A stretch of DNA of 64,000 bases from Roseivivax lentus (GTDB lineage Bacteria > Pseudomonadota > Alphaproteobacteria > Rhodobacterales > Rhodobacteraceae): contig NZ_FTOQ01000002.1 of NCBI RefSeq assembly GCF_900156805.1, forward strand, positions 310,001 through 374,000. Direction: 5' to 3'. Below the pieces are notes generated by a model. The model was given only the letters and a program-made list of their open reading frames with translations, searched no databases and was not told the origin of the DNA. This document shows positions 1-64,000 of this stretch, in pieces (position 1 is the stretch's first letter; every line of letters begins with the position of its first letter). Position numbers and translations under genes: made by a program.

Positions 1-318
1 GCAGAGGACGGGAATGCAGTCGGCGTGAATCACCGCGGAGGGCACGGCGGCGAAGGTGAAGCCCGGCAACAGCACCCGCGCGTCGCGGGGCAGGTTGAGC
101 GCCTTCAGCGACAGGAACAGCGCGGCCGAGCAGCTCGAGACCGCCAGCGCGTAGCGGCTGCCGAGGAAGGCCGCGAATTCCCCCTCGAGCCGGGTGACAG
201 GGTTGTCCTCGGCGGTGTGATAGCGGAACAGGTCGCCACTGGCGAAGAGCCGCTCCACCTCGGCGCGGGCCGCGTCGGGAATGGGCTCAGCATCGTGCAT
301 GTCGGGGATGCGCGTCAT
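1..318 (-). CDS. DegT/DnrJ/EryC1-type PLP aminotransferase, N-terminal part only
   Basis: The gene starts at ATG 318 (GGAGAG 5 bases upstream) and runs off the window start; 106 codons are visible. The N-terminus shows the fold-type I aminotransferase pattern of the DegT/DnrJ/EryC1/StrS family: a YHTAEDNPVTRLEGEFAAFLG stretch around residues 33-53, then ALAVSSCSAALFLSLKAL, where the SCSAAL loop is the usual cofactor-phosphate site, and a LLPGFTFAAVPSAV stretch. The PLP lysine lies outside the window. Such enzymes usually transaminate keto-sugars or small aldehydes. It is the last visible gene of the gamma-glutamyl-amine operon, 89 bp after puuB, so it may use an amine-derived substrate, but that is inferred from context alone. 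Confidence 0.75.
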   Translation of the reverse strand, partial: MTRIPDMHDAEPIPDAARAEVERLFASGDLFRYHTAEDNPVTRLEGEFAAFLGSRYALAVSSCSAALFLSLKALNLPRDARVLLPGFTFAAVPSAVIHADCIPVLC

Positions 319-407
319 CGGTCTCTCCTGCCCTCACTCGGGGGAAAGTGTTAACGCGGCGCGGCCATGCCGCAAGCCCTAATGGCGCGAGAGGCCATGC
401 CTGATGC

Positions 408-1712
408 TCAAAGACCGATCCGGTCGCGCAGGGCGTACCAGCTCATCGCCAGCACCAGAAGCGGTGTGCGCAGCGCGCCGCGTCCCGGAAAGCGCGGCGT
501 GGGCAGCGCGGCCATGGCATCGAAGCCCGCCGTCTCGCCCCGGATCGCCAGCGCCATGAGCTTGCCCGCATGGGTCGCCGTGCCGACCCCGTGGCCGGAA
601 TAGCCCGAGGCCGACAGGATGCGCCGGCCGGGTCGGGCGATATAGGGCAGCCGCTTCATCGTGATGGCCAGCGTGCCGCCCCAGGCATAATCGAGCCGTA
701 CGTCCCGCAGATGCGGAAAGACCTGCAGCATGGGCTTGGAGACCAGCGCGCGGATATCCTCGGGGAAGCGATAGCCGTAGCTTTCGCCGCCGCCGAAGAG
801 CAGCCGCTTGTCGTGGCTGAGCCGGAAATAATTCACCACGAAGCGGTCGTCGGCTACGGCCACGTCGCGGCCCAGCACCAGTGCCGCCGCATCGCCCAGC
901 GGTTCGGTCGCCACGATGAAATTGTTGATCGGCATGACCCGCTGCGCGACATCGCCCGAAAGCCCGCCGAGATAGCCGTTGGCGGCGAGGATGACGTGAT
1001 CCGCCGTGACCCGGCCGCCATCGGTCTGCACGATCACCGGGGCGCTGTCCTCGATGTGATGCACGCGGCTTGTCTCGAAAACGCGCACGCCGGCCTTGCG
1101 GCAGGCCTCGGCCAGCCCCAGCGCGAAGCGCAGCGGGTGCAGATGCGCCGCGTCCCGGTCGAGGATACCGCCGCGATAGGCGGGCGAGGGGCAGAGCGCG
1201 CGCCATTCCTCGGGCGCGAAGGTCTCGATATGTGGGTAATCGTAGCGCGTGGCCATATGCGCCGCGTAATGTTCGAGCTCGCGCACGCCCTTCGCGGAGG
1301 AGGCCGCTTCCGCCACGCCGGGGCGCAGATGGCAGTCGATGCGGTGCCTTGCGATCAGGTTCTTGACCAGCGCCTTGGCCTCTTCGCCGAGATCCCAGCA
1401 ATGCCGGGCATTGTCGCGCCCGACCAGCGCCTCGAGCGACATCTGGTCGACCCGCTGGCCGGAGCCGAGCTGCCCGCCATTGCGCCCGGATGCGCCGAAC
1501 CCCGCGCGATGCGCCTCGAGCAGCACCACGTCCATCCCGGCCTCGGCGAGATGCAGCGCCGCCGAGAGCCCGGTATAGCCGCCGCCCACGACGCAGACAT
1601 CCGCGCGCGTCTCGCCCCTGAGCGGGGCCGCAGCCTCGGGCAGGTCGGCGGTCGCGGCGTACCAGCTGTCGGGGAATTCCCCGCGTTTGTCATTTGAGTA
1701 GAGCAGATCCAA
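408..1712 (-). CDS. puuB: PuuB-like FAD-dependent amine oxidoreductase (gamma-glutamylputrescine oxidase family)
   Basis: A 434-residue DAO-family flavoenzyme. Residues 38-55 carry the dinucleotide-binding motif VCVVGGGYTGLSAALHLA, followed by E67 for the ribose, then ASGRNGGQ near 74-81, typical of PuuB/OrdL enzymes, and a C-terminal SGYSGHGVGTATHAGK flavin-binding stretch. PuuB oxidises gamma-glutamylputrescine to gamma-glutamyl-aminobutyraldehyde with release of ammonia and H2O2. The start is a TTG: no ATG is near, AAAGAGG sits 8 bases upstream, and the N-terminus MDLLYSNDKRGEFPDSWYA resembles PuuB beginnings. It follows two glutamine-synthetase-like ligases and a glutamine amidotransferase in one orientation, which supports the Puu-type role. 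The true amine could be another primary amine. Confidence 0.8.
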   Translation of the reverse strand: MDLLYSNDKRGEFPDSWYAATADLPEAAAPLRGETRADVCVVGGGYTGLSAALHLAEAGMDVVLLEAHRAGFGASGRNGGQLGSGQRVDQMSLEALVGRDNARHCWDLGEEAKALVKNLIARHRIDCHLRPGVAEAASSAKGVRELEHYAAHMATRYDYPHIETFAPEEWRALCPSPAYRGGILDRDAAHLHPLRFALGLAEACRKAGVRVFETSRVHHIEDSAPVIVQTDGGRVTADHVILAANGYLGGLSGDVAQRVMPINNFIVATEPLGDAAALVLGRDVAVADDRFVVNYFRLSHDKRLLFGGGESYGYRFPEDIRALVSKPMLQVFPHLRDVRLDYAWGGTLAITMKRLPYIARPGRRILSASGYSGHGVGTATHAGKLMALAIRGETAGFDAMAALPTPRFPGRGALRTPLLVLAMSWYALRDRIGL

Positions 1713-1727
1713 TGAAGCGCCTCTTTG

Positions 1728-1783
1728 TCACGATCGGACCAAAAATACCTCTCGGGGGGTCTGGGGGGCAGACAGCCCCCCAG
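1728..1783 (-). repeat. Hairpin plus GGTATTTTTGG intergenic element, copy 1
   Basis: Read on the minus strand: a 9-bp perfect stem (CTGGGGGGC / GCCCCCCAG, loop 5), a short C-rich spacer, then a 24-base block starting GAGGTATTTTTGG and ending CCGATCGTGA. The 24 bases recur exactly at 52473-52496, also just after a 9-bp hairpin. It lies between the ligase gene and puuB and runs into the puuB ribosome binding site. It could be a terminator-like or mRNA-processing element, or a small non-autonomous repeat. Confidence 0.7.
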
Positions 1784-1820
1784 CCTCGCCGCCCCGACGC
1801 GCCGTTTTACAAAGGCGCCC

Positions 1821-3185
1821 CTAGACGTTCAGCAGCAGATGTTCCCGCTCCCAGGGCGAGATCACCTGCAGGAATTCCTCGTATTCGGAACGTTTCACGA
1901 TGCTGTAGACGCGTGCGAATTCAGGCCCCAGCACCTCGTGCAGCGCGGTCGAGGCCTCGAACATCTCGAGCGCCTGGCCCAGCACCCGGGGCAGGTCGCC
2001 CTCGCCGTCATAGGCGTCGCCCTTGTATTGCTTCGACGGCCAGCGCTCTTCCTTCATGCCGAGAAAACCGCAGGCGAGCGAGGCGGCGATGCCGAGATAG
2101 GGATTGCAATCCATGCCTGCGAGCCGGTTTTCCACGCGCCGCGCCTCGGGCCCCGAAAGCGGGATGCGGATGCCTGTCGTGCGGTTGTCGCGGCCCCATT
2201 CGAGGTTGATGGGCGCGGCGTGGTCGCGCACGTAGCGGCGGTAGGAATTCACGTAGGGCGCCATGATCGCGGTGGCTGCGGGCAGATAGGTCTGCATACC
2301 GCCGATGAAGTGGAAAAACGCGTCCGTCTCGCCGCCCTGCGGGCCCGAGAAAATGGATTTCCCGGTTTCGATATCGTTCACCGAATGGTGGATATGCATG
2401 GCCGATCCGGGCTCTTCGGCGATGGGCTTGGCCATGAAGGTCGCGAAACAATCGTGGCGCAGCGCGGCCTCGCGGATGAGCCGCTTGAAGTAGAACACCT
2501 CGTCGGCGAGCTTCACCGGATCGCCGTGGCGCAGGTTGATCTCAAGCTGACCGGCGCCGCCTTCCTGGGTGATGCCGTCGATCTCGAAGCCCTGCGCCTC
2601 GGCGAAATCGTAGATGTCGTCGATCACCGGGCCGAATTCGTCGACCGCGGTCATGGAATAGGCCTGGCGCGCGGCGGCGGGACGGCCCGAACGGCCGATC
2701 ATCGGCTTGATGTCCTGCGCCGGATCGACGTTGCGCGCGACGAGGTAGAACTCCATCTCGGGCGCCACGACCGGCTGCCAGCCCTCGGCGCGGTAAAGCT
2801 CGACCACGCGTTTGAGAATGTTGCGCGGGGCGAAGGGGATCGGGCGGTCCTTGCGGTCATAGGCGTCGTGGATGACCTGCAGCGTCCAGTCCGCCGTCCA
2901 GGGCGCGGCGGTGGCCGTGCCCATGTCGGGCTTGAGGATCATGTCGCGTTCGATGAAGCCCTCGTCCTCGTCGGCGGCCTCGCCCCAATCGCCGGTGATC
3001 GTCTGGAAGAAGATCGAATCGGGCAGGTGGAAGGTCTTCTGCTTGGCGAATTTCGACGCGGGCACCGCCTTGCCGCGCGCGATGCCGGGGATGTCCGAGA
3101 TGATGCACTCGACCTCGTCGAGGCGACGGTTTTCAAGGTAATCCTGCGCCGCCTTGGGCAGGTGCGCGGTCCAGTCGTCGCTCAT
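1821..3185 (-). CDS. Glutamine-synthetase-like gamma-glutamyl-amine ligase (PuuA type)
   Basis: 454 residues, the usual length for PuuA-type ligases (GS beta-grasp plus catalytic domain). Recognisable active-site stretches are PEMEFYL (about 146-152), GQLEINLRHGDP (about 226-237), AMHIHHSVND (about 278-287), and NRTTGIRIP with EARRVENR near 349-370. These are the metal, ATP and glutamate-binding segments of the GS family. The likely reaction is ATP-dependent gamma-glutamylation of an amine. There is no C-terminal adenylylation tyrosine segment of the GlnA kind that I can recognise, so a role in central nitrogen assimilation is unlikely. Its start ATG overlaps the stop of the upstream amidotransferase gene by ATGA. 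It is one of two paralogues in the operon. Confidence 0.8.
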   Translation of the reverse strand: MSDDWTAHLPKAAQDYLENRRLDEVECIISDIPGIARGKAVPASKFAKQKTFHLPDSIFFQTITGDWGEAADEDEGFIERDMILKPDMGTATAAPWTADWTLQVIHDAYDRKDRPIPFAPRNILKRVVELYRAEGWQPVVAPEMEFYLVARNVDPAQDIKPMIGRSGRPAAARQAYSMTAVDEFGPVIDDIYDFAEAQGFEIDGITQEGGAGQLEINLRHGDPVKLADEVFYFKRLIREAALRHDCFATFMAKPIAEEPGSAMHIHHSVNDIETGKSIFSGPQGGETDAFFHFIGGMQTYLPAATAIMAPYVNSYRRYVRDHAAPINLEWGRDNRTTGIRIPLSGPEARRVENRLAGMDCNPYLGIAASLACGFLGMKEERWPSKQYKGDAYDGEGDLPRVLGQALEMFEASTALHEVLGPEFARVYSIVKRSEYEEFLQVISPWEREHLLLNV

Positions 3186-3868
3186 GCGGATATCTCCTCG
3201 CCATGGAAGAAGCGGGTGAATTGATCGGCGATGCGCGCCCGGTCGAGGGACACGCCGAGGCTGGCGCGCGCCGCGTCCAGTTGCGCGTCGGGCACCACGC
3301 CGGGGCCGCGTTTCTCGATCAGGTCTGTGATGAAGGCGTCGTCGAATTCGGGATGGCCCTGCACCGAATAGGCCCGCTGGCCGTAGAGCAGCGCCGCGTA
3401 GCGGCAGAAGGGATTGCCCGCGACCACTTCGGCATCGTCGGGCGGGGTGATGACCTGATCCTGATGCCAGGCATGGATTCTCAGCGGCTCACCGGCGAAA
3501 TCGTAGTCCGTCGCCCCCACTGCCCAGCCGCCGTCGAACTTCTCGACGCGGCCGCCAAGCGCCTGCGCGATGACCTGGTGGCCGAAACAGACGCCCACGA
3601 GGGGACGGCCATCGGCGTAGATGTCGCGGATGAGCGCCTCGAGCGGCGGCAGCCAGGCGTGATCCTCGTAGACCCCGTGCTTCGAGCCGGTGATGAGCCA
3701 GCCATCGGCGGCCTCGGGGCCCGGGGGAAACTGGCCGTCGACGACGCGCCATGTCTCGAAGGTGAAGCCGCGCCCGTCCAGAAGATCGCGGAAGAGCGCG
3801 TCGTATTCGCCCGTCCGCTCCGCGATTTCGGGCGGCAGGAGGCCGGTCAAAAGAATGCCGATTTTCAT
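3182..3868 (-). CDS. Class I glutamine amidotransferase-like protein
   Basis: 228 residues, one GATase1 domain of the GMP-synthase-like (GuaA N-terminal) type. The nucleophile elbow is GVCFGHQ (Cys about 93), and the catalytic His lies in SVQGHPEF (about 169-176), so the triad looks intact. ITGSKHGVYEDHAWLPPL is the usual oxyanion and substrate-loop region. It is shorter and different from PuuD gamma-Glu-GABA hydrolase but would be suited to releasing glutamate from a gamma-glutamyl amide. It sits between the two ligase genes, 58 bp after the first and overlapping the second by ATGA, which argues for a role in the same pathway. The exact substrate is unknown. Confidence 0.75.
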   Translation of the reverse strand: MKIGILLTGLLPPEIAERTGEYDALFRDLLDGRGFTFETWRVVDGQFPPGPEAADGWLITGSKHGVYEDHAWLPPLEALIRDIYADGRPLVGVCFGHQVIAQALGGRVEKFDGGWAVGATDYDFAGEPLRIHAWHQDQVITPPDDAEVVAGNPFCRYAALLYGQRAYSVQGHPEFDDAFITDLIEKRGPGVVPDAQLDAARASLGVSLDRARIADQFTRFFHGEEISA

Positions 3869-3926
3869 GGATCACCGGGTGTTGGTTTGCAGCAGAGGTA
3901 GGCGAGAGCCGCCCGGGGGACAAGCG

Positions 3927-5276
3927 TCAGACCGTGTCGAGATAGATTTCCACCTGCTCTTTCGGCGACAGCTCGGCCATGTAGTGCCGCTCCTGCTTCT
4001 TGGTCAGAAGGTAGTTGCGGATCAGCTCGGCGTGAAAGATGCGGGGCATGATCGTGCTTTCTTCGAACAGCGTGATGGCGTCCGACCAATTGTCGGGCAT
4101 GTGGTCCATCTCGATCGCGTAGGCATTGCCGGTGATGGGCTCGGGCGGGGCGATGCCGTCCTCGATCCCGTTGAGCGCCGCGCCGAGGATCGCGGCCAGC
4201 GACAGATAGGGGTTCACGTCGCCGCCCGAGACGCGATGCTCGATCCGCCGCGCCGAGGGCGCGCCCGAGGGCACGCGCAGCGCCGCGGTGCGGTTCTCAT
4301 AGGCCCAGCAGAGACCCGTGGGCGCATGGGCTTCGGGCACCAGCCGGTCGTAGGAATTGAGATGCGGCGCGAAGATCAGCGCGCTGTCCTTCATCGCGGC
4401 GAGGCAGCCCTGGATCGCGTGACGCAGGACATCGGTGCCCAGCGGGCCGCCATCGTCGAAGATGTTGTCGCCGTTCCGGTCGAGAACCGAGAAATGCGCG
4501 TGCATCCCCGAGCCCGAGTAATCCTCGTAGGGTTTGGCCATGAAGGAGGCCGCGAAGCCGTGGCTGCGCGCGAGCCCCTTCACCAGCATCTTGAAGAGCC
4601 AGGCATCGTCGGCGGCGCGCAGCGCGTCGTCGCAATGCATCAGGTTGATCTCGAACTGGCCGAGCCCGGCTTCGGAGATCGCGGTATCGGCGGGAATATC
4701 CATCGCCTCGCAGGCATCGTAGAGATCGGTGAAGAACGTGTCGAAGGCGTCGAGCGCGCGGATCGACATGGTCTCGGCGGCCTTGCGGCGCTTGCCGGAG
4801 CGCGGCGAGATCGGCACCTCCAGCGTGCGGCCCGAATCGTCGATCAGGAAAAACTCGAGCTCGACCGCGACGACCGGGGTCAGCCCGCGCGCGGTGTAGC
4901 CGTCGAGCACGGTGCGCAGCGCATGGCGGGGATCGCCCTCATAGGGGCGGCCATCCTCGCGGAACATCCAGATCGGCAGGAGCGCGGTCGGCGCCTCGAG
5001 CCAGGGCATGGGCAGGAAGCCGCGTTCGGTCGGGCGCAGCACGCCGTCGCGGTCGCCGGTCTCGAAGACCAGCGGGCTGTCGTCGATATCCTCGCCCCAG
5101 ATGTCGAGATTGAGCACCGACATCGGGAAGCGGGTGCCGTCCTCGACGATCTTGTCGCCGAACCGCGAGGGCACGCGCTTGCCGCGCGGCTGGCCGTTGA
5201 GGTCGCAGGCGGCAACCCGGAAGGTGCGGATCTCGGGGTGCTTCCGCAGGTAGTTCTTCATCGTGAGCGAGGACAT
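3927..5276 (-). CDS. Glutamine-synthetase-like gamma-glutamyl ligase, second paralogue
   Basis: 449 residues from ATG 5276, chosen because AAGG lies 7 bases upstream; an in-frame GTG at 5312 would add 12 residues without a clear binding site. It has the GS catalytic segments ELEFFLID, GQFEINLMH, GMHAHFSV, a NRTAALRVP arginine/ATP stretch and ARRIEHRVSGGDVNPYL. It is clearly diverged from the neighbouring paralogue (for example YEDYSGSGMHAHFSV against PIAEEPGSAMHIHHSV), so the two probably differ in amine or act at different steps. It is separated from the upstream permease gene by an unusually long 311-bp spacer and followed at 58 bp by the amidotransferase. Confidence 0.8.
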   Translation of the reverse strand: MSSLTMKNYLRKHPEIRTFRVAACDLNGQPRGKRVPSRFGDKIVEDGTRFPMSVLNLDIWGEDIDDSPLVFETGDRDGVLRPTERGFLPMPWLEAPTALLPIWMFREDGRPYEGDPRHALRTVLDGYTARGLTPVVAVELEFFLIDDSGRTLEVPISPRSGKRRKAAETMSIRALDAFDTFFTDLYDACEAMDIPADTAISEAGLGQFEINLMHCDDALRAADDAWLFKMLVKGLARSHGFAASFMAKPYEDYSGSGMHAHFSVLDRNGDNIFDDGGPLGTDVLRHAIQGCLAAMKDSALIFAPHLNSYDRLVPEAHAPTGLCWAYENRTAALRVPSGAPSARRIEHRVSGGDVNPYLSLAAILGAALNGIEDGIAPPEPITGNAYAIEMDHMPDNWSDAITLFEESTIMPRIFHAELIRNYLLTKKQERHYMAELSPKEQVEIYLDTV

Positions 5277-5587
5277 GGGACGACCTTCATGGAATTTGAT
5301 CAAATTTGTCACGGGCCGGGACGGCTGGCAAGGGGAAGGTTCCGGGGCGGTTGGCGCTTCGGTGGCGCGGGATCGGGTCCGGGGCAGGATGGTGCCGTGT
5401 GTCTGAGCGTGGATTTCGGTGTCTCAAAGCCTGGGCGGCTATAGGCTGCAGAGACCTCGAAGCGCGCACCAAGGCTGCCGTCCGCCATCGGCGCTCCGGC
5501 CTCGAAGGATCGGCTCTCAGGTGCCGCGTGAACCAATCCACCGGCCCGGGGCTGTCTCTCTCAGAAGCCTGCGAGACCGATCATGCC
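5277..5587. other. 311-bp non-coding spacer inside the amine operon, hairpin-bearing
   Basis: No convincing gene is seen here. The strongest structure is at 5421-5455: GTCTC and AGCCT segments pair with AGGCT and GAGAC around a 10-base loop, with a small internal bulge. The same words GTCTC, AGCCT and GAGAC recur at 5554-5576 next to the permease stop. A 75-codon minus-strand reading frame (5309-5536, TTG start) crosses the spacer but has no ribosome binding site and loses coding character in its second half. The spacer may hold a promoter, leader or processing site for the ligase genes. Confidence 0.45.
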
Positions 5588-6394
5588 TTATCGGATCACG
5601 TTCATCCGCATCTTGAGCCGCTGCCGCCGGTCGCTTGGCAGGTGACGGTTCAGTCGGCGATTGATGAGCCCGAAGATCGAGATGATGACCAGCGTCAGCA
5701 TGATGAAATACCCCGCCAGGATCGGGTAGGGCACGAAGGGGTTGAAGGTCTTGTCGGCGAAATAGCTCGCGTAATAGAGGGCATCGCCGCGCTGCTGCCA
5801 GGCCGGAAACCCCGAGAAGAACACCAGCGTCGTGGATTGGAAGAGGAAGATCGCCTCGTTGGTGTAGGCGGGCCAGGCCAGCCGTAGCATGGTGGGCCAG
5901 GTGATCCGCCGGAAGCGCGGCCAGCCCGAGAGACCGTAGGCGTCGGCGGCCTCCATGTCGCCCTTGGGCACCGATTGCAGCGCGCCGTAGAAGATCTCGC
6001 CCGAATAGGCGGCGGTGTTCAGGAACAGCACGATCAGCGCGCCGAGCCAGGCCGAGGACAGCACGTCGAAGAACGGCGCCACGGGTTTCAGCGCGAGGAA
6101 GCAGAAATAGGCGAAGAAGAACTGGATGAAGAGCGGCGAGCCCCGGAAGACGAAGATGAACCATTCCGAGGATTTGCGGATCAGCCGGTTATGCGACGCC
6201 TTGCCCATCGCGACCGCCGTGGCGAGGAAGAAGCCGAAGGACAGGGCGACAACGCCGAAATAGATGTTCCAGATCATGCCGGAGCCGATCAGCGTGAATT
6301 GCTGGCAGAGCGTGAAGTCGGTGCGCGGCAACAGCCGTTCGCCGATGCCCACGGAGCGCAGGCCGTAATCCATGATCGTCTGGGTGCAGCTCAT
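5588..6394 (-). CDS. Polar amino acid ABC transporter permease (HisM/ArtM type)
   Basis: 268 residues from ATG 6394, which overlaps the stop of the upstream permease gene by ATGA. A longer in-frame extension to 6694 is only antisense-like overlap with that gene. Several hydrophobic helices are visible (WNIYFGVVALSFGFFLATAVAM; FIQFFFAYFCFLAL; ALIVLFLNTAAYSGEI), and the EAA loop for ATPase contact is present as MEAADAYGLSGWPRFRRITWPTMLR. FVFRGSPLFIQFFF matches the R-G-(S/T)-P-L motif of the PAAT family. It forms the inner-membrane channel with the neighbouring permease. The PAAT type suggests uptake of an amino acid or charged amine rather than a PotABCD-type polyamine. Confidence 0.88.
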   Translation of the reverse strand: MSCTQTIMDYGLRSVGIGERLLPRTDFTLCQQFTLIGSGMIWNIYFGVVALSFGFFLATAVAMGKASHNRLIRKSSEWFIFVFRGSPLFIQFFFAYFCFLALKPVAPFFDVLSSAWLGALIVLFLNTAAYSGEIFYGALQSVPKGDMEAADAYGLSGWPRFRRITWPTMLRLAWPAYTNEAIFLFQSTTLVFFSGFPAWQQRGDALYYASYFADKTFNPFVPYPILAGYFIMLTLVIISIFGLINRRLNRHLPSDRRQRLKMRMNVIR

Positions 6395-7272
6395 GCCGCC
6401 GCCTTCCGCTGCGCTTCGCCCGCAAGCGTGGCCTGGCCCCGGGTCAGCCGCCCCATGATCCGGTCGAGCACGATCTCGGAGACCCGGGTGAAGGCGAGGT
6501 AGAAGATCAGCAGCGCCAGGAAATACCACATGCGCCAGTCGCCATGGGGATAATCGGTGAAGCGCGGGGTCTTGGCGGACCCCAGCTCGCGCGCCCAGTA
6601 GACGATATCCTCGATCCCGAGCAGGAACAGCAGGGGCGTGGCCTTGATCAGCACCATCCAGAGGTTCGAGAGGCCGGGCAGCGCGAAGACCCACATCTGC
6701 GGCACGAGGATGCGCCAGAAGGTCTGGCGCGGCGACAGGCCATAGGCCTCGGCAGTCTCGATCTGCGCGCGTGGCACGGCGCGCATGGCGCCATAGAGCA
6801 CGTTCGCCGCAAAGGCCCCGAAGACGATGGCGAAGGTCAGAACGGCGACGAAGAAGCCGTAGGTCTCATGCACCCATTGCGGCGCTGTGCCGAGGGGCAG
6901 CTTGGCCTCGGCGCAGACGATGAAATCCGATCCCTGCCGGATCGGTTCGGACCAGTCGGGGCATTTCCACTTGTGACGCAGCCATTCGAAGGCCTGGTCG
7001 AGGGCAATGACGAAGAACAGGAAGAAGGCGATGTCGGGCACGCCGCGGACGACGGCGATGTAGCCCTTGCCGATCCAGCGCAGCGGCGGGATGCGCGAGC
7101 GCGCGGCCGACGCGCCGCCGAAGCCGAACAGAAGCGCTGTGGGCGCGGTGATCGCCAGCAGCAACAGGACCGTGCCGACCGAGATATAGAGCGACAGGTG
7201 CTTGCCCGTCGTCAGGTAGCACATCAGCCAGGAGAGGCCGGAAAGCTGGCTCGGATCGGTGCAATCGAACAT
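6391..7272 (-). CDS. Polar amino acid ABC transporter permease (HisQ/ArtQ type)
   Basis: 293 residues. An N-terminal cytoplasmic/first-helix region is followed by LSLYISVGTVLLLLAITAPTALL, then VVRGVPDIAFFLFFVIALD (the PAAT R-G-(T/V)-P motif), a soluble insertion around residues 108-150 with Cys and Trp residues, and the EAA loop IETAEAYGLSPRQTFWRILVPQMW. It is longer than typical HisQ proteins because of that insertion, presumably periplasmic. It is partner to the next permease, whose start overlaps its stop. It lies 90 bp after the binding-protein gene, across a stable hairpin. Confidence 0.88.
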   Translation of the reverse strand: MFDCTDPSQLSGLSWLMCYLTTGKHLSLYISVGTVLLLLAITAPTALLFGFGGASAARSRIPPLRWIGKGYIAVVRGVPDIAFFLFFVIALDQAFEWLRHKWKCPDWSEPIRQGSDFIVCAEAKLPLGTAPQWVHETYGFFVAVLTFAIVFGAFAANVLYGAMRAVPRAQIETAEAYGLSPRQTFWRILVPQMWVFALPGLSNLWMVLIKATPLLFLLGIEDIVYWARELGSAKTPRFTDYPHGDWRMWYFLALLIFYLAFTRVSEIVLDRIMGRLTRGQATLAGEAQRKAAA

Positions 7273-7322
7273 CGTCGCTCAGTCTTGTGAGGGCAGGACG
7301 GCGTAATTGGAAAGAGGCAGGG

Positions 7323-7350
7323 CCGGAGGGGGCCACACGGCTCCCTCCGG
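7323..7350 (-). promoter_or_regulatory. Intercistronic hairpin between binding-protein and permease genes
   Basis: A perfect 8-bp stem CCGGAGGG / CCCTCCGG with a 12-base loop that can add three further pairs after one mismatch. It lies 12 bases after the binding-protein stop and has no following T-run. In ABC operons such hairpins commonly protect the 3' end of the binding-protein message, giving more binding protein than permease; that function is inferred here. Confidence 0.55.
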
Positions 7351-7362
7351 GATCGGGTCGGA

Positions 7363-8091
7363 TCAGAAGCGCGGGCTGTCTTCGCCCAGCCACTTCACGA
7401 TCATCTCGTTCAGCGTGCCGTCATCCTTCATGGTCTGGATGGCCGAGTCGAAGGCTTCGCGCATCTCGGGGTCGCTTTCGCGGAAGGCCATGCCGATGCC
7501 GCCGCCAAGCGGCACGTCGTCACCGACGAAGACCATGCCGGAATTCTCCTCGACCAGCGGGATGAGGAAGTCCTTGTCGGCCATGACCGCGTCGGCCTCA
7601 CCGGACATCACCGCCGCGATGGTCTCGTCGGGGGTGGGGTATTCCAGCAGCGTCGCACCCGATTCGGCCACGTGGGCGGCCTGGATCGTGCCCGTTTGCG
7701 CGGCGATCACGCCACCCGCGATATCCGCATCCTCGGACATGGCCACGTAGGCTGACGGCGAGGGCGGCGTGTAGTTCTGGGTGAAGTCCACGACCTCTTC
7801 GCGCTCGTCGGTGATCGACATGCCCGCGATGATCGCGTCGTAGTTGCCCGAGACGAGGTTCGGAATGATCGAATCCCAGTCGTTGGTGACCCATTCGCAG
7901 GTCATCTCGGCGCGCGCGCAAAGCTCGTCGCCGAGTTCCCGCTCGAAGCCCGCGACCTCGCCCGCATCGTCGAGGTAGTTGTACGGAGGGTAGGCGCCCT
8001 CGGTGCCGAGGCGAACCACCGAATGGCCCGCGGCGAAGGCCGTGGAGGCCGTCACGGCCAGGACGGCGGTTCCCATCAGAAGCGTTTTCAT
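7363..8091 (-). CDS. Periplasmic amino acid/amine-binding protein of the ABC transporter
   Basis: 242 residues of the SBP_bac_3 family. A Sec signal peptide, MKTLLMGTAVLAVTASTAFA|AG, should be cleaved after residue 20. The mature start VVRLGTEGAYPPYNYLDDAGEVAGFERELGDELC is the classic ligand-contact region, and WDSIIPNLVSGNYDAIIAGMSITDEREEVVDFT is the family signature. Cys59 and Cys65 could form the disulfide often seen in this family. It delivers the ligand to the two permeases encoded downstream. Its place in a gamma-glutamyl-amine operon suggests putrescine, an ornithine/arginine-like amino acid, or another amine as ligand; sequence alone does not decide. Confidence 0.9.
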   Translation of the reverse strand: MKTLLMGTAVLAVTASTAFAAGHSVVRLGTEGAYPPYNYLDDAGEVAGFERELGDELCARAEMTCEWVTNDWDSIIPNLVSGNYDAIIAGMSITDEREEVVDFTQNYTPPSPSAYVAMSEDADIAGGVIAAQTGTIQAAHVAESGATLLEYPTPDETIAAVMSGEADAVMADKDFLIPLVEENSGMVFVGDDVPLGGGIGMAFRESDPEMREAFDSAIQTMKDDGTLNEMIVKWLGEDSPRF

Positions 8092-8143
8092 GTCTGGTCT
8101 CTCCCTGAGTTTGACATTTTTTTGGTTACGGCCCGGTGCCTTC

Positions 8144-8920
8144 TCACTCCGCCATGGTGGAGCTGAGGAAGCCTCGCAGCCGTTCCGATTTCGGAGCGCG
8201 GAACAGCGTCTCCGGCGGGCCCTCTTCTTCGATGAGGCCCTGATGCAGGAACACGACGTGTTTCGAGACGTCGCGTGCCATTTTCATGTCATGCGTGACG
8301 ATCAGCATGGTCCGGCCCTCCGAGGCCAGGTCCTTGATCACGCGCACGACTTCCTGCTCCAGTTCGGGATCCAGCGCGGATGTCGGCTCGTCGAACAGGA
8401 GCGCCTCGGGTTCCATGCAGAGCGCGCGCGCGATGGCCGCGCGCTGCTGCTGGCCGCCTGAAAGCTGTGCGGGATAATTGTCGGCCTTGTCGCCGATGCC
8501 GACCTTGTCGAGATAGCCGCGCGCGGCATGCTCCACCTCGGCGCGGTCGCGGCCGAGCACGGTCAGCGGCGCTTCCATGACGTTCTGCAGGATCGTCATG
8601 TGCGCCCAGAGATTGAATTGCTGGAACACCATCGACAGGTTCGTGCGGATGCGCAGCACCTGTTTGGGATCGGCGGGGCGGCGGTTATGGCCCGCGCCCT
8701 TCCAGCGCACCGGCTCGCCCTTGAACAGGATATCGCCCTGCTGGCTGTCCTCCAGAAGGTTGGCGCAGCGCAGAACCGTGGACTTGCCCGAGCCCGAGGA
8801 GCCGATCAGTGAGACCACGTCGCCACGATGGGCGCTGAAGCTCACGCCCTTGATGACCTCGAGCGCGCCATAGGCCTTGTGCAGATCGCGGATGTCGAGA
8901 ACGGGCGTTTCGCTGGTCAA
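8144..8920 (-). CDS. Polar amino acid ABC transporter ATPase (HisP/GlnQ type)
   Basis: 258 residues with a complete ABC ATPase set: Walker A GSSGSGKST (about 36-44), Q-loop in MVFQQFNLW (about 97-105), signature LSGGQQQR (about 155-162), Walker B ALLFDEPTSALD (about 174-185) and switch His in VTHDM (about 209-213). This is the PAAT/GlnQ subfamily that powers amino acid import. It is the first gene of the operon, 52 bp before the binding-protein gene. The upstream 130 bp carry paired TTGCAA sites that may control the whole operon. Confidence 0.92.
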   Translation of the reverse strand: MTSETPVLDIRDLHKAYGALEVIKGVSFSAHRGDVVSLIGSSGSGKSTVLRCANLLEDSQQGDILFKGEPVRWKGAGHNRRPADPKQVLRIRTNLSMVFQQFNLWAHMTILQNVMEAPLTVLGRDRAEVEHAARGYLDKVGIGDKADNYPAQLSGGQQQRAAIARALCMEPEALLFDEPTSALDPELEQEVVRVIKDLASEGRTMLIVTHDMKMARDVSKHVVFLHQGLIEEEGPPETLFRAPKSERLRGFLSSTMAE

Positions 8921-8973
8921 GGTGAACTCTCACTGGCAAACGGCACGGGGCCGACACCCAAAGATGAGAGGAT

Positions 8974-8990
8974 TTGCAAAGATATTGCAA
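8974..8990. promoter_or_regulatory. Paired TTGCAA palindromes upstream of the transporter operon
   Basis: TTGCAA at 8974-8979 and again at 8985-8990, each its own reverse complement and centred 11 bases (one helical turn) apart, about 54 bp upstream of the ATPase start. The spacing suits an operator for a dimeric regulator. The regulator is not identified and no core promoter could be fixed with confidence. Confidence 0.35.
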
Positions 8991-9052
8991 TGCGAAAGCC
9001 CGATTTACGTCCGCTTCCGGCCCTGATGACCCGTGGTCAGCCGCAGATCCGG

Positions 9053-9496
9053 TCAGCCATCGCGCGCAGCGACGCGCTGTCGCGCGCGGGCGCTGTCCTG
9101 GTCGGTGACGCCCAGAAAGTTCGTCACGAGGCGCAGAAGCGAATCCTCCGCCGGGTCCCGGTCGCCATCGGCCAGTGCCACGGACCACAGCGCCTCGATC
9201 ACCGCGATGCGATGTTCGTAGGCCACCGCATCCTTGATCGCGCGGGTGAAGCGCACGGTATCGGGGGCCTCGGCCTCCAGCGCCTCGGCCTCGCGGCGCA
9301 GGTCGGTCGCGGCGGCGTCGCTCAGGTCGTAGCGGGTGGCGAGAATGCGGTCGATGCGCGCCAGCTCGTTCTGGTCGGCATGGCCGTCGGCCCGCGCCAC
9401 CCGCACCAGAAGCGCGGAAAGCGCAAGGCGGGCATCGTCATCGGGCAATCGTGTCGGGCCGGGCGCCGTGAGGCGGTCTAGGAAATCCTTGAACAT
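9053..9496 (-). CDS. TerB-like protein (tellurite resistance TerB fold)
   Basis: 147 residues, predicted soluble and helical. The ALSALLVRVARADGHADQNELARIDRILATRYDL segment and the later VIEALWSVALADGDRDPAEDSLLRLVTNFLGV repeat the TerB pattern: two four-helix halves, each with an ARADG or ALADGD acidic turn that binds metal in TerB. The family is widespread in Rhodobacterales as a lone gene and is not by itself evidence of tellurite resistance. It lies 38 bp after a second TerB-like gene on the same strand. Function is unknown; no other ter genes are in the window. Confidence 0.7.
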   Translation of the reverse strand: MFKDFLDRLTAPGPTRLPDDDARLALSALLVRVARADGHADQNELARIDRILATRYDLSDAAATDLRREAEALEAEAPDTVRFTRAIKDAVAYEHRIAVIEALWSVALADGDRDPAEDSLLRLVTNFLGVTDQDSARARQRVAARDG

Positions 9497-9534
9497 GCAA
9501 CGCAGATAATCGCCTTCGCCGCGCTGTCAAAGCC

Positions 9535-9951
9535 TCAGCTGACGTGCAGGTCGCCCTTACGCTGTCGGCGCAGTCCGAAACGGGCGGACAGGGTGCGTTC
9601 CAGCCGGGTGGCGTCGGGATGCCGCCCGCGCAGTTCGGCATTCATGCAATCGGCCAGCGACCGGCGCTCATCCTCGGGGACATGGCTCATCACCAGCCGG
9701 GCCAGTTCCTCGCCCGAGCGGACGGCACGGGCCAGCGCCTCGCAGGAGGCCCGCATCTCGGACGCCTCGGTCCGGGTCAGATCGAAGCGCCGCGCGAGGA
9801 TGCGGTCGAGCTCGGTCGGGCCGATCAGGGCGTCGGGAAGGTCGCGTTCGGCGGCGTGCACGGCCAGGGTGGCCAGGGCCATCGGCGTGTCGGCGGGGTC
9901 GAGCCAGCCGGCATGGGGCGCGTTGATCCACATGAGCAGACGTTTGGACAT
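9535..9951 (-). CDS. Diverged TerB-like protein
   Basis: 138 residues from ATG 9951, chosen because GGAGG lies 6 bases upstream; an upstream in-frame start would add 16 residues that look non-coding. It resembles the next gene in length and layout: PMALATLAVHAAERDLPDALIGPTELDRILARRFDLTRTEASEM aligns with the first TerB half of the neighbour, including the DRILA-RFDL block. The acidic DG turns are degraded (HAAERDLPD), so metal binding may be lost. It probably arose by duplication of its neighbour. The role is unknown. Confidence 0.6.
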   Translation of the reverse strand: MSKRLLMWINAPHAGWLDPADTPMALATLAVHAAERDLPDALIGPTELDRILARRFDLTRTEASEMRASCEALARAVRSGEELARLVMSHVPEDERRSLADCMNAELRGRHPDATRLERTLSARFGLRRQRKGDLHVS

Positions 9952-10090
9952 TCCGGCCCTCCCGGCCTGTGCCCGGCCATCTGGTCGCGGGGCGATCACG
10001 CAAAGACCCGCGCCGTGGCACGTCTCCGCGTTTTAGAGTGTCCGAGGGCGGGGCGCTTGTCTACAAAGTTTACGCAAGCACGTCTTTGCG

Positions 10091-10855
10091 TCAATCGCCG
10101 CCGATCAGGGCCGACAGGTCGCGAGCGGCCTCGGCAAGCCCCCAGGGCGGGGAAACCACGAACATCCCCGAGCCGGTCATGCCATGGCCCTCGCGCGCGG
10201 GCGGAAAGCGCAGCTCGGACGTCAGCGCGTCCGGGAAACGCTCCTGCAGCGCCGCCAGCATCGGGCGATGGCGCGCGTCGCGCAGGATCGGATACCACAA
10301 GACGAGGATGCCGACGTTCCACGCCCGCGCGAGCTTGGTGAAATGCTGCGGGATCGCGGCGTAATCCGCCTTCACCTCGTAGGAGGGATCGCAGAGCAGA
10401 AGCCCCCGGCGCGGCTCGGGCGGCACGAGGCTGTGGGCCAGCGCGAAACCGTCCTGCCGGTAGGTCTGCGCGCGGGTGACGCTGCGGGTGAGGGCGGCGT
10501 ATTCGCCCGGATGCAGCTCGGCGAGATGCAGGCTGTCGCTGCCCCGCAGCAGCGCCTCGGCGATGAGCGGCGAGCCGGGATAGGCGCGGGGGCCGTGGGC
10601 GGCGCGCACGGCACCGAGCGCGCGGGTCAGGGGATGGCCTTCGGGCAGGGCGATCCGGTCCACGCCCGCCGCCGCCTCGCCGGTCTTTTGCGCCTCGGCG
10701 CTGTCGAGATCGTAGAGGCCGCGGCCCGCATGGGTCTCGATATAGCTCAGCGGCTTGTCCTTCCGCGTCAGGTAGTCGAGCATCCAGGCCAGGAGCCCGT
10801 GCTTGTGCAGATCGGCGGCGTTGCCCGCGTGATAGGCGTGTTGATAGGACAGCAT
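10091..10855 (-). CDS. rlmJ: RlmJ, 23S rRNA A2030 N6-methyltransferase
   Basis: 254 residues. The N-terminus MLSYQHAYHAGNAADLHKHGLL is diagnostic of RlmJ, which methylates N6 of A2030 in 23S rRNA with S-adenosylmethionine. THAGRGLYDL (about 42-51) is the SAM-binding loop. The catalytic motif reads LLLCDPSYEVKADY near 164-177, a DPSY variant of the more usual DPPY. Length is slightly short of E. coli RlmJ (about 280). It is flanked by cutA, 9 bp away on the 5' side, in the same orientation. Confidence 0.92.
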   Translation of the reverse strand: MLSYQHAYHAGNAADLHKHGLLAWMLDYLTRKDKPLSYIETHAGRGLYDLDSAEAQKTGEAAAGVDRIALPEGHPLTRALGAVRAAHGPRAYPGSPLIAEALLRGSDSLHLAELHPGEYAALTRSVTRAQTYRQDGFALAHSLVPPEPRRGLLLCDPSYEVKADYAAIPQHFTKLARAWNVGILVLWYPILRDARHRPMLAALQERFPDALTSELRFPPAREGHGMTGSGMFVVSPPWGLAEAARDLSALIGGD

Positions 10856-10864
10856 GCCCGCGCT

Positions 10865-11185
10865 TTACCCCGCAGCACAGCTCTCATCCACCCATTTCAG
10901 GAAGCTTTCGCTGCCCCGCTCCACCGGCAGCGCCCAGAGCGCCGGTTCGTCATAGGGGTGCGCGGCGAGGATGAGTGCTGCGAGCGCGTCGTAGCCCCGG
11001 GCGGGCACCTTGAAGAGCAAGCGGAATTCCCGGTCCTCCTGCACCGCGCCCTCCCAGAGATAGACCGAGGCGATCTCCTCGATCTGCACGCAGGCGGCGC
11101 GGCCGTCGGTCACGGCCCGGCGGGCGAGGGCCTCGGCCCCGTCGCGGCTGTCGATCGTGGTGAAAACGTTGAGGATCTCGGTCAT
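10865..11185 (-). CDS. cutA: CutA divalent-cation tolerance protein
   Basis: 106 residues from ATG 11185, whose ATGA overlaps the stop of the upstream gene; a GGAGG-like GGGAGG lies about 7 bases before the start. The CutA1 pattern is clear: an ACVQIEEIASVYLWEGAVQEDREFRLLFK block (the AACVNI.P.I.S.Y.W.G family signature) and the closing HPYDEPALWALPVERGSESFLKWV. CutA forms very stable trimers and has been linked to copper tolerance, although its biochemical role is unsettled. It sits far from the bufferin copper operon (about 12 kb). Confidence 0.93.
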   Translation of the reverse strand: MTEILNVFTTIDSRDGAEALARRAVTDGRAACVQIEEIASVYLWEGAVQEDREFRLLFKVPARGYDALAALILAAHPYDEPALWALPVERGSESFLKWVDESCAAG

Positions 11186-11817
11186 CGGCGGGCCTCCCAT
11201 CTGAGATAGAGTTCGAGGGCTGCGAGGAAGGGCAGATAGAAGCCCACGAACATCAGCTGATCGAAGAGCCCGGTGAATGCTTCGTTCGAGGCCAGCCCGT
11301 CCGTCGCCCAGTACCACAGCCCGTAGAGCAGCCGGTAGAGGAACGAGCCCACCGCGAGCACCGTGAGCCTGAGCGCCCAGGCGCGGTGGCGCAGGGTGGC
11401 CTTGTCGATGGCGTGATAGACGGTGTTGGCCGCGGCAACGAGCAGCAGCACGCCGTAAAGCGCAAAGCCCGCCGACATGAGCGGGCCGCCGATGGTGCCG
11501 CGGAGCGCGATGTAGATCAGGCCGGTGAGGCCGGTCAGCGCGGCGGCGGTCAGGAGCGTGTAGCCGAGCCTGCGATGGAGCTGCGGGTATCTGGCGCGAA
11601 GGCTCGGGATGAGTTGCAGCGGGGCGAGCGCGGTGATGAGCGCACCCGCGATCATGTGGGTGAAGATGGCGAGGTTCGGCCCGGGCGTGGTGTAGAGCCG
11701 CGTTTCGGCGGCGAGGTCGGAGGTGAGCCCGCGCAGCCCGAAGGCCGCCGAATAGAGCGCGAAGGGCGCGGCGATCAGGACGAGAAGCAGGGCTGTGACG
11801 GTGATCGGGCGGGGCAT
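11182..11817 (-). CDS. DUF2306 integral membrane protein
   Basis: 211 residues from ATG 11817. There are about six to seven hydrophobic segments: ITVTALLLVLIAAPFALYSAAF, IFTHMIAGALITALAPLQLI, LGYTLLTAAALTGLTGLIYIAL, LMSAGFALYGVLLLVAAANTVYHAI, then two more near the C-terminus. The H-M-x-x-G-x-L-x-x-x-L-x-P-x-Q-L and R-x-L-H-R-x-L-G-Y stretches, plus the later AIDKATLRHRAWALR, fit the DUF2306 family. Conserved histidines could bind haem or metal, as in distant cytochrome b-like families, but function is unknown. It is translationally coupled to cutA. Confidence 0.75.
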   Translation of the reverse strand: MPRPITVTALLLVLIAAPFALYSAAFGLRGLTSDLAAETRLYTTPGPNLAIFTHMIAGALITALAPLQLIPSLRARYPQLHRRLGYTLLTAAALTGLTGLIYIALRGTIGGPLMSAGFALYGVLLLVAAANTVYHAIDKATLRHRAWALRLTVLAVGSFLYRLLYGLWYWATDGLASNEAFTGLFDQLMFVGFYLPFLAALELYLRWEARR

Positions 11818-11917
11818 GGCGGGGGATATGGGGCGGGGTGGTGGGGTGTCACCCACCCTACAGCGGGTTGGCGGAATGTCATCCTCGGGCAAAGCGCGCC
11901 GCCGTCCGCATGGGGGT

Positions 11918-12003
11918 CGTCATCCTCGGGCTCGACCCGAGGATCTCCGGTCACTTGACGCGCGAGGAGGGGAAAGGTCCTCGGGTCAAGCCCGAGGATG
12001 ACG
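11918..12003. repeat. Double palindromic repeat (ATCCTCGGG..CCCGAGGAT units)
   Basis: Two hairpins form an inverted pair. The left (11922-11944) has a 9-bp stem ATCCTCGGG / CCCGAGGAT with loop CTCGA. The right (11979-11998) has an 8-bp stem with loop TCAAG, and its last 12 bases mirror the left start, including GTCATCC. A 13-base fragment of the same unit occurs at 11878-11890. This is a REP-like intergenic palindrome of the kind scattered through many alphaproteobacterial genomes. It sits in the gap between the DUF2306 gene and the AT-rich gene. Confidence 0.75.
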
Positions 12004-12276
12004 TCTCATCGCGCGCAACGCTGGGGGTGCCGGGTCTGCGCCGGACCGGGGGGCTGGCGCTGCTCGGGTCGTGGTGGGCGCTTTATGGCTGTGGTGTCAT
12101 TGCTCTGGTCGAGCGGGGCGCTGGCTGAGAGGATGCGCCAGACCGGCGGGACCGGGTCATGCCAGAGGCATGCTTCCAGCTTGGCGCAGTTCCGGCGCCT
12201 TTGGTTTTATTCGATGCTGCCAAAATAGCTCCACATTTCAACGCTTTAAATAGCTTGCTGACTGAGACTCTTCAAA
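12004..12276. other. Gene-free stretch with an abrupt GC change
   Basis: From about 12004 to 12205 the DNA is GC-rich like the rest of the window and holds short reading frames with no binding sites or recognisable products. After about 12205 it becomes visibly AT-rich and stays so through the neighbouring gene. No direct repeat, tRNA or integrase gene marks the border. It may be the downstream flank of an insertion. Confidence 0.45.
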
Positions 12277-13257
12277 TCAATCGGGAATATATAATTCTTT
12301 CTCATTTTTCGTGTGAGTTTTTCCAGATTTATATATTCCAGTGGAGATATATCGATAATGAGCGTTGTTAAGTTGAGACCAGCGGCTTCTCTTTAGGTGA
12401 GTATTTTGGCATCTGCGCCTTGATATATATAAAGCTGAACCCTGGTCATTCTCGCGGATTGCGTAGGCATGATCTGAAGGCCTGCCAGTGATCGTTTCAA
12501 GTCTGGCATGACTTTTTTCTATCTCGACTGATGCTTTCTCCATAAGGCTTTCTGTGTTTCGCCTTACTTCTGAGTGCGCTGTATACATGCAGCTAATATA
12601 TCTTCTCACAAGTATCTTGAGGTCTATTTTTTCAAATCCTTGCTCTTCAATCTCGCGTATTATTTTTTTGTTTATCTTTTTACTGTTAGTAATCTTTTCG
12701 GCTCTTAAGTACGGACTCAGCGAGTTTCTTTGGCGCTTCGGGTCCGCCTCTGTTATGCGGGTCGAACCGGACTCAATTCGATATCCGACAGAATATCCTG
12801 ATAACGGCATGGAGTCATGGGCAGCAAAGTTTCGCAGTGCATCAGCCAGTCTATATTCGAAGAAACTGTCGAACTTGTTTGAGAATATACTTTTGAATTC
12901 AACAAGCACCTCCTTACTATTGGGAAGAAGTTTTGCAAGTCGATAAACCCGCTCCTCGTAACTCTTTGCTGCCATTAAGACAGAAAAAACTCTGAGGCTA
13001 ATTCGCGACCGGCCTTCCGAAAATGCGTTTTCATGATCGTCTAGTGAAGATATATCAGAGAAAAAGTGCTCAAGAGACAGGCTAAATAAATCAGTTTCAA
13101 ACTCCAAGAAAGATTTAGCTAGAACATCAAAGCTGTCTTCAATCTGCTCACAGAAAGCTATCCATGATACACAAGATTCTAATACACTAAATTCTTCTTC
13201 GCCAATATCATTTTTTGTATAACCTCGTATAAGCAGCGATTCGACAAGTTTTGGCAT
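12277..13257 (-). CDS. AT-rich hypothetical protein with HEPN-like RxxxxH motif
   Basis: 326 residues, mostly charged and helical, with no signal peptide or membrane span. I do not recognise an assigned family. Residues 136-152 (RLADALRNFAAHDSMPL) contain R142-x4-H147 in a helix, the pattern of HEPN domains, many of which are RNases or nucleotidyl-transfer partners in toxin-antitoxin and defence systems; the two-HEPN or antitoxin partner is not seen. The gene is strikingly AT-rich (many AAA, AGA, ATA and TTT codons) against GC-rich neighbours, so recent transfer is likely. Its ATG directly follows the pyrG stop (TGAATG), and GAGG near the pyrG end can serve as binding site, so it should be co-transcribed and translationally coupled with pyrG. 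A role in defence is inference. Confidence 0.65.
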   Translation of the reverse strand: MPKLVESLLIRGYTKNDIGEEEFSVLESCVSWIAFCEQIEDSFDVLAKSFLEFETDLFSLSLEHFFSDISSLDDHENAFSEGRSRISLRVFSVLMAAKSYEERVYRLAKLLPNSKEVLVEFKSIFSNKFDSFFEYRLADALRNFAAHDSMPLSGYSVGYRIESGSTRITEADPKRQRNSLSPYLRAEKITNSKKINKKIIREIEEQGFEKIDLKILVRRYISCMYTAHSEVRRNTESLMEKASVEIEKSHARLETITGRPSDHAYAIRENDQGSALYISRRRCQNTHLKRSRWSQLNNAHYRYISTGIYKSGKTHTKNEKELYIPD

Positions 13258-14901
13258 TCAAACCAACCTCGACACATCCTTAGCCGCCCGCACAAAATCC
13301 TTGAACAAGGGATGCGGATCGAACGGCTTCGATTTCAGCTCCGGGTGGAATTGCACGCCGATGAACCACGGATGGTCGGACCATTCCACGATCTCCGGCA
13401 GCCGCCCGTCCGGGGACATGCCCGAGAAGCAGAGCCCCGCCTTCTCCAGCGCCTCCTTGTAGGTGATGTCGACCTCATAGCGGTGGCGGTGGCGCTCGTC
13501 GATGGTCAAGGTCCCGTAGGCCTCGGCCACGCGGCTGCCCGGCGTCAGCACCGCGTCATAAGCGCCGAGGCGCATCGTGCCGCCCTTGTCGTCGTCGGGG
13601 CGGCGGTTGACCTTCTCGTTGCCCTGCACCCATTCCTTGAGGTGATAGACCACCGGCTCGAAGCGCTTCTTGCCGGCCTCGTGGTCGAATTCCTCGGAGC
13701 CCGCGCGCTTGACCCCGGCCACGTTCCGCGCGGCCTCGATCACCGCCATCTGCATGCCGAGGCAGATGCCCAGATAGGGCACCTTGTGTTCGCGGGCGAA
13801 TTGCGCGGCCTTGATCTTGCCTTCCGTGCCGCGCTCTCCGAAGCCGCCGGGCACGAGGATCGCGTGGAAGCCTTCGAGATGCGGTGCGGGGTCCTCGCGT
13901 TCGAAGATCTCCGCATCGACCCAGTCGACGTTGACCTTCACCCGATTCCAGAGCCCGCCATGGGTGAGCGCCTCGGCGATGGATTTGTAGGCGTCCTCGA
14001 GCTGGGTGTATTTGCCGACGATGGCGATATTCACCTCGCCTTCCGGATTGGCGATGCGGTCGGCCACGTCCTCCCAGACCGAGAGGTTCGGCTTCGGCGC
14101 GGGGGTGATCTGGAAGGCGTCGAGCACCGCCTGATCGAGCCCTTCGTAATGGTAGGCGAGCGGGGCCTCGTAGATCGACTTGAGGTCCTGCGCGGCGATC
14201 ACCGCGTCCGGGCGCACGTTGCAGAACAGCGCGAGCTTCTCGCGTTCCTTCTGCGGGATCGGGCCTTCGGAGCGGCAGACGAGGATATCCGGCGCAAGGC
14301 CGATGGAGCGCAATTCCTTGACCGAGTGCTGGGTGGGCTTGGTCTTCAGCTCACCTGAGGCCTTGATGAAGGGCAGCAGCGTGAGGTGCATGAAGATGCA
14401 CTGGCCGCGGGGTTTTTCCTGGCTGAACTGGCGGATCGCCTCGAAGAAGGGCAGGCCCTCGATATCGCCCACCGTGCCGCCGATCTCGCAGAGCATGAAA
14501 TCGACCTCGTCCTCGCCGATCGAGATGAAGTCCTTGATCTCGTTGGTGACGTGCGGAATGACCTGGATCGTCTTGCCGAGGTAATCGCCGCGGCGCTCCT
14601 TCTCGAGCACGTTCATGTAGATGCGGCCCGAGGAGATCGAGTCGGTCTTGCGCGCGGGCACCCCGGTGAAGCGTTCGTAATGCCCCAGGTCGAGATCGGT
14701 CTCGGCCCCGTCATCGGTGACGAAGACCTCGCCATGCTCGAAGGGCGACATCGTGCCCGGATCGACGTTGAGATAGGGGTCGAGCTTGCGCAGGCGGACC
14801 GAGAAGCCGCGCGCCTGCAGAAGGGCGCCAAGCGCGGCGGAGGCCAGCCCCTTGCCCAGAGAAGACACAACACCGCCCGTGATAAAGATAAAGCGTGCCA
14901 T
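13258..14901 (-). CDS. pyrG: CTP synthase
   Basis: 547 residues, the normal length. It makes CTP from UTP, ATP and glutamine. The N-terminal synthetase domain starts [32 protein letters not shown] (P-loop [10 protein letters not shown]) and has [21 protein letters not shown]. The C-terminal glutamine amidotransferase has nucleophile motif YLGICLGMQ (Cys about 381) and the closing [18 protein letters not shown] with His and Glu. It is intact up to its stop codon, immediately after which the AT-rich gene begins. It lies downstream of secG on the same strand, as in related genomes. Confidence 0.97.
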
Positions 14902-15098
14902 ATGGCGCGAACCCCGTGATTTGCCTCAATACAGTCGAGCGATGAAGGGCGGATCGCGCCCCACCCACGGCCCGCTCGGACCGCAGCATCACGGGATTTG
15001 GATCGTAGGGGATTCGCATGAACATGGCAAGCCAACCGCAAGATGCTGTTGCGGGGCTCTGCGTATCCGCAAAGGGTGGTGGGCCGGCCGGCCCCGAA

Positions 15099-15479
15099 TT
15101 ATTCGGCTTGCGGGATCAGCGGACCGTCGCCGGTATCGCCCGCGGAGGGCGGCGGCAGAAGTCCGTCCGTGTCGAGCCCCGGCACCCCGGTGCCATCGTC
15201 GTCCGTGGCCGCCCCCGGCACGCCCAGCCGGTCGAGCACCGAGCCCGTGGCCGAGTTCTGCGCGGCGAAGATCGTCAGCGTCAGCGATGTCGCGATGAAG
15301 GCCGCGGCGAGCCCCCAGGTCAGCTTGCCGAGCGCCGTACCGGCCGAGCGTGCGGACATCGCACCGCCCCCGCCGCCCGAGCCCATGCCCAGCCCGCCCC
15401 CTTCGGAGCGCTGCAGGAGCACGACGCCGATAAGCGCGAGTGCGAGGAGAAGATGCACGATCAGGATGACGTTCTGCAT
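15099..15479 (-). CDS. secG: SecG, protein-export membrane subunit
   Basis: 126 residues from ATG 15479. SecG supports SecYE protein translocation. Two transmembrane helices are visible: VILIVHLLLALALIGVVLLQ and LTWGLAAAFIATSLTLTIF, with the conserved QRSEGGGLGMGSGGGG loop between them. The C-terminal tail beyond residue 85 is long and rich in Gly, Asp and Pro, as often in alphaproteobacteria. It is followed after 197 bp by pyrG and divergent from the cupin gene across 166 bp. Confidence 0.93.
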   Translation of the reverse strand: MQNVILIVHLLLALALIGVVLLQRSEGGGLGMGSGGGGGAMSARSAGTALGKLTWGLAAAFIATSLTLTIFAAQNSATGSVLDRLGVPGAATDDDGTGVPGLDTDGLLPPPSAGDTGDGPLIPQAE

Positions 15480-15645
15480 GTCGGTCCGCTTGTGGCTGGG
15501 CTGCGATCCGTTGCGAGATAGGGGATTTGCGCGGCGCCCGCAACCCGGCGCGCTTGCCTTGCGCGGGGTTTGTCGTGTCTCCTCGCGGCAGGGGCGCCCG
15601 CGACCGGCCGCCGCCCGTCCCGCGCCGTCCGAAAGGAGCCCGACC

Positions 15646-16134
15646 ATGACCGAGAAGCCTGTGCATCTGCCTGCCGCCGAGATCGCCGCCATGGCGGGGC
15701 TGCAGAAGACCCATTTCCTGAACCCGCGCGCGCGGCGACTGAACAAGTCGCTGGGCGATGCCTGCGGGTTGACGGGGCTTGGCGTGCACCTGATCGAAGT
15801 GGCGCCGGGGGATCTCAGCACCGAATATCACCGCCATTACGTCGAGGACGAATGCGTCTATGTCCTCGAGGGGACAGGCATGGCGCGTCATGGCGAGACG
15901 CGGCAGGCCATCGGGCCCGGCGATTTCCTGGGCTATGCCGCGGGCGGCCTCGCGCATGACATCGAGAATACCGGCACAAGCGTGCTGCGGATGCTGGTGA
16001 TCGGGCAGCGGCTCGACCACGACGTGGGCGATTATCCCGAACAGGGAAAGCGCATCTTCCGCAACGCGGGCCTGCCCTGGGCGGTGGCGGATCTGGACAG
16101 GCTGGATTTCCCGCAGGCGGGCGCGAAAAAGTAG
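15646..16134 (+). CDS. Cupin-domain protein
   Basis: 162 residues from ATG 15646, with GAAAGGAG about 8 bases upstream. One double-stranded beta-helix (cupin_2) domain spans about residues 50-120: EYHRHYVEDECVYVLEGTG supplies the H-x-H-x(3,4)-E metal ligands, and PGDFLGYAAGGLAHDIENTG supplies the second motif with its His. The rest is a helical N-terminus (MAGLQKTHFLNPRARRLNKSLGD) and a C-terminal tail. Related proteins are annotated only as cupins; metal binding is likely and the substrate unknown. A small hairpin with TTTT follows the gene. Confidence 0.78.
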   Translation: MTEKPVHLPAAEIAAMAGLQKTHFLNPRARRLNKSLGDACGLTGLGVHLIEVAPGDLSTEYHRHYVEDECVYVLEGTGMARHGETRQAIGPGDFLGYAAGGLAHDIENTGTSVLRMLVIGQRLDHDVGDYPEQGKRIFRNAGLPWAVADLDRLDFPQAGAKK

Positions 16135-16150
16135 GGCGGGCGCGGTCATC

Positions 16151-16168
16151 GCGCCTTTCGGCGCTTTT
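16151..16168 (+). terminator. Short intrinsic-type terminator after the cupin gene
   Basis: GCGCC / GGCGC stem of 5 bp with a 4-base loop TTTC, followed by TTTT, 16 bases after the cupin stop and before purA. The stem is short, so the strength is uncertain. Confidence 0.4.
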
Positions 16169-16236
16169 CCCGGTTTCCCCCCGCGCGCCCGCCCGATAAG
16201 AGGACACCGTTTGAACTGCCGGGGCGAGGGATCGAA

Positions 16237-17532
16237 ATGGCAAACGTGGTCGTCGTGGGTGCCCAGTGGGGCGATGAGGGCAAGGGCAAGATCGTGGACT
16301 GGCTCAGCGAGCGCGCCGACGTGATCGCGCGCTTCCAGGGCGGGCACAATGCGGGCCATACGCTGGTGATCGACGGCAAGGTCTACAAGCTGCACGCGCT
16401 GCCGTCGGGCGTCGTGCGCGGCGGCAAGCTGTCGGTGATCGGCAACGGTGTCGTGCTCGATCCCTGGCATCTCGTGCAGGAGATCGCGACGGTGCGCGAA
16501 CAGGGCGTCGAGATCAATCCCGAGACGCTGATGATCGCCGAGAACACGCCGCTGATCCTGCCCATTCACGGCGAACTGGACCGCGCGCGCGAGGAGGCCG
16601 CCAATCCCGGCGCCAAGATCGGCACGACGGGCCGCGGCATCGGGCCCGCCTACGAGGACAAGGTCGGGCGGCGCTCCGTGCGCGTGGCCGATTTGGGGGA
16701 CCGCGCGACGCTGGAGGCGCGGGTCGACCGGGCGCTCACGCATCACAACGCGCTGCGCAAGGGTCTGGGCATCGCCGCGGTCGACCGCGACGCGCTCCTG
16801 GAAAAGCTGGTGGCGATCGCGGATGAAATCCTGCCCTTCGCCGCCCCGGTCTGGAAGGTGCTTCAGGAAAAGCGCAAGGCGGGCAAGCGCATCCTCTTCG
16901 AAGGGGCGCAGGGCGCGCTTCTCGACATCGATTTCGGCACCTATCCCTTTGTCACCTCGTCGAACGTGATCGCGGGGCAGGCGGCGACGGGCGTGGGGCT
17001 CGGCCCTTCGGCCATCGATTACACGCTCGGTATCGTGAAGGCCTACACGACCCGCGTGGGCGAAGGGCCGTTCCCGACCGAGCTAAAGGACGAGGATGGC
17101 AACCGTCTGGGCGAACGCGGTCACGAATTCGGCACGACCACCGGGCGCAAGCGGCGCTGCGGCTGGTTCGATGCCTGCCTCGTCAAGCAGACCTGCGCCA
17201 CCTCGGGCGTGAACGGCATCGCGCTGACGAAGCTCGACGTGCTCGACGGGTTCGAGACGCTGAAGATCTGCGTGGGCTACGATCTGGACGGTCAGCGCTA
17301 CGACTACCTGCCGACCGCCGCCGACCAACAGGCGCGCTGCACGCCGATCTACGAGGAGATGCCGGGCTGGTCCGCCTCAACCGAGGGCGCGCGCAGCTGG
17401 GCCGATCTGCCCGCCGAGGCCATCAAGTATGTCCGCCGGGTCGAGGAATTGATCGAATGCCCGGTCGCCCTACTCTCCACCTCGCCCGAGCGGGAAGACA
17501 CGATACTCGTGACCGATCCCTTCGCCGATTGA
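16237..17532 (+). CDS. purA: Adenylosuccinate synthetase
   Basis: 431 residues, the usual size. It catalyses the GTP-dependent joining of IMP and aspartate, the first committed step to AMP. Residues 4-17 [14 protein letters not shown] hold the GTP P-loop and catalytic Asp; [11 protein letters not shown] follows near 41-51. The family signature [17 protein letters not shown] (about 134-150), the [22 protein letters not shown] block (about 220-241) and [13 protein letters not shown] (about 301-313) are all present. A GAGGGATC-like site lies just upstream. The next gene starts only 12 bases after the stop. Confidence 0.97.
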
Positions 17533-17543
17533 GGAGAGAGACG

Positions 17544-17768
17544 CTGCCCTACAAGACCAAGAAACGCCTCGCGCTGCTGATTTTGCTGGTGGGTCTGCCG
17601 ATCTACGGGGTGGTCGCCGTTTCGATCATGACGTGGCTGGAGCGGCCGTCGATCCTCGTGGAACTGCTGATCTACGCGGCGCTGGGCATTCTCTGGGCGC
17701 TGCCGTTCAAATGGGTGTTCATGGGGGTCGGCCAGCCCGATCCCGATGCCGGGGACGACCAGCCCTGA
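17544..17768 (+). CDS. DUF2842 small membrane protein
   Basis: 74 residues with two hydrophobic segments: LALLILLVGLPIYGVVAVSIMTWL (about 8-31) and LVELLIYAALGILWALPFKWVF (about 37-58), followed by a short acidic tail. This matches DUF2842, small alphaproteobacterial membrane proteins of unknown role often found next to purA. No ATG is available. CTG 17544 has a good AGGAG about 7 bases upstream. The alternative is TTG 17529, which overlaps the purA stop but lacks a binding site. The start therefore remains uncertain. It is probably co-transcribed with purA. Confidence 0.72.
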   Translation: MPYKTKKRLALLILLVGLPIYGVVAVSIMTWLERPSILVELLIYAALGILWALPFKWVFMGVGQPDPDAGDDQP

Positions 17769-18079
17769 CCGAGCCTGCGGACCGGAATTGGAAACAATCT
17801 GGTTCGCCAAGCTTAATATTCCCCTAAATTGCCGCAATTCCGCGCGGTTCCTGCCGCTTGGCGCGCGCATGCTCGCCGGGAGATGTCAGGAGAGATGCGG
17901 CATGACGCGGCAGGCAGAGATCGCCGGGAACGAGCTTCAGACGGGCAGCAAGGCCGTCGGGATGCTGCCGTTCATCCCCGTGCGGGTATGCGCAAAGCGT
18001 GCGCTGCCGGGCGAAAGGGCCAATCCGACATCGGAAATTCGCAAATGCCTTTGCAATTTCAAATGTATGGAGGCTCGAA
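17769..18079. other. Intergenic region before the CelD/GNAT-like gene
   Basis: No gene is seen. Short frames on the plus strand (for example from ATG 17902) lack family resemblance. The DNA is locally AT-rich around 17795-17830 and 18035-18080, which suits a promoter for the downstream gene, whose GGAGG binding site is at 18069-18073. I could not fix -35/-10 boxes with confidence. Confidence 0.4.
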
Positions 18080-19330
18080 ATGCCTGATGGTGGTGCAGTT
18101 TACGGGGGGTCACGCTCGATCCTGACCTTCGGTCGGCGCGCGCTGGAGATCGCCGTGATCGAGGATTACGCGGATTTCCGGGCGCTGAAACGCGGCTGGC
18201 AGGCGCTCGAGGCAGCCGATCCGCATCATACCGTCTTTCTCGGCTGGTCCTGGCTCGATCGCGTTTTCCGCGACAATCCCGGCGCATGGCGCGTGCTGAT
18301 CGTGCGCGATCCGGCCCGCGGCTCCGACCCGGTCTGCATCCTGCCGCTGCGGGTCAAGACGCATTGGAGCGCGCGGCGCGGCGAATTCCGCACGATCTTG
18401 GGGCCGGCGGGGCGGCTGATCTGGTCGGAATATGTGGGATGGCTCTGCCACCCCGATTACGATTCCGACGCGATCCGCATGACCGGCGCGGCGATCAAGC
18501 AGATGCCCTGGGTGCAGTTCGAGATGCGCTACGAGGCGACCGACAGCCGTCTGCGCAGTTTCGCCGCGGCCTTCAAGGAAGATGCGGCCTTCAAGGTCGA
18601 GTTCCCGGAATACCGGATCAACCAAGGCAGCGTCGACAACCTCGCCTGTCCGCGGGTCGATCTGCCGGACAATTTCGAGGCCTTCCGGGACGGGATCGCC
18701 TCGAAGAACACGCGCCAGAAGCTGCGGCGCATGTGGAAGCGCCACTTCCGGAACGGCGATTGGCGGGTGACCTTCTCCGATGCGGAGACCGTCCGGCGCG
18801 ACGTCGATATCCTCGTCGGTCACTGGCTGGAGAAATGGACACCGGTGAAGGGCGAGGAACAGGCCCGACGCGTCGCGCGCAACTACCGTGCCATCCTGAC
18901 CAACGCCTTCAAGACCGATTGCCTGTGTCTCGCGGTGCTCTGGGAAGGCGACACGCCGCTGGCGGCGCTGGGCCACGTGGTCGATCACGACATGGACCGG
19001 GTGCATTTCATCGTCGCGGGCCGCAACGAGGATGCCGCCGACAAGCCCGTCGGGCTGCTGCTGCACGCCCGGTCGATCGCCTGGGCCATCGAGCACGGCT
19101 TCAGCGAATACGATTTCTGTCACGGCGACGAGGCCTACAAGTTCCATTTCGGCGCAGAGGTCACTCGGGTCGGAAACCTGCGGATTTCGCGGCGCAGCCG
19201 GGGAGCGCGGGGCTATTTCGATCCCGCCTGCCGCCCGGAAGCGGAGGAGCAGGCCGCGCGCCTTCTGCGCAAGGGCCGCGATGACGAGGCGCAGGCGGCG
19301 CGGCTTTTTCTGGACGCGACCGGCGCCTAG
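18080..19330 (+). CDS. GNAT-fold protein of the CelD/BioF2-like family
   Basis: 416 residues from ATG 18080, with GGAGG 7 bases upstream. The C-terminal half shows the Acetyltransf_6 (CelD-like) pattern: FRDGIASKNTRQKLRRMWKR, a VLWEGDTPLAALGHVVDHDMDRVHFIVAGR strand set, and IEHGFSEYDFCHGDEAYKFHFG, the conserved D-F-x-x-G-x-x-x-Y-K stretch. The N-terminal half (YADFRALKRGWQALEAADPHHTVFLGWSWLDRV) is also typical. Members are linked to polysaccharide or cell-envelope acylation or peptidyl transfer; the substrate here is unknown. It stands alone, and its TAG stop overlaps the stop of the convergent GAPDH gene within CTAG. Confidence 0.72.
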   Translation: MPDGGAVYGGSRSILTFGRRALEIAVIEDYADFRALKRGWQALEAADPHHTVFLGWSWLDRVFRDNPGAWRVLIVRDPARGSDPVCILPLRVKTHWSARRGEFRTILGPAGRLIWSEYVGWLCHPDYDSDAIRMTGAAIKQMPWVQFEMRYEATDSRLRSFAAAFKEDAAFKVEFPEYRINQGSVDNLACPRVDLPDNFEAFRDGIASKNTRQKLRRMWKRHFRNGDWRVTFSDAETVRRDVDILVGHWLEKWTPVKGEEQARRVARNYRAILTNAFKTDCLCLAVLWEGDTPLAALGHVVDHDMDRVHFIVAGRNEDAADKPVGLLLHARSIAWAIEHGFSEYDFCHGDEAYKFHFGAEVTRVGNLRISRRSRGARGYFDPACRPEAEEQAARLLRKGRDDEAQAARLFLDATGA

Positions 19331-20310
19331 CGGGCGGCCATCAGGCGCGCCATGTCGATCATGCGCGCCGAGAAGCCCCATTCATTGTCGTACCAGCCGA
19401 AGATGCGCAGGTGATCCGGCGCGCTGGCCTGCGTCTCGGGCAGCGCGATGACGAGGCTTTCGGGCCGGGCGCGCATATCCATCGACACGCAGGGATCGCG
19501 GGTGGCGCCGATCACGGCCGAGCGCGCGGCGATCTGCGACAAGAGCGCATCCGCGCCCTCGGGCGGGGCTTTTTCCAGTTGCACGACCAGATCGACCGCG
19601 GAGACGCTGATCGTCGGCACCCGCACCGCCGCACCGGTGATGCGGCCCGCGAGGCCGGGCAGGACATGGTCGATCAGGGTCGCGGCGCTGGTCGTCGTCG
19701 GCACCATCGAGACCGCCGCGGCGCGGGATCGTTCGAACGGGCCGCGCGGCTTGTCCACGGTGGGCTGGCTGCCCGTGTAGCAATGCACCGTCGTCATGTG
19801 TCCGTGCCGGATGCCGACCGCTTGATCAAGCGCCTTCAGGAGCGGCGCCAGCGCGTTGGTGGTGCAAGACGCGTTCGAGACGATCCGCGCATCGCCCATC
19901 GTCTCCTCGTTGGCGCCAAGAACGATGGTCCGCTCGGCTTCGAGGCAGGGGCCCGAGATGAGCACGTTTGTCGCCCCCGCCGCGAGACCGCGCGCGGCTT
20001 CTTCGCGGGTCGAGACGATGCCCGTGCATTCCAGAAGCACGTCGATATCGGCAAGATCGAGCGTGGCGAGGTCGGATTTCCGCGTGAAGGGGATCGACGC
20101 GCCGTCGATCACCAGCGCGTCGTCGGTGGCGGAGATGTCGCCGGGAAAGGGGCCGTAGACGCTGTCATACTTGAAGAGATACGCGCAATCGGCCCGCGGC
20201 GCGATATCGTTCAGAAGCGCCACGTCGATGTCGGCGTGATCTGCGATGGTCAGACATTGGCGCAGCACCGTGCGCCCGATCCGTCCGAACCCATTGACGG
20301 CAACGCGCAT
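19327..20310 (-). CDS. Glyceraldehyde-3-phosphate dehydrogenase paralogue
   Basis: 327 residues from ATG 20310, with GGAGG 6 bases upstream. NAD-binding VNGFGRIGRTVLRQ is at residues 4-17, with ND at about 33-34 favouring NAD. The catalytic Cys is in NASCTTNALAPLLKALD (about 147-163), the His partner in TTVHCYTGSQ, and RVPTISVSAVDLV is the phosphate-site strand. All core residues seem intact. The sequence differs at family-conserved places (HCYTGSQPTVDKP; SMVPTTTSAA), so it may be a second, specialised GAPDH rather than the main glycolytic one. It is not linked to pgk or tkt. Erythrose-4-phosphate dehydrogenase activity cannot be excluded. Confidence 0.85.
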   Translation of the reverse strand: MRVAVNGFGRIGRTVLRQCLTIADHADIDVALLNDIAPRADCAYLFKYDSVYGPFPGDISATDDALVIDGASIPFTRKSDLATLDLADIDVLLECTGIVSTREEAARGLAAGATNVLISGPCLEAERTIVLGANEETMGDARIVSNASCTTNALAPLLKALDQAVGIRHGHMTTVHCYTGSQPTVDKPRGPFERSRAAAVSMVPTTTSAATLIDHVLPGLAGRITGAAVRVPTISVSAVDLVVQLEKAPPEGADALLSQIAARSAVIGATRDPCVSMDMRARPESLVIALPETQASAPDHLRIFGWYDNEWGFSARMIDMARLMAAR

Positions 20311-20485
20311 TCCGGCCTCCCGCGACGTGATTGGCACAGGGATGCGCGGTGCCCGGGCCGCTCGCAAGCGGAATATTGTACCGATCAGTGGGTCGTTTCA
20401 CGCGTGGTCCGCGTCAGTCGCTCACAGCCCGCGGCCGCGAATAGCCGGAGGTGACGGCGCGCCGACTTTGCCGACGCGGCCTTTG

Positions 20486-21355
20486 TCAGGCGACGTTTTC
20501 CAACCGCGTCTCGGGCGTCACGCCGAGGGCGAAGCAGACGTCGCGGGTCAGTTCGGGCCGGTTCAGCGTGTAAAAATGCAGCTTGTCCACGCCGCCATCG
20601 ATCAGGTCCGAGCAAAGCTCGGCGCAAAGCGCGGTGGCCAGCAGGTCCTCGCGGCTGTCTCGGGTCGCGGTCTCGAAGGCGTCGATCACCCATTGCGGGA
20701 TCTTCGTGCCGCACTTCTCGGCGAAGCGGCGTGCGCCCTTCCAGTTCTCGATCGGGAAGATGCCGGGCACGATGGGCTTGTCGATGCCCGCCTTCTCGCA
20801 GGCATCGCGGAAGCGGAAGAAGGTCTCGGCCTCGAAGAAGAACTGGGTCAGTGCTTCGTCGGCACCCGCATCGAACTTGCGCTTGAGGTATTCGACATCC
20901 GCCGTTTCGGTCGGCGCCTCGGGATGGGTGTCGGGATAGGCGCCCACGCGGATGGTGAAATCGCCGGTCTCCTTCAGCGCCGAGATCAACTCGCAGCTGT
21001 CGCGGAAGCCGCCCTCGGTCGGCACGAAGCGGTCCTGCCCCTTGGGCGGATCGCCCCGCAGCGCGACGATATCGGTCACACCGACCTCGGCGAAGCCCCG
21101 CGCGATGCCCAGCGTCTCTTCGCGCGTGGCGTTCACGCAGGTCAGGTGCGCGGCGGTGCGCAGGCCGGAATGCTTGTGGATGGTGCCCACGGCTTCGCGG
21201 GTCAATTCGCGGGTGGTGCCGCCCGCGCCGTAGGTGACCGAGACGAAGCGCGGACCGAGCGGCGCAAGCGTCTGCACCGTGTCCCAGAGCCGGAACGAAG
21301 CCTCCAGCGATTGCGGGGGGAAAAATTCGAACGAAACGTCGGGGCGGAGGGTCAT
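20486..21355 (-). CDS. metF: 5,10-methylenetetrahydrofolate reductase
   Basis: 289 residues from ATG 21355, with AAGGA 9 bases upstream. It reduces methylene-THF to methyl-THF with an FAD TIM-barrel for methionine synthesis. The N-terminus VSFEFFPPQS contains the catalytic Glu of the SFEFFPP motif; VTYGAGGTTRE, HLTCVNATREE, DIVALRGDPPKG and FFFEAETFFRF are standard MTHFR blocks. It is divergent from the metR-like regulator across 96 bp that hold a near-consensus MetR site, so it is probably controlled by homocysteine-responsive MetR. No SAM riboswitch is apparent in that short gap. Confidence 0.95.
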   Translation of the reverse strand: MTLRPDVSFEFFPPQSLEASFRLWDTVQTLAPLGPRFVSVTYGAGGTTRELTREAVGTIHKHSGLRTAAHLTCVNATREETLGIARGFAEVGVTDIVALRGDPPKGQDRFVPTEGGFRDSCELISALKETGDFTIRVGAYPDTHPEAPTETADVEYLKRKFDAGADEALTQFFFEAETFFRFRDACEKAGIDKPIVPGIFPIENWKGARRFAEKCGTKIPQWVIDAFETATRDSREDLLATALCAELCSDLIDGGVDKLHFYTLNRPELTRDVCFALGVTPETRLENVA

Positions 21356-21405
21356 CTGTGCGGATCCTTCTTGGCGATGAAGATCTTGTCGCATGTCACG
21401 GACTG

Positions 21406-21418
21406 TGAAACAAACTCA
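21406..21418. promoter_or_regulatory. Candidate MetR operator between metF and metR
   Basis: TGAAACAAACTCA matches the MetR consensus TGAA-N5-TTCA at seven of eight fixed positions (C replaces the first T of TTCA). It lies centrally in the 96-bp divergent spacer, the expected place for a LysR-type regulator that controls both genes. Confidence 0.5.
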
Positions 21419-21451
21419 TAATACTCAAGAACAACATGAACGAGACTGCGA

Positions 21452-22357
21452 ATGCACATCGAATTCCGTCATCTACGGACGATCAAGGCGATCCATGATG
21501 CGGGCGGCGTGGCCCGGGCGGCGGATCAGCTCAACATCACGCAGAGCGCTTTGTCGCATCAGATCAAGGGGCTTGAGGATCAGGCGGGCGTGGAGCTGTT
21601 CGTGCGCCGCTCGAAACCCATGAAACTGTCGCCCGCGGGTCTGCGGCTCTTGCGGCTGGCGGAGCAGATCCTGCCGCAGGTCGAGGCCTTGACGGCGGAA
21701 TTCGAAGGGCTGCGCAGCGGCGTGACCGGGCGCATGCATATCGCCATCGAATGCCATGCCTGTTTCGAATGGCTCTTCCCGGTGCTCGAGGCCTTCCGCA
21801 AGACCTGGCCCGACGTCGACGTGGATATCCGGCCCGGGCTTGCCTTCGATGCGCTGCCGGCGCTTCTGAAGGAGGAGGTGGACCTCGTCGTCTCCTCGGA
21901 TCCGGAGGATCTGCCGGGCGTCACCTTCACCGAATTGTTCGATTACAGCCCGGTCTTCGTTGCCTCCGCGGCGCATCCGCTGGCGCAGAAACCCTTTGTC
22001 ATCGCCGAGGATTTCCGCACCGAGACGCTGATCTCATACCCGGTGGAGCGGTCGCGGCTCGACGTGTTCAGCCAGCTTCTGACGCCCGCCAAGGTGGAGC
22101 CCGCGGCGATCCGGCAGGTGGAACTGACGGCGATGATCCTGATGCTCGTGGCCTCCAATCGCGGGGTGGCGGTGCTGCCGGACTGGGTGGTGCGGGAAGT
22201 GAAATACAGCTCCGACTACATCACGCGGCCGCTGACGGAGACCGGGATCACCCGGCGGCTTTACGCCGCGACCCGCATCGCCGACGAGGACAAGGGATTC
22301 GTCCGGGACCTCATCGCGCTGGCGCGCGTTGAGGCAACGAAGCTGCAGGCGGCGTGA
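21452..22357 (+). CDS. metR: LysR-type regulator, MetR-like
   Basis: 301 residues, full LysR length. The N-terminal winged helix-turn-helix is clear: IKAIHDAGGVARAADQLNITQSALSHQIKGLEDQAGVELFVR (about residues 10-51). The effector domain begins near 90 with GRMHIAIECHACFEWLFPVLEAFRKTWPDVDVDI; the E-C-H-x-C-F-E-W-L segment is characteristic of MetR, the homocysteine-binding activator of methionine genes. Divergence from metF supports this. Autoregulation through the shared operator is expected but not shown. Confidence 0.9.
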   Translation: MHIEFRHLRTIKAIHDAGGVARAADQLNITQSALSHQIKGLEDQAGVELFVRRSKPMKLSPAGLRLLRLAEQILPQVEALTAEFEGLRSGVTGRMHIAIECHACFEWLFPVLEAFRKTWPDVDVDIRPGLAFDALPALLKEEVDLVVSSDPEDLPGVTFTELFDYSPVFVASAAHPLAQKPFVIAEDFRTETLISYPVERSRLDVFSQLLTPAKVEPAAIRQVELTAMILMLVASNRGVAVLPDWVVREVKYSSDYITRPLTETGITRRLYAATRIADEDKGFVRDLIALARVEATKLQAA

Positions 22358-22399
22358 GGCGCGGCCTGCCGCCGACCCGGAGTAAAGGAGCCCGCCCCC

Positions 22400-22714
22400 A
22401 TGAAGATCTACGGCATCAAGACCTGTGACACCTGTCGCAAGGCGCGCAAGGCGCTGCCCGATGCGGAATTTGTCGATATCCGCGAGGACGCGTTGCCCGG
22501 CGCGGTCCTGACCGCGGCGCTGGAGCGGTTCGGCGACCGTGTTCTGAACACCCGTTCGACCACCTGGCGCGACCTGCCCGAGAGCGAGCGGAAGAAGGAG
22601 CCGGTCTGGCTGATCGGCGCCTATCCCACGCTGATGAAGCGACCGCTGATCGAGGCGGGCGACGAGATGTATCTGGGCTTCGATGCGCAGACGCGCGCGG
22701 CGCTGGGCGTCTGA
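22400..22714 (+). CDS. ArsC/Spx/YffB-family thioredoxin-fold protein
   Basis: 104 residues with a strong AAAGGAG site. The thioredoxin-like fold starts KIYGIKTCDTCRKARKAL, with C-x-x-C at residues 9 and 12, and the family P-loop/KRP region is YPTLMKRPLIE (about 75-85). This is the YffB/Spx branch, in which the role is often glutathione- or thiol-linked rather than arsenate reduction, and no ars genes are nearby. Its stop lies directly against the stop of the convergent bufferin operon. Confidence 0.82.
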   Translation: MKIYGIKTCDTCRKARKALPDAEFVDIREDALPGAVLTAALERFGDRVLNTRSTTWRDLPESERKKEPVWLIGAYPTLMKRPLIEAGDEMYLGFDAQTRAALGV

Positions 22715-23281
22715 TCACTGCGCCGGAACGACGGCGTCGCGCCGCTGCGCGGCGCCCCCGGCCAGGACCCCGTCGACCGACAGGGCACCCGCCCCCTTCA
22801 CCGCGATCACCCCGAGCAGCAGCATCCAGAAAGCACGCTGATCGAGGATGACGCCGTCGGGGACGCGGTCGAACCAGGCGCCCAGCGTCTCGGCATGGGC
22901 GATGCCGCCATGGCCGAAGAGATCCGTCAGGCTTTGCACGACGATGAAGCCCATCATGCCGAGCGCTGCGGGGCGCGCGAGAAGCCCCAGCACCAGAAGC
23001 GCCGGCAGCACGAACTCCGCATAGGTGCCGGCCATGACCACGGCCCAGTGATAGATACCGAACTGGCTGACGTCGTAGCCCACCGCCTCGAAGGCCTTGG
23101 GGAAGATCTGCGCATAGGCGCCGGTGGACAGCGAGAACGGCCCGCCATCGAGCTTCGTCAGCGCGGATTTCCAGAAATAGACCAGCAGCGTCGCAGCGAA
23201 GACGAAGCGTGCCAGAAGCGGCAGCCATCGGTCGTTGCGGTCGGTCGGTGCGAAGAGAAGCGCGCGGAGCATCGGGATCAT
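22715..23281 (-). CDS. bufD: BufD, DoxX-family membrane protein of the bufferin operon
   Basis: 188 residues, last gene of the operon, ATGA-overlapping the stop of bufC. It has the DoxX four-helix layout: WLPLLARFVFAATLLVYFWKSALTKL, IYHWAVVMAGTYAEFVLPALLVLGLLA, AALGMMGFIVVQSLTDLFG and AFWMLLLGVIAVKGAGALSVD. A soluble insert around residues 50-70 and G-H-G-G-I-A-H near 123-130 could face the periplasm. In bufferin operons of other proteobacteria the DoxX gene accompanies the precursor and its enzymes; an electron-transfer or export-linked role has been suggested but is not settled. Confidence 0.8.
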   Translation of the reverse strand: MIPMLRALLFAPTDRNDRWLPLLARFVFAATLLVYFWKSALTKLDGGPFSLSTGAYAQIFPKAFEAVGYDVSQFGIYHWAVVMAGTYAEFVLPALLVLGLLARPAALGMMGFIVVQSLTDLFGHGGIAHAETLGAWFDRVPDGVILDQRAFWMLLLGVIAVKGAGALSVDGVLAGGAAQRRDAVVPAQ

Positions 23282-24021
23282 CCTTTGGGCTGGGGCGTGG
23301 CGAGCGCATTGTGCGACAGAAGCAGGGTCAGCGTGGCCGCGACATCGAAGCCGTCGCCAGCCGCCGCGATCGCATCGCCGAGCGTCGCGTCGGCCCGCAG
23401 GGCGTCGAGAAAGCGCTGGCCGCCGGTCGGCAGGACCACTGGCACGGGGTCGAACTCCGCGCGCAGGATGGCCACATCCTCGGCCTCCCCTGCGGGCTTG
23501 TCGGCGGTCCGGCCCATGGCGTAGCGCCAGATGCTGCAGGCGGGCCAGCGCGACGACACCGTTTCGAGCGAGGGAGCGCGGCTGAGCCGGGTCGCCATGA
23601 GCGTGGCCTCGTCCGGTTGTGCGAGGATCGCGGGGTTGAGCGGGGTGTGATCCGCGGCGTGATAGGAAAGGCGCATGGCCAGGTCGATCCGGGCGACATC
23701 GGCGAGATAAGGCAGGTGGGACAGCTGGTCCTGTTCCGCGAGGAAGGCCGGAAAGCCCGCGCCGTATTGCGACAGGATCGGGGTCCGGGGCTGTTCTTGC
23801 CGGATGAAGGCGCCGGCGACGCGCTGCATGTTGTCGGCGCCGAGAAGCGAGGCGATGGCGGGAAAGCCGGTGATGATGGCCTCCGTGAGGGTGACCGCGA
23901 CGTTGTTGCGATAGACCGCGTACCTTCGGCCAGCGGGGCGCCCCTGGCCGTCGGTCAGGCCCGGCGGCACGGGCAGGCGGGCATCGAGCAGGCCCGCGCG
24001 GAATTGGGCGGCGTGGGTCAT
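23278..24021 (-). CDS. bufC: BufC, DUF2063 partner of the bufferin-modifying enzyme
   Basis: 247 residues from ATG 24021, ATGA-coupled to bufB; the longer frame to 24108 overlaps bufB and looks spurious. The N-terminal half carries the DUF2063 signature: [31 protein letters not shown] (about residues 32-62) and [24 protein letters not shown] (about 70-93). DUF2063 proteins partner DUF692/MNIO enzymes and are thought to bind the precursor peptide. The C-terminal half is poorly conserved. Placement directly after the MNIO gene and before doxX is the canonical bufferin order. Confidence 0.88.
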
Positions 24022-24875
24022 GCGGACACCTCGAGGCGGGACAGCACCTCTTCGGCCCTGCGGGCCTCCTCGGCCAGAACCGGCCAGTCGGGCACGTCGG
24101 TGTCCCATTCGATCAGCACCGGTTTCGGCCCGGTGCGCATGAGCACCGCGTCCAGAAGCGTCCAGACCGGATCGGCGACTGCGCGGCAGTGGCTGTCGAT
24201 GAGCAGCGGCGCGCCGTGATCGTCGGTATCCTCGTCATGCCCGCCGAGATGGATTTCGCCCACCGCGTCGAGCGGAAAGGCGTCGATGTAATCGAGGGGC
24301 GCGAAGCCGAGATTGGTGGCCGACACGAAGACGTTGTTCACGTCGAGCAGCAGACCGCACCCGGTGCGCCGGGTCAGCGCGCGCAGGAAGTCCGGTTCGG
24401 ACAGGGTGGAGGCCTCGAAGGCGAGGTAGGAGGACGGATTCTCGAGCAGCATCTGCCGGCCGAGACGATCCTGCACCTCGTCGATATGGGCCGCGACCCG
24501 GTCCAGCGTCGCCTCGGTATAGGGCAGCGGCAGCAGATCGTTGAGATAGCCGGTGTCGTGGCTCGACCAGGCGAGATGTTCGGAGAAGCTGGCGGGCTGC
24601 ACCCGGTCGATCAGGCGTTTCAGCCGGGCGAGGTGATCCGCATCAAGCGGGCCTTCGCCGCCGATCGACAGGCCGACGCCATGCACCGAGATCGGGAAGC
24701 GTTCGCCGAGGGCGGAGAGCTGCGCCATGGGCCGCCCGCCCGCACCCATGTAGTTCTCGGCGTGGATTTCGACCCAGCGGACCGGGCCGGAATCGGCGGT
24801 CAGCGCGGCGAAATGGCTTGCCTTGAAGCCGACGCCCGGGGCGGCGGGCAGGGTGGAATGGCTGTGATCGAACAT
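24018..24875 (-). CDS. bufB: BufB, MNIO (DUF692) iron oxidase that modifies bufferin
   Basis: 285 residues, the usual DUF692 length; a TIM-barrel multinuclear non-haem iron oxidase related to methanobactin MbnB. Likely iron-ligand motifs are HAEN (38-41), SVHG (63-66), SEH (98-100), LLENP (143-147, Glu145), LDVNN (177-181, Asp178), EIHLGGH (207-213), DSH (227-229) and EWD (256-258). All look intact. In described bufferin systems this enzyme oxidises cysteines of the precursor to thiooxazoles that bind copper. It lies 58 bp after bufA across a perfect hairpin and is ATGA-coupled to bufC. Confidence 0.92.
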
Positions 24876-24903
24876 GATCGGCTCCGGTTGCGGCAGCTTG
24901 GGT

Positions 24904-24925
24904 GGGGCGGGCGGTCACCCGCCCC
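24904..24925 (-). promoter_or_regulatory. Hairpin between bufA and bufB
   Basis: Perfect 8-bp stem GGGGCGGG / CCCGCCCC with a 6-base loop, 8 bases past the bufA stop and without a following T-run. It may protect the bufA message or reduce read-through so that the precursor exceeds its enzymes. The arrangement parallels the hairpin after the binding-protein gene at 7323-7350. Confidence 0.55.
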
Positions 24926-24933
24926 GTGGGCGA

Positions 24934-25233
24934 TCAGCCGGTGGGCAGGTCGCGGTCGAGTTCTTCGAGCGAGCCCTGGCGCGGCGTGCCGTCAGCCATT
25001 TGCGGCAGCTCGATCTCGGTGCAGGTGCCCGCTTCGACGAGCGTCCAGGCATTGCCCTGGTAATCGACGGTCGAGGTGCCCGCGCAGGTCGTGCCGGGAC
25101 CGGCGGCGCAGTCGTTTTCGCCCGCGAGCGAAACGCCGAAGCACTTTTCCTGGGCCTGTGCGTGCACGCCGGTGGCGGCGAAGCTGGCGGCGACGGCGCC
25201 GATCAGGGCGGCGGTCTTCATGGTGGTGGACAT
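24934..25233 (-). CDS. bufA: BufA, bufferin precursor (DUF2282, four-cysteine RiPP)
   Basis: 99 residues from ATG 25233, chosen because GAGG sits 9 bases upstream; in-frame ATGs at 25248 and 25221 lack a site. The N-terminus [23 protein letters not shown] is a Sec signal peptide (cut after residue 25), unusual for a modified peptide and characteristic of bufferins. The mature part holds exactly four Cys (31, 42, 50, 71) in [20 protein letters not shown] and [18 protein letters not shown], the DUF2282 pattern. The tail after residue 72 is acidic and proline-containing. In described Caulobacter examples such proteins are modified by BufB-BufC, exported and sequester copper. First gene of bufABCD; no promoter box could be fixed in the GC-rich 200 bp upstream. 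Confidence 0.9.
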
Positions 25234-25430
25234 CGTGTCGAACCTCATTGGCTGTGTGTCACAAGGCCCGGCAGGTGGGCCGCCGGGTCCCGGTCAGCTT
25301 GGCCTGCGGCACCGGGTCGCGCCACTCACAGGGCCGTGCATCACGCCGCGCTTATCCTTCTGCGCCTGCAAAGGACGGTGGCGTGAACAGGTTTCGCATT
25401 GGTTTTATTGGAGATTTTTTCCGCCTAGGT
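25234..25430. other. Upstream region of the bufferin operon
   Basis: No gene is seen. On the minus strand this should hold the bufA promoter. A GGATAA-like element occurs about 120 bp upstream of the start, but neither a sigma-70 nor an ECF-type pair is convincing. Together with the inverted repeats up to 25564 it makes a 331-bp gene-free gap between bufA and thrS. Confidence 0.35.
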
Positions 25431-25450
25431 CGCCCCGCGGGGGCGTTTCT
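25431..25450 (+). terminator. Plus-strand terminator-like hairpin between bufA and thrS
   Basis: CGCCCC / GGGGCG stem of 6 bp around GCG, followed by TTTCT on the plus strand. No plus-strand gene lies upstream, so it may end an unannotated small RNA, stop antisense transcription, or act on the minus strand, where it is preceded by the thrS terminator and followed by an A-run. Confidence 0.4.
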
Positions 25451-25551
25451 GTAACAATTGGAAAGCCTCCCGCGCTTGAATGTTGCAGGGGGGCCCAATG
25501 AAGAAGCGCGCGCCGGAGGGATGCTCACGGCGCGCGCCAGAATTGTTACAG
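25449..25551. repeat. 103-bp element with 11-bp terminal inverted repeats
   Basis: CTGTAACAATT at 25449-25459 and its exact reverse complement at 25541-25551 enclose the thrS terminator hairpin. The ends are AT-rich in a GC-rich setting. It may be a miniature inverted-repeat element that now provides a terminator. No clear target-site duplication is seen. Confidence 0.45.
25506..25537 (-). terminator. Intrinsic terminator of thrS
   Basis: Read on the minus strand: a perfect 10-bp stem GCGCGCGCCG / CGGCGCGCGC with a 12-base loop, followed by the pyrimidine tract TTCTTCATT, 27 bases after the thrS stop. Confidence 0.65.
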
Positions 25552-25564
25552 CTTTTCGCGAGCC

Positions 25565-27514
25565 TCAGTCGCGGCGGTCGGGCGGCGTGGCCTCTGCCGA
25601 AAGCGCGCCGACGATCGCATCGAGCGTCTGCACCTCGGTCTGCTTCTCGCCGAGGCGCCGGACCGTCACGGTCCGCTCCTCGACCTCGCGATGACCGATG
25701 GCGAGGATCACCGGCACCTTGCCCACGGAATGCTCGCGGACCTTGTAGTTGATCTTCTCGTTGCGGGTATCCGCCTCGGCCCGGACGCCTGCCTTTTGCA
25801 GCTTGGCGACGACCTCGTGCACATACTCGTCCGCCTCGGAGACGATGGAGGCGACGACGACCTGGCGGGGTGCGAGCCAGAAGGGCAGTTTGCCCGCATG
25901 TTCCTCGATCAGGATCCCGATGAAGCGCTCGAACGAGCCGAGAACGGCTCGGTGCAGCATGACGGGGCGGTGCTTTGCCCCGTCCGCGCCGATATAGGTC
26001 GCATCAAGCCGTTCGGGCAGAACGAAATCGACCTGATGCGTGCCGCATTGCCAATCGCGTCCGATGGCGTCGGTCAGAACAAATTCCAGCTTCGGCCCGT
26101 AGAACGCGCCTTCGCCCGAATTCAGCTCGAACTCACTACCTGCGGCAATCGTGGCGTTCTTGAGGGCGGCTTCGGCTTTGTCCCAGGTTTCGTCCGAGCC
26201 TGCCCGAACTTCTGGGCGGTCGGAAAACTTGACCCGGAAGTTTTCGAAGCCGAGGTCGCGGTAGATTTCTGATAGGAAGTCGATAAAGCGTTTGGTTTCA
26301 TCTTCGATCTGGTCCTCTCTACAGAAAATATGAGCGTCATCCTGCGTAAAGCCGCGGACACGCATTATACCGTGCAAGGCGCCGGATGGTTCATATCTAT
26401 TGCACGAACCGAATTCGGCCATACGCAAGGGAAGATCGCGGTAAGACTTTAATCCTTGGTTAAAGATTTGGACGTGACAGGGGCAGTTCATCGGCTTGAG
26501 CGCGTTGACCGCCTTTTCGCGCGCGTGTTCCTCGTCCACTTCGACGATGAACATGTGCTCCTGGTATTTGTCCCAGTGGCCCGAGGCTTCCCAGAGCTTG
26601 CGATCGACGACCTGCGGGGTGTTCACCTCGACATAGCCGCCTGCGCGCTGCTGGCGGCGCATGTAATCCTGCAGCGTGGTGTAGATCGACCAGCCGTTCG
26701 GGTGCCAGAAGATCTGGCCCGGGGCCTCTTCCTGCATGTGGTAGAGATCCATCTCGCGGCCGAGCTTGCGGTGGTCGCGCTTGGCGGCCTCCTCGAGCAT
26801 GTGCAGATGCGCCTTGAGGTCGTCGCGGTTCTTGAAGGCCACGCCGTAGATCCGCTGGAGCATCGCGCGGCTGCTGTCGCCGCGCCAATAGGCCCCGGCC
26901 ACGGACATGAGCTTGAAGGCATCGCCGGGCACCTGACCGGTGTGCTGCAGATGCGGGCCGCGGCAGAGATCCTGCCAGTCGCCGTGCCAGTACATGCGTA
27001 GCGGCTCGTCGCCCGGAATGGCGTCGATCAGTTCGACCTTGTAGGGCTCGCCATTGGCCTCGTAATGCGCCACGGCCTTCTCGCGCGGCCAGACCTCGGT
27101 GCGGACGGGCTCGCGGGCGGCGATGATCTGCTTCATGCGCTTCTCGATCTCGCCCAGATCCTCGGGCGTGAAGGGCTCGGCGCGGTCGAAATCGTAATAC
27201 CAGCCGTTCTCGATGACGGGGCCGATGGTGACCTTAACGTCGGGCCAGATCTCCTGCACGGCGCGGGCCATGATATGCGCGAGGTCGTGGCGGATCAGCT
27301 CGAGCGCGGGGCCATCGTCGGCAAGCGTGTGGATCGCGATGGCGGCATCGCGGTCGATGGGCCATTGCAGGTCCCAATGCGCGCCGTCCACGCTGGCGGA
27401 AATGGCCTTCTTCTCCAGCGATTTGGAGATCGACGCGGCCACTTCGGCCGGCGTCACGCCAGCCGCGTAATCGCGTGCATTGCCATCGGGAAAGGTCAGG
27501 GAAATCTGGGCCAT
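25565..27514 (-). CDS. thrS: Threonyl-tRNA synthetase
   Basis: 649 residues, full length, class II synthetase charging tRNA-Thr. Domain order: TGS (residues 1-60), editing domain with the H-x-x-x-H pair in [18 protein letters not shown] (about 74-91) and the later [21 protein letters not shown], catalytic core with motif 1, motif 2 [15 protein letters not shown] (about 378-392), motif 3 [21 protein letters not shown], and anticodon-binding domain to the end. The zinc ligands Cys, His, His fit [10 protein letters not shown] and the [12 protein letters not shown] to HRPVMLHR regions. It is divergent from the facilitator gene across 137 bp. No T-box leader is evident. Confidence 0.96.
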
Positions 27515-27651
27515 CGGCCAGCACTCCTCGTCGGTTTGGCGCCCACGGAACGCCCGGTTGCGGGTTATGTCGTACTGCGACTGAATGGCCCGGGGGGGAA
27601 CCGGCTGTCAAGCCGGGCGTTTGATAGGGTGATTGCTGGCAAGGACGGACC

Positions 27652-28917
27652 ATGGTCGACGTGACGGATACCGACGCGAAAGATATCTACGGCACGCTGA
27701 CCGACGATGGCGGCGCGGCCACGGCCCGCGAGGCTCGCGACGGGTTGCGGCACATGCTGTCGCTGTCGATGACCAAGGTGTCGGACGGGCTGATCTCTCC
27801 GAAACTGGTGCTGGCCTGGATCATGCAATCCATCGGTGCGCCCGCCGCCCTCGTGGGCCTGCTGGTGCCGATCCGCGAGGCCGGGGCGCTGCTGCCGCAG
27901 GTCCTGCTGGCCGGTCCGGTCGAGGCGATGCGGCACCGCAAGTGGATCTGGGTCGCGGGATCGCTGGGGCAGGGCGTGTCGGCGGCGGGCATCGCGCTGG
28001 TGGCGATGACGCTGCAGGGCTGGGTCGGCGGGATCGCGATCTGCGGGCTTCTGGCGCTGCTGGCGGTGTCCCGCGCCGCCTGTTCGGTGAGTTACAAGGA
28101 CATCCTCGGCAAGACCGTCAAGAAGACCCGCCGCGGCGCGGTCAAGGGCGTGGCCGGATCGGCCTCTTCCGCCGCGGTGCTGATCTTTGCGCTTCTGCTC
28201 CTGTCGGGGCTGATGCGGGATATCACGCCGCTGGCCATCGCGGTGGGCATCGCTGCCGTGCTCTGGATCGTCGCGGCGGCGATCTTCGCGCGGCTCGAGG
28301 AACAACCCTCGGAGCCGGGCGAGGGCGGCGGCCTCGATTTCTCGCCGCTGCGGGAAGACGCGCAGTTCCGCCGTTTCATCGCCGCGCGGGGCTTTCTGAC
28401 CGCGACGGCGCTGGCGCCGCCCTATCTCGTGCTGCTCGATGACGGCGGCGGCGCGCTGCAGAAGTTGGGCGCGCTTCTTCTGGCCTCGGCTGCGGCGGCG
28501 TTCGTCTCTTCCTATATCTGGGGTCGGATGTCCGACCGGTCCTCGCGCAGGGTTCTGATCCTTGCGGGCCTGTCCGGGGCCGCAGCGATGATCGTGGCCG
28601 TGGTCGCGGCGCTTTTCGGCGTCACGTCGAACCTGTGGGTGACGCCGGCGATCCTGTTCGCCCTGCAGATCGCCTATCAGGGCGTGAGATCCGGGCGCTC
28701 CACCTACCTGGTGGACATGGCGCCCGAGGATCAGCGGGCTTCCTACGCGGCATTGGCAAACACCGCGATCGGCATATTGCTTCTGGCAGCAGGTGCGCTG
28801 GGTGGCGTTCTGGCGACGCTGAGCCCGGAGACGGCGCTCGCGGGCTTCGCGGTCCTGTCGATCCTGGGCGCGATCACGGCCATCGGCCTCGACGAGGTGG
28901 AAGCGCTGCAGGACTGA
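27652..28917 (+). CDS. Major facilitator superfamily transporter
   Basis: 421 residues with about 12 hydrophobic segments and an AAGGA site 8 bases before ATG. The first half has VLAWIMQSIGAPAALVGLLVPIREAGALLPQ and PVEAMRHRKWIWVAGSLGQG (cytoplasmic loop 2-3 with R-H-R-K); the second has IWGRMSDRSSRRVLILAGLSG, the repeat of the G-x-x-x-D-R-x-x-R-R facilitator motif. The YQGVRSGRSTYLVDMAPEDQRASYAALANT segment resembles drug and sugar-phosphate exporters. The substrate is unknown. It stands alone between thrS and the hydrolase genes. Confidence 0.8.
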   Translation: MVDVTDTDAKDIYGTLTDDGGAATAREARDGLRHMLSLSMTKVSDGLISPKLVLAWIMQSIGAPAALVGLLVPIREAGALLPQVLLAGPVEAMRHRKWIWVAGSLGQGVSAAGIALVAMTLQGWVGGIAICGLLALLAVSRAACSVSYKDILGKTVKKTRRGAVKGVAGSASSAAVLIFALLLLSGLMRDITPLAIAVGIAAVLWIVAAAIFARLEEQPSEPGEGGGLDFSPLREDAQFRRFIAARGFLTATALAPPYLVLLDDGGGALQKLGALLLASAAAAFVSSYIWGRMSDRSSRRVLILAGLSGAAAMIVAVVAALFGVTSNLWVTPAILFALQIAYQGVRSGRSTYLVDMAPEDQRASYAALANTAIGILLLAAGALGGVLATLSPETALAGFAVLSILGAITAIGLDEVEALQD

Positions 28918-29009
28918 GGAAGGCGGCAGGGTCCCCCTCGCGCAGGTCTGGCGCCGCGCCTGCCGCTTGGGCATAGTCTGCGGGATTTTCCGGCATGCAG
29001 GCAGCGGCA

Positions 29010-29762
29010 ATGAGCGATATCCAACGACTGGCCAGCCCCGAGGGGCGTGACCTTGCCTATTGCAGGACCGACGGGGCTGGGCCCTGCATCGTGTTCCTGT
29101 CGGGCTACAAATCCGACATGGAAGGCACCAAGGCCGTTCATCTCGAGGCCTGGGCGCGGGCTACGGGGCGGGCTTTCCTGCGGCTCGACTATTCGGGCCA
29201 CGGGCAGTCGGGAGGGCGTTTCGAGGACGGCTGTATCGGGGATTGGGCCGCCGATGCCGAGGCGGTGATCCGCCACGCTGTCCCCGGTCCGGTGCTTCTG
29301 GTCGGCTCGTCCATGGGCGGCTGGATCGCGGCGCTGATGACGCAGCGGTTGCCGGAGGTCGTGGGCCTCGTGGGCATCGCCGCCGCCCCCGATTTCACCG
29401 AGGACGGTTTCTGGGCGAGTTTCAGCGCCGCCGAGCGCGCGCGCCTGATGGACGAGGGGGTGATCGAACTGCCCTCGGAATACGACGACCCCTATATCGT
29501 GACACGCCGCCTGATCGAGGATGGCCGCCGGCATCTCGTGCTGCGCGCGCCCCTGCCGATGCCCTTTCCGGTGCGGCTGATGCAGGGCACTGAGGATGCG
29601 TCGGTCCGGCGTGAGACCGCGTTGCGGCTGCTCGATCACATCGACGGGCCGGATGTGCGGCTGAGCCTCGTGAAGGGTGCCGATCACCGCTTTTCGGAGC
29701 CTGCGAACCTGCGCCAGATCGAGGCGGCCATCGAGGACGTGCTGCGGGCAAGCGCGGCATGA
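29010..29762 (+). CDS. Alpha/beta hydrolase (ABHD10-like serine hydrolase)
   Basis: 250 residues from ATG 29010; an in-frame ATG at 28995 would add five residues, and neither has a strong binding site. The fold is seen as CIVFLSGYKSDMEGTKAVHLEAWAR, LDYSGHGQSGGRFEDG, nucleophile elbow LLVGSSMGGWIA (Ser about 93), acid region LMQGTEDASV and catalytic His in KGADHRFSEP. G-Y-K-S-D-M-x-G-T-K-A is typical of the ABHD10/palmitoyl-thioesterase-like bacterial group. The ATGA overlap with the next hydrolase gene implies co-translation. The natural ester is unknown. Confidence 0.83.
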   Translation: MSDIQRLASPEGRDLAYCRTDGAGPCIVFLSGYKSDMEGTKAVHLEAWARATGRAFLRLDYSGHGQSGGRFEDGCIGDWAADAEAVIRHAVPGPVLLVGSSMGGWIAALMTQRLPEVVGLVGIAAAPDFTEDGFWASFSAAERARLMDEGVIELPSEYDDPYIVTRRLIEDGRRHLVLRAPLPMPFPVRLMQGTEDASVRRETALRLLDHIDGPDVRLSLVKGADHRFSEPANLRQIEAAIEDVLRASAA

Positions 29763-30745
29763 AATGGGCCGCGTCACTTCTGTGCGGAATGGCGGCGGTC
29801 ATCGCGGTCCCCCTGTGGATGGCGCCGGATGAACCTTCGGATCTTTCGGCCACATTCGATGCCAGCCTGCTTGAGAACGGTGTCGATCCCTATCTCGACG
29901 CGCGCGAAGTGGATGTCGCCAATCTTCGGGACGCGGCGCGCAAACGCGTGGTCTGGGCGGGGCCGCCCGAGGCCCGGACCGAATGGGCGGTGGTCTATCT
30001 GCACGGTTTCTCCGCCAGTTCCGAAGAGATCCGCCCGGTTCCCGACCGGGTTGCGGCGGCGCTGGGGGCGAACCTCTATTTCGCGCGGCTGAGCGGCCAT
30101 GGACGCGACGGCGCCGCCATGACCGAGCCGCGCCTGCCGGACTGGATGGCGGACGTGGCCGAGGCGCTGGCCATCGGGCGGACCATCGGCGAGCGGGTGC
30201 TGGTGATGGGCACCTCGACGGGCGGAACGCTGGCCGTGCTGGCCGCGCATGATCCGGGCCTGTCCGAAGGCGTCGCGGGCATCGCGCTGGTCTCGCCGAA
30301 TTTTCGCGTCAATAGCCCGGCGGCGACGATCCTGACCTGGCCGGGCGTGCGCTATTGGGGGCCTTACGTCGCGGGCGAGACGCGGCGTTTCACGCCGCAG
30401 AACGACGGTCATGGGACGTATTGGACCACGGAATACCCGACCGTCGCCCTTCTGCCGATGGCCGAAAGCGTGAAGGCCGCGCGTGCGCTGCCCCATCGCG
30501 ACATCGCATTGCCCGCGCTGTTCATCTTCGCGGATACCGATGCCGTGGTCGATGCGGGCGTCACCCGGCAGGTGGCCGCGTCCTGGGGCGGGCCGGTGGA
30601 GATCATGCGCGTCGATCCGGCCATGACCGAGCCCTCGGCGCATTTGATCGCCGGAGACATCCTGTCACCCGCGATGACCGCGCCCGTCGCGGAGCGGATC
30701 GCGGACTGGGCTTCGGGATTGCCGGAGCGCCCCGGCGCCGATTAA
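29759..30745 (+). CDS. Alpha/beta hydrolase, probably membrane-anchored or secreted
   Basis: 328 residues. The N-terminus MKWAASLLCGMAAVIAVPLWMA is hydrophobic and could be a signal or anchor. The hydrolase core follows: VVYLHGFSASSEEIRPVPDRVAAALGANLYFARLSGHGRDG, nucleophile elbow VLVMGTSTGGTLAVL (Ser about 149), acid candidate FIFADTDAVVD and a His in PSAHLIAGD. The resemblance is to carboxylesterase/lysophospholipase-like enzymes. The ATGA overlap joins it to the preceding hydrolase, with which it shares only the fold. The substrate is unknown. Confidence 0.78.
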   Translation: MKWAASLLCGMAAVIAVPLWMAPDEPSDLSATFDASLLENGVDPYLDAREVDVANLRDAARKRVVWAGPPEARTEWAVVYLHGFSASSEEIRPVPDRVAAALGANLYFARLSGHGRDGAAMTEPRLPDWMADVAEALAIGRTIGERVLVMGTSTGGTLAVLAAHDPGLSEGVAGIALVSPNFRVNSPAATILTWPGVRYWGPYVAGETRRFTPQNDGHGTYWTTEYPTVALLPMAESVKAARALPHRDIALPALFIFADTDAVVDAGVTRQVAASWGGPVEIMRVDPAMTEPSAHLIAGDILSPAMTAPVAERIADWASGLPERPGAD

Positions 30746-30807
30746 GCCGCGATTAACCAATCCTGCGCTACACCCGTCCGGCAATAGCTGAGGCGAGGCG
30801 GGACGGC

Positions 30808-31770
30808 GTGAAAGACTGGGGCGATCAAAGCGTTGATTTCACGGACACTCTGCGGGGTGTGACCGACGCGATCTGGGGCCGGGCGGAGTTCGGCCACCTC
30901 TTCGAGGCGCATCTGCATCCCGATGCGATCCTGCGGGGGCCCGACCACCTTCTGCAGGGGCGGCTCGCCATCGCCACGGCGGCCCTGCAGCCCATGGCGG
31001 CCTTTCCGGGCCGCAGGCTCTTCACCGAGGATGCGGGCTGGACCGCGATTGCGGGCGGCACGCGGGCCGGGGCGCTCAGGCTCTACAGCGAGGGCGTCCA
31101 TGACGGCGCCGGGCTTTACGGTCCGGCGACCGGGCGCGCGGTGGGCTACCGCGTTCTGATGGATGTGGCCGCCAAGGGCGCGGTGATCGGCGAGATCTGG
31201 CGCCTGCGCGACACCGCGGCCATCTTCACGGCGCTCGGCCTCGACCCCGAACGCTGGGCGGCGGAGCGATTGGCCTGGGGCGACCGCGACAGCGCGCCTT
31301 TCCGTCCGGGCATCGACGAGCCGGGGGCCTACACCGCGGCGGGCAACGGCAGCGAATGGGGCCGAGCCTGGGCCGCGCTGCTGGAGCGCGCGATGGATGG
31401 CGGCTTCGACCTGTTCGACGGCCAGACCGACCCCGCCGCCGAGATCACGCTGCCGGGCGGCGTCATCCGACGAGGCGGCGCCGGGGCGCGGAACTTCTGG
31501 CTCGGCCTCCGGGCGGCCTTTCCCTCGGCGCAATTCAAGATCCGCCACCGCTTCGGGCTGGAGACGCCGCTCCTGCCGCCGCGCGCCTTCCTGCGCTGGT
31601 CGCTCGACGGACGCCATGACGGGCCGGGGCTGTTCGGCGCACCGACCGGCGCCGAGGTGCACGTGATGGGGATGAGCCAGGCGGAGTTCGGCCCGGGCGG
31701 GTTGCGCCGCGAATGGACCCTGATCGACCCCGGTGCGATCTGGATGCAGATCAAGGCGCAGACCGGCTGA
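30808..31770 (+). CDS. Double NTF2/SnoaL-like domain protein
   Basis: 320 residues from GTG 30808, with GAGGCG upstream. Two related cone-shaped NTF2-like domains appear in tandem: the first (about 10-150) has FGHLFEAHLHPDAILRGPDHLLQGRLAIATAALQPMAAFPGR and EIWRLRDTAAI; the second (about 180-318) has FDLFDGQTDPAAEITLPGGV, FWLGLRAAFPSAQFKIRH and REWTLIDPGAIWMQI. The E-I-W-R-L-R-D and E-W-T-L-I-D ends mark each repeat. SnoaL-like proteins include cyclases and hydrolases of small ligands, but two fused copies suggest a binding or unknown catalytic role. It is close behind the hydrolase pair. Confidence 0.7.
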   Translation: MKDWGDQSVDFTDTLRGVTDAIWGRAEFGHLFEAHLHPDAILRGPDHLLQGRLAIATAALQPMAAFPGRRLFTEDAGWTAIAGGTRAGALRLYSEGVHDGAGLYGPATGRAVGYRVLMDVAAKGAVIGEIWRLRDTAAIFTALGLDPERWAAERLAWGDRDSAPFRPGIDEPGAYTAAGNGSEWGRAWAALLERAMDGGFDLFDGQTDPAAEITLPGGVIRRGGAGARNFWLGLRAAFPSAQFKIRHRFGLETPLLPPRAFLRWSLDGRHDGPGLFGAPTGAEVHVMGMSQAEFGPGGLRREWTLIDPGAIWMQIKAQTG

Positions 31771-32031
31771 GGCAACACCCAGAGGCCGACCGCGCGGCGC
31801 GTTCGAGGCTTGGCCGCGCCGGGGCCTGCAAGACCGACCGAGCGGCGCTTGAGCCCGCGCGTTTTGCCCGCCATCTCGGCCCTTGCCCCGACCCGATGCA
31901 CCCCGCTCGGGCCGGACCGGTGACTCCGCGCAGGCAGGCGTTGTTTTTCTGGCAATGGCACAATGAATTGGCTAGACTCCGCGACAGACCCGGACAACCG
32001 GGCATTCGAGGCAGTTATTCAGGCGGTTTTC

Positions 32032-33198
32032 ATGACCGAGATGGTGTACGGCACGGTCCGGGTGCGCGACAGCGAACCGGTATTGCCGAAATGGTGGCGG
32101 ACGATCGACAAGTGGTCGCTGTCCTGCATTCTCATTCTCTTCGCGATCGGCATTCTTCTGGGCCTTGCCGCCTCGCCGCCCTTGGCCGAGCGGAACGGCT
32201 TCGAGGCCTTCCACTACGTCCAGCGGCAGGCGATCTTCGGCACCGTGGCGCTGATCGCGCTGGTGGTCACGTCGCTGATGTCGCCGGTTCTGGTGCGCAG
32301 GCTCGCGGTAGTGGCCTTCCTCGTCGCCTTCGTGGCGCTGGCCTTCCTGCCGATCTTCGGAACCGATTTCGGCAAGGGCGCGGTGCGGTGGTACTCGCTC
32401 GGCTTCGCGTCGCTGCAACCCTCGGAATTCCTCAAGCCCGCCTTCATCATCGTGGCCGCCTGGATGATGGCCGCCAGCCAGGAGATCGGCGGCCCCCCGG
32501 GGCGGCTCTGGTCCTTCTTCCTGGTGATGGCGATCGTGCTGATGCTGGCGATGCAGCCCGATTTCGGTCAGGCCTGCCTGATCCTGTTCGGCTGGGGCGT
32601 GATGTATTTCGTCGCTGGCGCGCCGATGTTCCTGCTGCTGGGCATGGCCGGGATGGTCGTGCTGGCGGGCATGTTCGCCTATAACAATTCCGAGCATTTC
32701 GCCCGCCGCATCGACGGTTACCTGAACCCCGACATCGACCCGACCACGCAGATCGGCTACGCCACCAACGCCATCCAGGAAGGCGGCTTCTTCGGGGTGG
32801 GTGTCGGTGAGGGGCAGGTGAAATGGTCGCTGCCCGACGCGCATACGGACTTCATCATCGCCGTTGCCGCCGAGGAATACGGCCTCGTCCTTGTCCTCTT
32901 CATCATCTGCCTCTATGCGAGCGTCGTCGTCCGGTCGCTGCTGCGCCTGATGAAGGAACGCGATCCCTTCATACGGCTCGCGGGCACCGGGCTCGCCTGC
33001 ATGTTCGGCGTTCAGGCGATGATCAACATGGGGGTCGCGGTGCGGCTCCTGCCCGCCAAGGGCATGACCCTGCCCTTCGTGAGCTACGGCGGATCTTCGC
33101 TGATCGCGATGGGGATTTCCGTCGGCATGCTTTTGGCCTTCACGCGGACCCGCCCGCAGGGCGAGATTGGCGATATCCTGCGCGGACGGCTGCGGTAG
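32032..33198 (+). CDS. ftsW: FtsW, septal peptidoglycan glycosyltransferase (SEDS family)
   Basis: 388 residues from ATG 32032; the frame is open to 31963 but the [28 protein letters not shown] start fits the family. It polymerises lipid II at the septum with FtsI. About ten membrane helices; SEDS signatures are [21 protein letters not shown] (about 116-136), [15 protein letters not shown] (about 270-284) and [18 protein letters not shown] (about 344-361), with the catalytic Asp region intact. It opens the dcw run; the usual mraY-murF-murE-ftsI genes do not precede it. A possible promoter, CTGGCA-N18-TAGACT, lies at 31949-31978. Only 43 bp separate it from murG. Confidence 0.93.
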
Positions 33199-33241
33199 AG
33201 ATGCCGCGGCCCACGCGCCAACGGGACGAAGGAGCGCGCAG

Positions 33242-34351
33242 ATGGCACAGCAAGACCGCCCCCTTCTCGTGATCGCGGCCGGAGGCACCGGCGGGCATAT
33301 GTTCCCCGCCCAGAGCCTCGCGGAAGTGATGCTGCGCCGCGGCTGGCGGGTGAAGCTGTCGACCGATGCGCGCGGCGCGCGCTATACGGGCGGCTTTCCG
33401 CATTCGGTGGAAATCGAGCAGGTCTCAAGCGCGACCTTCGCGCGCGGCGGGCTGCTGTCGAAGGCGCTGGTGCCCTTCCGGGTGGCGGGCGGCATCCTCG
33501 GCATGGCCGTCGGCATGCTGCGCGACCGCCCCGACGTGGTGGTGGGCTTCGGCGGATATCCCTCGATCCCGGCGCTCGGGGCCGCGACGCTGCTGCGCCT
33601 GCCGCGCATGATCCACGAACAGAACGGCGTTCTGGGCCGCGTGAACCAGATCTTCGCGCGCCGCGTCGACGCGGTGGCCTGCGGCACCTGGCCGACCGCG
33701 CTGCCCGAGGGGGTCGAGGCGGTGCATACCGGAAATCCCGTCCGTCTTGCCGTGCAGGACCGGCAGGGCGCGGCCTATATCGCGCCCGGCGATTACCCGA
33801 TGTCGCTGCTGGTGATCGGCGGCAGCCAGGGCGCGCGCATCCTGTCGGACGTGGTCCCGCCGGCGATCGCGGCGCTGCCGATGGAGATGCTGCGCCACCT
33901 GCGGGTCAGCCACCAGGCCCGCGAGGAGGACGGCGAGCGCGTCGCGACCTTCTATGCCGAGAACGGCATCGATGCGGATGTGCGCCCCTTTTTCCACGAC
34001 ATTCCGGCGCGGATGAGCGAGGCGCAACTGGTGATCTCGCGCTCCGGCGCTTCGTCGGTCGCGGATCTGTCGGTCATCGGCCGGCCCGCGATCCTGATCC
34101 CCTTCGCCGCCGCGACCGGCGACCACCAATCGGCCAATGCGCGCGCCCTGACCGAGGCGGGCGCGGCCATCCGCATGCCGGAATCGAAACTGACCGTCGA
34201 GGCCATGACGGACGCCATCCGAAGCGTGCTCGATCATCCCGAGGGCGCCTTGCAGATGTCGCAGGCGGCGCTGAGCGTCGGCAGACCCGACGCCGCCGAG
34301 GCGCTGGCCGCCATGGTCGAGACACTCGCTGACAAGGACACTTCCAGATGA
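33242..34351 (+). CDS. murG: MurG, lipid II synthase
   Basis: 369 residues from ATG 33242, with GAAGGAG 6 bases upstream. It adds GlcNAc from UDP-GlcNAc to lipid I on the inner face of the membrane. The N-terminal motif [20 protein letters not shown], the [16 protein letters not shown] loop, [32 protein letters not shown] and the acceptor/donor-site [18 protein letters not shown] plus [14 protein letters not shown] are all present. The gene ends ATGA-overlapped with murC, so the two are translationally coupled. Confidence 0.96.
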
Positions 34352-35751
34352 ATGCTGCCGCCGCCACGAAACTGCCGACCGATGTGGGCCCCATCCATTT
34401 CGTGGGGATCGGCGGCATCGGCATGTCGGGCATCGCCGAGGTTCTGCTGAACCTCGGCTACACCGTGCAAGGCTCGGACCTGAAGGCCTCGAAGATCACC
34501 GAACGGCTCGAGGGCTTGGGCGCGCGGGTCTATGTGGGCCAGAACGCCAAGAACCTCGAGAATGCGGAGGTCGTGGTGATCTCCTCGGCGATCAAACCGG
34601 GCAATCCCGAGCTTGATGCCGCGCGGCTCGCGGGACTGCCCATCGTCCGCCGCGCCGAGATGCTGGCGGAGCTGATGCGGCTCAAGTCGAACATCGCCGT
34701 GGCGGGCACCCACGGCAAGACCACCACGACGACGCTGGTGGCCGAACTTCTGGTCGCGGGCGGGATCGACCCTACGGTCATCAATGGCGGCATCATCCAC
34801 GCCTACGGCTCGAACGCGCGGATGGGGCAGGGCGAGTGGATGGTGGTCGAGGCTGACGAGAGCGACGGCACCTTCAACCGCCTGCCTGCTACAATCGCCA
34901 TCGTCACCAATATCGACCCCGAGCACATGGAGCATTGGGGCGATTTCGAGCGGCTGAAGCAGGGCTTCACCGATTTCGTCTCCAACATCCCCTTCTACGG
35001 TCTCGCGGTCTGCTGCACCGATCACGAAGAGGTCCAGCGCCTCGTGGGCCGGGTCACCGACCGGCGTGTCGTGACCTACGGCTTCAACACCCAGGCCGAT
35101 GTGCGCGCGATCAACCTGCGCTACGAGGATGGCGTGGCGCATTTCGACATCGCGCTGCAGGCCGAGGGCCGCGTGATCGAGGATTGCGCCCTGCCGATGC
35201 CCGGCGATCACAACGTCTCGAACGCGCTCTCGGCGGTGGCGGTGGCGCGGCATCTGGGCATGAAGCCCGCCGAGATCCGCACCGCGCTGGCGGCTTTCGG
35301 CGGCGTTAACAGAAGATTTACCCGCGTGGGCGAGGTTGGAGGCGTGACCGTGATCGACGATTACGGCCATCACCCGGTGGAGATACAGGCCGTGCTGAAG
35401 GCCGCGCGCCAGGCAACCAAGGGCCGCGTGATCGCGGTGCACCAGCCGCATCGGTTCTCGCGGCTGCATGCGCTCTTCGACGATTTCTGCGGCTGCTTCA
35501 ACGAGGCGGATGTCGTGGCCATCGCCGATGTCTACGCCGCGGGCGAAGACCCGATCGAGGGCGCCACGCGGGACGATCTGGTCGCGGGTCTTGTCCGGCA
35601 CGGGCATCGCAGCGCGCATGCGATCGACAACGAAGACGACCTCGAGGCGCTGGTCCGGGCGGAGACGGGTCCGGGCGACATGGTCGTCTGCCTGGGCGCG
35701 GGCACGATCTCGGCCTGGGCCAACAACTTGCCCAAGCGGCTGGAGGGCTGA
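34348..35751 (+). CDS. murC: MurC, UDP-N-acetylmuramate--L-alanine ligase
   Basis: 467 residues. It adds L-Ala to UDP-MurNAc with ATP in the cytoplasm. The Rossmann start [22 protein letters not shown] binds the nucleotide-sugar; the ATP loop is [18 protein letters not shown] (about 117-134); EADESDGTF (about 170-178), [11 protein letters not shown] and [12 protein letters not shown] (C-terminal ligase domain) are standard. Length is normal. ATGA-coupled to murG and followed after 3 bp by two DUF2484 genes that separate it from murB. Confidence 0.97.
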
Positions 35752-35754
35752 GCC

Positions 35755-36009
35755 ATGGCGCCGGCATTGCTGACGGGATGCGTCTGGGTGATCGCGGCGA
35801 CGATCACCGCCTGCCTGCCGATGAAGCATCAATACATCCCCGGGATCGCGCTGCTGATCGCGGCGCCGCTTCTGCTGATCTGGATCGGGTTCTCGATCGG
35901 CCCGCTCTGGGCGGTCGCGGGTCTTGCCGCCTTCCTGTCGATGTTCCGCAATCCGCTGAAGTATTTCTGGGCGCGTCTGCGCGGCCGCAAACCGGAGGTT
36001 CCGGAATGA
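35755..36009 (+). CDS. DUF2484 small membrane protein, first of a tandem pair
   Basis: 84 residues with two or three hydrophobic segments (LLTGCVWVIAATITACLPM; IPGIALLIAAPLLLIWIGFSIGPLWAVAGLAAFLSMF) and a basic tail, NPLKYFWARLRGRKPE. This matches DUF2484, a family seen in Rhodobacterales between murC and murB. It starts 3 bp after murC and overlaps the next DUF2484 gene by ATGA. It may be a small divisome or peptidoglycan-synthesis helper, judging from location only; no catalytic residues are evident. Confidence 0.75.
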   Translation: MAPALLTGCVWVIAATITACLPMKHQYIPGIALLIAAPLLLIWIGFSIGPLWAVAGLAAFLSMFRNPLKYFWARLRGRKPEVPE

Positions 36010-36260
36010 CCACGTCGCTTGTCCTTGCGCTGCTCTGGGCGCTGTCGGCCAATATCCTCGCCATGATCCCGTCGCGGGACAATCACTGGAAGCGCGCCTA
36101 TGTGCTGATCGCCGTGGGCATCCCGCTTCTGGGTTATGTCACCTACGAGAACGGACCGTGGATCGGGCTTCTGGTCTTCGCGGCGGGCGCCAGCGTCCTG
36201 CGCTGGCCGATGCTTTATCTCGGGCGGTGGCTGCGGCGGTGCTTCGGCGCGGAGACCTGA
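36006..36260 (+). CDS. DUF2484 small membrane protein, second of a tandem pair
   Basis: Also 84 residues, exactly the length of its neighbour, from ATG 36006 (ATGA overlap). Helices: SLVLALLWALSANILAMIPS, AYVLIAVGIPLLGYVTYENGPWIGLLVFAAGASVLRWP. It shares with the first copy the order helix, M-x-(S/K)-x-x-(D/Q), helix pair, R-x-P-(L/M), basic tail, which suggests an old duplication with much divergence. The likely membrane topology puts the basic C-terminus (YLGRWLRRCF) in the cytoplasm. Its role is unknown. It ends 93 bp before murB. Confidence 0.75.
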   Translation: MTTSLVLALLWALSANILAMIPSRDNHWKRAYVLIAVGIPLLGYVTYENGPWIGLLVFAAGASVLRWPMLYLGRWLRRCFGAET

Positions 36261-36353
36261 GCGGGCGGTCGCGGCTGGATCGCGTATTTTTCCAAGAGGC
36301 AAGACAGGGTGCGCGGACTTGTAACCCGGGCCGGTTCGCGCGATAGGGACCGC

Positions 36354-37301
36354 ATGATTGCAATGCCGCAACCCCGTGGAAAACTGACCGCCGGCCGCGC
36401 GCTGGCCGACCTGACCTGGCTGCGCGTGGGCGGGCCTGCGGAGTGGTTCTTCCAGCCCGCGGATATCGACGATCTGGCCGATTTCATGAAGGCGCTGCCA
36501 AAGGACATGCCGGTTTTCCCGATGGGGGTCGGATCGAACCTGATCGTGCGCGATGGCGGGCTGCGGGCGGTGGTGATCCGCATGGGCCGGGGGTTCAACG
36601 GCATCGCGGTCGAGGGCAACCGCGTGCGCGCGGGCGCCGCCGCGCTCGATGCGCATGTGGCGCGCAAGGCCGCCGAGGCCGGCATCGACCTGACCTTCCT
36701 GCGCACCATCCCCGGTGCCATTGGCGGCGCGGTACGGATGAACGCGGGCTGTTACGGCGCCTATGTCGCGGATGTCTTCGTCGAGGCGAAAGCCGTCACG
36801 CGCGCGGGCGATATCGTGACGCTGACCGCGAAGGATCTGAATTTCCGCTATCGCCAGACCGATCTGCTCGCGGGCATGGTGATCGTCGAGGCGGTGTTCG
36901 AGGGGCCGCGCGGCGCGCCCGAGGCGCTGACGCAGCGCATGGAGGCGCAGCTTGCCAAGCGCGACGCGACGCAGCCCACGAAGGACCGCACGGCGGGCTC
37001 GACCTTTCGCAATCCGGCCGGGCATTCCTCCACCGGGCGGGCGGATGACGTGCATGACCTCAAGGCCTGGAAGGTCATCGACGAGGCGGGCATGCGCGGC
37101 GCGCGGCGCGGGGCGGCGCAGATGAGCGAGATGCATTCCAACTTCCTCGTCAATACCGGCGGCGCCACGGCGGCCGACCTCGAAGGATTGGGCGAGGATG
37201 TCCGAAAAAAGGTTTTCCAAACCAGTGGAATAGAGCTAGAATGGGAAATCATGCGCGTCGGAGATCCGGCGCCTGAGACAGAGGGCGAAAAGCCCCGCTG
37301 A
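36354..37301 (+). CDS. murB: MurB, UDP-N-acetylenolpyruvoylglucosamine reductase
   Basis: 315 residues from ATG 36354, chosen because AGGGA lies 4 bases upstream; another in-frame ATG follows at 36363. It makes UDP-MurNAc using FAD and NADPH. Visible parts: [34 protein letters not shown] (FAD), [31 protein letters not shown] with the catalytic Ser, and [19 protein letters not shown] with the C-terminal acid. It is of the type I/IIb length found in alphaproteobacteria. The tail beyond the catalytic region is short and charged. Confidence 0.95.
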
Positions 37302-37374
37302 ACAGGTCCGCGCCGCAGGCAGGCGGCAGGGCCGGGAAAAAGGGGCCAAGCCCCGCACAGAGGCAGTTTTGGGG

Positions 37375-38286
37375 ATGTCGAGCAGGGCACACCCCAAAGT
37401 GGCGGTCATCATGGGTGGACCTTCCGCGGAGCGGGAGGTGTCGCTGAGTTCCGGCAAGGAATGTGCCGCCGCTTTGCGGACAGAAGGTTTTGACGTGGTC
37501 GAGGTCGATGCGGGCCCCGACCTCGTTTCGCGTCTGTCCGAGATTTCTCCCGATGTCGTGTTCAATGCCCTTCATGGCCGCTGGGGCGAGGATGGCTGCG
37601 TGCAGGGTCTGCTGGAATGGCAGGGTCTGCCCTATACCCATTCCGGTGTCCTGGCCTCCGCGCTGGCCATGGACAAGGAGCGCACCAAAGACGTCTATCG
37701 CGCCCACGGATTGCCCGTCGTGCAGAGCCGCCTTGCGTCGAAGGCCGAGGTGATGGCCGGGCATGTGATGCCGCCGCCCTACGTGGTGAAGCCCTATAAC
37801 GAGGGCTCCTCGGTGGGGGTCTACCTGGTGGAGGCGGGCGCCGCGCCGCCGCAACTGGCGCCCGAGATGCCGCAGACCGTGATGGTCGAGGCCTTCGCGC
37901 CGGGCCGCGAGCTGACCACGACCGTGATGGGCGACCGGGCGCTGGGGGTGACCGACATCATCACCGAGGGCTGGTACGATTACGACGCCAAGTACAAGCC
38001 CGGCGGGTCGCGCCATGAATGCCCCGCCAACGTGCCCGACGAGATCACCGCGGCCTGCTGCGATTTCGCGATCCGCGCGCATGCCGCGCTGGGCTGCCGG
38101 GGCGTCAGCCGCACCGATTTCCGCTGGGACGAGGACAAGGGCCTCGCAGGGCTCGTGCTGCTCGAGACCAACACCCAGCCGGGCATGACGCCGACCTCGC
38201 TGTCGCCCGAACAGGCGCAGATGGCCGGGCTCACCTTCGGGCAGTTCTGCCGCTGGATGGTGGAGGATGCCTCATGTCAGAGGTGA
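37375..38286 (+). CDS. ddl: D-alanine--D-alanine ligase
   Basis: 303 residues from ATG 37375; TTG 37369 is an alternative with a better-spaced GAGG, so the first two residues are uncertain. It joins two D-Ala for peptidoglycan stems. ATP-grasp features: [19 protein letters not shown] (substrate loop), [44 protein letters not shown] (ATP), and the Mg-binding [22 protein letters not shown] near 267-288. All expected residues are present. Its last 13 bases overlap ftsQ. Confidence 0.95.
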
Positions 38287-39140
38287 CGCGTTTCGATCCG
38301 GCGCCCTCGCGGCTGAAATACCGCGTCGAGCGGATGATGCTGACGCCGTTCTACCGGCTCTTGCTGCGCGTCGGTCTGCCCTTCGCGCTGACCTTCGGTG
38401 CGGCCAGCTGGTGGCTCTCCTACGAGGAAAACCGCGAATGGATCGTGCTGGCCTATGTGGATGCGCGCGCGGCCATTCAGGAACGGCCGGAATTCATGGT
38501 CGAGCTGATGGCGATCGACGGCGCCGACCCGTCCATCGACGCGGATATCCGCGAGATCGTGCCGCTGGATTTCCCGGTCTCCTCCTTCGATCTCGATCTC
38601 GACCAGATGCGGCGGACGATCACTGGGCTCGACGCGGTGAAATCCGCGAGCCTGTTCGTGCGCCAGGGCGGCGTGCTGCAGGTCAATGTGCGCAAGCGCG
38701 AACCGGTCGTCCTGTGGCGGACCGAGGCAGGGCTCGAATTGTTGGACCGCGAGGGCGTCATGACCGGCCCGGTTGCCGAGCGTGCCGAGCATCCCGACCT
38801 GCCGGTGATCGCGGGGGCGGGCGCCGACCAGCACGTGAACGAAGCGCTGCGGCTCGTGGCGGCGGCGGGTCCGCTGATGCACCGGCTGCGCGGGCTCGAG
38901 CGGATGGGCGAACGGCGCTGGGACGTCGTGCTGGACCGTGGACAGCGGATCCTGCTTCCCGAAACGGGCGCGGTGCGCGCGCTGGAACGCGCCATCGCCA
39001 TGGACCAAGCCGTCGACATGCTGGCGCGCGACATCGTCGCCGTCGACCTGCGGCTGAGAGAGCGGCCAACGCTCCGGATGACACAAAGCGCGCTGGAGGA
39101 CCTCTGGCGCATCAGGCAAATCGAGGCAGGGGGCAACTGA
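38274..39140 (+). CDS. ftsQ: FtsQ, cell division protein
   Basis: 288 residues from ATG 38274, inside the 3' end of ddl. A short cytoplasmic N-terminus is followed by one helix, [20 protein letters not shown] (about 24-43), then a POTRA domain (about 80-145; [47 protein letters not shown]) and the FtsQ beta domain ([12 protein letters not shown] to the end). FtsQ links FtsK and FtsA to FtsLB in the divisome. It runs into ftsA with a 4-bp gap. Confidence 0.92.
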
Positions 39141-39144
39141 CGCC

Positions 39145-40479
39145 ATGATCGAGCTCTATGAATCCCAACGGGCCATGCGGAACATGCGCAAGGCGGCGAT
39201 GCAGCGGGGTATGGTCGCGGTGCTGGATGTGGGCTCGTCCAAGATCGCCTGCCTGATCCTGCGGTTCGACGGCACCGGCCGGGAGCTGGAGGCGGAGGGC
39301 GTGGGCTCGCTCGCCGGGCAATCCGGGTTCCGGGTGATCGGGGCGGCGACGACGCGGTCGCGCGGCGTCCGCTTCGGCGAGATCGCCGCGATGAACGAGA
39401 CCGAGCGCGCGATTCGCACCGCCGTGCAGGCCGCGCAGAAGATGGCGCAGATCCGGGTCGACCATGTCATCGCCTGTTTCTCGGGCGCCGATCCGCGCTC
39501 CTACGGTCTGGCGGGGCAGGTGGAGCTGGAAGGCACCCAGGTCAGCGAGCAGGACGTGGCGCGGGTGCTTTCGGCCTGCGATGTGCCGGATTTCGGCGAT
39601 GGCCGCGAAGTGCTGCATGCCCAGCCGGTGAACTTCGCGCTCGATCACCGCTCGGGTCTCAGCGATCCGCGTGGACAGATCGGGCAGGACCTTGCCTGCG
39701 ACATGCACATGCTGACGGTCGACGGCATGGCGATCCAGAACCTCGCCCATTGCGTGAAGCGCTGCGACCTCGAGCTCGCGGGCCTCGCGTCCTCGGCCTA
39801 TACCAGCGGTATCGCGTCGCTGGTCGAGGACGAGCAGGAGCTGGGCGCGGCCTCGATCGATCTGGGCGGCGGGGCGACGGGCCTGTCGATCTTCATCAAG
39901 AAACACATGATCTACGCCGATGCGGTGCGCATGGGCGGCGATCACATCACCTCCGACATCTCGATGGGCCTGCAGGTGCCGATGGCCACGGCCGAGCGGA
40001 TCAAGACCTTCTACGGCGGCGTCGTCGCCACCGGCATGGACGACCGCGAGATGATCGAGATCGGCGGCGAGACCGGCGATTGGGAACATGACCGGCGCAC
40101 CGTGAGCCGCGCCGAGCTGATCGGCATCATGCGCCCGCGCGTCGAGGAGATCCTCGAGGAGGTGCGCGCGCGGCTCGATGCGGCGGGGTTCGATCATCTG
40201 CCCTCCCAGCAGATCGTGCTGACGGGCGCGGGCAGCCAGATCCCCGGGCTCGACGGGCTCGCGGCGAAGATCCTCGGCCAGCAGGTGCGGCTCGGGCGCC
40301 CGATGCGGGTGCACGGCTTGCCGCAGGCCGCGACGGGGCCGGGTTTCTCCAGCGCGGTGGGTCTCTGCCTCTTTGCCGCCCATCCGCAGGACGAATGGTG
40401 GGACTTCGAGATTCCGGTCGACCGGCTGCCCGCGAAATCCTTTCAGCGGGCGGTAAAATGGTTCCGGGACAACTGGTAG
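39145..40479 (+). CDS. ftsA: FtsA, actin-like divisome protein
   Basis: 444 residues of the actin/Hsp70 fold. GMVAVLDVGSSKIACLIL (about 21-38) is the phosphate 1 loop, IGAATTRSRGVRFGEI the next, LGAASIDLGGGATGLSIF (about 233-250) phosphate 2, and IVLTGAGSQIPGLDGLAAKILG (about 357-378) the adenosine motif. The C-terminal amphipathic helix KSFQRAVKWFRDNW should anchor it to the membrane and tether FtsZ. The first ~20 residues are an extra basic helix common in alphaproteobacteria. A 171-bp gap with AT-rich patches, a likely extra promoter region, separates it from ftsZ. Confidence 0.96.
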   Translation: MIELYESQRAMRNMRKAAMQRGMVAVLDVGSSKIACLILRFDGTGRELEAEGVGSLAGQSGFRVIGAATTRSRGVRFGEIAAMNETERAIRTAVQAAQKMAQIRVDHVIACFSGADPRSYGLAGQVELEGTQVSEQDVARVLSACDVPDFGDGREVLHAQPVNFALDHRSGLSDPRGQIGQDLACDMHMLTVDGMAIQNLAHCVKRCDLELAGLASSAYTSGIASLVEDEQELGAASIDLGGGATGLSIFIKKHMIYADAVRMGGDHITSDISMGLQVPMATAERIKTFYGGVVATGMDDREMIEIGGETGDWEHDRRTVSRAELIGIMRPRVEEILEEVRARLDAAGFDHLPSQQIVLTGAGSQIPGLDGLAAKILGQQVRLGRPMRVHGLPQAATGPGFSSAVGLCLFAAHPQDEWWDFEIPVDRLPAKSFQRAVKWFRDNW

Positions 40480-40650
40480 ACGCAACATGTCGACAGATCG
40501 GCGAAATGCCGCGAAAAACCGGCTAGAAAATGCCACATTTGGTGGAAAATCGCTGTTTTTATGGTGACGAAACGTGCCGTCGGCGTTAATACTGGGCGGG
40601 AACAGGCGAAAAAGGGCCCGAACGGTCCACAACAAGCAGGCGGATTAGCG

Positions 40651-42276
40651 ATGACTTTGAACCTTTCCGTGCCCGGGCACGACGAGCTGAAGCCGCGCAT
40701 CACCGTGTTCGGTGTGGGCGGGGCAGGCGGCAACGCCGTGAACAACATGATCGAGAAATCGCTCGACGGGTGCGATTTCGTGGTGGCCAACACCGACGCG
40801 CAGGCCCTGCAGCAGAGCCGGGCGCATACCTCGATCCAGCTGGGCGTGAAGGTCACCGAGGGCCTGGGCGCCGGGGCGCGCGCCAGCGTCGGCGCGGCGG
40901 CGGCCGAGGAAAGCATCGAGCAGATCGTCGATCACCTCGCCGGTGCACATATGTGCTTTATCACCGCCGGCATGGGCGGCGGCACCGGCACCGGTGCGGC
41001 GCCGATCATCGCGCAGGCCGCGCGTGAGCTGGGCGTCCTGACCGTGGGTGTCGTCACCAAGCCCTTCCAGTTCGAAGGCGCCAAGCGCATGAAGCAGGCC
41101 GAGGAGGGCGTCGAGGCCCTGCAGAAGGTCGTCGACACGCTGATCATCATCCCCAACCAGAACCTGTTCCGGCTGGCGAACGAGCGCACCACCTTCACCG
41201 AGGCCTTCTCGATGGCCGATGACGTGCTCTACCAGGGCGTGAAGGGCGTGACCGACCTGATGGTCCGTCCGGGCCTCATCAACCTCGATTTCGCCGACGT
41301 GCGCGCAGTGATGGACGAGATGGGCAAGGCGATGATGGGTACCGGCGAGGCCGACGGCGAAGATCGTGCCATCCAGGCCGCCGAGAAGGCCATCGCCAAC
41401 CCGCTGCTGGACGAAATCAGCCTGCGCGGCGCCAAGGGCGTCCTGATCAACATCACCGGCGGGCACGACCTGACCCTGTTCGAGCTGGACGAGGCCGCCA
41501 ACCGCATCCGCGAAGAGGTCGACCCGGACGCGAACATCATCGTGGGCTCCACGCTTGACGACAGCCTCGAGGGGCAGATGCGGGTCAGCGTCGTGGCGAC
41601 CGGCATCGACGCCACCGAGGGCGCTTCCGAAATGGCAGTGCCGCGCCGAAAGCTTTCCGAGCCGCTGAAGCAGGCCGTCGAGGCGGAAGCCCCGGTCGCC
41701 GCCGAAGCCCCTGCCGCACCGGCCCCCGTCGCCGCGCGGACCGCGGTGGATGCGGGCTATGAAGAGGACGAGCCGTCGCTCTTCTCCGAACTCGACACCC
41801 AGCGCGCCGCCGCCGAGGACGAGATGGAGCACATCTTCGAGGAAGAGCGCGCCGTGGAGGATGACGGCCTGCCGCCGCCGGCCTACCAGCCGCGCCCGGC
41901 GGCCGCGCAGCCCCGCGCCGCCAGCTTCGACAAAAAACCCGAAGCCTTCGTGGCGCCGCGAGCCCATTCGCCGGGCACGCCGTCGGCCGACACTCTGGCC
42001 CGGCTTCAGGCTGCCGCCGAGCGCGCCCGCGCCGAAACGCCCGCGCGTCCGGCACCGCGTCCGCAGGCCCGTCAGCCCGAAGGTGAAAAGCCCCGTTTCG
42101 GGATCAATTCGCTGATCAACCGGATGACCGGTCACGGCGCCGAGAGCGCGGCGCCCGCGCGGCGGACGCAGCCGCCGATGCACGCCCAGCATCCCGATCC
42201 GGTCTCCGACCGGCAGGACGAGGAAGATCAGGACCGCATCGAAATTCCCGCTTTCCTGCGCCGTCAGGCCAACTGA
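40651..42276 (+). CDS. ftsZ: FtsZ, tubulin-like division GTPase
   Basis: 541 residues from ATG 40651. GTPase core about 12-320: [19 protein letters not shown], tubulin signature [10 protein letters not shown] (about 109-118), T7 loop [12 protein letters not shown] long, low-complexity Ala/Glu/Pro/Arg linker (about 330-515) follows, characteristic of alphaproteobacterial FtsZ, and the conserved C-terminal peptide [14 protein letters not shown] binds FtsA and other partners. It forms the Z-ring. The binding site is weak (GGA near the start). The gene is followed 22 bp later by a very strong terminator that closes the dcw transcript. Confidence 0.97.
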
Positions 42277-42297
42277 ATCCGGTCACAATCCGGCCTG

Positions 42298-42324
42298 AAC
42301 GCCCCCGCCAAGCGGGGGCGTTTC
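42298..42324 (+). terminator. Strong intrinsic terminator after ftsZ
   Basis: Perfect 11-bp stem AACGCCCCCGC / GCGGGGGCGTT with a 3-base loop CAA, continuing into TTTCT, 21 bases after the ftsZ stop. It should end the dcw transcript and separate it from lpxC, which then needs its own promoter within 42325-42484. Confidence 0.9.
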
Positions 42325-42484
42325 TCGTTAAAAAACAACGACTTGCAGGGTGTAAGCGGTGATTCGCCCATCGATCACGGGGCATGTTTCAGCCCGTTGT
42401 AATACTTGATTTGAGACCGTGATGTGCTGGCGTTAACTCCATCCCCAACGGGTGCAGTGTGCCCGAACGGATTTGGAGAAAAGT

Positions 42485-43405
42485 GTGCAGACCACGCTCA
42501 AGACGCCAGTGACATTCGACGGCTTCGGCCTGCATTCGGGCCGCAAGGCGCGGATGGTCGTACGTCCTGCCGTGGCCGAGCACGGCATCTGGTTCAAGCG
42601 CGTCGACATCGAGGTCGGCGACACGCTGGTCCCCGCGCGCTGGGACGCCGCGGAGCGCACGCCGCTCTGCACCCGCATTGTCAATCGTGCGGGCGTGTCG
42701 GTCTCCACCATCGAACATGTCATGGCGGGGCTCGCCGGTTGCGGCATCCATAACGCCCTCATCGAAATCGACGGACCGGAAGTGCCGATCCTCGACGGCA
42801 GCGCGGCACCCTTCGTGAAGGCCTTCCTCGAGCGGGGGCTGCGGAGCCTGAACGCGCCGGTGCGCGCGATCGAGGTGACCCGCACCGTCAGTGTCGAGAC
42901 GCCGAACGGCTGGGCCCGGCTGGAGCCCGCGCGGACGCCCTCCATGGAATTCCACATCGACTTCGAGGATGCCGCCATCGGCGCGCAGACCAAGTCGCTC
43001 ACGCTCACGAACGGCGCCTTCGTACGCGAACTCTGCGACAGCCGCACCTTCTGCCGCCTGAGCGATGTCGAGGCGATGCAGGCGCAGGGCCTCGCCTTGG
43101 GCGGCACCTACGAGAACGCCGTGGTCGTCGATGGCGACCGGGTGCTGAGCCCGGGCGGCTTGCGCCACGCGGACGAAGCGGTGCGTCACAAGATGCTCGA
43201 CGCGCTTGGCGACCTCGCGCTCGCCGGTGCGCCGATCCTCGGCCACTACACCGGCGTGCGCGCGGGCCACTCGATGACGAACATGCTGCTCGAGGCGCTG
43301 TTCACCACCGATGGCGCTTACCGCATGGGGATGTGCGACCCCGTCACTCGCAGCTATCTGCCGGGTGCGGGCGTGGCCCTCGCGGAGATGCCGGCGGTCG
43401 CCTGA
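42485..43405 (+). CDS. lpxC: LpxC, UDP-3-O-acyl-GlcNAc deacetylase
   Basis: 306 residues from GTG 42485, with GGAG 6 bases upstream; the alternative GTG 42452 lacks a site. It is the committed zinc-dependent step of lipid A synthesis. VQTTLKTPVTFDGFGLHSG is the typical start. Zinc ligands: His in VSTIEHVMAGLAGCGIHNA, and His plus Asp in RHKMLDALGDLAL; the general base Glu is the E of TIEH, and a further His lies in VRAGHSMTNML. DGSAAPFV and SRTFC match substrate-contact stretches. It follows ftsZ as in many proteobacteria, beyond a terminator. Confidence 0.95.
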   Translation: MQTTLKTPVTFDGFGLHSGRKARMVVRPAVAEHGIWFKRVDIEVGDTLVPARWDAAERTPLCTRIVNRAGVSVSTIEHVMAGLAGCGIHNALIEIDGPEVPILDGSAAPFVKAFLERGLRSLNAPVRAIEVTRTVSVETPNGWARLEPARTPSMEFHIDFEDAAIGAQTKSLTLTNGAFVRELCDSRTFCRLSDVEAMQAQGLALGGTYENAVVVDGDRVLSPGGLRHADEAVRHKMLDALGDLALAGAPILGHYTGVRAGHSMTNMLLEALFTTDGAYRMGMCDPVTRSYLPGAGVALAEMPAVA

Positions 43406-43540
43406 TCCGGGCGCCGACCGGGACGTGATGTGCCCCTTCGCCGATTTGCCGTTAAGGCGTTTTGCACCGGAATTTTCTGTGCTAGGACCGTGGCTGAACC
43501 GGGCGGTACAGCCCGCCGAGACGGACGAAGGTGATCGGGC

Positions 43541-44428
43541 ATGGCAGGGGGCAGGACAGTGAAGACCGCACTCGTTGCAGGGTGTCTCTTACTTTCGCTG
43601 TCGGGATGCGGCGCGGTCAATTCGGTGGGATCGAGCGTTGGCAACTTCTTCCGCGCCGCCGAGCCGAACCCCGCCAACCAGCCGCTGGAAAATTTCACCG
43701 CGCAGCAAATCTTCGAGCGCGGCGAGTTCGAGCTTGATCGCGGGCGCCCCGAGGACGCGGCGGAATTCTTCGCCGAGGTCGAACGGCTCTATCCCTATTC
43801 CGAATTCGCCAAGCGCGCGCTGATCATGCAGGCCTTCGCCTATCATCAGGATCGCGATTACGAGAACAGCCGCTCCGCCGCGCAGCGTTACATCGATTTC
43901 TATCCGCTCGACGACGACGCGGCCTATGCGCAATACCTCCTCGCGCTCAGCTATTACGACCAGATCGAGGAAGTGGGCCGCGACCAGGGCCTGACCTTCC
44001 AGGCGTTGCAGGCCCTGCGCACGGTGATCGAACGCTACCCGGAAAGCGAATATGCCCGCTCGTCGATCCTGAAATTTGACCTCGCCTTCGACCATCTCGC
44101 GGGCAAGGAAATGGAGATCGGGCGCTACTACCTGAAGCGCCAGCATTACGCGGCGGCGGTCAACCGCTTCCGCGTGGTGGTCGAGGATTTCCAGACCACG
44201 ACCCACACGCCCGAGGCGCTGCACCGGCTGGTGGAGGCCTATCTGTCGCTCGGCCTCACCGACGAGGCGCAGACGGCGGGCGCGATCCTGGGCTACAATT
44301 ACCAATCGACAGAATGGTACGAGGACAGCTTCGCGCTCCTGACGGGGCAGGGGCTGGAGATGCGGGCGCGCGGGGACAACTGGCTCGCGCGCATCTACCG
44401 CCAGACCGTCAAGGGCGAATGGCTGTAA
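43541..44428 (+). CDS. bamD: BamD, outer-membrane assembly lipoprotein
   Basis: 295 residues from ATG 43541 (AAGGTGAT upstream); GTG 43559 is a possible alternative. The lipobox LSGC (Cys about 23) follows ALVAGCLLLS, so it should be an outer-membrane lipoprotein. The rest forms TPR-like repeats: QIFERGEFELDRGRPEDAAEFFAEVERLYPYSEFAKRALIMQAFAYHQDRDYENSRSAAQRYIDFYP, then AVNRFRVVVEDFQTTTHTPEALHRLVEAYLSLGL. BamD recruits substrates and BamA in the BAM complex. It lies between lpxC and recN, as commonly seen. Confidence 0.93.
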   Translation: MAGGRTVKTALVAGCLLLSLSGCGAVNSVGSSVGNFFRAAEPNPANQPLENFTAQQIFERGEFELDRGRPEDAAEFFAEVERLYPYSEFAKRALIMQAFAYHQDRDYENSRSAAQRYIDFYPLDDDAAYAQYLLALSYYDQIEEVGRDQGLTFQALQALRTVIERYPESEYARSSILKFDLAFDHLAGKEMEIGRYYLKRQHYAAAVNRFRVVVEDFQTTTHTPEALHRLVEAYLSLGLTDEAQTAGAILGYNYQSTEWYEDSFALLTGQGLEMRARGDNWLARIYRQTVKGEWL

Positions 44429-44463
44429 GGTGCGCCTGACCGCGCATCCTTCGGGGTGAACGA

Positions 44464-46110
44464 ATGCTACGCGCACTCGAAATCCGTGACATGCTGATCA
44501 TCGACCGGCTGGACCTGGCCTTCCAGCCCGGTCTCAACGTGCTGACCGGCGAAACCGGCGCGGGCAAGTCGATCTTGCTGGATGCATTGGGTTTCGTGCT
44601 GGGATGGCGCGGGAGGGCGGAGCTGGTGCGCTGCGGCGCGGATCAGGGCGAGGTGCTGGCGGAATTCGATCTTGGTCCCGATCATCCGGCGCGCGCCGTT
44701 CTCGCCGACGCGGGTCTGCCGGTGGAGGACAGCCTGCTTCTGCGGCGGGTCAATGCGCGGGACGGCCGCAAAACGGCCTGGGTCAATGATCGCCGCTGTT
44801 CGGGCGAGGTGCTGCGCCGTCTGTCGGAGACGCTGGTGGAACTGCATGGCCAGCATGACGACCGCGGGCTTCTGAACCCGCGCGGGCATCGGCATCTGCT
44901 GGATGATTTCGCCGAGGCGTCCGAGGCACTGGGCGCGACGCGCGCGGCCTGGCGGGCCCGGGCGGAGGCGGCGCGCGCCTTGCAGAAGGCCGAGGCGGAG
45001 TTTGCGGAGATGCGCGCGGAGGAGGATTTCCTGCGCCACGCGGTCGGGGAACTCGATGCGCTGGCACCGGCGCCCGGCGAGGATGCCGAGCTTGATGCCG
45101 CGCGCCGCCGGATGCAGGGCGCCGAGAAGATCCGCGCGGATATCCAGCGCGCGGGCGAGGCGCTCTCGGACGGCGCCGAACGCGCCATGGGCGATGCGCT
45201 GCGCTGGCTCGAAGGCGTGGCGGACCGGGCCGAGGGCGGCGTCGATGCGCCGGTCGCGGCGCTGGAACGGGCCATGGTGGAACTCGGCGAGGCGGTGTCG
45301 GGGGTCGAGGCCTGCCTTGACGGCCTGCGCTTCGATCCGGGCGAGCTCGAGGCGACGGAGGAACGACTCTTCGCGATCCGGGGGCTCGCGCGCAAGCACA
45401 ACGTCCAGCCCGATGCGCTGCCCGAGCTTGCGGAGAGCCTGCGCGGACGGCTCGGGCGTCTGGATCGGGGAGCCGACGACATCTCGGCCCTGCGCAGTGC
45501 GCTGAATGATGCGGACGCGGCCTATGATGCCGCGGCCGGTGCGCTGACGGCCCTGCGGCGCGACGCGGCTTCGCGGCTCGACCGGGCGGTGACCACCGAG
45601 CTTGCGCCCCTGAAGATGGAGCGCGCCGTGTTCGCCACACAGATCGCCGAGGCGGATCCGGGTCCCGAGGGCCGCGACGACGTGGTCTTCACGGTGGCCA
45701 CCAATCCCGGAGCGCCGGCGGGGCCGCTCAACAAGATCGCCTCGGGCGGGGAACTCAGCCGCTTCCTGCTGGCGCTGAAGGTCTGCCTTGCGGAAGGCGA
45801 GGCGGGCCGCACGATGATTTTCGACGAGATCGACCGCGGCGTGGGCGGCGCCACGGCGGATGCGGTGGGCCGGCGCCTTGCGCAATTGTCCGAAGGCGGG
45901 CAGGTCCTCGTGGTGACGCATTCGCCGCAGGTCGCGGCGCTTGGCGCACACCATTGGCAGGTGGCGAAAAGCGTGCGCGACGATGAGACGACCTCGACCG
46001 TCGTGCCGCTCGATCCCGCGGCGCGGGAGGATGAAATCGCGCGGATGCTGGCGGGCGACACGGTCACCGACGAGGCCCGCGCGGCAGCCCGGGCGTTGCT
46101 TTACGGCTGA
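44464..46110 (+). CDS. recN: RecN, DNA repair ATPase
   Basis: 548 residues, SMC-like. MLRALEIRDMLIIDRLDLAFQPGLNVLTGETGAGKSILLDALGFVLGWR holds Walker A (about 29-36). A central coiled-coil-prone region (about 150-390) is rich in Ala, Glu and Arg. KIASGGELSRFLLALK (about 422-437) is the ABC signature and TMIFDEIDRGVGGATADAVGRRL (about 448-470) Walker B with D-loop; VVTHSPQVAALGAHH is the switch. RecN holds broken ends together in double-strand-break repair. It starts 35 bp after bamD, with no LexA-type box (GAAC-N7-GAAC or GTTC-N7-GTTC) in that gap. Confidence 0.95.
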   Translation: MLRALEIRDMLIIDRLDLAFQPGLNVLTGETGAGKSILLDALGFVLGWRGRAELVRCGADQGEVLAEFDLGPDHPARAVLADAGLPVEDSLLLRRVNARDGRKTAWVNDRRCSGEVLRRLSETLVELHGQHDDRGLLNPRGHRHLLDDFAEASEALGATRAAWRARAEAARALQKAEAEFAEMRAEEDFLRHAVGELDALAPAPGEDAELDAARRRMQGAEKIRADIQRAGEALSDGAERAMGDALRWLEGVADRAEGGVDAPVAALERAMVELGEAVSGVEACLDGLRFDPGELEATEERLFAIRGLARKHNVQPDALPELAESLRGRLGRLDRGADDISALRSALNDADAAYDAAAGALTALRRDAASRLDRAVTTELAPLKMERAVFATQIAEADPGPEGRDDVVFTVATNPGAPAGPLNKIASGGELSRFLLALKVCLAEGEAGRTMIFDEIDRGVGGATADAVGRRLAQLSEGGQVLVVTHSPQVAALGAHHWQVAKSVRDDETTSTVVPLDPAAREDEIARMLAGDTVTDEARAAARALLYG

Positions 46111-46262
46111 AGGCGCATCACCCGGTGCCCGGGTTTTGCGCCGGATCGACCTGAACGCGTGCCGGTGCGCCGCAAGTCGGCGTGAAATGCACCGCGAGCC
46201 CTTTCATCCAATCTCCAGAATGGCTTATTGAGAGGGCACGCCCTCAGCCCGATGCGGTGGAT

Positions 46263-47945
46263 ATGACGGAGCAAGCCTTCTTCGCGCGGCATATGAAGAG
46301 CCTGACGACCTCCTGCGGTCGCGGCTGGGATTTGCTGCGGCACGAAGGTCCCGGGCAGATTCAATTCTGGTTCATCGCGCTGGCGGTCGGCATCGCGGCG
46401 GGCTTTGCCGCGATCCTGTTCCGGCTCGCCATCGAGGAATTGCAGACCGCCCTCTACGGCATCGAGGATCCCAACACGCTGGCGAGCTTCGCCGAGACGC
46501 TGCCGTGGTACTTCGTCATGGCGATCCCGGTGCTGGGCGGCGTGACGGTGGGTGTGATCGTGCATTACTTCACGCCCGATGGCCGCGTGCGCAGCGTCGC
46601 CGACGTGATCGAGGGGGCGGCGCTGAACGACGGGCGGGTGGAGAAGAAGGCCGGCATCGCCTCGGCACTCTGTTCGTGGATCACGCTGTCGACCGGCGGC
46701 TCGTCGGGACGGGAAGGGCCGGTCGTGCATATCGCGGCGATGATCGCGAGCTGGGTCTCGAACGTGCTTCGGGTGGACGGCATCACCGGCCGCGACCTTC
46801 TGGGCTGCGCCGTGGCGGCGGCGGTCTCGGCGAGCTTCAATGCGCCCATCGCCGGCGCGCTCTTCGCGCTCGAGGTCGTGCTGCGGCATTTCGCGCTGCA
46901 CGCCTTCGCCCCCATCGTGGTGGCGAGCGCGGCGGGCACGGTCATCAACCGGCTGACCTTCGGCGACGTGACCGAGTTCCGCCTGCCCGGCACCACCACC
47001 GTGGAATTCTACCTCGAACTGCCCGCCTTCCTGATCCTCGGCCTGCTCGCGGGGCTGATCGCGGTCATCACCATGCGCGCGATCTTCGTGGCCGACGATT
47101 GGGGCACGGAGTTGCAACGCAAGCTCGGCCTGCCGCTGTTCCTGCGGCCCGCCGTGGCGGGTGTGCTGCTTGGCGCGCTCGCGATCTTCTACCCCCATAT
47201 CATCGGGGTTGGGTACGAGACGACCTCGCTGGCGCTGACCGGCAACCTGCTGACGCATGAGGCGATCATCTTCGCGGTGCTGAAGGTGGTCGCGCTGGCG
47301 ATCACGATGGCGGGTCGGATGGGCGGCGGGGTCTTCTCGCCGTCGCTGATGATCGGGGCGCTGACCGGGCTGGCCTTCGGGCTGATCGCGACGGGCGTCT
47401 TCCCGAACCAGTCCGGCTCGTCGACGCTCTATGCGCTGGCGGGCATGGGGGCCGTGGCCGCGGCGGTGCTGGGCGCGCCCATCTCGACCACGCTCATCGT
47501 CTTCGAACTGACGGGCGACTGGCAGACGGGCCTCGCGGTGATGGTGTCGGTGTCGATGTCGACCGCCGTCGCCTCGCGGCTAGTGCACCGGTCGTTCTTT
47601 CTCAGCCAGCTCGAACGGCGCAACGTGCATCTGGCGGCGGGGCCGCAAGCCTACCTGCTCGCGATGTTCGGCGTCTCGGGCGTCATGCGCAAACCCACCG
47701 ACCTGAAGGCGGCGGATGAGCAGGCCTGTCACGAGATGATCGAACAGGAGCTTTACGTGAACACGACCTCGACGCTGGAGACCGCGCTGCCGCTGTTCGA
47801 GAAGTCCGGCGTGGCCTTCCTGCCGGTCATCAAGCGCGCGCCGGAAAGCGACACGCCCATCCTGCAGGGCGCGCTGTTCCATGTCGATGCGTTGAAGGCC
47901 TATAACCGCGCGCTGGCCGCAACGGCGGCGGAAGAGCACAGCTGA
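46263..47945 (+). CDS. CLC-family chloride channel or Cl-/H+ exchanger
   Basis: 560 residues from ATG 46263; ATGs at 46182 and 46290 are also in frame and none has a clear site. The CLC selectivity motifs are visible: STGGSSGREGPVVHIAAMIAS (the GREGP gate, including the external Glu), GRMGGGVFSPSLMIGALTG (the G-x-F-x-P motif) and AGMGAVAAAVLGAPISTTLIVFELTGDWQ. Helix H reads GALFALEVVLRHF, with one Glu only at the usual proton-glutamate place, so coupling to protons is uncertain. After residue 480 a partial CBS-like tail (LYVNTTSTLETALPLFEKSGVAFLPVI) follows. The gene stands alone. Confidence 0.88.
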   Translation: MTEQAFFARHMKSLTTSCGRGWDLLRHEGPGQIQFWFIALAVGIAAGFAAILFRLAIEELQTALYGIEDPNTLASFAETLPWYFVMAIPVLGGVTVGVIVHYFTPDGRVRSVADVIEGAALNDGRVEKKAGIASALCSWITLSTGGSSGREGPVVHIAAMIASWVSNVLRVDGITGRDLLGCAVAAAVSASFNAPIAGALFALEVVLRHFALHAFAPIVVASAAGTVINRLTFGDVTEFRLPGTTTVEFYLELPAFLILGLLAGLIAVITMRAIFVADDWGTELQRKLGLPLFLRPAVAGVLLGALAIFYPHIIGVGYETTSLALTGNLLTHEAIIFAVLKVVALAITMAGRMGGGVFSPSLMIGALTGLAFGLIATGVFPNQSGSSTLYALAGMGAVAAAVLGAPISTTLIVFELTGDWQTGLAVMVSVSMSTAVASRLVHRSFFLSQLERRNVHLAAGPQAYLLAMFGVSGVMRKPTDLKAADEQACHEMIEQELYVNTTSTLETALPLFEKSGVAFLPVIKRAPESDTPILQGALFHVDALKAYNRALAATAAEEHS

Positions 47946-48012
47946 TCAGGTCGCCGGGCAAGCGCCGAATTGCTGCGCCCGGGTCGCCGCAGCGCATCCC
48001 GAGCACCGGGTT

Positions 48013-48357
48013 TCAGAGCTGTTCGACCGTCACCCCGTCCTGGACGTGAAACGCGAGGTGGTCCTTGATCTTGGCGACCGCGTCTTTCGGTTCCTCGTAG
48101 GTCCAGACCGCGTCGTCATAGGTTCTCGATTTCGACATGATCGAATAATAGGATGCGACACCCTTCTCGGGGCAGGTCGTCGTGGTATCGGTGCGGTCGA
48201 GAAAGGCCATGCCGATATCTTCCCTCGGGAAGTAGATCACCGGATCGTGGTTTCCCTCGGTCAGTTCGAGTGCGGCGTTGCTTTCGCCGATCACGGCGCC
48301 GCCTGCGCGGACCACCCACGTGCCGTCTGCCGGGCGGATCATGATATCGTCGGCCAT
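48013..48357 (-). CDS. DUF427 protein
   Basis: 114 residues, full DUF427 length: WVVRAGGAVIGESNAALELTEGNHDPVIYFPREDIGMAFLDRTDTTTTCPEKGVASYYSI is the family's core, with the conserved P-V-x-Y-F-P and T-x-C-P-x-K-G-x-A-x-Y-x-x segments, then SRTYDDAVWTYEEPKDAVAKIKDHLAFH. DUF427 proteins are small beta-rich proteins of unknown function. The gene is 54 bp after the aminopeptidase gene on the same strand. The stop is 67 bp from the stop of the CLC gene, so it converges with it. Confidence 0.85.
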   Translation of the reverse strand: MADDIMIRPADGTWVVRAGGAVIGESNAALELTEGNHDPVIYFPREDIGMAFLDRTDTTTTCPEKGVASYYSIMSKSRTYDDAVWTYEEPKDAVAKIKDHLAFHVQDGVTVEQL

Positions 48358-48411
48358 CCCTGTCTCCTTGATTCGATTTTTTCCTACCCTGCGGTCTGCA
48401 GGGTCGTCTTG

Positions 48412-50217
48412 TCACGCACCCAGCGGGGCTGTCGCCGCCTCGAGCCAGAGACGGGTTTCGGGATCGAGCCCTTCCGCGAGGCGCGTCCGGCACTCCGCAT
48501 GATACTCGTCGATCCAGTCGCGTTCGTCGCGCGTCAGCATCTCCTGCACGATCAGCCTGCGGTCGAGAGGGACATAGGTCAGCGTCTCGAAGGACAACAT
48601 CTCTGCGACCGTCTGCCCCGGAAGCTCTGCCGCCTTCTGCACCACGACGAGGTTCTCGATGCGGATGCCATAGGCGCCTTCGCGGTAGAAGCCGGGCTCG
48701 TTGGACAGGATCATGCCGGGTTTCAGCGGCACCTGCCCGGTGCGCGCAATGCGTTGCGGGCCCTCATGCACCGAAAGGTAGGCGCCGACGCCGTGCCCGG
48801 TGCCGTGCCCGTAATCGAGCCCGGCTTGCCAAAGCGCCTGGCGCGCGAAGGGGTCGATGTCGCGCCCGGCAAGGCCCGCGGGCCAGCGCAACCGGCTGAC
48901 CGCGATCATCCCCTTGAGAACGCGGGTATAGTTGCGGCATTCCTCATCCCCGACCGCGCCGATCGCGATGGTCCGGGTGACGTCGGTGGTGCCGTCGCGA
49001 TACTGCCCACCGGAATCGACCAGCAGCAGCTGACCCGCCTCGATCGGCGCATCGGTTTTCTCGGTGACGCGGTAATGCACGATGGCGCCGTGCGGCCCGG
49101 CGCCCGAGATCGTCTCGAAGGCAATGTCGAGGAGCGCGCCGGTCTCGCGCCGGAACGTCTCGAGGCGGCGGGCGACATCGGTTTCGTGCAGATCGCCGGG
49201 CGCGGTGCGGTCGAGCCAGGCGAGAAAGCGGCACATCGCCTGACCGTCCCGGTGATGGGCGGCGCGGGCGCCGGCGATCTCGGTCGGGTTCTTGCAGGCC
49301 TTGGGCAGCAGGCAGGGATCGTCGGCGCGGTGCACCTCGATCTCGGCGGCCTCGAGCGCGTCGAGCACCGCCAGCGGGCAGGTTGCCGGATCGATCCCGA
49401 CGACGCCTTCGAGCCCCGCGAGGGCCGCGAGGAAATCCTCGGGCCCATGCAGCGTCACCGCATCGCCCAGATGCTCGCCGAGGGCGGTCAGCTTGGCGGC
49501 GGCCATGAACAGGCTGACCCTGCCCGTCGCGTGCAGGACCGCGAAACCGTGCGGCACCGGATTGCGCGGAATGTCCGAGCCGCGGATGTTCAAGAGCCAG
49601 GCGAGGCTGTCGGGCTGGGTGATCACCGCGTGATCGGCGGGCGCGAGCGTTTGCGCGAGGCGCGCGATCTTGTCGCCATGCGCCTCGCCTGCAAGCTGCA
49701 CGGGATGGGCGGTCACGGGGCCCATCGGCGGGGCGGGCTGGTTCGGCCAGACCCGGTCCACGAGGTTGTCCGTGCGCACCAGCCGCGCATTGTCGAGATC
49801 GCCTTCAAGCCGCTCCGCCTGGTCCACGCTGAGCAGCCAGGGATCAATGCCGATCCGTGCGCCCTGCGCGGCCTGCGCATTGATCCACTCGGCCAGCGAG
49901 ATCTCGGGCCAATCGACGGGCGTATAGTCTTCGGCGACCTGGTTGCGGACCTGCAGCCGGTAGCGGCCATCGACGAAGACGCCCGCCTTCTCGGCCAGAA
50001 CCACGCAATGACCGGCGGAACCGGTAAAGCCCGTCAGCCAGGCCAGCCGGTCGTCATGCGGCGCCACGTATTCACCCTGAAAGGCATCGGCGCGCGGCAC
50101 AATGAAGCCGTCGAGGCCCATATCGGCCATCTCCGCGCGCAAGGCGGCCAGGCGGGGCGGACCCTGTTCGGGCCGCGCGGTTTCGACGAAGGTCTGGAAA
50201 TACGCGGGATCACTCAC
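48412..50217 (-). CDS. Xaa-Pro aminopeptidase P-like metallopeptidase (M24B)
   Basis: 601 residues from GTG 50217 (AAAGGTG about 9 bases upstream); TTG 50253 and GTG 50229 are alternatives, so the start is uncertain. Three domains as in aminopeptidase P: two creatinase-N domains (PPRLAALRAEMADMGLDGFIVPRADAFQGEYVAPHDDRLAWLTGFTGSAG; then TDNLVDRVWPNQPAPP) and a pita-bread catalytic domain. Metal ligands: Asp and Asp in LLLVDSGGQYRDGTTDVTRT, His in GHGTGHGVGAYLSVHE, Glu in ILSNEPGFY and Glu in GIRIENLVVV. It removes N-terminal residues before Pro. It follows cobT on the minus strand with a 120-bp gap. Confidence 0.9.
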   Translation of the reverse strand: MSDPAYFQTFVETARPEQGPPRLAALRAEMADMGLDGFIVPRADAFQGEYVAPHDDRLAWLTGFTGSAGHCVVLAEKAGVFVDGRYRLQVRNQVAEDYTPVDWPEISLAEWINAQAAQGARIGIDPWLLSVDQAERLEGDLDNARLVRTDNLVDRVWPNQPAPPMGPVTAHPVQLAGEAHGDKIARLAQTLAPADHAVITQPDSLAWLLNIRGSDIPRNPVPHGFAVLHATGRVSLFMAAAKLTALGEHLGDAVTLHGPEDFLAALAGLEGVVGIDPATCPLAVLDALEAAEIEVHRADDPCLLPKACKNPTEIAGARAAHHRDGQAMCRFLAWLDRTAPGDLHETDVARRLETFRRETGALLDIAFETISGAGPHGAIVHYRVTEKTDAPIEAGQLLLVDSGGQYRDGTTDVTRTIAIGAVGDEECRNYTRVLKGMIAVSRLRWPAGLAGRDIDPFARQALWQAGLDYGHGTGHGVGAYLSVHEGPQRIARTGQVPLKPGMILSNEPGFYREGAYGIRIENLVVVQKAAELPGQTVAEMLSFETLTYVPLDRRLIVQEMLTRDERDWIDEYHAECRTRLAEGLDPETRLWLEAATAPLGA

Positions 50218-50337
50218 GGGAGACGACACCTTTTCTGCTTTGCCTCTTGCCAAATACGTGGCGCCCGAGCCGGGCTATTGCCGCAGGGCTGATCGACCGG
50301 GGTGTTGCCATCCATGCGCGTCATCGCGCGGAGTCGG

Positions 50338-52212
50338 TCAGGACGCTTTCTTGATCCCCTTGAACCGGGCGCGCGCGCGCGGGTCGCTGTCGAAGAGCGA
50401 GGCCAGCTGTTCGGTCATGGCACCGGCCAGCTGTTCGACATCGGTGATGGTGACTGCACGATCGTAATACCGCGTCACGTCATGGCCGATGCCGATGGCC
50501 AGAAGCTCCACCTGGCGGCGGCGCTCGACCATGGCGATCACGTCGCGCAGGTGCTTTTCGAGGTAATTGGCGGGGTTCACCGATAGGGTGGAATCGTCCA
50601 CCGGCGCGCCGTCCGAGATCACCATGAGGATCTTGCGCGCCTCGGGGCGCCCGGCCATGCGCCGATGCGCCCATTCCAGCGCCTCGCCGTCGATATTCTC
50701 CTTCAGAAGCCCCTCTTTCATCATCAGGCCCAGATTGGCGCGTGCACGCCGCCATGGCGCGTCGGCCCCCTTGTAGATGATGTGGCGCAGATCGTTGAGG
50801 CGGCCGGGCTGCTGTTCGCGGCCCGAATTCAGCCATTTCTCGCGGCTCTGCCCGCCTTTCCAGGCGCGGGTGGTGAAGCCCAGGATCTCGACCTTCACGT
50901 CGCAGCGCTCCAACGTGCGGGCGAGCACGTCGGCGCAAATGGCCGCGATGGAAATGGGCCGGCCCCGCATCGAGCCCGAATTGTCGAGCAGGAGCGTCAC
51001 GACGGTGTCGCGGAACTCCATGTCCTTCTCGACCTTGAAGCTGAGCGGCGTCGTGGGGTTGGCGACGACGCGCGCGAGGCGGCCCGCATCGAGGATGCCT
51101 TCCTCGCGGTCGAACTCCCATGACCGGTTCTGCTGGGCCTGAAGGCGGCGCTGCAGCTTGTTGGCAAGCCGCGACACGGCCCCCTTCAGCGGATCGAGCT
51201 GCTGGTCGAGATAGGCGCGCAGGCGTTCGAGCTCGGCGGGTTCGGCCAATTCCTCGGCGCGGATCTCCTCGTCGAATTCGGCGGTGTAGACGCGGTAATT
51301 CGGATCGGCATCCGAGACGGGCTGCGGCGCGGGCGGCTCGAGCGGGGCCTCGCCCTCGGGCATCTCGATCTCGTCGGTGTCGTCCTGCTCGCCCACATCC
51401 TCCATCGAGACCTGGGCCTGGCTGGCATCCTGGGTCTGTTCCTGGCTCTGCTCGGGCGAGGCCTCGGCGTCGTCCTCGCCGGAATCATCGTCGCCTTCGT
51501 TCTGTTCTTCCTGCTCCTCGCCGCCCTCGTCGGCGGCCTCCTCGGACTCGTCGTCGAGATCGTCGGGGTCGTCGCCAAGCTGGTCGCCATAGCCCAGATC
51601 GGTGATCATCTTCCGGGTGAAGCGCGAGAATTCCGACTGGTCGGTCAGTTTGCCCTCGAGGTTCTCGAGCGTGGTGCCGGCCTTGTCCTCGATATGGTTG
51701 CGCCAGAGCTCCATCACGTTCTGCGCGGCGGGCGGCAGGTCGCGGCCCGTGGCGAGGTGGCGGACGAGGTAGTTGAGCGCCTGCGGCAACGGCACGTCCG
51801 AGGCGTCCTTGACCTGGTCATACCCCTTGCGCAGCGCGTCGTGACCGATCCTGGCGTCGATATTGCCCGCCGTGCCGGGCATGTCCCGCGCGCCCACCGC
51901 CTCGCAGCGGGCGGTTTCCATCGCCTCGTAGATCTCGCGCGCCATGTCGCCCTGGGGGGCGTATTTCGAATGGGTGCCGGCATCGTGGTAGCGCCGGTAC
52001 AGCGCCAGCGCATCCGCGGTGCCGCGCGCCAGCAACACCTCGTCGCGGCCCATCCGGCGCGAGACCTGCGGCAGGCGCATCGCATCGCCCGACACGCCGG
52101 ACGGATCGACCGTGTAGCTGACCGTCAGGTCGGGATCGTGCGCCATCACCTTGGTCGCTTCGGCGAGCGCCTTCTTGAAAGGATCGGCGGGATTGTCGGA
52201 GCTTTTGGACAT
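50338..52212 (-). CDS. cobT: CobT, cobaltochelatase subunit
   Basis: 624 residues from ATG 52212, with GGAGGAG upstream. CobT with CobS forms the AAA+ motor of the aerobic cobaltochelatase CobNST that inserts cobalt into hydrogenobyrinate diamide. An N-terminal helical part is followed by a highly acidic linker (about 213-285), then [35 protein letters not shown] and a C-terminal von Willebrand A domain with [13 protein letters not shown] (Asp410, Ser412, Ser414). No cobS is on either side in this window, and the next gene is an aminopeptidase, so the usual cobS-cobT pair appears split here. The 422 bp upstream is shared with the divergent ymdB-like gene. Confidence 0.95.
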
Positions 52213-52634
52213 GGCATCTTTCTCCTCCGTGATGCGGCGAAAGGCAAGGGGCGGGCTCGGTGATGGCCGGGGCCGTTTCCCGGGAGATAAAGCGGGGCGG
52301 GATCGCTGCAAGCGTGCATGCGGGCTGTGAGGGCGGCGCCGAGGCTCCGGCCGGATGCCAGGCGGGGTGCCGGTGGCGGTGTCGCGCGATGGGGGGGCGT
52401 TCGGGCGGTTTTTGCGCGCGGGGCAAGCGCCCGCGCGCGGGCGACGAGAGGCGCTGCCTCTCGTGCTCTCCGGAGGTATTTTTGGTCCGATCGTGAGAGG
52501 GGCGTCGGAGGAAGAGCCGCAGGGCGGGTCATAGCGGGGGCCGTGTTGGGCCGCGGCAGGAGGCGGGGCGCGGGTCCGCGCGCGCCCGCGAAAGAGACTT
52601 GCAAAAGCGGCGCGGCTCACTCACTCCGGTTTCC
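52213..52634. other. Divergent gene-free region between cobT and the YmdB-like gene
   Basis: The region is 422 bp and holds promoters for two divergent genes plus a copy of the hairpin-plus-GGTATTTTTGG element (52444-52496). I see no cobalamin-riboswitch core (no clear B12-box GCCACTG). A GGAGG-rich stretch just before 52212 is the cobT binding site. Several short frames cross it without a family match. Confidence 0.5.
52444..52496 (+). repeat. Hairpin plus GGTATTTTTGG intergenic element, copy 2
   Basis: On the plus strand: a 9-bp stem ACGAGAGGC / GCCTCTCGT (loop GCT), 8 intervening bases, then the same 24-base block starting GAGGTATTTTTGG as at 1728-1751. The stem sequence differs from copy 1 while the tail is identical, so the stem is under structural rather than sequence constraint. 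There is no plus-strand gene upstream for it to terminate. Confidence 0.7.
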
Positions 52635-53459
52635 ATGAAACTGCTATTTCTCGGAGATGTCATGGGGCGCGCCGGCCGGCAGGCCGTGCAGGACCGCCTG
52701 CCCGCCTTGCGGCAGGACTGGGGCCTCGATTTCGTGGTGGTCAATGGCGAGAACGCCTCGAACGGGGCCGGGCTGACCGCGGCGCATGCGCAGCTTCTGT
52801 TCGATGCCGGCGCCGATTGCGTGACGCTGGGCGATCACGCCTTCGACCAGAAGGACATGCTGCAGGCGGCCGAGAGCGAGACGCGCATCATCCGGCCGCT
52901 GAATTACGCCAAGGTCGCGCCGGGGCGGGGCTTCCGGCTCTTCGAGGATCGCCGCGGCCGCAAGGTTCTGGTGCTGCAGGTGCTGGGGCAGGTCTTCATG
53001 AAGCGGCCCTTCGACGATCCGTTCAGCCATGTCGAGCGGGTGCTGAAAGCCCATCCGCTGGGCGGACGCGCGCAGGCCATCGTGGTGGATGTCCATTGCG
53101 AGGCGACGTCCGAGAAGATGGCCATGGGGCAATTCTGCGCGGGCAAGGCGAGCCTCGTTGTCGGCACCCATACCCACGTGCCCACGGCGGATGCGCAGAT
53201 CCTGCCGGGCGGCACCGCCTATCTCAGCGATGCGGGCATGTGCGGCGATTACGATTCGGTCATCGGCATGGACAAGGAAGAGCCGCTGCGGCGCTTCATC
53301 ACCGGCATGCCGAAAGCGCGGTTCCAGCCGGCGCTCGGCGAGGCGACGCTGTCGGGCGTCTACGTGCAGACCGACGACCGCACCGGCCGCGCCACGGAGA
53401 TCGCGATGGTCCGGCAGGGCGGTCGGCTCAGCCCTGCGGGGCCCGAACCCGCGCGATGA
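52635..53459 (+). CDS. YmdB-family metallophosphoesterase
   Basis: 274 residues from ATG 52635. It is a binuclear calcineurin-like phosphodiesterase of the YmdB/TIGR00282 type: LFLGDVMGRAGRQAV (first Asp), VNGENASNGAGL (Asn/Glu), TLGDHAFDQKD, VDVHCEATSEKMAMG (catalytic His in D-V-H-C-E), and VGTHTHVPTADAQILPGG (metal His). Bacterial members hydrolyse 2',3'- or 3',5'-cyclic nucleotides, including cAMP, but the substrate here is not shown. Its stop ATGA overlap leads only to a 22-codon frame, not a gene. The next gene starts 69 bp later. Confidence 0.9.
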   Translation: MKLLFLGDVMGRAGRQAVQDRLPALRQDWGLDFVVVNGENASNGAGLTAAHAQLLFDAGADCVTLGDHAFDQKDMLQAAESETRIIRPLNYAKVAPGRGFRLFEDRRGRKVLVLQVLGQVFMKRPFDDPFSHVERVLKAHPLGGRAQAIVVDVHCEATSEKMAMGQFCAGKASLVVGTHTHVPTADAQILPGGTAYLSDAGMCGDYDSVIGMDKEEPLRRFITGMPKARFQPALGEATLSGVYVQTDDRTGRATEIAMVRQGGRLSPAGPEPAR

Positions 53460-53528
53460 CGCAACGCCTTGTCGGGCGGGATCGCAATCGTCACAATGGC
53501 GCTTCAGCGACGCCGGGATAGCGCAGAG

Positions 53529-55313
53529 ATGGAGCTTTTTCAGTTCGGCCAGGAGACAGCCGCATATATCACCATGGGCGTGATCCTGGTGATGCTGGTG
53601 CTGTTCGTCTCCGAGCTCTACCCGGTGGAAGTGGTGGCCATGGGCGGTGTCGCGGCACTTCTGGTGCTGGGCATCCTGCCCTATGACAGCGCGCTGGCCG
53701 TGCTGTCGAACCCCGCGCCCTGGACCATCGCGGCGATGTTCATCGTCATGGGGGCGCTGGTGCGCACGGGGGCGCTCGATGCGTTCACCAGCTACGCGCA
53801 GGCCCGGGCGGAGCGGCACCCGAAGACCGCCATGCTCGGGATCATGGCGGTGGTGGTGCTGGCATCGGCCTTCATGAACAACACGCCCGTCGTGGTCGTC
53901 ATGCTGCCCATCTTCGTGCAATTGTCGCGCACGCTGGGCGTCGCGCCGTCGAAGCTGCTGATCCCGCTCAGCTATGCGGCGATCCTGGGCGGCACCCTCA
54001 CGCTGATCGGCACGTCCACGAACCTGCTCGTCGACGGTGTCGCGCGGGCCCGGGGCATGGAGCCCTTCACCATCTTCGAGATCACGCCGCTCGCCTTCGT
54101 GCTCGTGCTGGTGGGCATGGCCTACCTGTTCCTGCTGGGGCCGATCCTGCTGCCCGACCGCAAGAGCATGGCGGGCATGCTGTCGGACCGGTCGCGGATG
54201 AAATTCTTCACCGAGGTCGTGCTGCCGCCCGATTCCAACCTGATCGGGCGCGACGTGCTCAGCGTGCAGCTCTTCAAGCGCGACGGCGTGCGGCTGGTGG
54301 ACGTGATCCGCGGTGACGAGTCGCTCCGGCGCAACCTCAAGGATGTCAAACTGGCGGTCGGTGACCGGATCGTGCTGCGCACCCAGATGACCGAAATCCT
54401 GAGCCTGCAGCGCAACAAGTCGCTGAAGCGCGTCGATCAGGTCTCGTCGGTCGAGACCACGACGGTGGAGGCGCTCATTTCGCCGGGCTGCAAGATGGTG
54501 GGGCGGTCGCTGGGCGCGCTGCGCCTGCGGCGCCGGTTCGGGGTCTATCCGCTGGCCGTGCATCGCCGGAACCAGAATATCGGCCGCCAGCTCGACGATC
54601 TGGTGGTGCGGGTGGGGGACACCCTGCTGCTGGAAGGTGCGCCCGACGACATCAAACGGCTGGCGGACGAAATGGCGCTCGTCGATGTCGCGCGGCCCTC
54701 GGCGCGGGCGTTCCGGCGGGGACATGCGCCGCTGGCGCTGGGCGCGCTGGCGGGCATCGTGGTGCTTTCGGCCCTCGGCGTCGCGCCGATCCTGGCGCTT
54801 GCGGTCGTGGCGGTGGCGGTGGTGCTGCTGACCCGCTGCATCGATGCGGACGAGGCGTTCTCTTTCGTCGAGGGCCAGCTTCTGGCGCTGATCTTCGCCA
54901 TGCTCGCCATCGGCGCAGCGCTGGACGAGACCGGCGCGGTCGAGATGATCGCTGGCTGGGTGGCGCCCTGGATGGCGGGTCTCGACGGGATGTTCGTGGT
55001 TCTTGCGGTCTTCGGCCTGACGAGCCTTCTGACCGAGCTGGTCTCAAACAACGCGGTGGCGGTGGTGATGACGCCCATCGCCATATCGCTCGCCGAGGCG
55101 CTGGGCATCGATCCGCGCCCGCTGGTGATCGCGGTGATGGTCGCCGCGTCCTGCGCCTTCGCCACGCCCATCGGCTACCAGACCAACACGCTGGTCTACG
55201 GGCCGGGCGGCTACAGCTTCACCGATTTCCTGCGGGTGGGTGTTCCGATGAACATCCTGATCGGTGTCGTGGCCTCGGCCCTCATCCCGCTGATCTGGCC
55301 GCTGACCCCCTGA
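53529..55313 (+). CDS. DASS/SLC13-type transporter with RCK_C domains
   Basis: 594 residues from ATG 53529 (GGGAT upstream, weak). Membrane helices flank a soluble middle: N-terminal half with VALLVLGILPYD, IMAVVVLASAFMNNTPVVVVMLPIF (the N-N-T-P anion-site motif) and GGTLTLIGTSTNLLVDGVA; two TrkA-C/RCK_C regions (about 215-300 and 310-385; NLIGRDVLSVQLFKRDGVRLVDVIR; GVYPLAVHRRNQ); C-terminal half with LLTELVSNNAVAVVMTPIAISLA and GYQTNTLVYGPGGYSF. Such SLC13 proteins carry sulfate, C4-dicarboxylates or other anions by Na+ or H+ coupling. It precedes the GTA cluster by 174 bp. Confidence 0.88.
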   Translation: MELFQFGQETAAYITMGVILVMLVLFVSELYPVEVVAMGGVAALLVLGILPYDSALAVLSNPAPWTIAAMFIVMGALVRTGALDAFTSYAQARAERHPKTAMLGIMAVVVLASAFMNNTPVVVVMLPIFVQLSRTLGVAPSKLLIPLSYAAILGGTLTLIGTSTNLLVDGVARARGMEPFTIFEITPLAFVLVLVGMAYLFLLGPILLPDRKSMAGMLSDRSRMKFFTEVVLPPDSNLIGRDVLSVQLFKRDGVRLVDVIRGDESLRRNLKDVKLAVGDRIVLRTQMTEILSLQRNKSLKRVDQVSSVETTTVEALISPGCKMVGRSLGALRLRRRFGVYPLAVHRRNQNIGRQLDDLVVRVGDTLLLEGAPDDIKRLADEMALVDVARPSARAFRRGHAPLALGALAGIVVLSALGVAPILALAVVAVAVVLLTRCIDADEAFSFVEGQLLALIFAMLAIGAALDETGAVEMIAGWVAPWMAGLDGMFVVLAVFGLTSLLTELVSNNAVAVVMTPIAISLAEALGIDPRPLVIAVMVAASCAFATPIGYQTNTLVYGPGGYSFTDFLRVGVPMNILIGVVASALIPLIWPLTP

Positions 55314-55487
55314 TCGCCCGGGATTTCTAGCACTTGTCCAACCGCGCCGCGCGCGCCTGTAAGATATTCCGGACCCTTATTTCGTAGAACAGCATGGACA
55401 TCGTGCGAACGGTGCCTGCGCCCCGACGGCAACGCCCTTGCCGCGCCGCCGTGTGCGCATCGACCCCTTAACAAGGACCGAGCGGAA

Positions 55488-55835
55488 ATGAGTCTGATTA
55501 CCCCCGAAACACGAGCTTCGGCGCTGGAAGAGGAACGGCAAGAATTCCTCGAAACGCTGAAGGAATTGCGGGCGGCACTGAACGATCTCAAGACCAAGGT
55601 GCGCGCTGAACAGATGACGAGGGAGGATAAGGCCGAGGCCAAGCGGCTGCTCGAGGAAGCACGCTACTGGCTGCGGCAAGTGCGGGAAACGGAGGCGGAA
55701 CTTGTCAAAATCGAACGGGAAAAAGCCGGTATCCAGGGGTCCTGGGGACTCGATCTCGAAAAGTCCCGCGCCGAGATCCAGTGCCGCCTCGCGCGCCTGC
55801 CAAAATGCGGCTGCACGGGTGGCCTTGTTGACTGA
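55488..55835 (+). CDS. GTA gp1, small terminase-type packaging protein
   Basis: 115 residues with an AAGGA-like site upstream (AAGGACCGAGCGGAAATG). Residues 12-80 form a long charged helix, EEERQEFLETLKELRAALNDLKTKVRAEQMTREDKAEAKRLLEEARYWLRQVRETEAELVKIE, a coiled coil. By position and shape it corresponds to gene 1 of the Rhodobacter capsulatus GTA, regarded as the small terminase that recruits DNA to the large terminase without phage-like pac-site specificity. It begins the GTA cluster; the gap to the DASS gene (174 bp) should contain the cluster promoter. Its 3' end overlaps g2. Confidence 0.75.
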   Translation: MSLITPETRASALEEERQEFLETLKELRAALNDLKTKVRAEQMTREDKAEAKRLLEEARYWLRQVRETEAELVKIEREKAGIQGSWGLDLEKSRAEIQCRLARLPKCGCTGGLVD

Positions 55836-57096
55836 ACTGGGTCTCGGCACGCAGATCGCGCTGCCCTACCTCTTCGAAATCTGGGCGATGGAGCACCAGT
55901 TGCCGCCCGAGGGCCCCTGGAAGACCTGGGTCATCATGGGCGGGCGGGGCGCGGGCAAGACCCGCGCGGGCGCCGAATGGGTGCGCCGCCAGGTCGAGGG
56001 GGCACGCCCCCTCGATGCCGGTCGCTGCCGCCGCATCGCCCTTCTGGGCGAGACGCGCGATCAGGTCCGCGAGGTCATGATCTTCGGGGATAGCGGCATC
56101 CTCGCCTGCTGCCCGCCCGACCGGCGCCCGGTCTGGCAGGCGACGCGGCATTGCCTCGTCTGGCCCAACGGCGCCGAGGCGATGGCGTTCTCCGCGCATG
56201 AGCCCGAAGCGCTGCGCGGCCCGCAATTCGACGGCGCCTGGGCAGACGAACTGGCGAAGTGGAAAAAGGGCCAAGCGGTCTGGGACATGCTGCAATTCAG
56301 TCTCAGGCTGGGGCAGGATCCGCGGGTCTGCGTGACCACGACGCCGCGCAACGCGTCCGTCCTGAAGGAGCTTCTGACCCGCAAGAGCACCGTGGTCACC
56401 CATGCCGCGACCGAGGCGAACCGCGCCAACCTTGCGCCGTCGTTCCTCGAGGAGGTGCGCGCGCGATACGGCGACACGCGGCTCGGCCGGCAGGAGCTGG
56501 ACGGTCTGCTGATCGAAGAGGCGGAGGGCGCGCTGTGGACGGCGGCGATGATCGAGTCGGGACACATCGCCAAGGTGCCGCCGCTGGTGCGTATCGTCGT
56601 GGCGGTCGATCCGCCGACCACGGCGCATGTGGGGTCGGATGCCTGCGGGATCGTGGTGGCCGGGCTGACGCATGAGGGCAACGCGGTCGTGCTCGAGGAT
56701 GCCACGGTTCAGGGCGTCCGCCCGGCCGCCTGGGCGGAGGCGGCCATCGCGGCGATGGCGCGCTGGGACGCGGACAGGCTCGTGGCCGAGGTCAATCAGG
56801 GCGGCGACATGGTCGAGGAAGTTCTGCGCACCGTCGATCCGAACGTGGCGGTGACCAAGGTGCACGCGGCGCGCGGCAAGACCGCCCGGGCCGAACCGGT
56901 GGCCGCGCTTTACGAACGCGGGCGCGTGCAGCATCTACGCGGCCTCGGCATCCTCGAAGAGCAGATGTGCCGCATGACGCAGGCGGGATACGACGGCGCA
57001 GGCTCGCCCGACAGGGTCGATGCGCTGGTCTGGGCGCTGACCGATCTGATGCTGCGCAACACCAGAACGGCGCGTCCGGGCCTGCGGGGGCTGTAG
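55819..57096 (+). CDS. GTA gp2, large terminase
   Basis: 425 residues counted from GTG 55819 (TTG 55828 is possible), overlapping g1. It packages DNA into heads. ATPase: Walker A MGGRGAGKTRAGAEW (about 40-54), the FSAHEPEALRGPQFDGAWADELAKW block with Walker B (A-D-E), and coupling motif TTTPRNASVLKEL. Nuclease: VAVDPPTTAHVGSDACGIVVAG, LVAEVNQGGDMVEEVL and SPDRVDALVWALTDL provide the acidic RNase-H-fold residues. This matches Terminase_6/GTA TerL. In GTAs it packages random host DNA by the headful. Confidence 0.95.
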   Translation: MALLTELGLGTQIALPYLFEIWAMEHQLPPEGPWKTWVIMGGRGAGKTRAGAEWVRRQVEGARPLDAGRCRRIALLGETRDQVREVMIFGDSGILACCPPDRRPVWQATRHCLVWPNGAEAMAFSAHEPEALRGPQFDGAWADELAKWKKGQAVWDMLQFSLRLGQDPRVCVTTTPRNASVLKELLTRKSTVVTHAATEANRANLAPSFLEEVRARYGDTRLGRQELDGLLIEEAEGALWTAAMIESGHIAKVPPLVRIVVAVDPPTTAHVGSDACGIVVAGLTHEGNAVVLEDATVQGVRPAAWAEAAIAAMARWDADRLVAEVNQGGDMVEEVLRTVDPNVAVTKVHAARGKTARAEPVAALYERGRVQHLRGLGILEEQMCRMTQAGYDGAGSPDRVDALVWALTDLMLRNTRTARPGLRGL

Positions 57097-57264
57097 AAAA
57101 CGCCTCGCCGTTGCGTGCGGCCCCCCTCGGGCGGTCGCACGCCTCAAGGGCCATTAAGACCCCGTCGTTACACCTTCATTCAACGGCAGACGGGCCTCCC
57201 CGACGCCACGACACGAACCGGCTTCGGGCTCAGGCCCGCTGCCAGCAACCAGGAGTGCGCCCGC

Positions 57265-58452
57265 ATGGTGTTTCAGCTTTTTCGTGGCCCGGCCCAGCCC
57301 GCGATCCCCGAGACCAAGGCATCCGCCACCGGTCCTGTCATCGCCTATGCCAGCTCGGGCCGCGTCGCCTGGAGCCCGCGGGATACCGTGTCGCTGACCA
57401 AGACCGGCTTTTCCGGAAACCCGGTGGGCTTTCGCGCGGTCAAGCTGATCGCCGAGGCCGCCGCCGCGCTGCCGCTGGTCCTGCAGGACGCGGAGCGGCG
57501 CTATGACATGCACCCCGCGCTGAGCCTGCTGACCAATCCCAATCCCGGCCAGGGGCGGGCGGAGCTGCTGGAGGCGCTTTACGGCCAGCTTCTTCTCTCC
57601 GGCGATGGATATCTCGAGGCGGTCAATGGCGGCACGACCGGCCTGCCTTTCGAGCTGCATGTCCTGCGTTCGGACCGGATGCGGCTGATCCCGGGCAATG
57701 ACGGCTGGCCCGTCGCCTACGAATACAGCGTCGGCGCGCGCAAGCACCGCTTCGACATGACCGGTGAGACAGCGCCCATCTGCCACATCAAGTCATTCAA
57801 CCCGCAGGACGACCATTACGGCCTGTCGCCGATGCAGGCGGCGGCGCAGGCGCTCGACGTGCACAATTCCGCGTCGCGCTGGTCGAAGGGGCTTCTGGAC
57901 AACGCGGCGCGACCATCGGGGGCGATCGTCTATAGCGGCGGGGACGGTTACGGCACGCTCTCGCCCGAGCAATACGACCGGCTCGTGGGCGAGATGGAGG
58001 CCCATCACATGGGCGCGCGCAATGCGGGCCGTCCGATGCTGCTCGAAGGCGGGCTCGACTGGAAACCGATGGGCTTTTCGCCTTCGGACATGGAATTCCA
58101 CAAGTCCAAGGAGGCCGCCGCGCGCGAAATCGCGGTCGCGTTCGGGGTGCCGCCGATGCTGCTCGGCATTCCCGGCGAGGCGACCTTCGCCAATTACCAG
58201 GAAGCGCACCGGGCCTTTTACCGCCTGACGGTGCTGCCCTTGGCCACCCGTGTCGCGGCGACGCTCGGCACCTGGCTTTCGGCGCAATCGGGCGAGGCGT
58301 TCGAGCTGAAGCCCGATCTCGATCAGGTCTCGGCGCTTGCCGCCGAGCGGGACCAGCAATGGGCCCGGGTCGCAGGCGCCGATTTCCTGAGCGCGGAGGA
58401 AAAGCGCCGCATCCTAGGTCTGCCTCCGCTGGCGGAGCCCGGGAATGAATGA
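57265..58452 (+). CDS. GTA gp3, portal protein
   Basis: 395 residues from ATG 57265, with AGGAG upstream; the frame extends back to 57115 but lacks family resemblance. It is an HK97-type portal that forms the dodecameric DNA gate at the head vertex. Typical stretches: VSLTKTGFSGNPVGFRAVKLIAEAAAALPLVL, HPALSLLTNPNPGQGRAELLEALYGQLLLSGDGYLE, PSGAIVYSGG, GRPMLLEGGLDWKPMGFSPSDMEFHKSKEAAAREIAVAFGVPPMLLGIPGEATFANYQEAHRAFY. The last motif (P-P-x-L-x-G-x-x-x-x-x-T-y-x-N) is diagnostic. Overlaps g3.5 by 8 bp. Confidence 0.95.
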   Translation: MVFQLFRGPAQPAIPETKASATGPVIAYASSGRVAWSPRDTVSLTKTGFSGNPVGFRAVKLIAEAAAALPLVLQDAERRYDMHPALSLLTNPNPGQGRAELLEALYGQLLLSGDGYLEAVNGGTTGLPFELHVLRSDRMRLIPGNDGWPVAYEYSVGARKHRFDMTGETAPICHIKSFNPQDDHYGLSPMQAAAQALDVHNSASRWSKGLLDNAARPSGAIVYSGGDGYGTLSPEQYDRLVGEMEAHHMGARNAGRPMLLEGGLDWKPMGFSPSDMEFHKSKEAAAREIAVAFGVPPMLLGIPGEATFANYQEAHRAFYRLTVLPLATRVAATLGTWLSAQSGEAFELKPDLDQVSALAAERDQQWARVAGADFLSAEEKRRILGLPPLAEPGNE

Positions 58453-58672
58453 GCCGCGCATCACCCCCGAACGGTTCGAATGCGCGCCGGGCCTAAGGCT
58501 CGAGGCCCATGAGCGGCTGTCGGACCTGCAATTCCGCAACCTCGCGGCGCGGCTCGACCGGATCGAGGCGTTGATGGAGCGGCTCGAACGCCGGCTCTGG
58601 CTCGCCGTCTACGGGGTCATGGCCACCATCGCCGCGCAAGGCGTGCAGGGTCTGATGAGTGTCACGCCCTGA
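58445..58672 (+). CDS. GTA gp3.5, small head-formation protein
   Basis: 75 residues overlapping g3 and lying before the protease gene, the same place as R. capsulatus g3.5. The body is a helix (LRLEAHERLSDLQFRNLAARLDRIEALMERLERRLW) with heptad spacing, then a single hydrophobic stretch LAVYGVMATIAAQGVQGLM. Membrane attachment or head-vertex packing is possible. The product is described in GTA annotation only as a head-formation protein with a predicted membrane helix. Confidence 0.78.
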   Translation: MNEPRITPERFECAPGLRLEAHERLSDLQFRNLAARLDRIEALMERLERRLWLAVYGVMATIAAQGVQGLMSVTP

Positions 58673-58697
58673 CGGGCCAAGGAAGCTGGAGAGAGAC

Positions 58698-59240
58698 ATG
58701 GAACTGGAACACAAGCTCTGCCGCTTCGAGGCGGAAGTGACGGTCAGGGACGGCATGCAGCTCGAGGGTTATGCCTCGCGCTTCGGCGCCTGCGACCAGG
58801 GCGGCGACGTCGTGGCCAAGGGCGCCTATGCCGCCTCGCTGAAGCGTCTGGGTGCGGAGGGCCGCGCGGTCAAGATGCTCTGGCAGCACGATCCCGCCCA
58901 GCCCATCGGCATCTGGGACGAGGTGCGCGAGGACGCCACCGGCCTCTGGGTCAAGGGACGCCTCCTCGAGGGCGTCGCGCGGGCCAAGGAGGCCGCCGCC
59001 TTGATCGAGGCGGGCGCCATCGACGGGTTGTCCATCGGCTACCGCACCTTGCGGGCCACCAAGAATGACAAGGGCCAGCGGGTCCTTACGGAACTGGAGC
59101 TTTGGGAAGTGTCCCTCGTGACCTTCCCGATGCTGCCCAGTGCGCGGGTCGCGGGGAAGGGGGACCACCCCGACGACGCGGCCTGGCGCGAACTGGCACG
59201 GACCATCGAAGGTCTGCGCCTTGACATGGCGGGCGGCTGA
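58698..59240 (+). CDS. GTA gp4, HK97-type prohead protease
   Basis: 180 residues from ATG 58698, with GGAGAG about 7 bases upstream. It is a serine protease of the U35/S78 prohead family: LEGYASRFGACDQGGDVVAKGAYAASLKRLG, catalytic His in VKMLWQHDPAQPIGIWDE (about 66-83), catalytic Ser in GAIDGLSIGYRT (about 107-118), and LWEVSLVTFPMLPSARV with the supporting Glu/Ser. It should cleave the N-terminal scaffold segment of gp5 during head maturation. It is followed 34 bp later by g5. Confidence 0.93.
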   Translation: MELEHKLCRFEAEVTVRDGMQLEGYASRFGACDQGGDVVAKGAYAASLKRLGAEGRAVKMLWQHDPAQPIGIWDEVREDATGLWVKGRLLEGVARAKEAAALIEAGAIDGLSIGYRTLRATKNDKGQRVLTELELWEVSLVTFPMLPSARVAGKGDHPDDAAWRELARTIEGLRLDMAGG

Positions 59241-59274
59241 CGCGCGCCGGGACGAAAACGGGACCGAACAGCAC

Positions 59275-60456
59275 ATGACACAAGCCGAGAACACGTCTCG
59301 GACCGGGGAAGATGCGTCTCCGGTCGTCCAGGTTGGCACCGCGATGGCGGGGTTCGCCCAGGACATCAAGGCCATGCGGGCCGACCTCTATGGACAACTC
59401 AAAGCACAGGAAGAGCGACTGACCATGCTTGATCGTAAATCCGCCATCAAGGCGGCCCGGCCCGCGCTTGCCAGCGCCGGCGACACCGAAGCCCCCCACC
59501 AGAAGGCGTTCAACGCCTATCTGCGCACCGGCGATGACGACGGCCTGCGCGGCCTCGAACTCGAGGGCAAGGCGATGTCCACTGCGGTGAATTCCGACGG
59601 TGGCTACCTCGTCGACCCGCAGACCTCCGAGACCATCGCCTCGGTTCTGGCGGGCGCGGGTTCGATCCGGGCCGTGGCCAGCGTCGTCAACGTGGAGGCC
59701 ACCTCCTACGACGTGCTGATCGACCGTAACGATGCGGGCGCGGGCTGGGCCAACGAGACCGCGGGCAGCATCGAAACCGGTACGCCCACGATCGAGCGGA
59801 TCTCGATCCCGCTTTATGAGCTGAACGCGATGCCCAAGGCCTCGCAGCGCCTGCTCGACGACAGCGCCTTCGACGTGGAAGCCTGGCTCGCCGGTCGGAT
59901 CGCCGACAAGTTCTCGCGCGCCGAGGCCGCGGCCTTCATCTCGGGCGACGGGGCGGACAAGCCCAAGGGCATCCTGACCCACCCGCAGGTCGACAACGAT
60001 CTCTGGGCCTGGGGGTCCATCGGCACCGTGGCCACGGGCGCGGCCGCCGATATCGGCGACGGCGATGCGCTGATCGGCCTCGTCTACGCGCTGGGTGCCG
60101 AATACCGCGCCAATGCGGCCTTCGTGATGAACTCGAAGACCGCGGGCGCGCTGCGCAAGCTCAAGGATGCCGACGGCCGCCACCTGTGGTCCGACGGTTT
60201 CGCCAGCGGCGAGCCCGCGCGCCTTCTGGGCTACCGCGTGGTGATCGCCGAGGACATGCCCGACATCGGCGCCGGTGCCACGCCCATCGCCTTCGGCGAT
60301 TTCGGCGCGGGCTACACCATCGCCGAGCGGCCCGACCTGCGCATCCTGCGCGATCCGTTCAGCGCCAAGCCGCATGTGCTGTTCTACGCCACCAAGCGCG
60401 TGGGCGGAGACGTGTCGGATTTCGCCGCGATCAAGCTTCTGGTCTGCGCGGTCTGA
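59275..60456 (+). CDS. GTA gp5, major capsid protein (HK97 fold)
   Basis: 393 residues from ATG 59275. The N-terminal about 100 residues are a helical scaffold (delta) domain, MRADLYGQLKAQEERLTMLDRKSAIKA. The conserved mature start follows GLELEGK (Lys99) with AMSTAVNSDGGYLVDPQTSETI, so cleavage by gp4 near residues 99-101 is likely (inferred). Later blocks PLYELNAMPKASQRLLDDSAFDVEAWLAGRIADKFSRAEAAAFISGDGADKPKGIL, VMNSKTAGALRKLKDADGRHLW and PARLLGYRVVIAEDMPDI are typical of GTA and HK97-like capsids. It forms the small GTA head. Confidence 0.97.
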   Translation: MTQAENTSRTGEDASPVVQVGTAMAGFAQDIKAMRADLYGQLKAQEERLTMLDRKSAIKAARPALASAGDTEAPHQKAFNAYLRTGDDDGLRGLELEGKAMSTAVNSDGGYLVDPQTSETIASVLAGAGSIRAVASVVNVEATSYDVLIDRNDAGAGWANETAGSIETGTPTIERISIPLYELNAMPKASQRLLDDSAFDVEAWLAGRIADKFSRAEAAAFISGDGADKPKGILTHPQVDNDLWAWGSIGTVATGAAADIGDGDALIGLVYALGAEYRANAAFVMNSKTAGALRKLKDADGRHLWSDGFASGEPARLLGYRVVIAEDMPDIGAGATPIAFGDFGAGYTIAERPDLRILRDPFSAKPHVLFYATKRVGGDVSDFAAIKLLVCAV

Positions 60457-60546
60457 ACGACGCCGTGAGCGGGCGGCGGACATCGTGCCGCCGCCTGTTG
60501 GGAAAGCCGGTCATCCGGCGGGGATGCAGAGCGGAGACGAAGACCC

Positions 60547-61140
60547 ATGATGCTGACCGAAGAGACACTCGTGCCGGATACGGCCCTTCCCGTGGATGGC
60601 CTGAAGCGGCATCTCAGGATGGGGTCGGGCTTCGCCGAGGACGACGTGCAGGACGCGGTCCTGACGGGGTTCCTGCGCGCCGCCATGGCCGTGATCGAGG
60701 GCCGCACCGCCAAGACGCTGCTGGCCCGCGACTTTCTGCTCAGCGTGTCGCGCTGGGCCGCGCCCGACGCGCAGCCGCTCGGCACCGCACCGGTGCAGAC
60801 GCTGGGCAGCGTGACGCTGATCGACCGGCACGGCACGTCGAGCCTTGTCGCCCCCACCGCCTACCGGCTGGAACGGGACGCGCAGGTGCCGCGGCTGCGT
60901 TCCATCGCCAGCTGCCTGCCGGGCATTCCCGCAGGCGGCAGCGCCGAGGTTCGCTTCACCGCCGGGTATGTCGCCGAGTTCGGCGATCTGCCCGCGGACC
61001 TGGCGCAGGCGGTGCTTCTGCTGGCCGCACATTACTACGAATACCGCGACGAGACCGCGCTGGGCGAGGGCTGCATGCCCTTCGGTGTGACCGCGCTTCT
61101 GGCGCGCTACCGCCCCGTGCGGATCGGATTCGGCGCATGA
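60547..61140 (+). CDS. GTA gp6, head-tail connector (adaptor)
   Basis: 197 residues, mostly helical, with a GGAG site upstream and a second Met three bases in. LKRHLRMGSGFAEDDVQDAVLTGFLRAAMAVIEGRTAKTLLARDFLLSVSRWAAPDAQPLGTAPVQ is the phage gp6-like (phiE125 gp8) connector domain; LPADLAQAVLLLAAHYYEYRDETALGE closes it. In R. capsulatus GTA the gene 6 product forms the adaptor ring below the portal. Its stop overlaps g7 by ATGA. Confidence 0.88.
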   Translation: MMLTEETLVPDTALPVDGLKRHLRMGSGFAEDDVQDAVLTGFLRAAMAVIEGRTAKTLLARDFLLSVSRWAAPDAQPLGTAPVQTLGSVTLIDRHGTSSLVAPTAYRLERDAQVPRLRSIASCLPGIPAGGSAEVRFTAGYVAEFGDLPADLAQAVLLLAAHYYEYRDETALGEGCMPFGVTALLARYRPVRIGFGA

Positions 61141-61475
61141 GCGGCGTGCGGCTGAACCGCCGTCTGACGCTGGAGCGCGAGGCGGCCGTGCCGGATGGCG
61201 CGGGCGGACGCAGCGCGGCCTGGGCGGCGCTCGGCACGATCTGGGGCGAGATGACGCCGCGCTCGGGCCGGGAGACGGCGATCGAGACCGGCACGCTGTC
61301 GCGCGCGGGCTACCGGGTGAAGGTGCGGGCGCTGCCCGAGGGCCATGGCGCCCGGCCCCGCGCGGGCGACCGGTTTCGCACCGGCACGCGGCTTTTCGAT
61401 ATCCGCGCGGTCCAGGAGGCCGGCCCCGCCGCGCGATACCTGATCTGCACCGTCGAGGAAGAGGTGACGCCATGA
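61137..61475 (+). CDS. GTA gp7, head-tail stopper
   Basis: 112 residues of the SPP1 gp16/head-closure type (beta-barrel): RLNRRLTLEREAAVPDGAGGRSAAWAALGTIWGEMTPRSGRETAIETGTLSRAGYRVKVRALPEG, then FRTGTRLFDIRAVQEAGPAARYLICTVEEE. The W-x-x-(L/V)-G-T-x-W-G-x-(M/I) strand and F-x-I-x-x-(I/V) turn are family signs. It closes the packaged head in GTA particles. It is coupled by ATGA to g6 and to g8. Confidence 0.88.
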   Translation: MSGVRLNRRLTLEREAAVPDGAGGRSAAWAALGTIWGEMTPRSGRETAIETGTLSRAGYRVKVRALPEGHGARPRAGDRFRTGTRLFDIRAVQEAGPAARYLICTVEEEVTP

Positions 61476-61879
61476 GCTATGCCCTGTCCGACGCGCTGCA
61501 GGAGGCGCTTTACACCGCGCTTTCCAGCGATCCGGGTCTCGCCCTCGAGGTGGGGGGGCATGTCTATGACGCCCTGCCCACCGGGCCGTTGCCGGAGCTG
61601 TACGTCGCGCTTGGCCCCGAGAAGGTGCGCGATGCCTCCGACATGGGCGCCCACGGCGCCTGGCATGACCTTTCGGTGATCGTATCGACCGATGCGGCGG
61701 GCTTTCGCAGCGCCAAGCGCGCCGCGGCGGCGATCTGCGACGTGCTCGACGACGCGGCGCTGCCGATGACGCGCGGACGGCTCGTCAGCCTGCGCTTCCT
61801 CAAGGCCGACGCCAAGCGCCGGTCCGGCGATACCCGCCGCATCGAGATGATCTTCCGCGCCCGCGTGGACGACGAGTGA
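61472..61879 (+). CDS. GTA gp8, tail terminator (DUF3168)
   Basis: 135 residues, DUF3168: ALSDALQEALYTALSSDPGLALEVGGHVYDALPTGPLPELYVALGPEKVRDASDMGAHGAWHDLSVIVSTDAAGFRSAKRAAAAICDVLDDAALPMTRGRLVSLRFLKADAKRRSGDTRRIEMIFRARVDD. The family's Y-D-x-x-P and W-x-x-x-(L/V)-x-V segments are present. The product caps the tail tube at the head end in GTAs and many siphophages. ATGA overlap with g7; 23 bp to g9. Confidence 0.9.
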   Translation: MSYALSDALQEALYTALSSDPGLALEVGGHVYDALPTGPLPELYVALGPEKVRDASDMGAHGAWHDLSVIVSTDAAGFRSAKRAAAAICDVLDDAALPMTRGRLVSLRFLKADAKRRSGDTRRIEMIFRARVDDE

Positions 61880-61902
61880 ACCCTTAGAACGGAGTGACGG
61901 AC

Positions 61903-62322
61903 ATGGTTGCCCAGAATGGCAAGGACCTACTGATCAAGGTGGATCTGACCGGCGACGGACAGTTCCACACCATGGCGGGCCTGCGCGCGACGCGGATCAG
62001 CTTCAACGCCGAGCAGGTCGACGTGACCTCGCTCGAAAGCCAGGGCGGCTGGCGCGAGCTGCTGAGCGGGGCGGGCGTGCGCACCGCGGCGATCTCGGGC
62101 TCGGGCATCTTCCGCGATGCCGATACCGACGAGCGCGCGCGGCAGATCTTCTTCGCGGGCGAGACGCCGCAATTCCAGGTGGTGATCCCGGATTTCGGCA
62201 CCGTGACGGGACCGTTCCAGGTCACCGGGCTCGAATATGCGGGCACCCATGACGGCGAGGCCACCTACGAGGTCTCGATGGCCTCGGCCGGTGTCGTGAA
62301 CTTCGTCGCGGCGGCGAGCTGA
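61903..62322 (+). CDS. GTA gp9, major tail (tube) protein
   Basis: 139 residues from ATG 61903, with GGAG 8 bases upstream; an in-frame GTG at 61894 overlaps that site. It is of the tail-tube beta-sandwich type: GKDLLIKVDLTGDGQFHTMAGLRATRISFNAEQVDVTSLESQGGWRELLSGAGVRTAAISGSGIFRDADTDERARQIFF and FGTVTGPFQVTGLEYAGTHDGEATYEVSMASAGVVNFV. The D-V-T-(S/N)-x-(E/D)-S and G-x-G-x-F-x-D motifs are those of GTA and TP901-like tube proteins. Hexameric rings of this protein form the tail. Confidence 0.93.
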   Translation: MVAQNGKDLLIKVDLTGDGQFHTMAGLRATRISFNAEQVDVTSLESQGGWRELLSGAGVRTAAISGSGIFRDADTDERARQIFFAGETPQFQVVIPDFGTVTGPFQVTGLEYAGTHDGEATYEVSMASAGVVNFVAAAS

Positions 62323-62326
62323 GCGC

Positions 62327-62647
62327 ATGGAGAACCCCTGGCGCGGTGAGGTCGAGATTGTGATCGACGGCGAGGCGCGGCGCATGCGCCTGACCCTCGG
62401 CGCGCTGGCGGAGCTCGAGGCGACGCTCGGCGCGGACAGTCTCGTGGCGCTGGTGGAGCGGTTCGAGACCAGCCGCTTCGCCAGCCGCGACGTACTCGCC
62501 CTGATCGTGGCGGGGCTGCGTGGCGGGGGCTGGGACATCCGCCCCGACGCCATCGCCCGCGCCACGATCGAGGGCGGACCGCTCGCGGCGGCGGAGGCGG
62601 CGGCCCAGCTTCTGGCCCGCGCCTTCGCCGCCCCGGGGCCGGCATGA
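62327..62647 (+). CDS. GTA gp10, tail-assembly chaperone-position protein
   Basis: 106 residues. It lies at the tail-chaperone place between the tube and tape-measure genes: ENPWRGEVEIVIDGEARRMRLTLGALAELEATLGADSLVALVERFETSRFASRDVLALIVAGLRGGG. G-x-x-R-x-x-R-L-T-L-G-A-L-A-E-L-E is the GTA gp10 (phage tail GpE-like) signature. The gene begins 4 bp after the g9 stop and overlaps g10.1 by ATGA. In related phages the two products form the assembly chaperone by a ribosomal frameshift; here two separate starts are used and I see no slippery heptamer. Confidence 0.82.
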   Translation: MENPWRGEVEIVIDGEARRMRLTLGALAELEATLGADSLVALVERFETSRFASRDVLALIVAGLRGGGWDIRPDAIARATIEGGPLAAAEAAAQLLARAFAAPGPA

Positions 62648-62850
62648 GCCCGGGGCATTTCGACTGGCCGCAGCTGATGCGGGCGGGCCTGACGCGGCTG
62701 GGACTCAAACCCGCCGAGTTCTGGGCGCTCACGCCCGCCGAATTGCGCCTCATGCTGGGCGAGGGCGCGGGGCCGCAACCCCTGGGGCGCGCGCGGCTGG
62801 ACGCGCTGATGGCGGCCTTTCCCGATGACATGGACAGGAGCGAGACATGA
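62644..62850 (+). CDS. GTA gp10.1, small phage tail-chaperone protein
   Basis: 68 residues, ATGA-linked on both sides (g10 upstream, g11 downstream). FDWPQLMRAGLTRLGLKPAEFWALTPAELRLMLGEGAGPQPLGRARLDALMAAFPDD matches the small tail protein family (GpE-like, DUF2376) whose G-L-x-P-x-E-F-W-x-(L/M)-T-P-x-E-L motif is clear. It is likely the second tail-assembly chaperone component needed to fold the tape measure. Confidence 0.85.
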   Translation: MSPGHFDWPQLMRAGLTRLGLKPAEFWALTPAELRLMLGEGAGPQPLGRARLDALMAAFPDDMDRSET

Positions 62851-63509
62851 CAAGCGATATCGACGGACTGGAGGCGGAGCTGGACGCGCTTGATGCCTCG
62901 CTGTCGGGAGCGGCCACCATGGCGGCGGGCTTCAATGCCGAGATGCAGCGCATCCACGAGACCTTCGCTCAGACCGGCGGCGGCGTGCGGCGGCTGCAAT
63001 CGGCGCTGTCATCGGGGCTCTCCTCGGCGATCGACGGGGTGGTGCTGGACGGGATGAGCCTGACCGCGGCGCTGAACGAGGTGGCGCAGGCGATGATCAA
63101 CACCGCCTACAAGGCCGCCGTCGACCCTGTCGCGGATCACCTGGGCGGGCTTCTGTCGACCGGCGTGAACAGCGTTTTCGGACAATATTCGCCCTTCGCC
63201 AAGGGCGCCTCCTTCGCGCAGGGCCGGGTGATGCCCTTTGCCAATGGCGGCGTCGTCTCGGGGCCGACGACCTTCCCGATGCGGGGCGGCACCGGCCTGA
63301 TGGGCGAGGCGGGCCCCGAGGCGATCATGCCATTGGCGCGCGGCCCCGACGGCAAGCTCGGCGTGCGGGCAGGCGGCGGCGGGGGCGGCGGTGCGGTGCA
63401 TGTGACGATGAACATCTCCACGCCCGACGTGCAGGGCTTCCAGCGCAGCCAGAGCCAGATCGCCGCGCAGATGAGCCGCGCGCTGTCGCGGGGCGGGCGC
63501 AACCGCTGA
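62847..63509 (+). CDS. GTA gp11, tape measure protein
   Basis: 220 residues, very short for a tape measure, as expected for the short GTA tail. DGLEAELDALDASLSGAATMAAGFNAEMQRIHETFAQTGGGVRRLQSALSSGLSSAIDGVVLDGMSLTAALNEVAQAMINTAYKAAVDPVADHLGGLL is the helical part; GRVMPFANGGVVSGPTTFPMRGGTGLMGEAGPEAIMPLARGPDGKLGV is the conserved C-terminal segment, followed by a glycine-rich run and VHVTMNISTPDVQGFQRSQSQIAAQMSRAL. It sets tail length and leads DNA out. Confidence 0.92.
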   Translation: MTSDIDGLEAELDALDASLSGAATMAAGFNAEMQRIHETFAQTGGGVRRLQSALSSGLSSAIDGVVLDGMSLTAALNEVAQAMINTAYKAAVDPVADHLGGLLSTGVNSVFGQYSPFAKGASFAQGRVMPFANGGVVSGPTTFPMRGGTGLMGEAGPEAIMPLARGPDGKLGVRAGGGGGGGAVHVTMNISTPDVQGFQRSQSQIAAQMSRALSRGGRNR

Positions 63510-63555
63510 GACCGCCGCAACCGGCGAGACCAACGACAACGAAAGGGACGGGGCC

Positions 63556-64000
63556 ATGGAGTTCCACGACGTCAGATTTCCCGCGCGGCTGAGCTTCGGC
63601 TCCATGGGCGGGCCCGAACGCAAGACCGAGATCGCCATCCTCGCCAACGGCTATGAGGAGCGCAACACGCCCTGGTCGCAATCGCGCCGGCGGTATGATG
63701 CGGGCGTGGGGTTGCGCTCGCTCGACGATGTGGCCGAGGTCGTGGCCTTCTTCGAGGCGCGGCGCGGGCAGCTCTACGCGTTCCGCTGGAAGGACTGGTC
63801 GGATTTCAAGTCCTGCCGGCCCTCGCGCGAAGTGCGGTTCGAGGGCCAGATCATCGGCTACGGCGATGGCGCGACGACCGAATTCCAGCTCATCAAGACC
63901 TATCGCTCCGGCGCCAATACCTATGCCCGGCCCATCGACAAGCCGGTGCCGGGCAGCGTCCGGGTCGGCATGCACGACACCGAACTGCGCCAGGGCGTGG
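63556..64000 (+). CDS. GTA gp12, distal tail protein (DUF2460), 5' part
   Basis: At least 148 codons, cut by the window end. From ATG 63556, with AAAGGGACGGGG upstream. EFHDVRFPARLSFGSMGGPERKTEIAILANGYEERNTPWSQSRRRYDAGVGLRSLDDVAEVVAFFEARRGQLYAFRWKDWSDFKSCRP is the DUF2460 signature (the F-P-x-x-(I/L)-x-x-G-x-x-G-G-P and R-x-G-Q-L-x-x-F-R-(F/W)-x-D-(W/H)-x-D motifs). In R. capsulatus GTA it forms the distal tail ring that carries the baseplate. The hub, peptidase and large tip protein genes should follow outside the window. Confidence 0.93.
   Translation, partial: MEFHDVRFPARLSFGSMGGPERKTEIAILANGYEERNTPWSQSRRRYDAGVGLRSLDDVAEVVAFFEARRGQLYAFRWKDWSDFKSCRPSREVRFEGQIIGYGDGATTEFQLIKTYRSGANTYARPIDKPVPGSVRVGMHDTELRQGV

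Follow-up and report, generated by a model that had tools for sequence, protein, structure and literature searches.

We judge it likely that a Buf1 bufferin operon of Roseivivax lentus is preceded by a clade-specific DNA element of four half-sites that is read by an activator encoded elsewhere. The operon lies on the minus strand, with bufA followed by bufB, bufC and doxX (Table 1), within positions 22715-25233 of the window, i.e., the whole stretch of 64,000 nucleotides analysed here. The novelty lies in regulation, namely in the control site; the proteins are those of a standard bufferin cluster.

Table 1. Features of the bufferin locus (positions are those of the window)
Feature	Position	Strand	Remark
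Conserved element upstream of bufA, four half-sites in alternating orientation: TAAGCGCGGCGTGATGCACGGCCCTGTGAGTGG	25322..25354	-	Only match in the window
-10 box position, CAAGCT, one base off TANNNT	25296..25301	-	Phase seen in relatives; not exact in the window
bufA, DUF2282 bufferin precursor, 99 aa	24934..25233	-	Pfam PF10048, 83.8 bits (cut-off 22.4)
BufA C-terminal tail, residues 72-99	24937..25020	-	RD-containing tail in 76/81 loci
bufB, MNIO bufferin maturase, 285 aa	24018..24875	-	NCBIfam NF050167 (MNIO_BufB), 376.7 bits (cut-off 310)
bufC, DUF2063 partner protein, 247 aa	23278..24021	-	Pfam PF09836, 75.3 bits (cut-off 27.2)
doxX, DoxX-family membrane protein, 188 aa	22715..23281	-	Pfam PF07681, 30.9 bits (cut-off 23.6)

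A preliminary description of this DNA had called the locus a bufferin-type operon and proposed a profile search of its four proteins as a check. All four exceed the cut-offs of their own Pfam families, including BufB against MbnB_TglH_ChrH (347.5 bits, cut-off 25). In the NCBIfam profile search, BufB passes the cut-off of the bufferin maturases and stays below those for HvfB, ApyH, MbnB and ChrH, and no cut-off is reached by BufA, BufC or DoxX. Throughout the genome, there is one DUF2282 match and one MNIO match. The last three genes are joined by ATGA overlaps on the minus strand (bufB/bufC at 24018-24021, with bufC starting at 24021; bufC/doxX at 23278-23281, with doxX starting at 23281), and a 4-base overlap of bufB and bufC is the commonest arrangement among relatives (58 of 79 loci). 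The gene set bufABC-doxX is not due to chance. Owing to the outcome of the profile and family tests of the four proteins and to the predicted fold of BufC, the operon can be classed as a Buf1 bufferin operon, of a known kind and with an ordinary protein set. The bufferin call thus holds, and the coordinates, gene order and ATGA overlaps given earlier were likewise correct. Counting this genome, a DUF2282 match is present in 6 of the 9 genomes examined from the genus and in 140 of 198 from the family; three genomes of the genus (G001, G003 and G006) have no such match. As for the surroundings, the stop codons of doxX and of an ArsC/Spx-like gene on the plus strand abut with zero bases between them (window 22712-22717). 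Farther along, at 20486-22357, a methylenetetrahydrofolate reductase gene and a LysR-type gene are divergent; the LysR-type protein matches MetR best in NCBIfam, but below the cut-off (252.7 vs 382 bits).

In the MNIO core of BufB, many histidine, aspartate, glutamate and other polar positions are at least 97% conserved across 80 sequences. No solved structure matches BufC in sequence. Its predicted model, which is confident (mean pLDDT 90.3), matches 8hi7_A, 8hci_A and 3dee in Foldseek (E < 0.001), which include TglI in TglHI and NGO1945; the superposition on TglI and NGO1945 is loose, with an rmsd of 6 to 8. By its Pfam score and this model, BufC is a DUF2063-RRE partner protein. The TglHI and MbnBC systems are similar insofar as BufB is related in sequence to TglH and MbnB, and the predicted fold of BufC resembles that of TglI (Foldseek E 1.2e-6, TM 0.65). 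However, their precursors and products differ, and BufB here falls below the MbnB cut-off (62.8 vs 325 bits). Captophorins such as fontiphorin and oxazolin, with precursors of the EGKCG type, are also described as products of an MNIO enzyme and a DUF2063 partner that form thiooxazoles, and in the same source three large groups are distinguished, DUF2282 precursors being one of them (PMC12668002). The precursor here belongs to that DUF2282 group, with four cysteines instead of EGKCG repeats, and BufB remains below the HvfB cut-off (239.3 vs 360 bits). A close likeness in gene content is Caulobacter buf1 (CC3254-CC3257), for which an identical succession of DUF2282, DUF692/MNIO, DUF2063 and DoxX genes is reported (PMC3511200).

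The precursor BufA carries Cys31, Cys42, Cys50 and Cys71, and 28 residues follow the last cysteine; its length of 99 residues, its four cysteines and this extension had all been described correctly. The four cysteines are invariant across 22 aligned relatives. At the N-terminus, charged, hydrophobic and AxA-like stretches, judged by eye only, make BufA look like a Sec-secreted protein. The tail was compared across 81 loci, comprising the window, five congeners and 75 loci sampled at regular intervals from 112 of the 142 family matches; matches outside the 112 were excluded from the locus list, mainly on account of short contigs. The acidic, proline-containing tail had been regarded as unusual, but it proves to be the norm. 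An RD-containing tail is found in 76 of the 81 loci (window included), a G-[SAT]-[LMI] motif in 75, and a proline after the last cysteine in every one. The median length is 27 residues against 28 in the window, and the median net acidity 4 against 5. The tail was considered as a possible recognition sequence, since precursors of this kind are described as having no known recognition motif (PMC12710340). In five of the 81 loci, however, bufB and bufC are retained although the tail is not of the RD type. The predicted structure of BufA is weak overall (mean pLDDT 67.4), with about 82 over residues 61-90, and was given no weight.

Some precursors of the family depart from this plan. Four loci (L052, L101, L110 and L170) have tails longer by 15-35 residues, and the ends at L052, L101 and L170 contain many methionines and acidic residues, which are perhaps extra metal ligands. 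At L117 (G138), a DUF2282-like protein is without the two central cysteines, and bufB, bufC, doxX and thrS were not found in the 10 kb covered. Two tandem bufferin precursors behind one element are found at L159, L199 and L209 (and L116), the first core starting about 190 bases and the second about 630 bases after the element.

The element upstream of bufA has the consensus CTnACGCnnnCGTGAnnCACGGnCnCGTGAnTGG. Its half-sites alternate in orientation in the order TNACG, CGTGA, nCACG and CGTGA, an arrangement as for two dimers of a putative binding protein. Counted from the first T of TNACG, the dyads fall at 6.5, 14.0 and 21.5, a spacing of 7.5 bp. The window holds a single match, 100 shuffles hold none, and the window element scores 38.1 with a leave-one-out matrix, compared with a maximum of 7.9 in the Markov null, whose 99% level (6.2) served as threshold. 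Downstream of the element, TANNNT occurs 20 or 21 bases away in 31 of 56 sites, and any other offset is seen in at most two sites; a consensus scan of the window found no sigma-70-type promoter. The phasing of TANNNT places the element against the -35 position, a usual place for an activator. The operon appears to carry its own conserved, clade-specific DNA control site, and in the literature searched no description of this control element or of a bufferin regulator of this clade was found. The half-sites could also form short RNA hairpins, and the element might then act as an RNA leader instead of a DNA site. This is quite improbable: with a phased -10 box after it, the element should lie upstream of the transcript start, and pairing is mostly lost at base 2 of the first half-site, where G, A or C faces a nearly invariant G.

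The DNA element stands upstream of bufA in 57 of the 81 loci, all with a score of at least 15.9. The score is below threshold in the other 24, of which 11 come from genomes with NrsF. The remaining 13 belong to the 70 loci whose genomes are not known to have NrsF; L060, L080 and L081 among them resemble shifted forms by eye, and others show nothing. Allowing at most one mismatch, 198 family genomes contain 75 places in 71 genomes, with three sites counted on both strands, and the reversed pattern is absent from every family genome listed. The element lies upstream of a DUF2282 match at 71 of the 75 places, the remaining four being in G071, G162, G070 and G199; in G071 (L211) it sits between bufA and bufB, not before bufA. 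The strict form is present upstream of bufA in 68 of the 140 bufA genomes.

The GTDB collection of 84,980 genomes gave 63 matches to the form that fits the window exactly; records of this genome itself, or of one very close to it, may be absent from the set. A full BufA core follows in 55 matches, the first core being 168-204 bases downstream. Six others precede bufA-like starts or remnants: at L148, L157 and L195, the bufA-like start runs off the end of the sequence retrieved; at L167 and L202, an intact element is followed by a bufA-like start that breaks off; and L176, again with an intact element, looks like a deletion remnant in which the bufA start runs into doxX-like sequence. The last two, L156 (Ruminococcus) and L162 (Novispirillum), are unrelated to bufA. 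Altogether, 61 of the 63 matches are thus associated with bufA, with a start resembling it or with a remnant, and at this level of sequence matching the element is shown to be nearly exclusive to bufA. The titles of 57 matches name Rhodobacteraceae, Paracoccaceae, Rhodobacterales or genera that we take to be roseobacters, and six do not. One record, titled Enemella evansiae (L171), has an element and a BufA equal to those of G010 (L103), and its title is probably wrong.

With thrS as an upstream neighbour in 58 of the 81 loci, the element might belong to that gene or might merely have been inherited with a conserved neighbourhood. Such an origin is scarcely credible, as the element occurs without thrS in reach at L038, L056, L057, L079 and L114, loci such as L049, L063 and L106 have thrS without the element, and the downstream -10 box is in phase with the element. 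By its distribution, the element follows the operon, not thrS.

Control of bufferin genes is described in Caulobacter, where the operon is driven by sigma-F from a GTAACC-N16-CGAA promoter (PMC3511200) and the sigma-F regulon is reported to be copper-induced (PMC8224329); some Buf1 clusters are likewise said to contain sigma and NrsF genes (PMC12452194). Whereas Caulobacter buf1 is under sigma-F and NrsF, this genome (G000) has no PF06532 (NrsF) match anywhere, no GTAAC-N15-18-CG[AT][ACT] string in the 250 bases upstream of the window bufA, and a different element. The lack of a sigma/anti-sigma pair, pointed out in the preliminary description, extends to NrsF genome-wide; it is not unusual in this family, as only 29 of 198 family genomes have NrsF. 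The loci with and without NrsF differ in their promoters: none of the 11 from NrsF genomes has the element and nine have a GTAAC-type string, where NrsF status covers 76 of the 81 loci, the five congeners being outside that search. Two of the other 70 loci (L067 and L077) have a GTAAC-type string beside the element. Among the 140 bufA genomes, 22 have NrsF, and one of these, G163, also carries the element (Fisher p 2.7e-6, not corrected for kinship). Two types of bufferin promoter thus coexist in one bacterial family. Alternatively, the operon of R. lentus could be controlled by an ECF sigma factor of the sigma-F type encoded elsewhere, as it is in Caulobacter, where this control was tested (PMC3511200, PMC8224329), and of the 22 bufA genomes having NrsF, 16 have it no more than 6 kb from bufA. 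With NrsF missing from this genome and no GTAAC-type promoter in the 250 bases upstream, where nine of 11 NrsF loci have one, such control is most improbable here.

We infer instead that the element would be the site of a trans-acting activator encoded elsewhere and standing in for sigma-F. When this genome was searched with the 24-base core at up to three mismatches, the sole perfect match was at bufA, and the sole match with a single mismatch sits inside a long coding frame. Clustering of the neighbouring frames of the 81 loci revealed no recurring regulator gene beside the operon; the commonest neighbours are thrS, an ArsC/Spx-like gene and a presumed alpha/beta hydrolase, the latter two names being partly our own reading. 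One cluster, from 14 loci and about 4.5 kb upstream, starts in an ArsR-like manner by our own reading. Furthermore, ten frames flanking the five element loci without thrS include no regulator by Pfam; four of the ten have no Pfam match and may not be genes. CopR-like regulators (TIGR01387, E 1e-60) are found in 28 of 68 element genomes versus 33 of 130 others (p 0.024, uncorrected). The TIGR01387 cut-off itself is passed by one of 198 genomes, and this genome is below it (242.5 vs 279.2 bits). As an explanation of the element distribution, CopR-like regulators were rejected at these frequencies; a CopR-type regulator as the reader of the element is weakly suggested.

Under the proposed mechanism, two dimers of the activator, encoded away from the operon, would bind the element and recruit RNA polymerase, and would fill the role of the Caulobacter sigma-F and NrsF. 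The later steps are drawn from relatives, for which conversion of the central cysteines to thiooxazoles, linkage of the outer two by a disulphide, Sec export and periplasmic copper binding are described (PMC12452194). By extension, BufB with BufC would oxidise the central Cys42 and Cys50 of BufA to thiooxazoles, Cys31 and Cys71 would form a disulphide, Sec would export the product, and the product would bind excess periplasmic copper, with DoxX as a presumed accessory membrane protein. By this analogy, copper buffering is a plausible function here. The operon might also serve another metal or stress, with copper incidental: a related operon is reported to respond to gold as well as copper (PMC5413113), fusions to MerC point to other metals in the case of some bufferins (PMC12452194), and Caulobacter sigma-F genes respond to chromate and cadmium as well (PMC8224329). 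However, the characterised bufferins are described as copper-binding (PMC12452194) and the Caulobacter sigF mutant as copper-sensitive (PMC8224329), and a role apart from copper is unlikely.

For the roseobacters as a whole, a group of marine bacteria, we lean towards the view that an undescribed transcription factor, encoded off the operon and nearly devoted to this promoter, binds the four half-sites and has replaced sigma-F and NrsF. The element offers a direct handle on the regulator and probably on the metal sensor of these bacteria.
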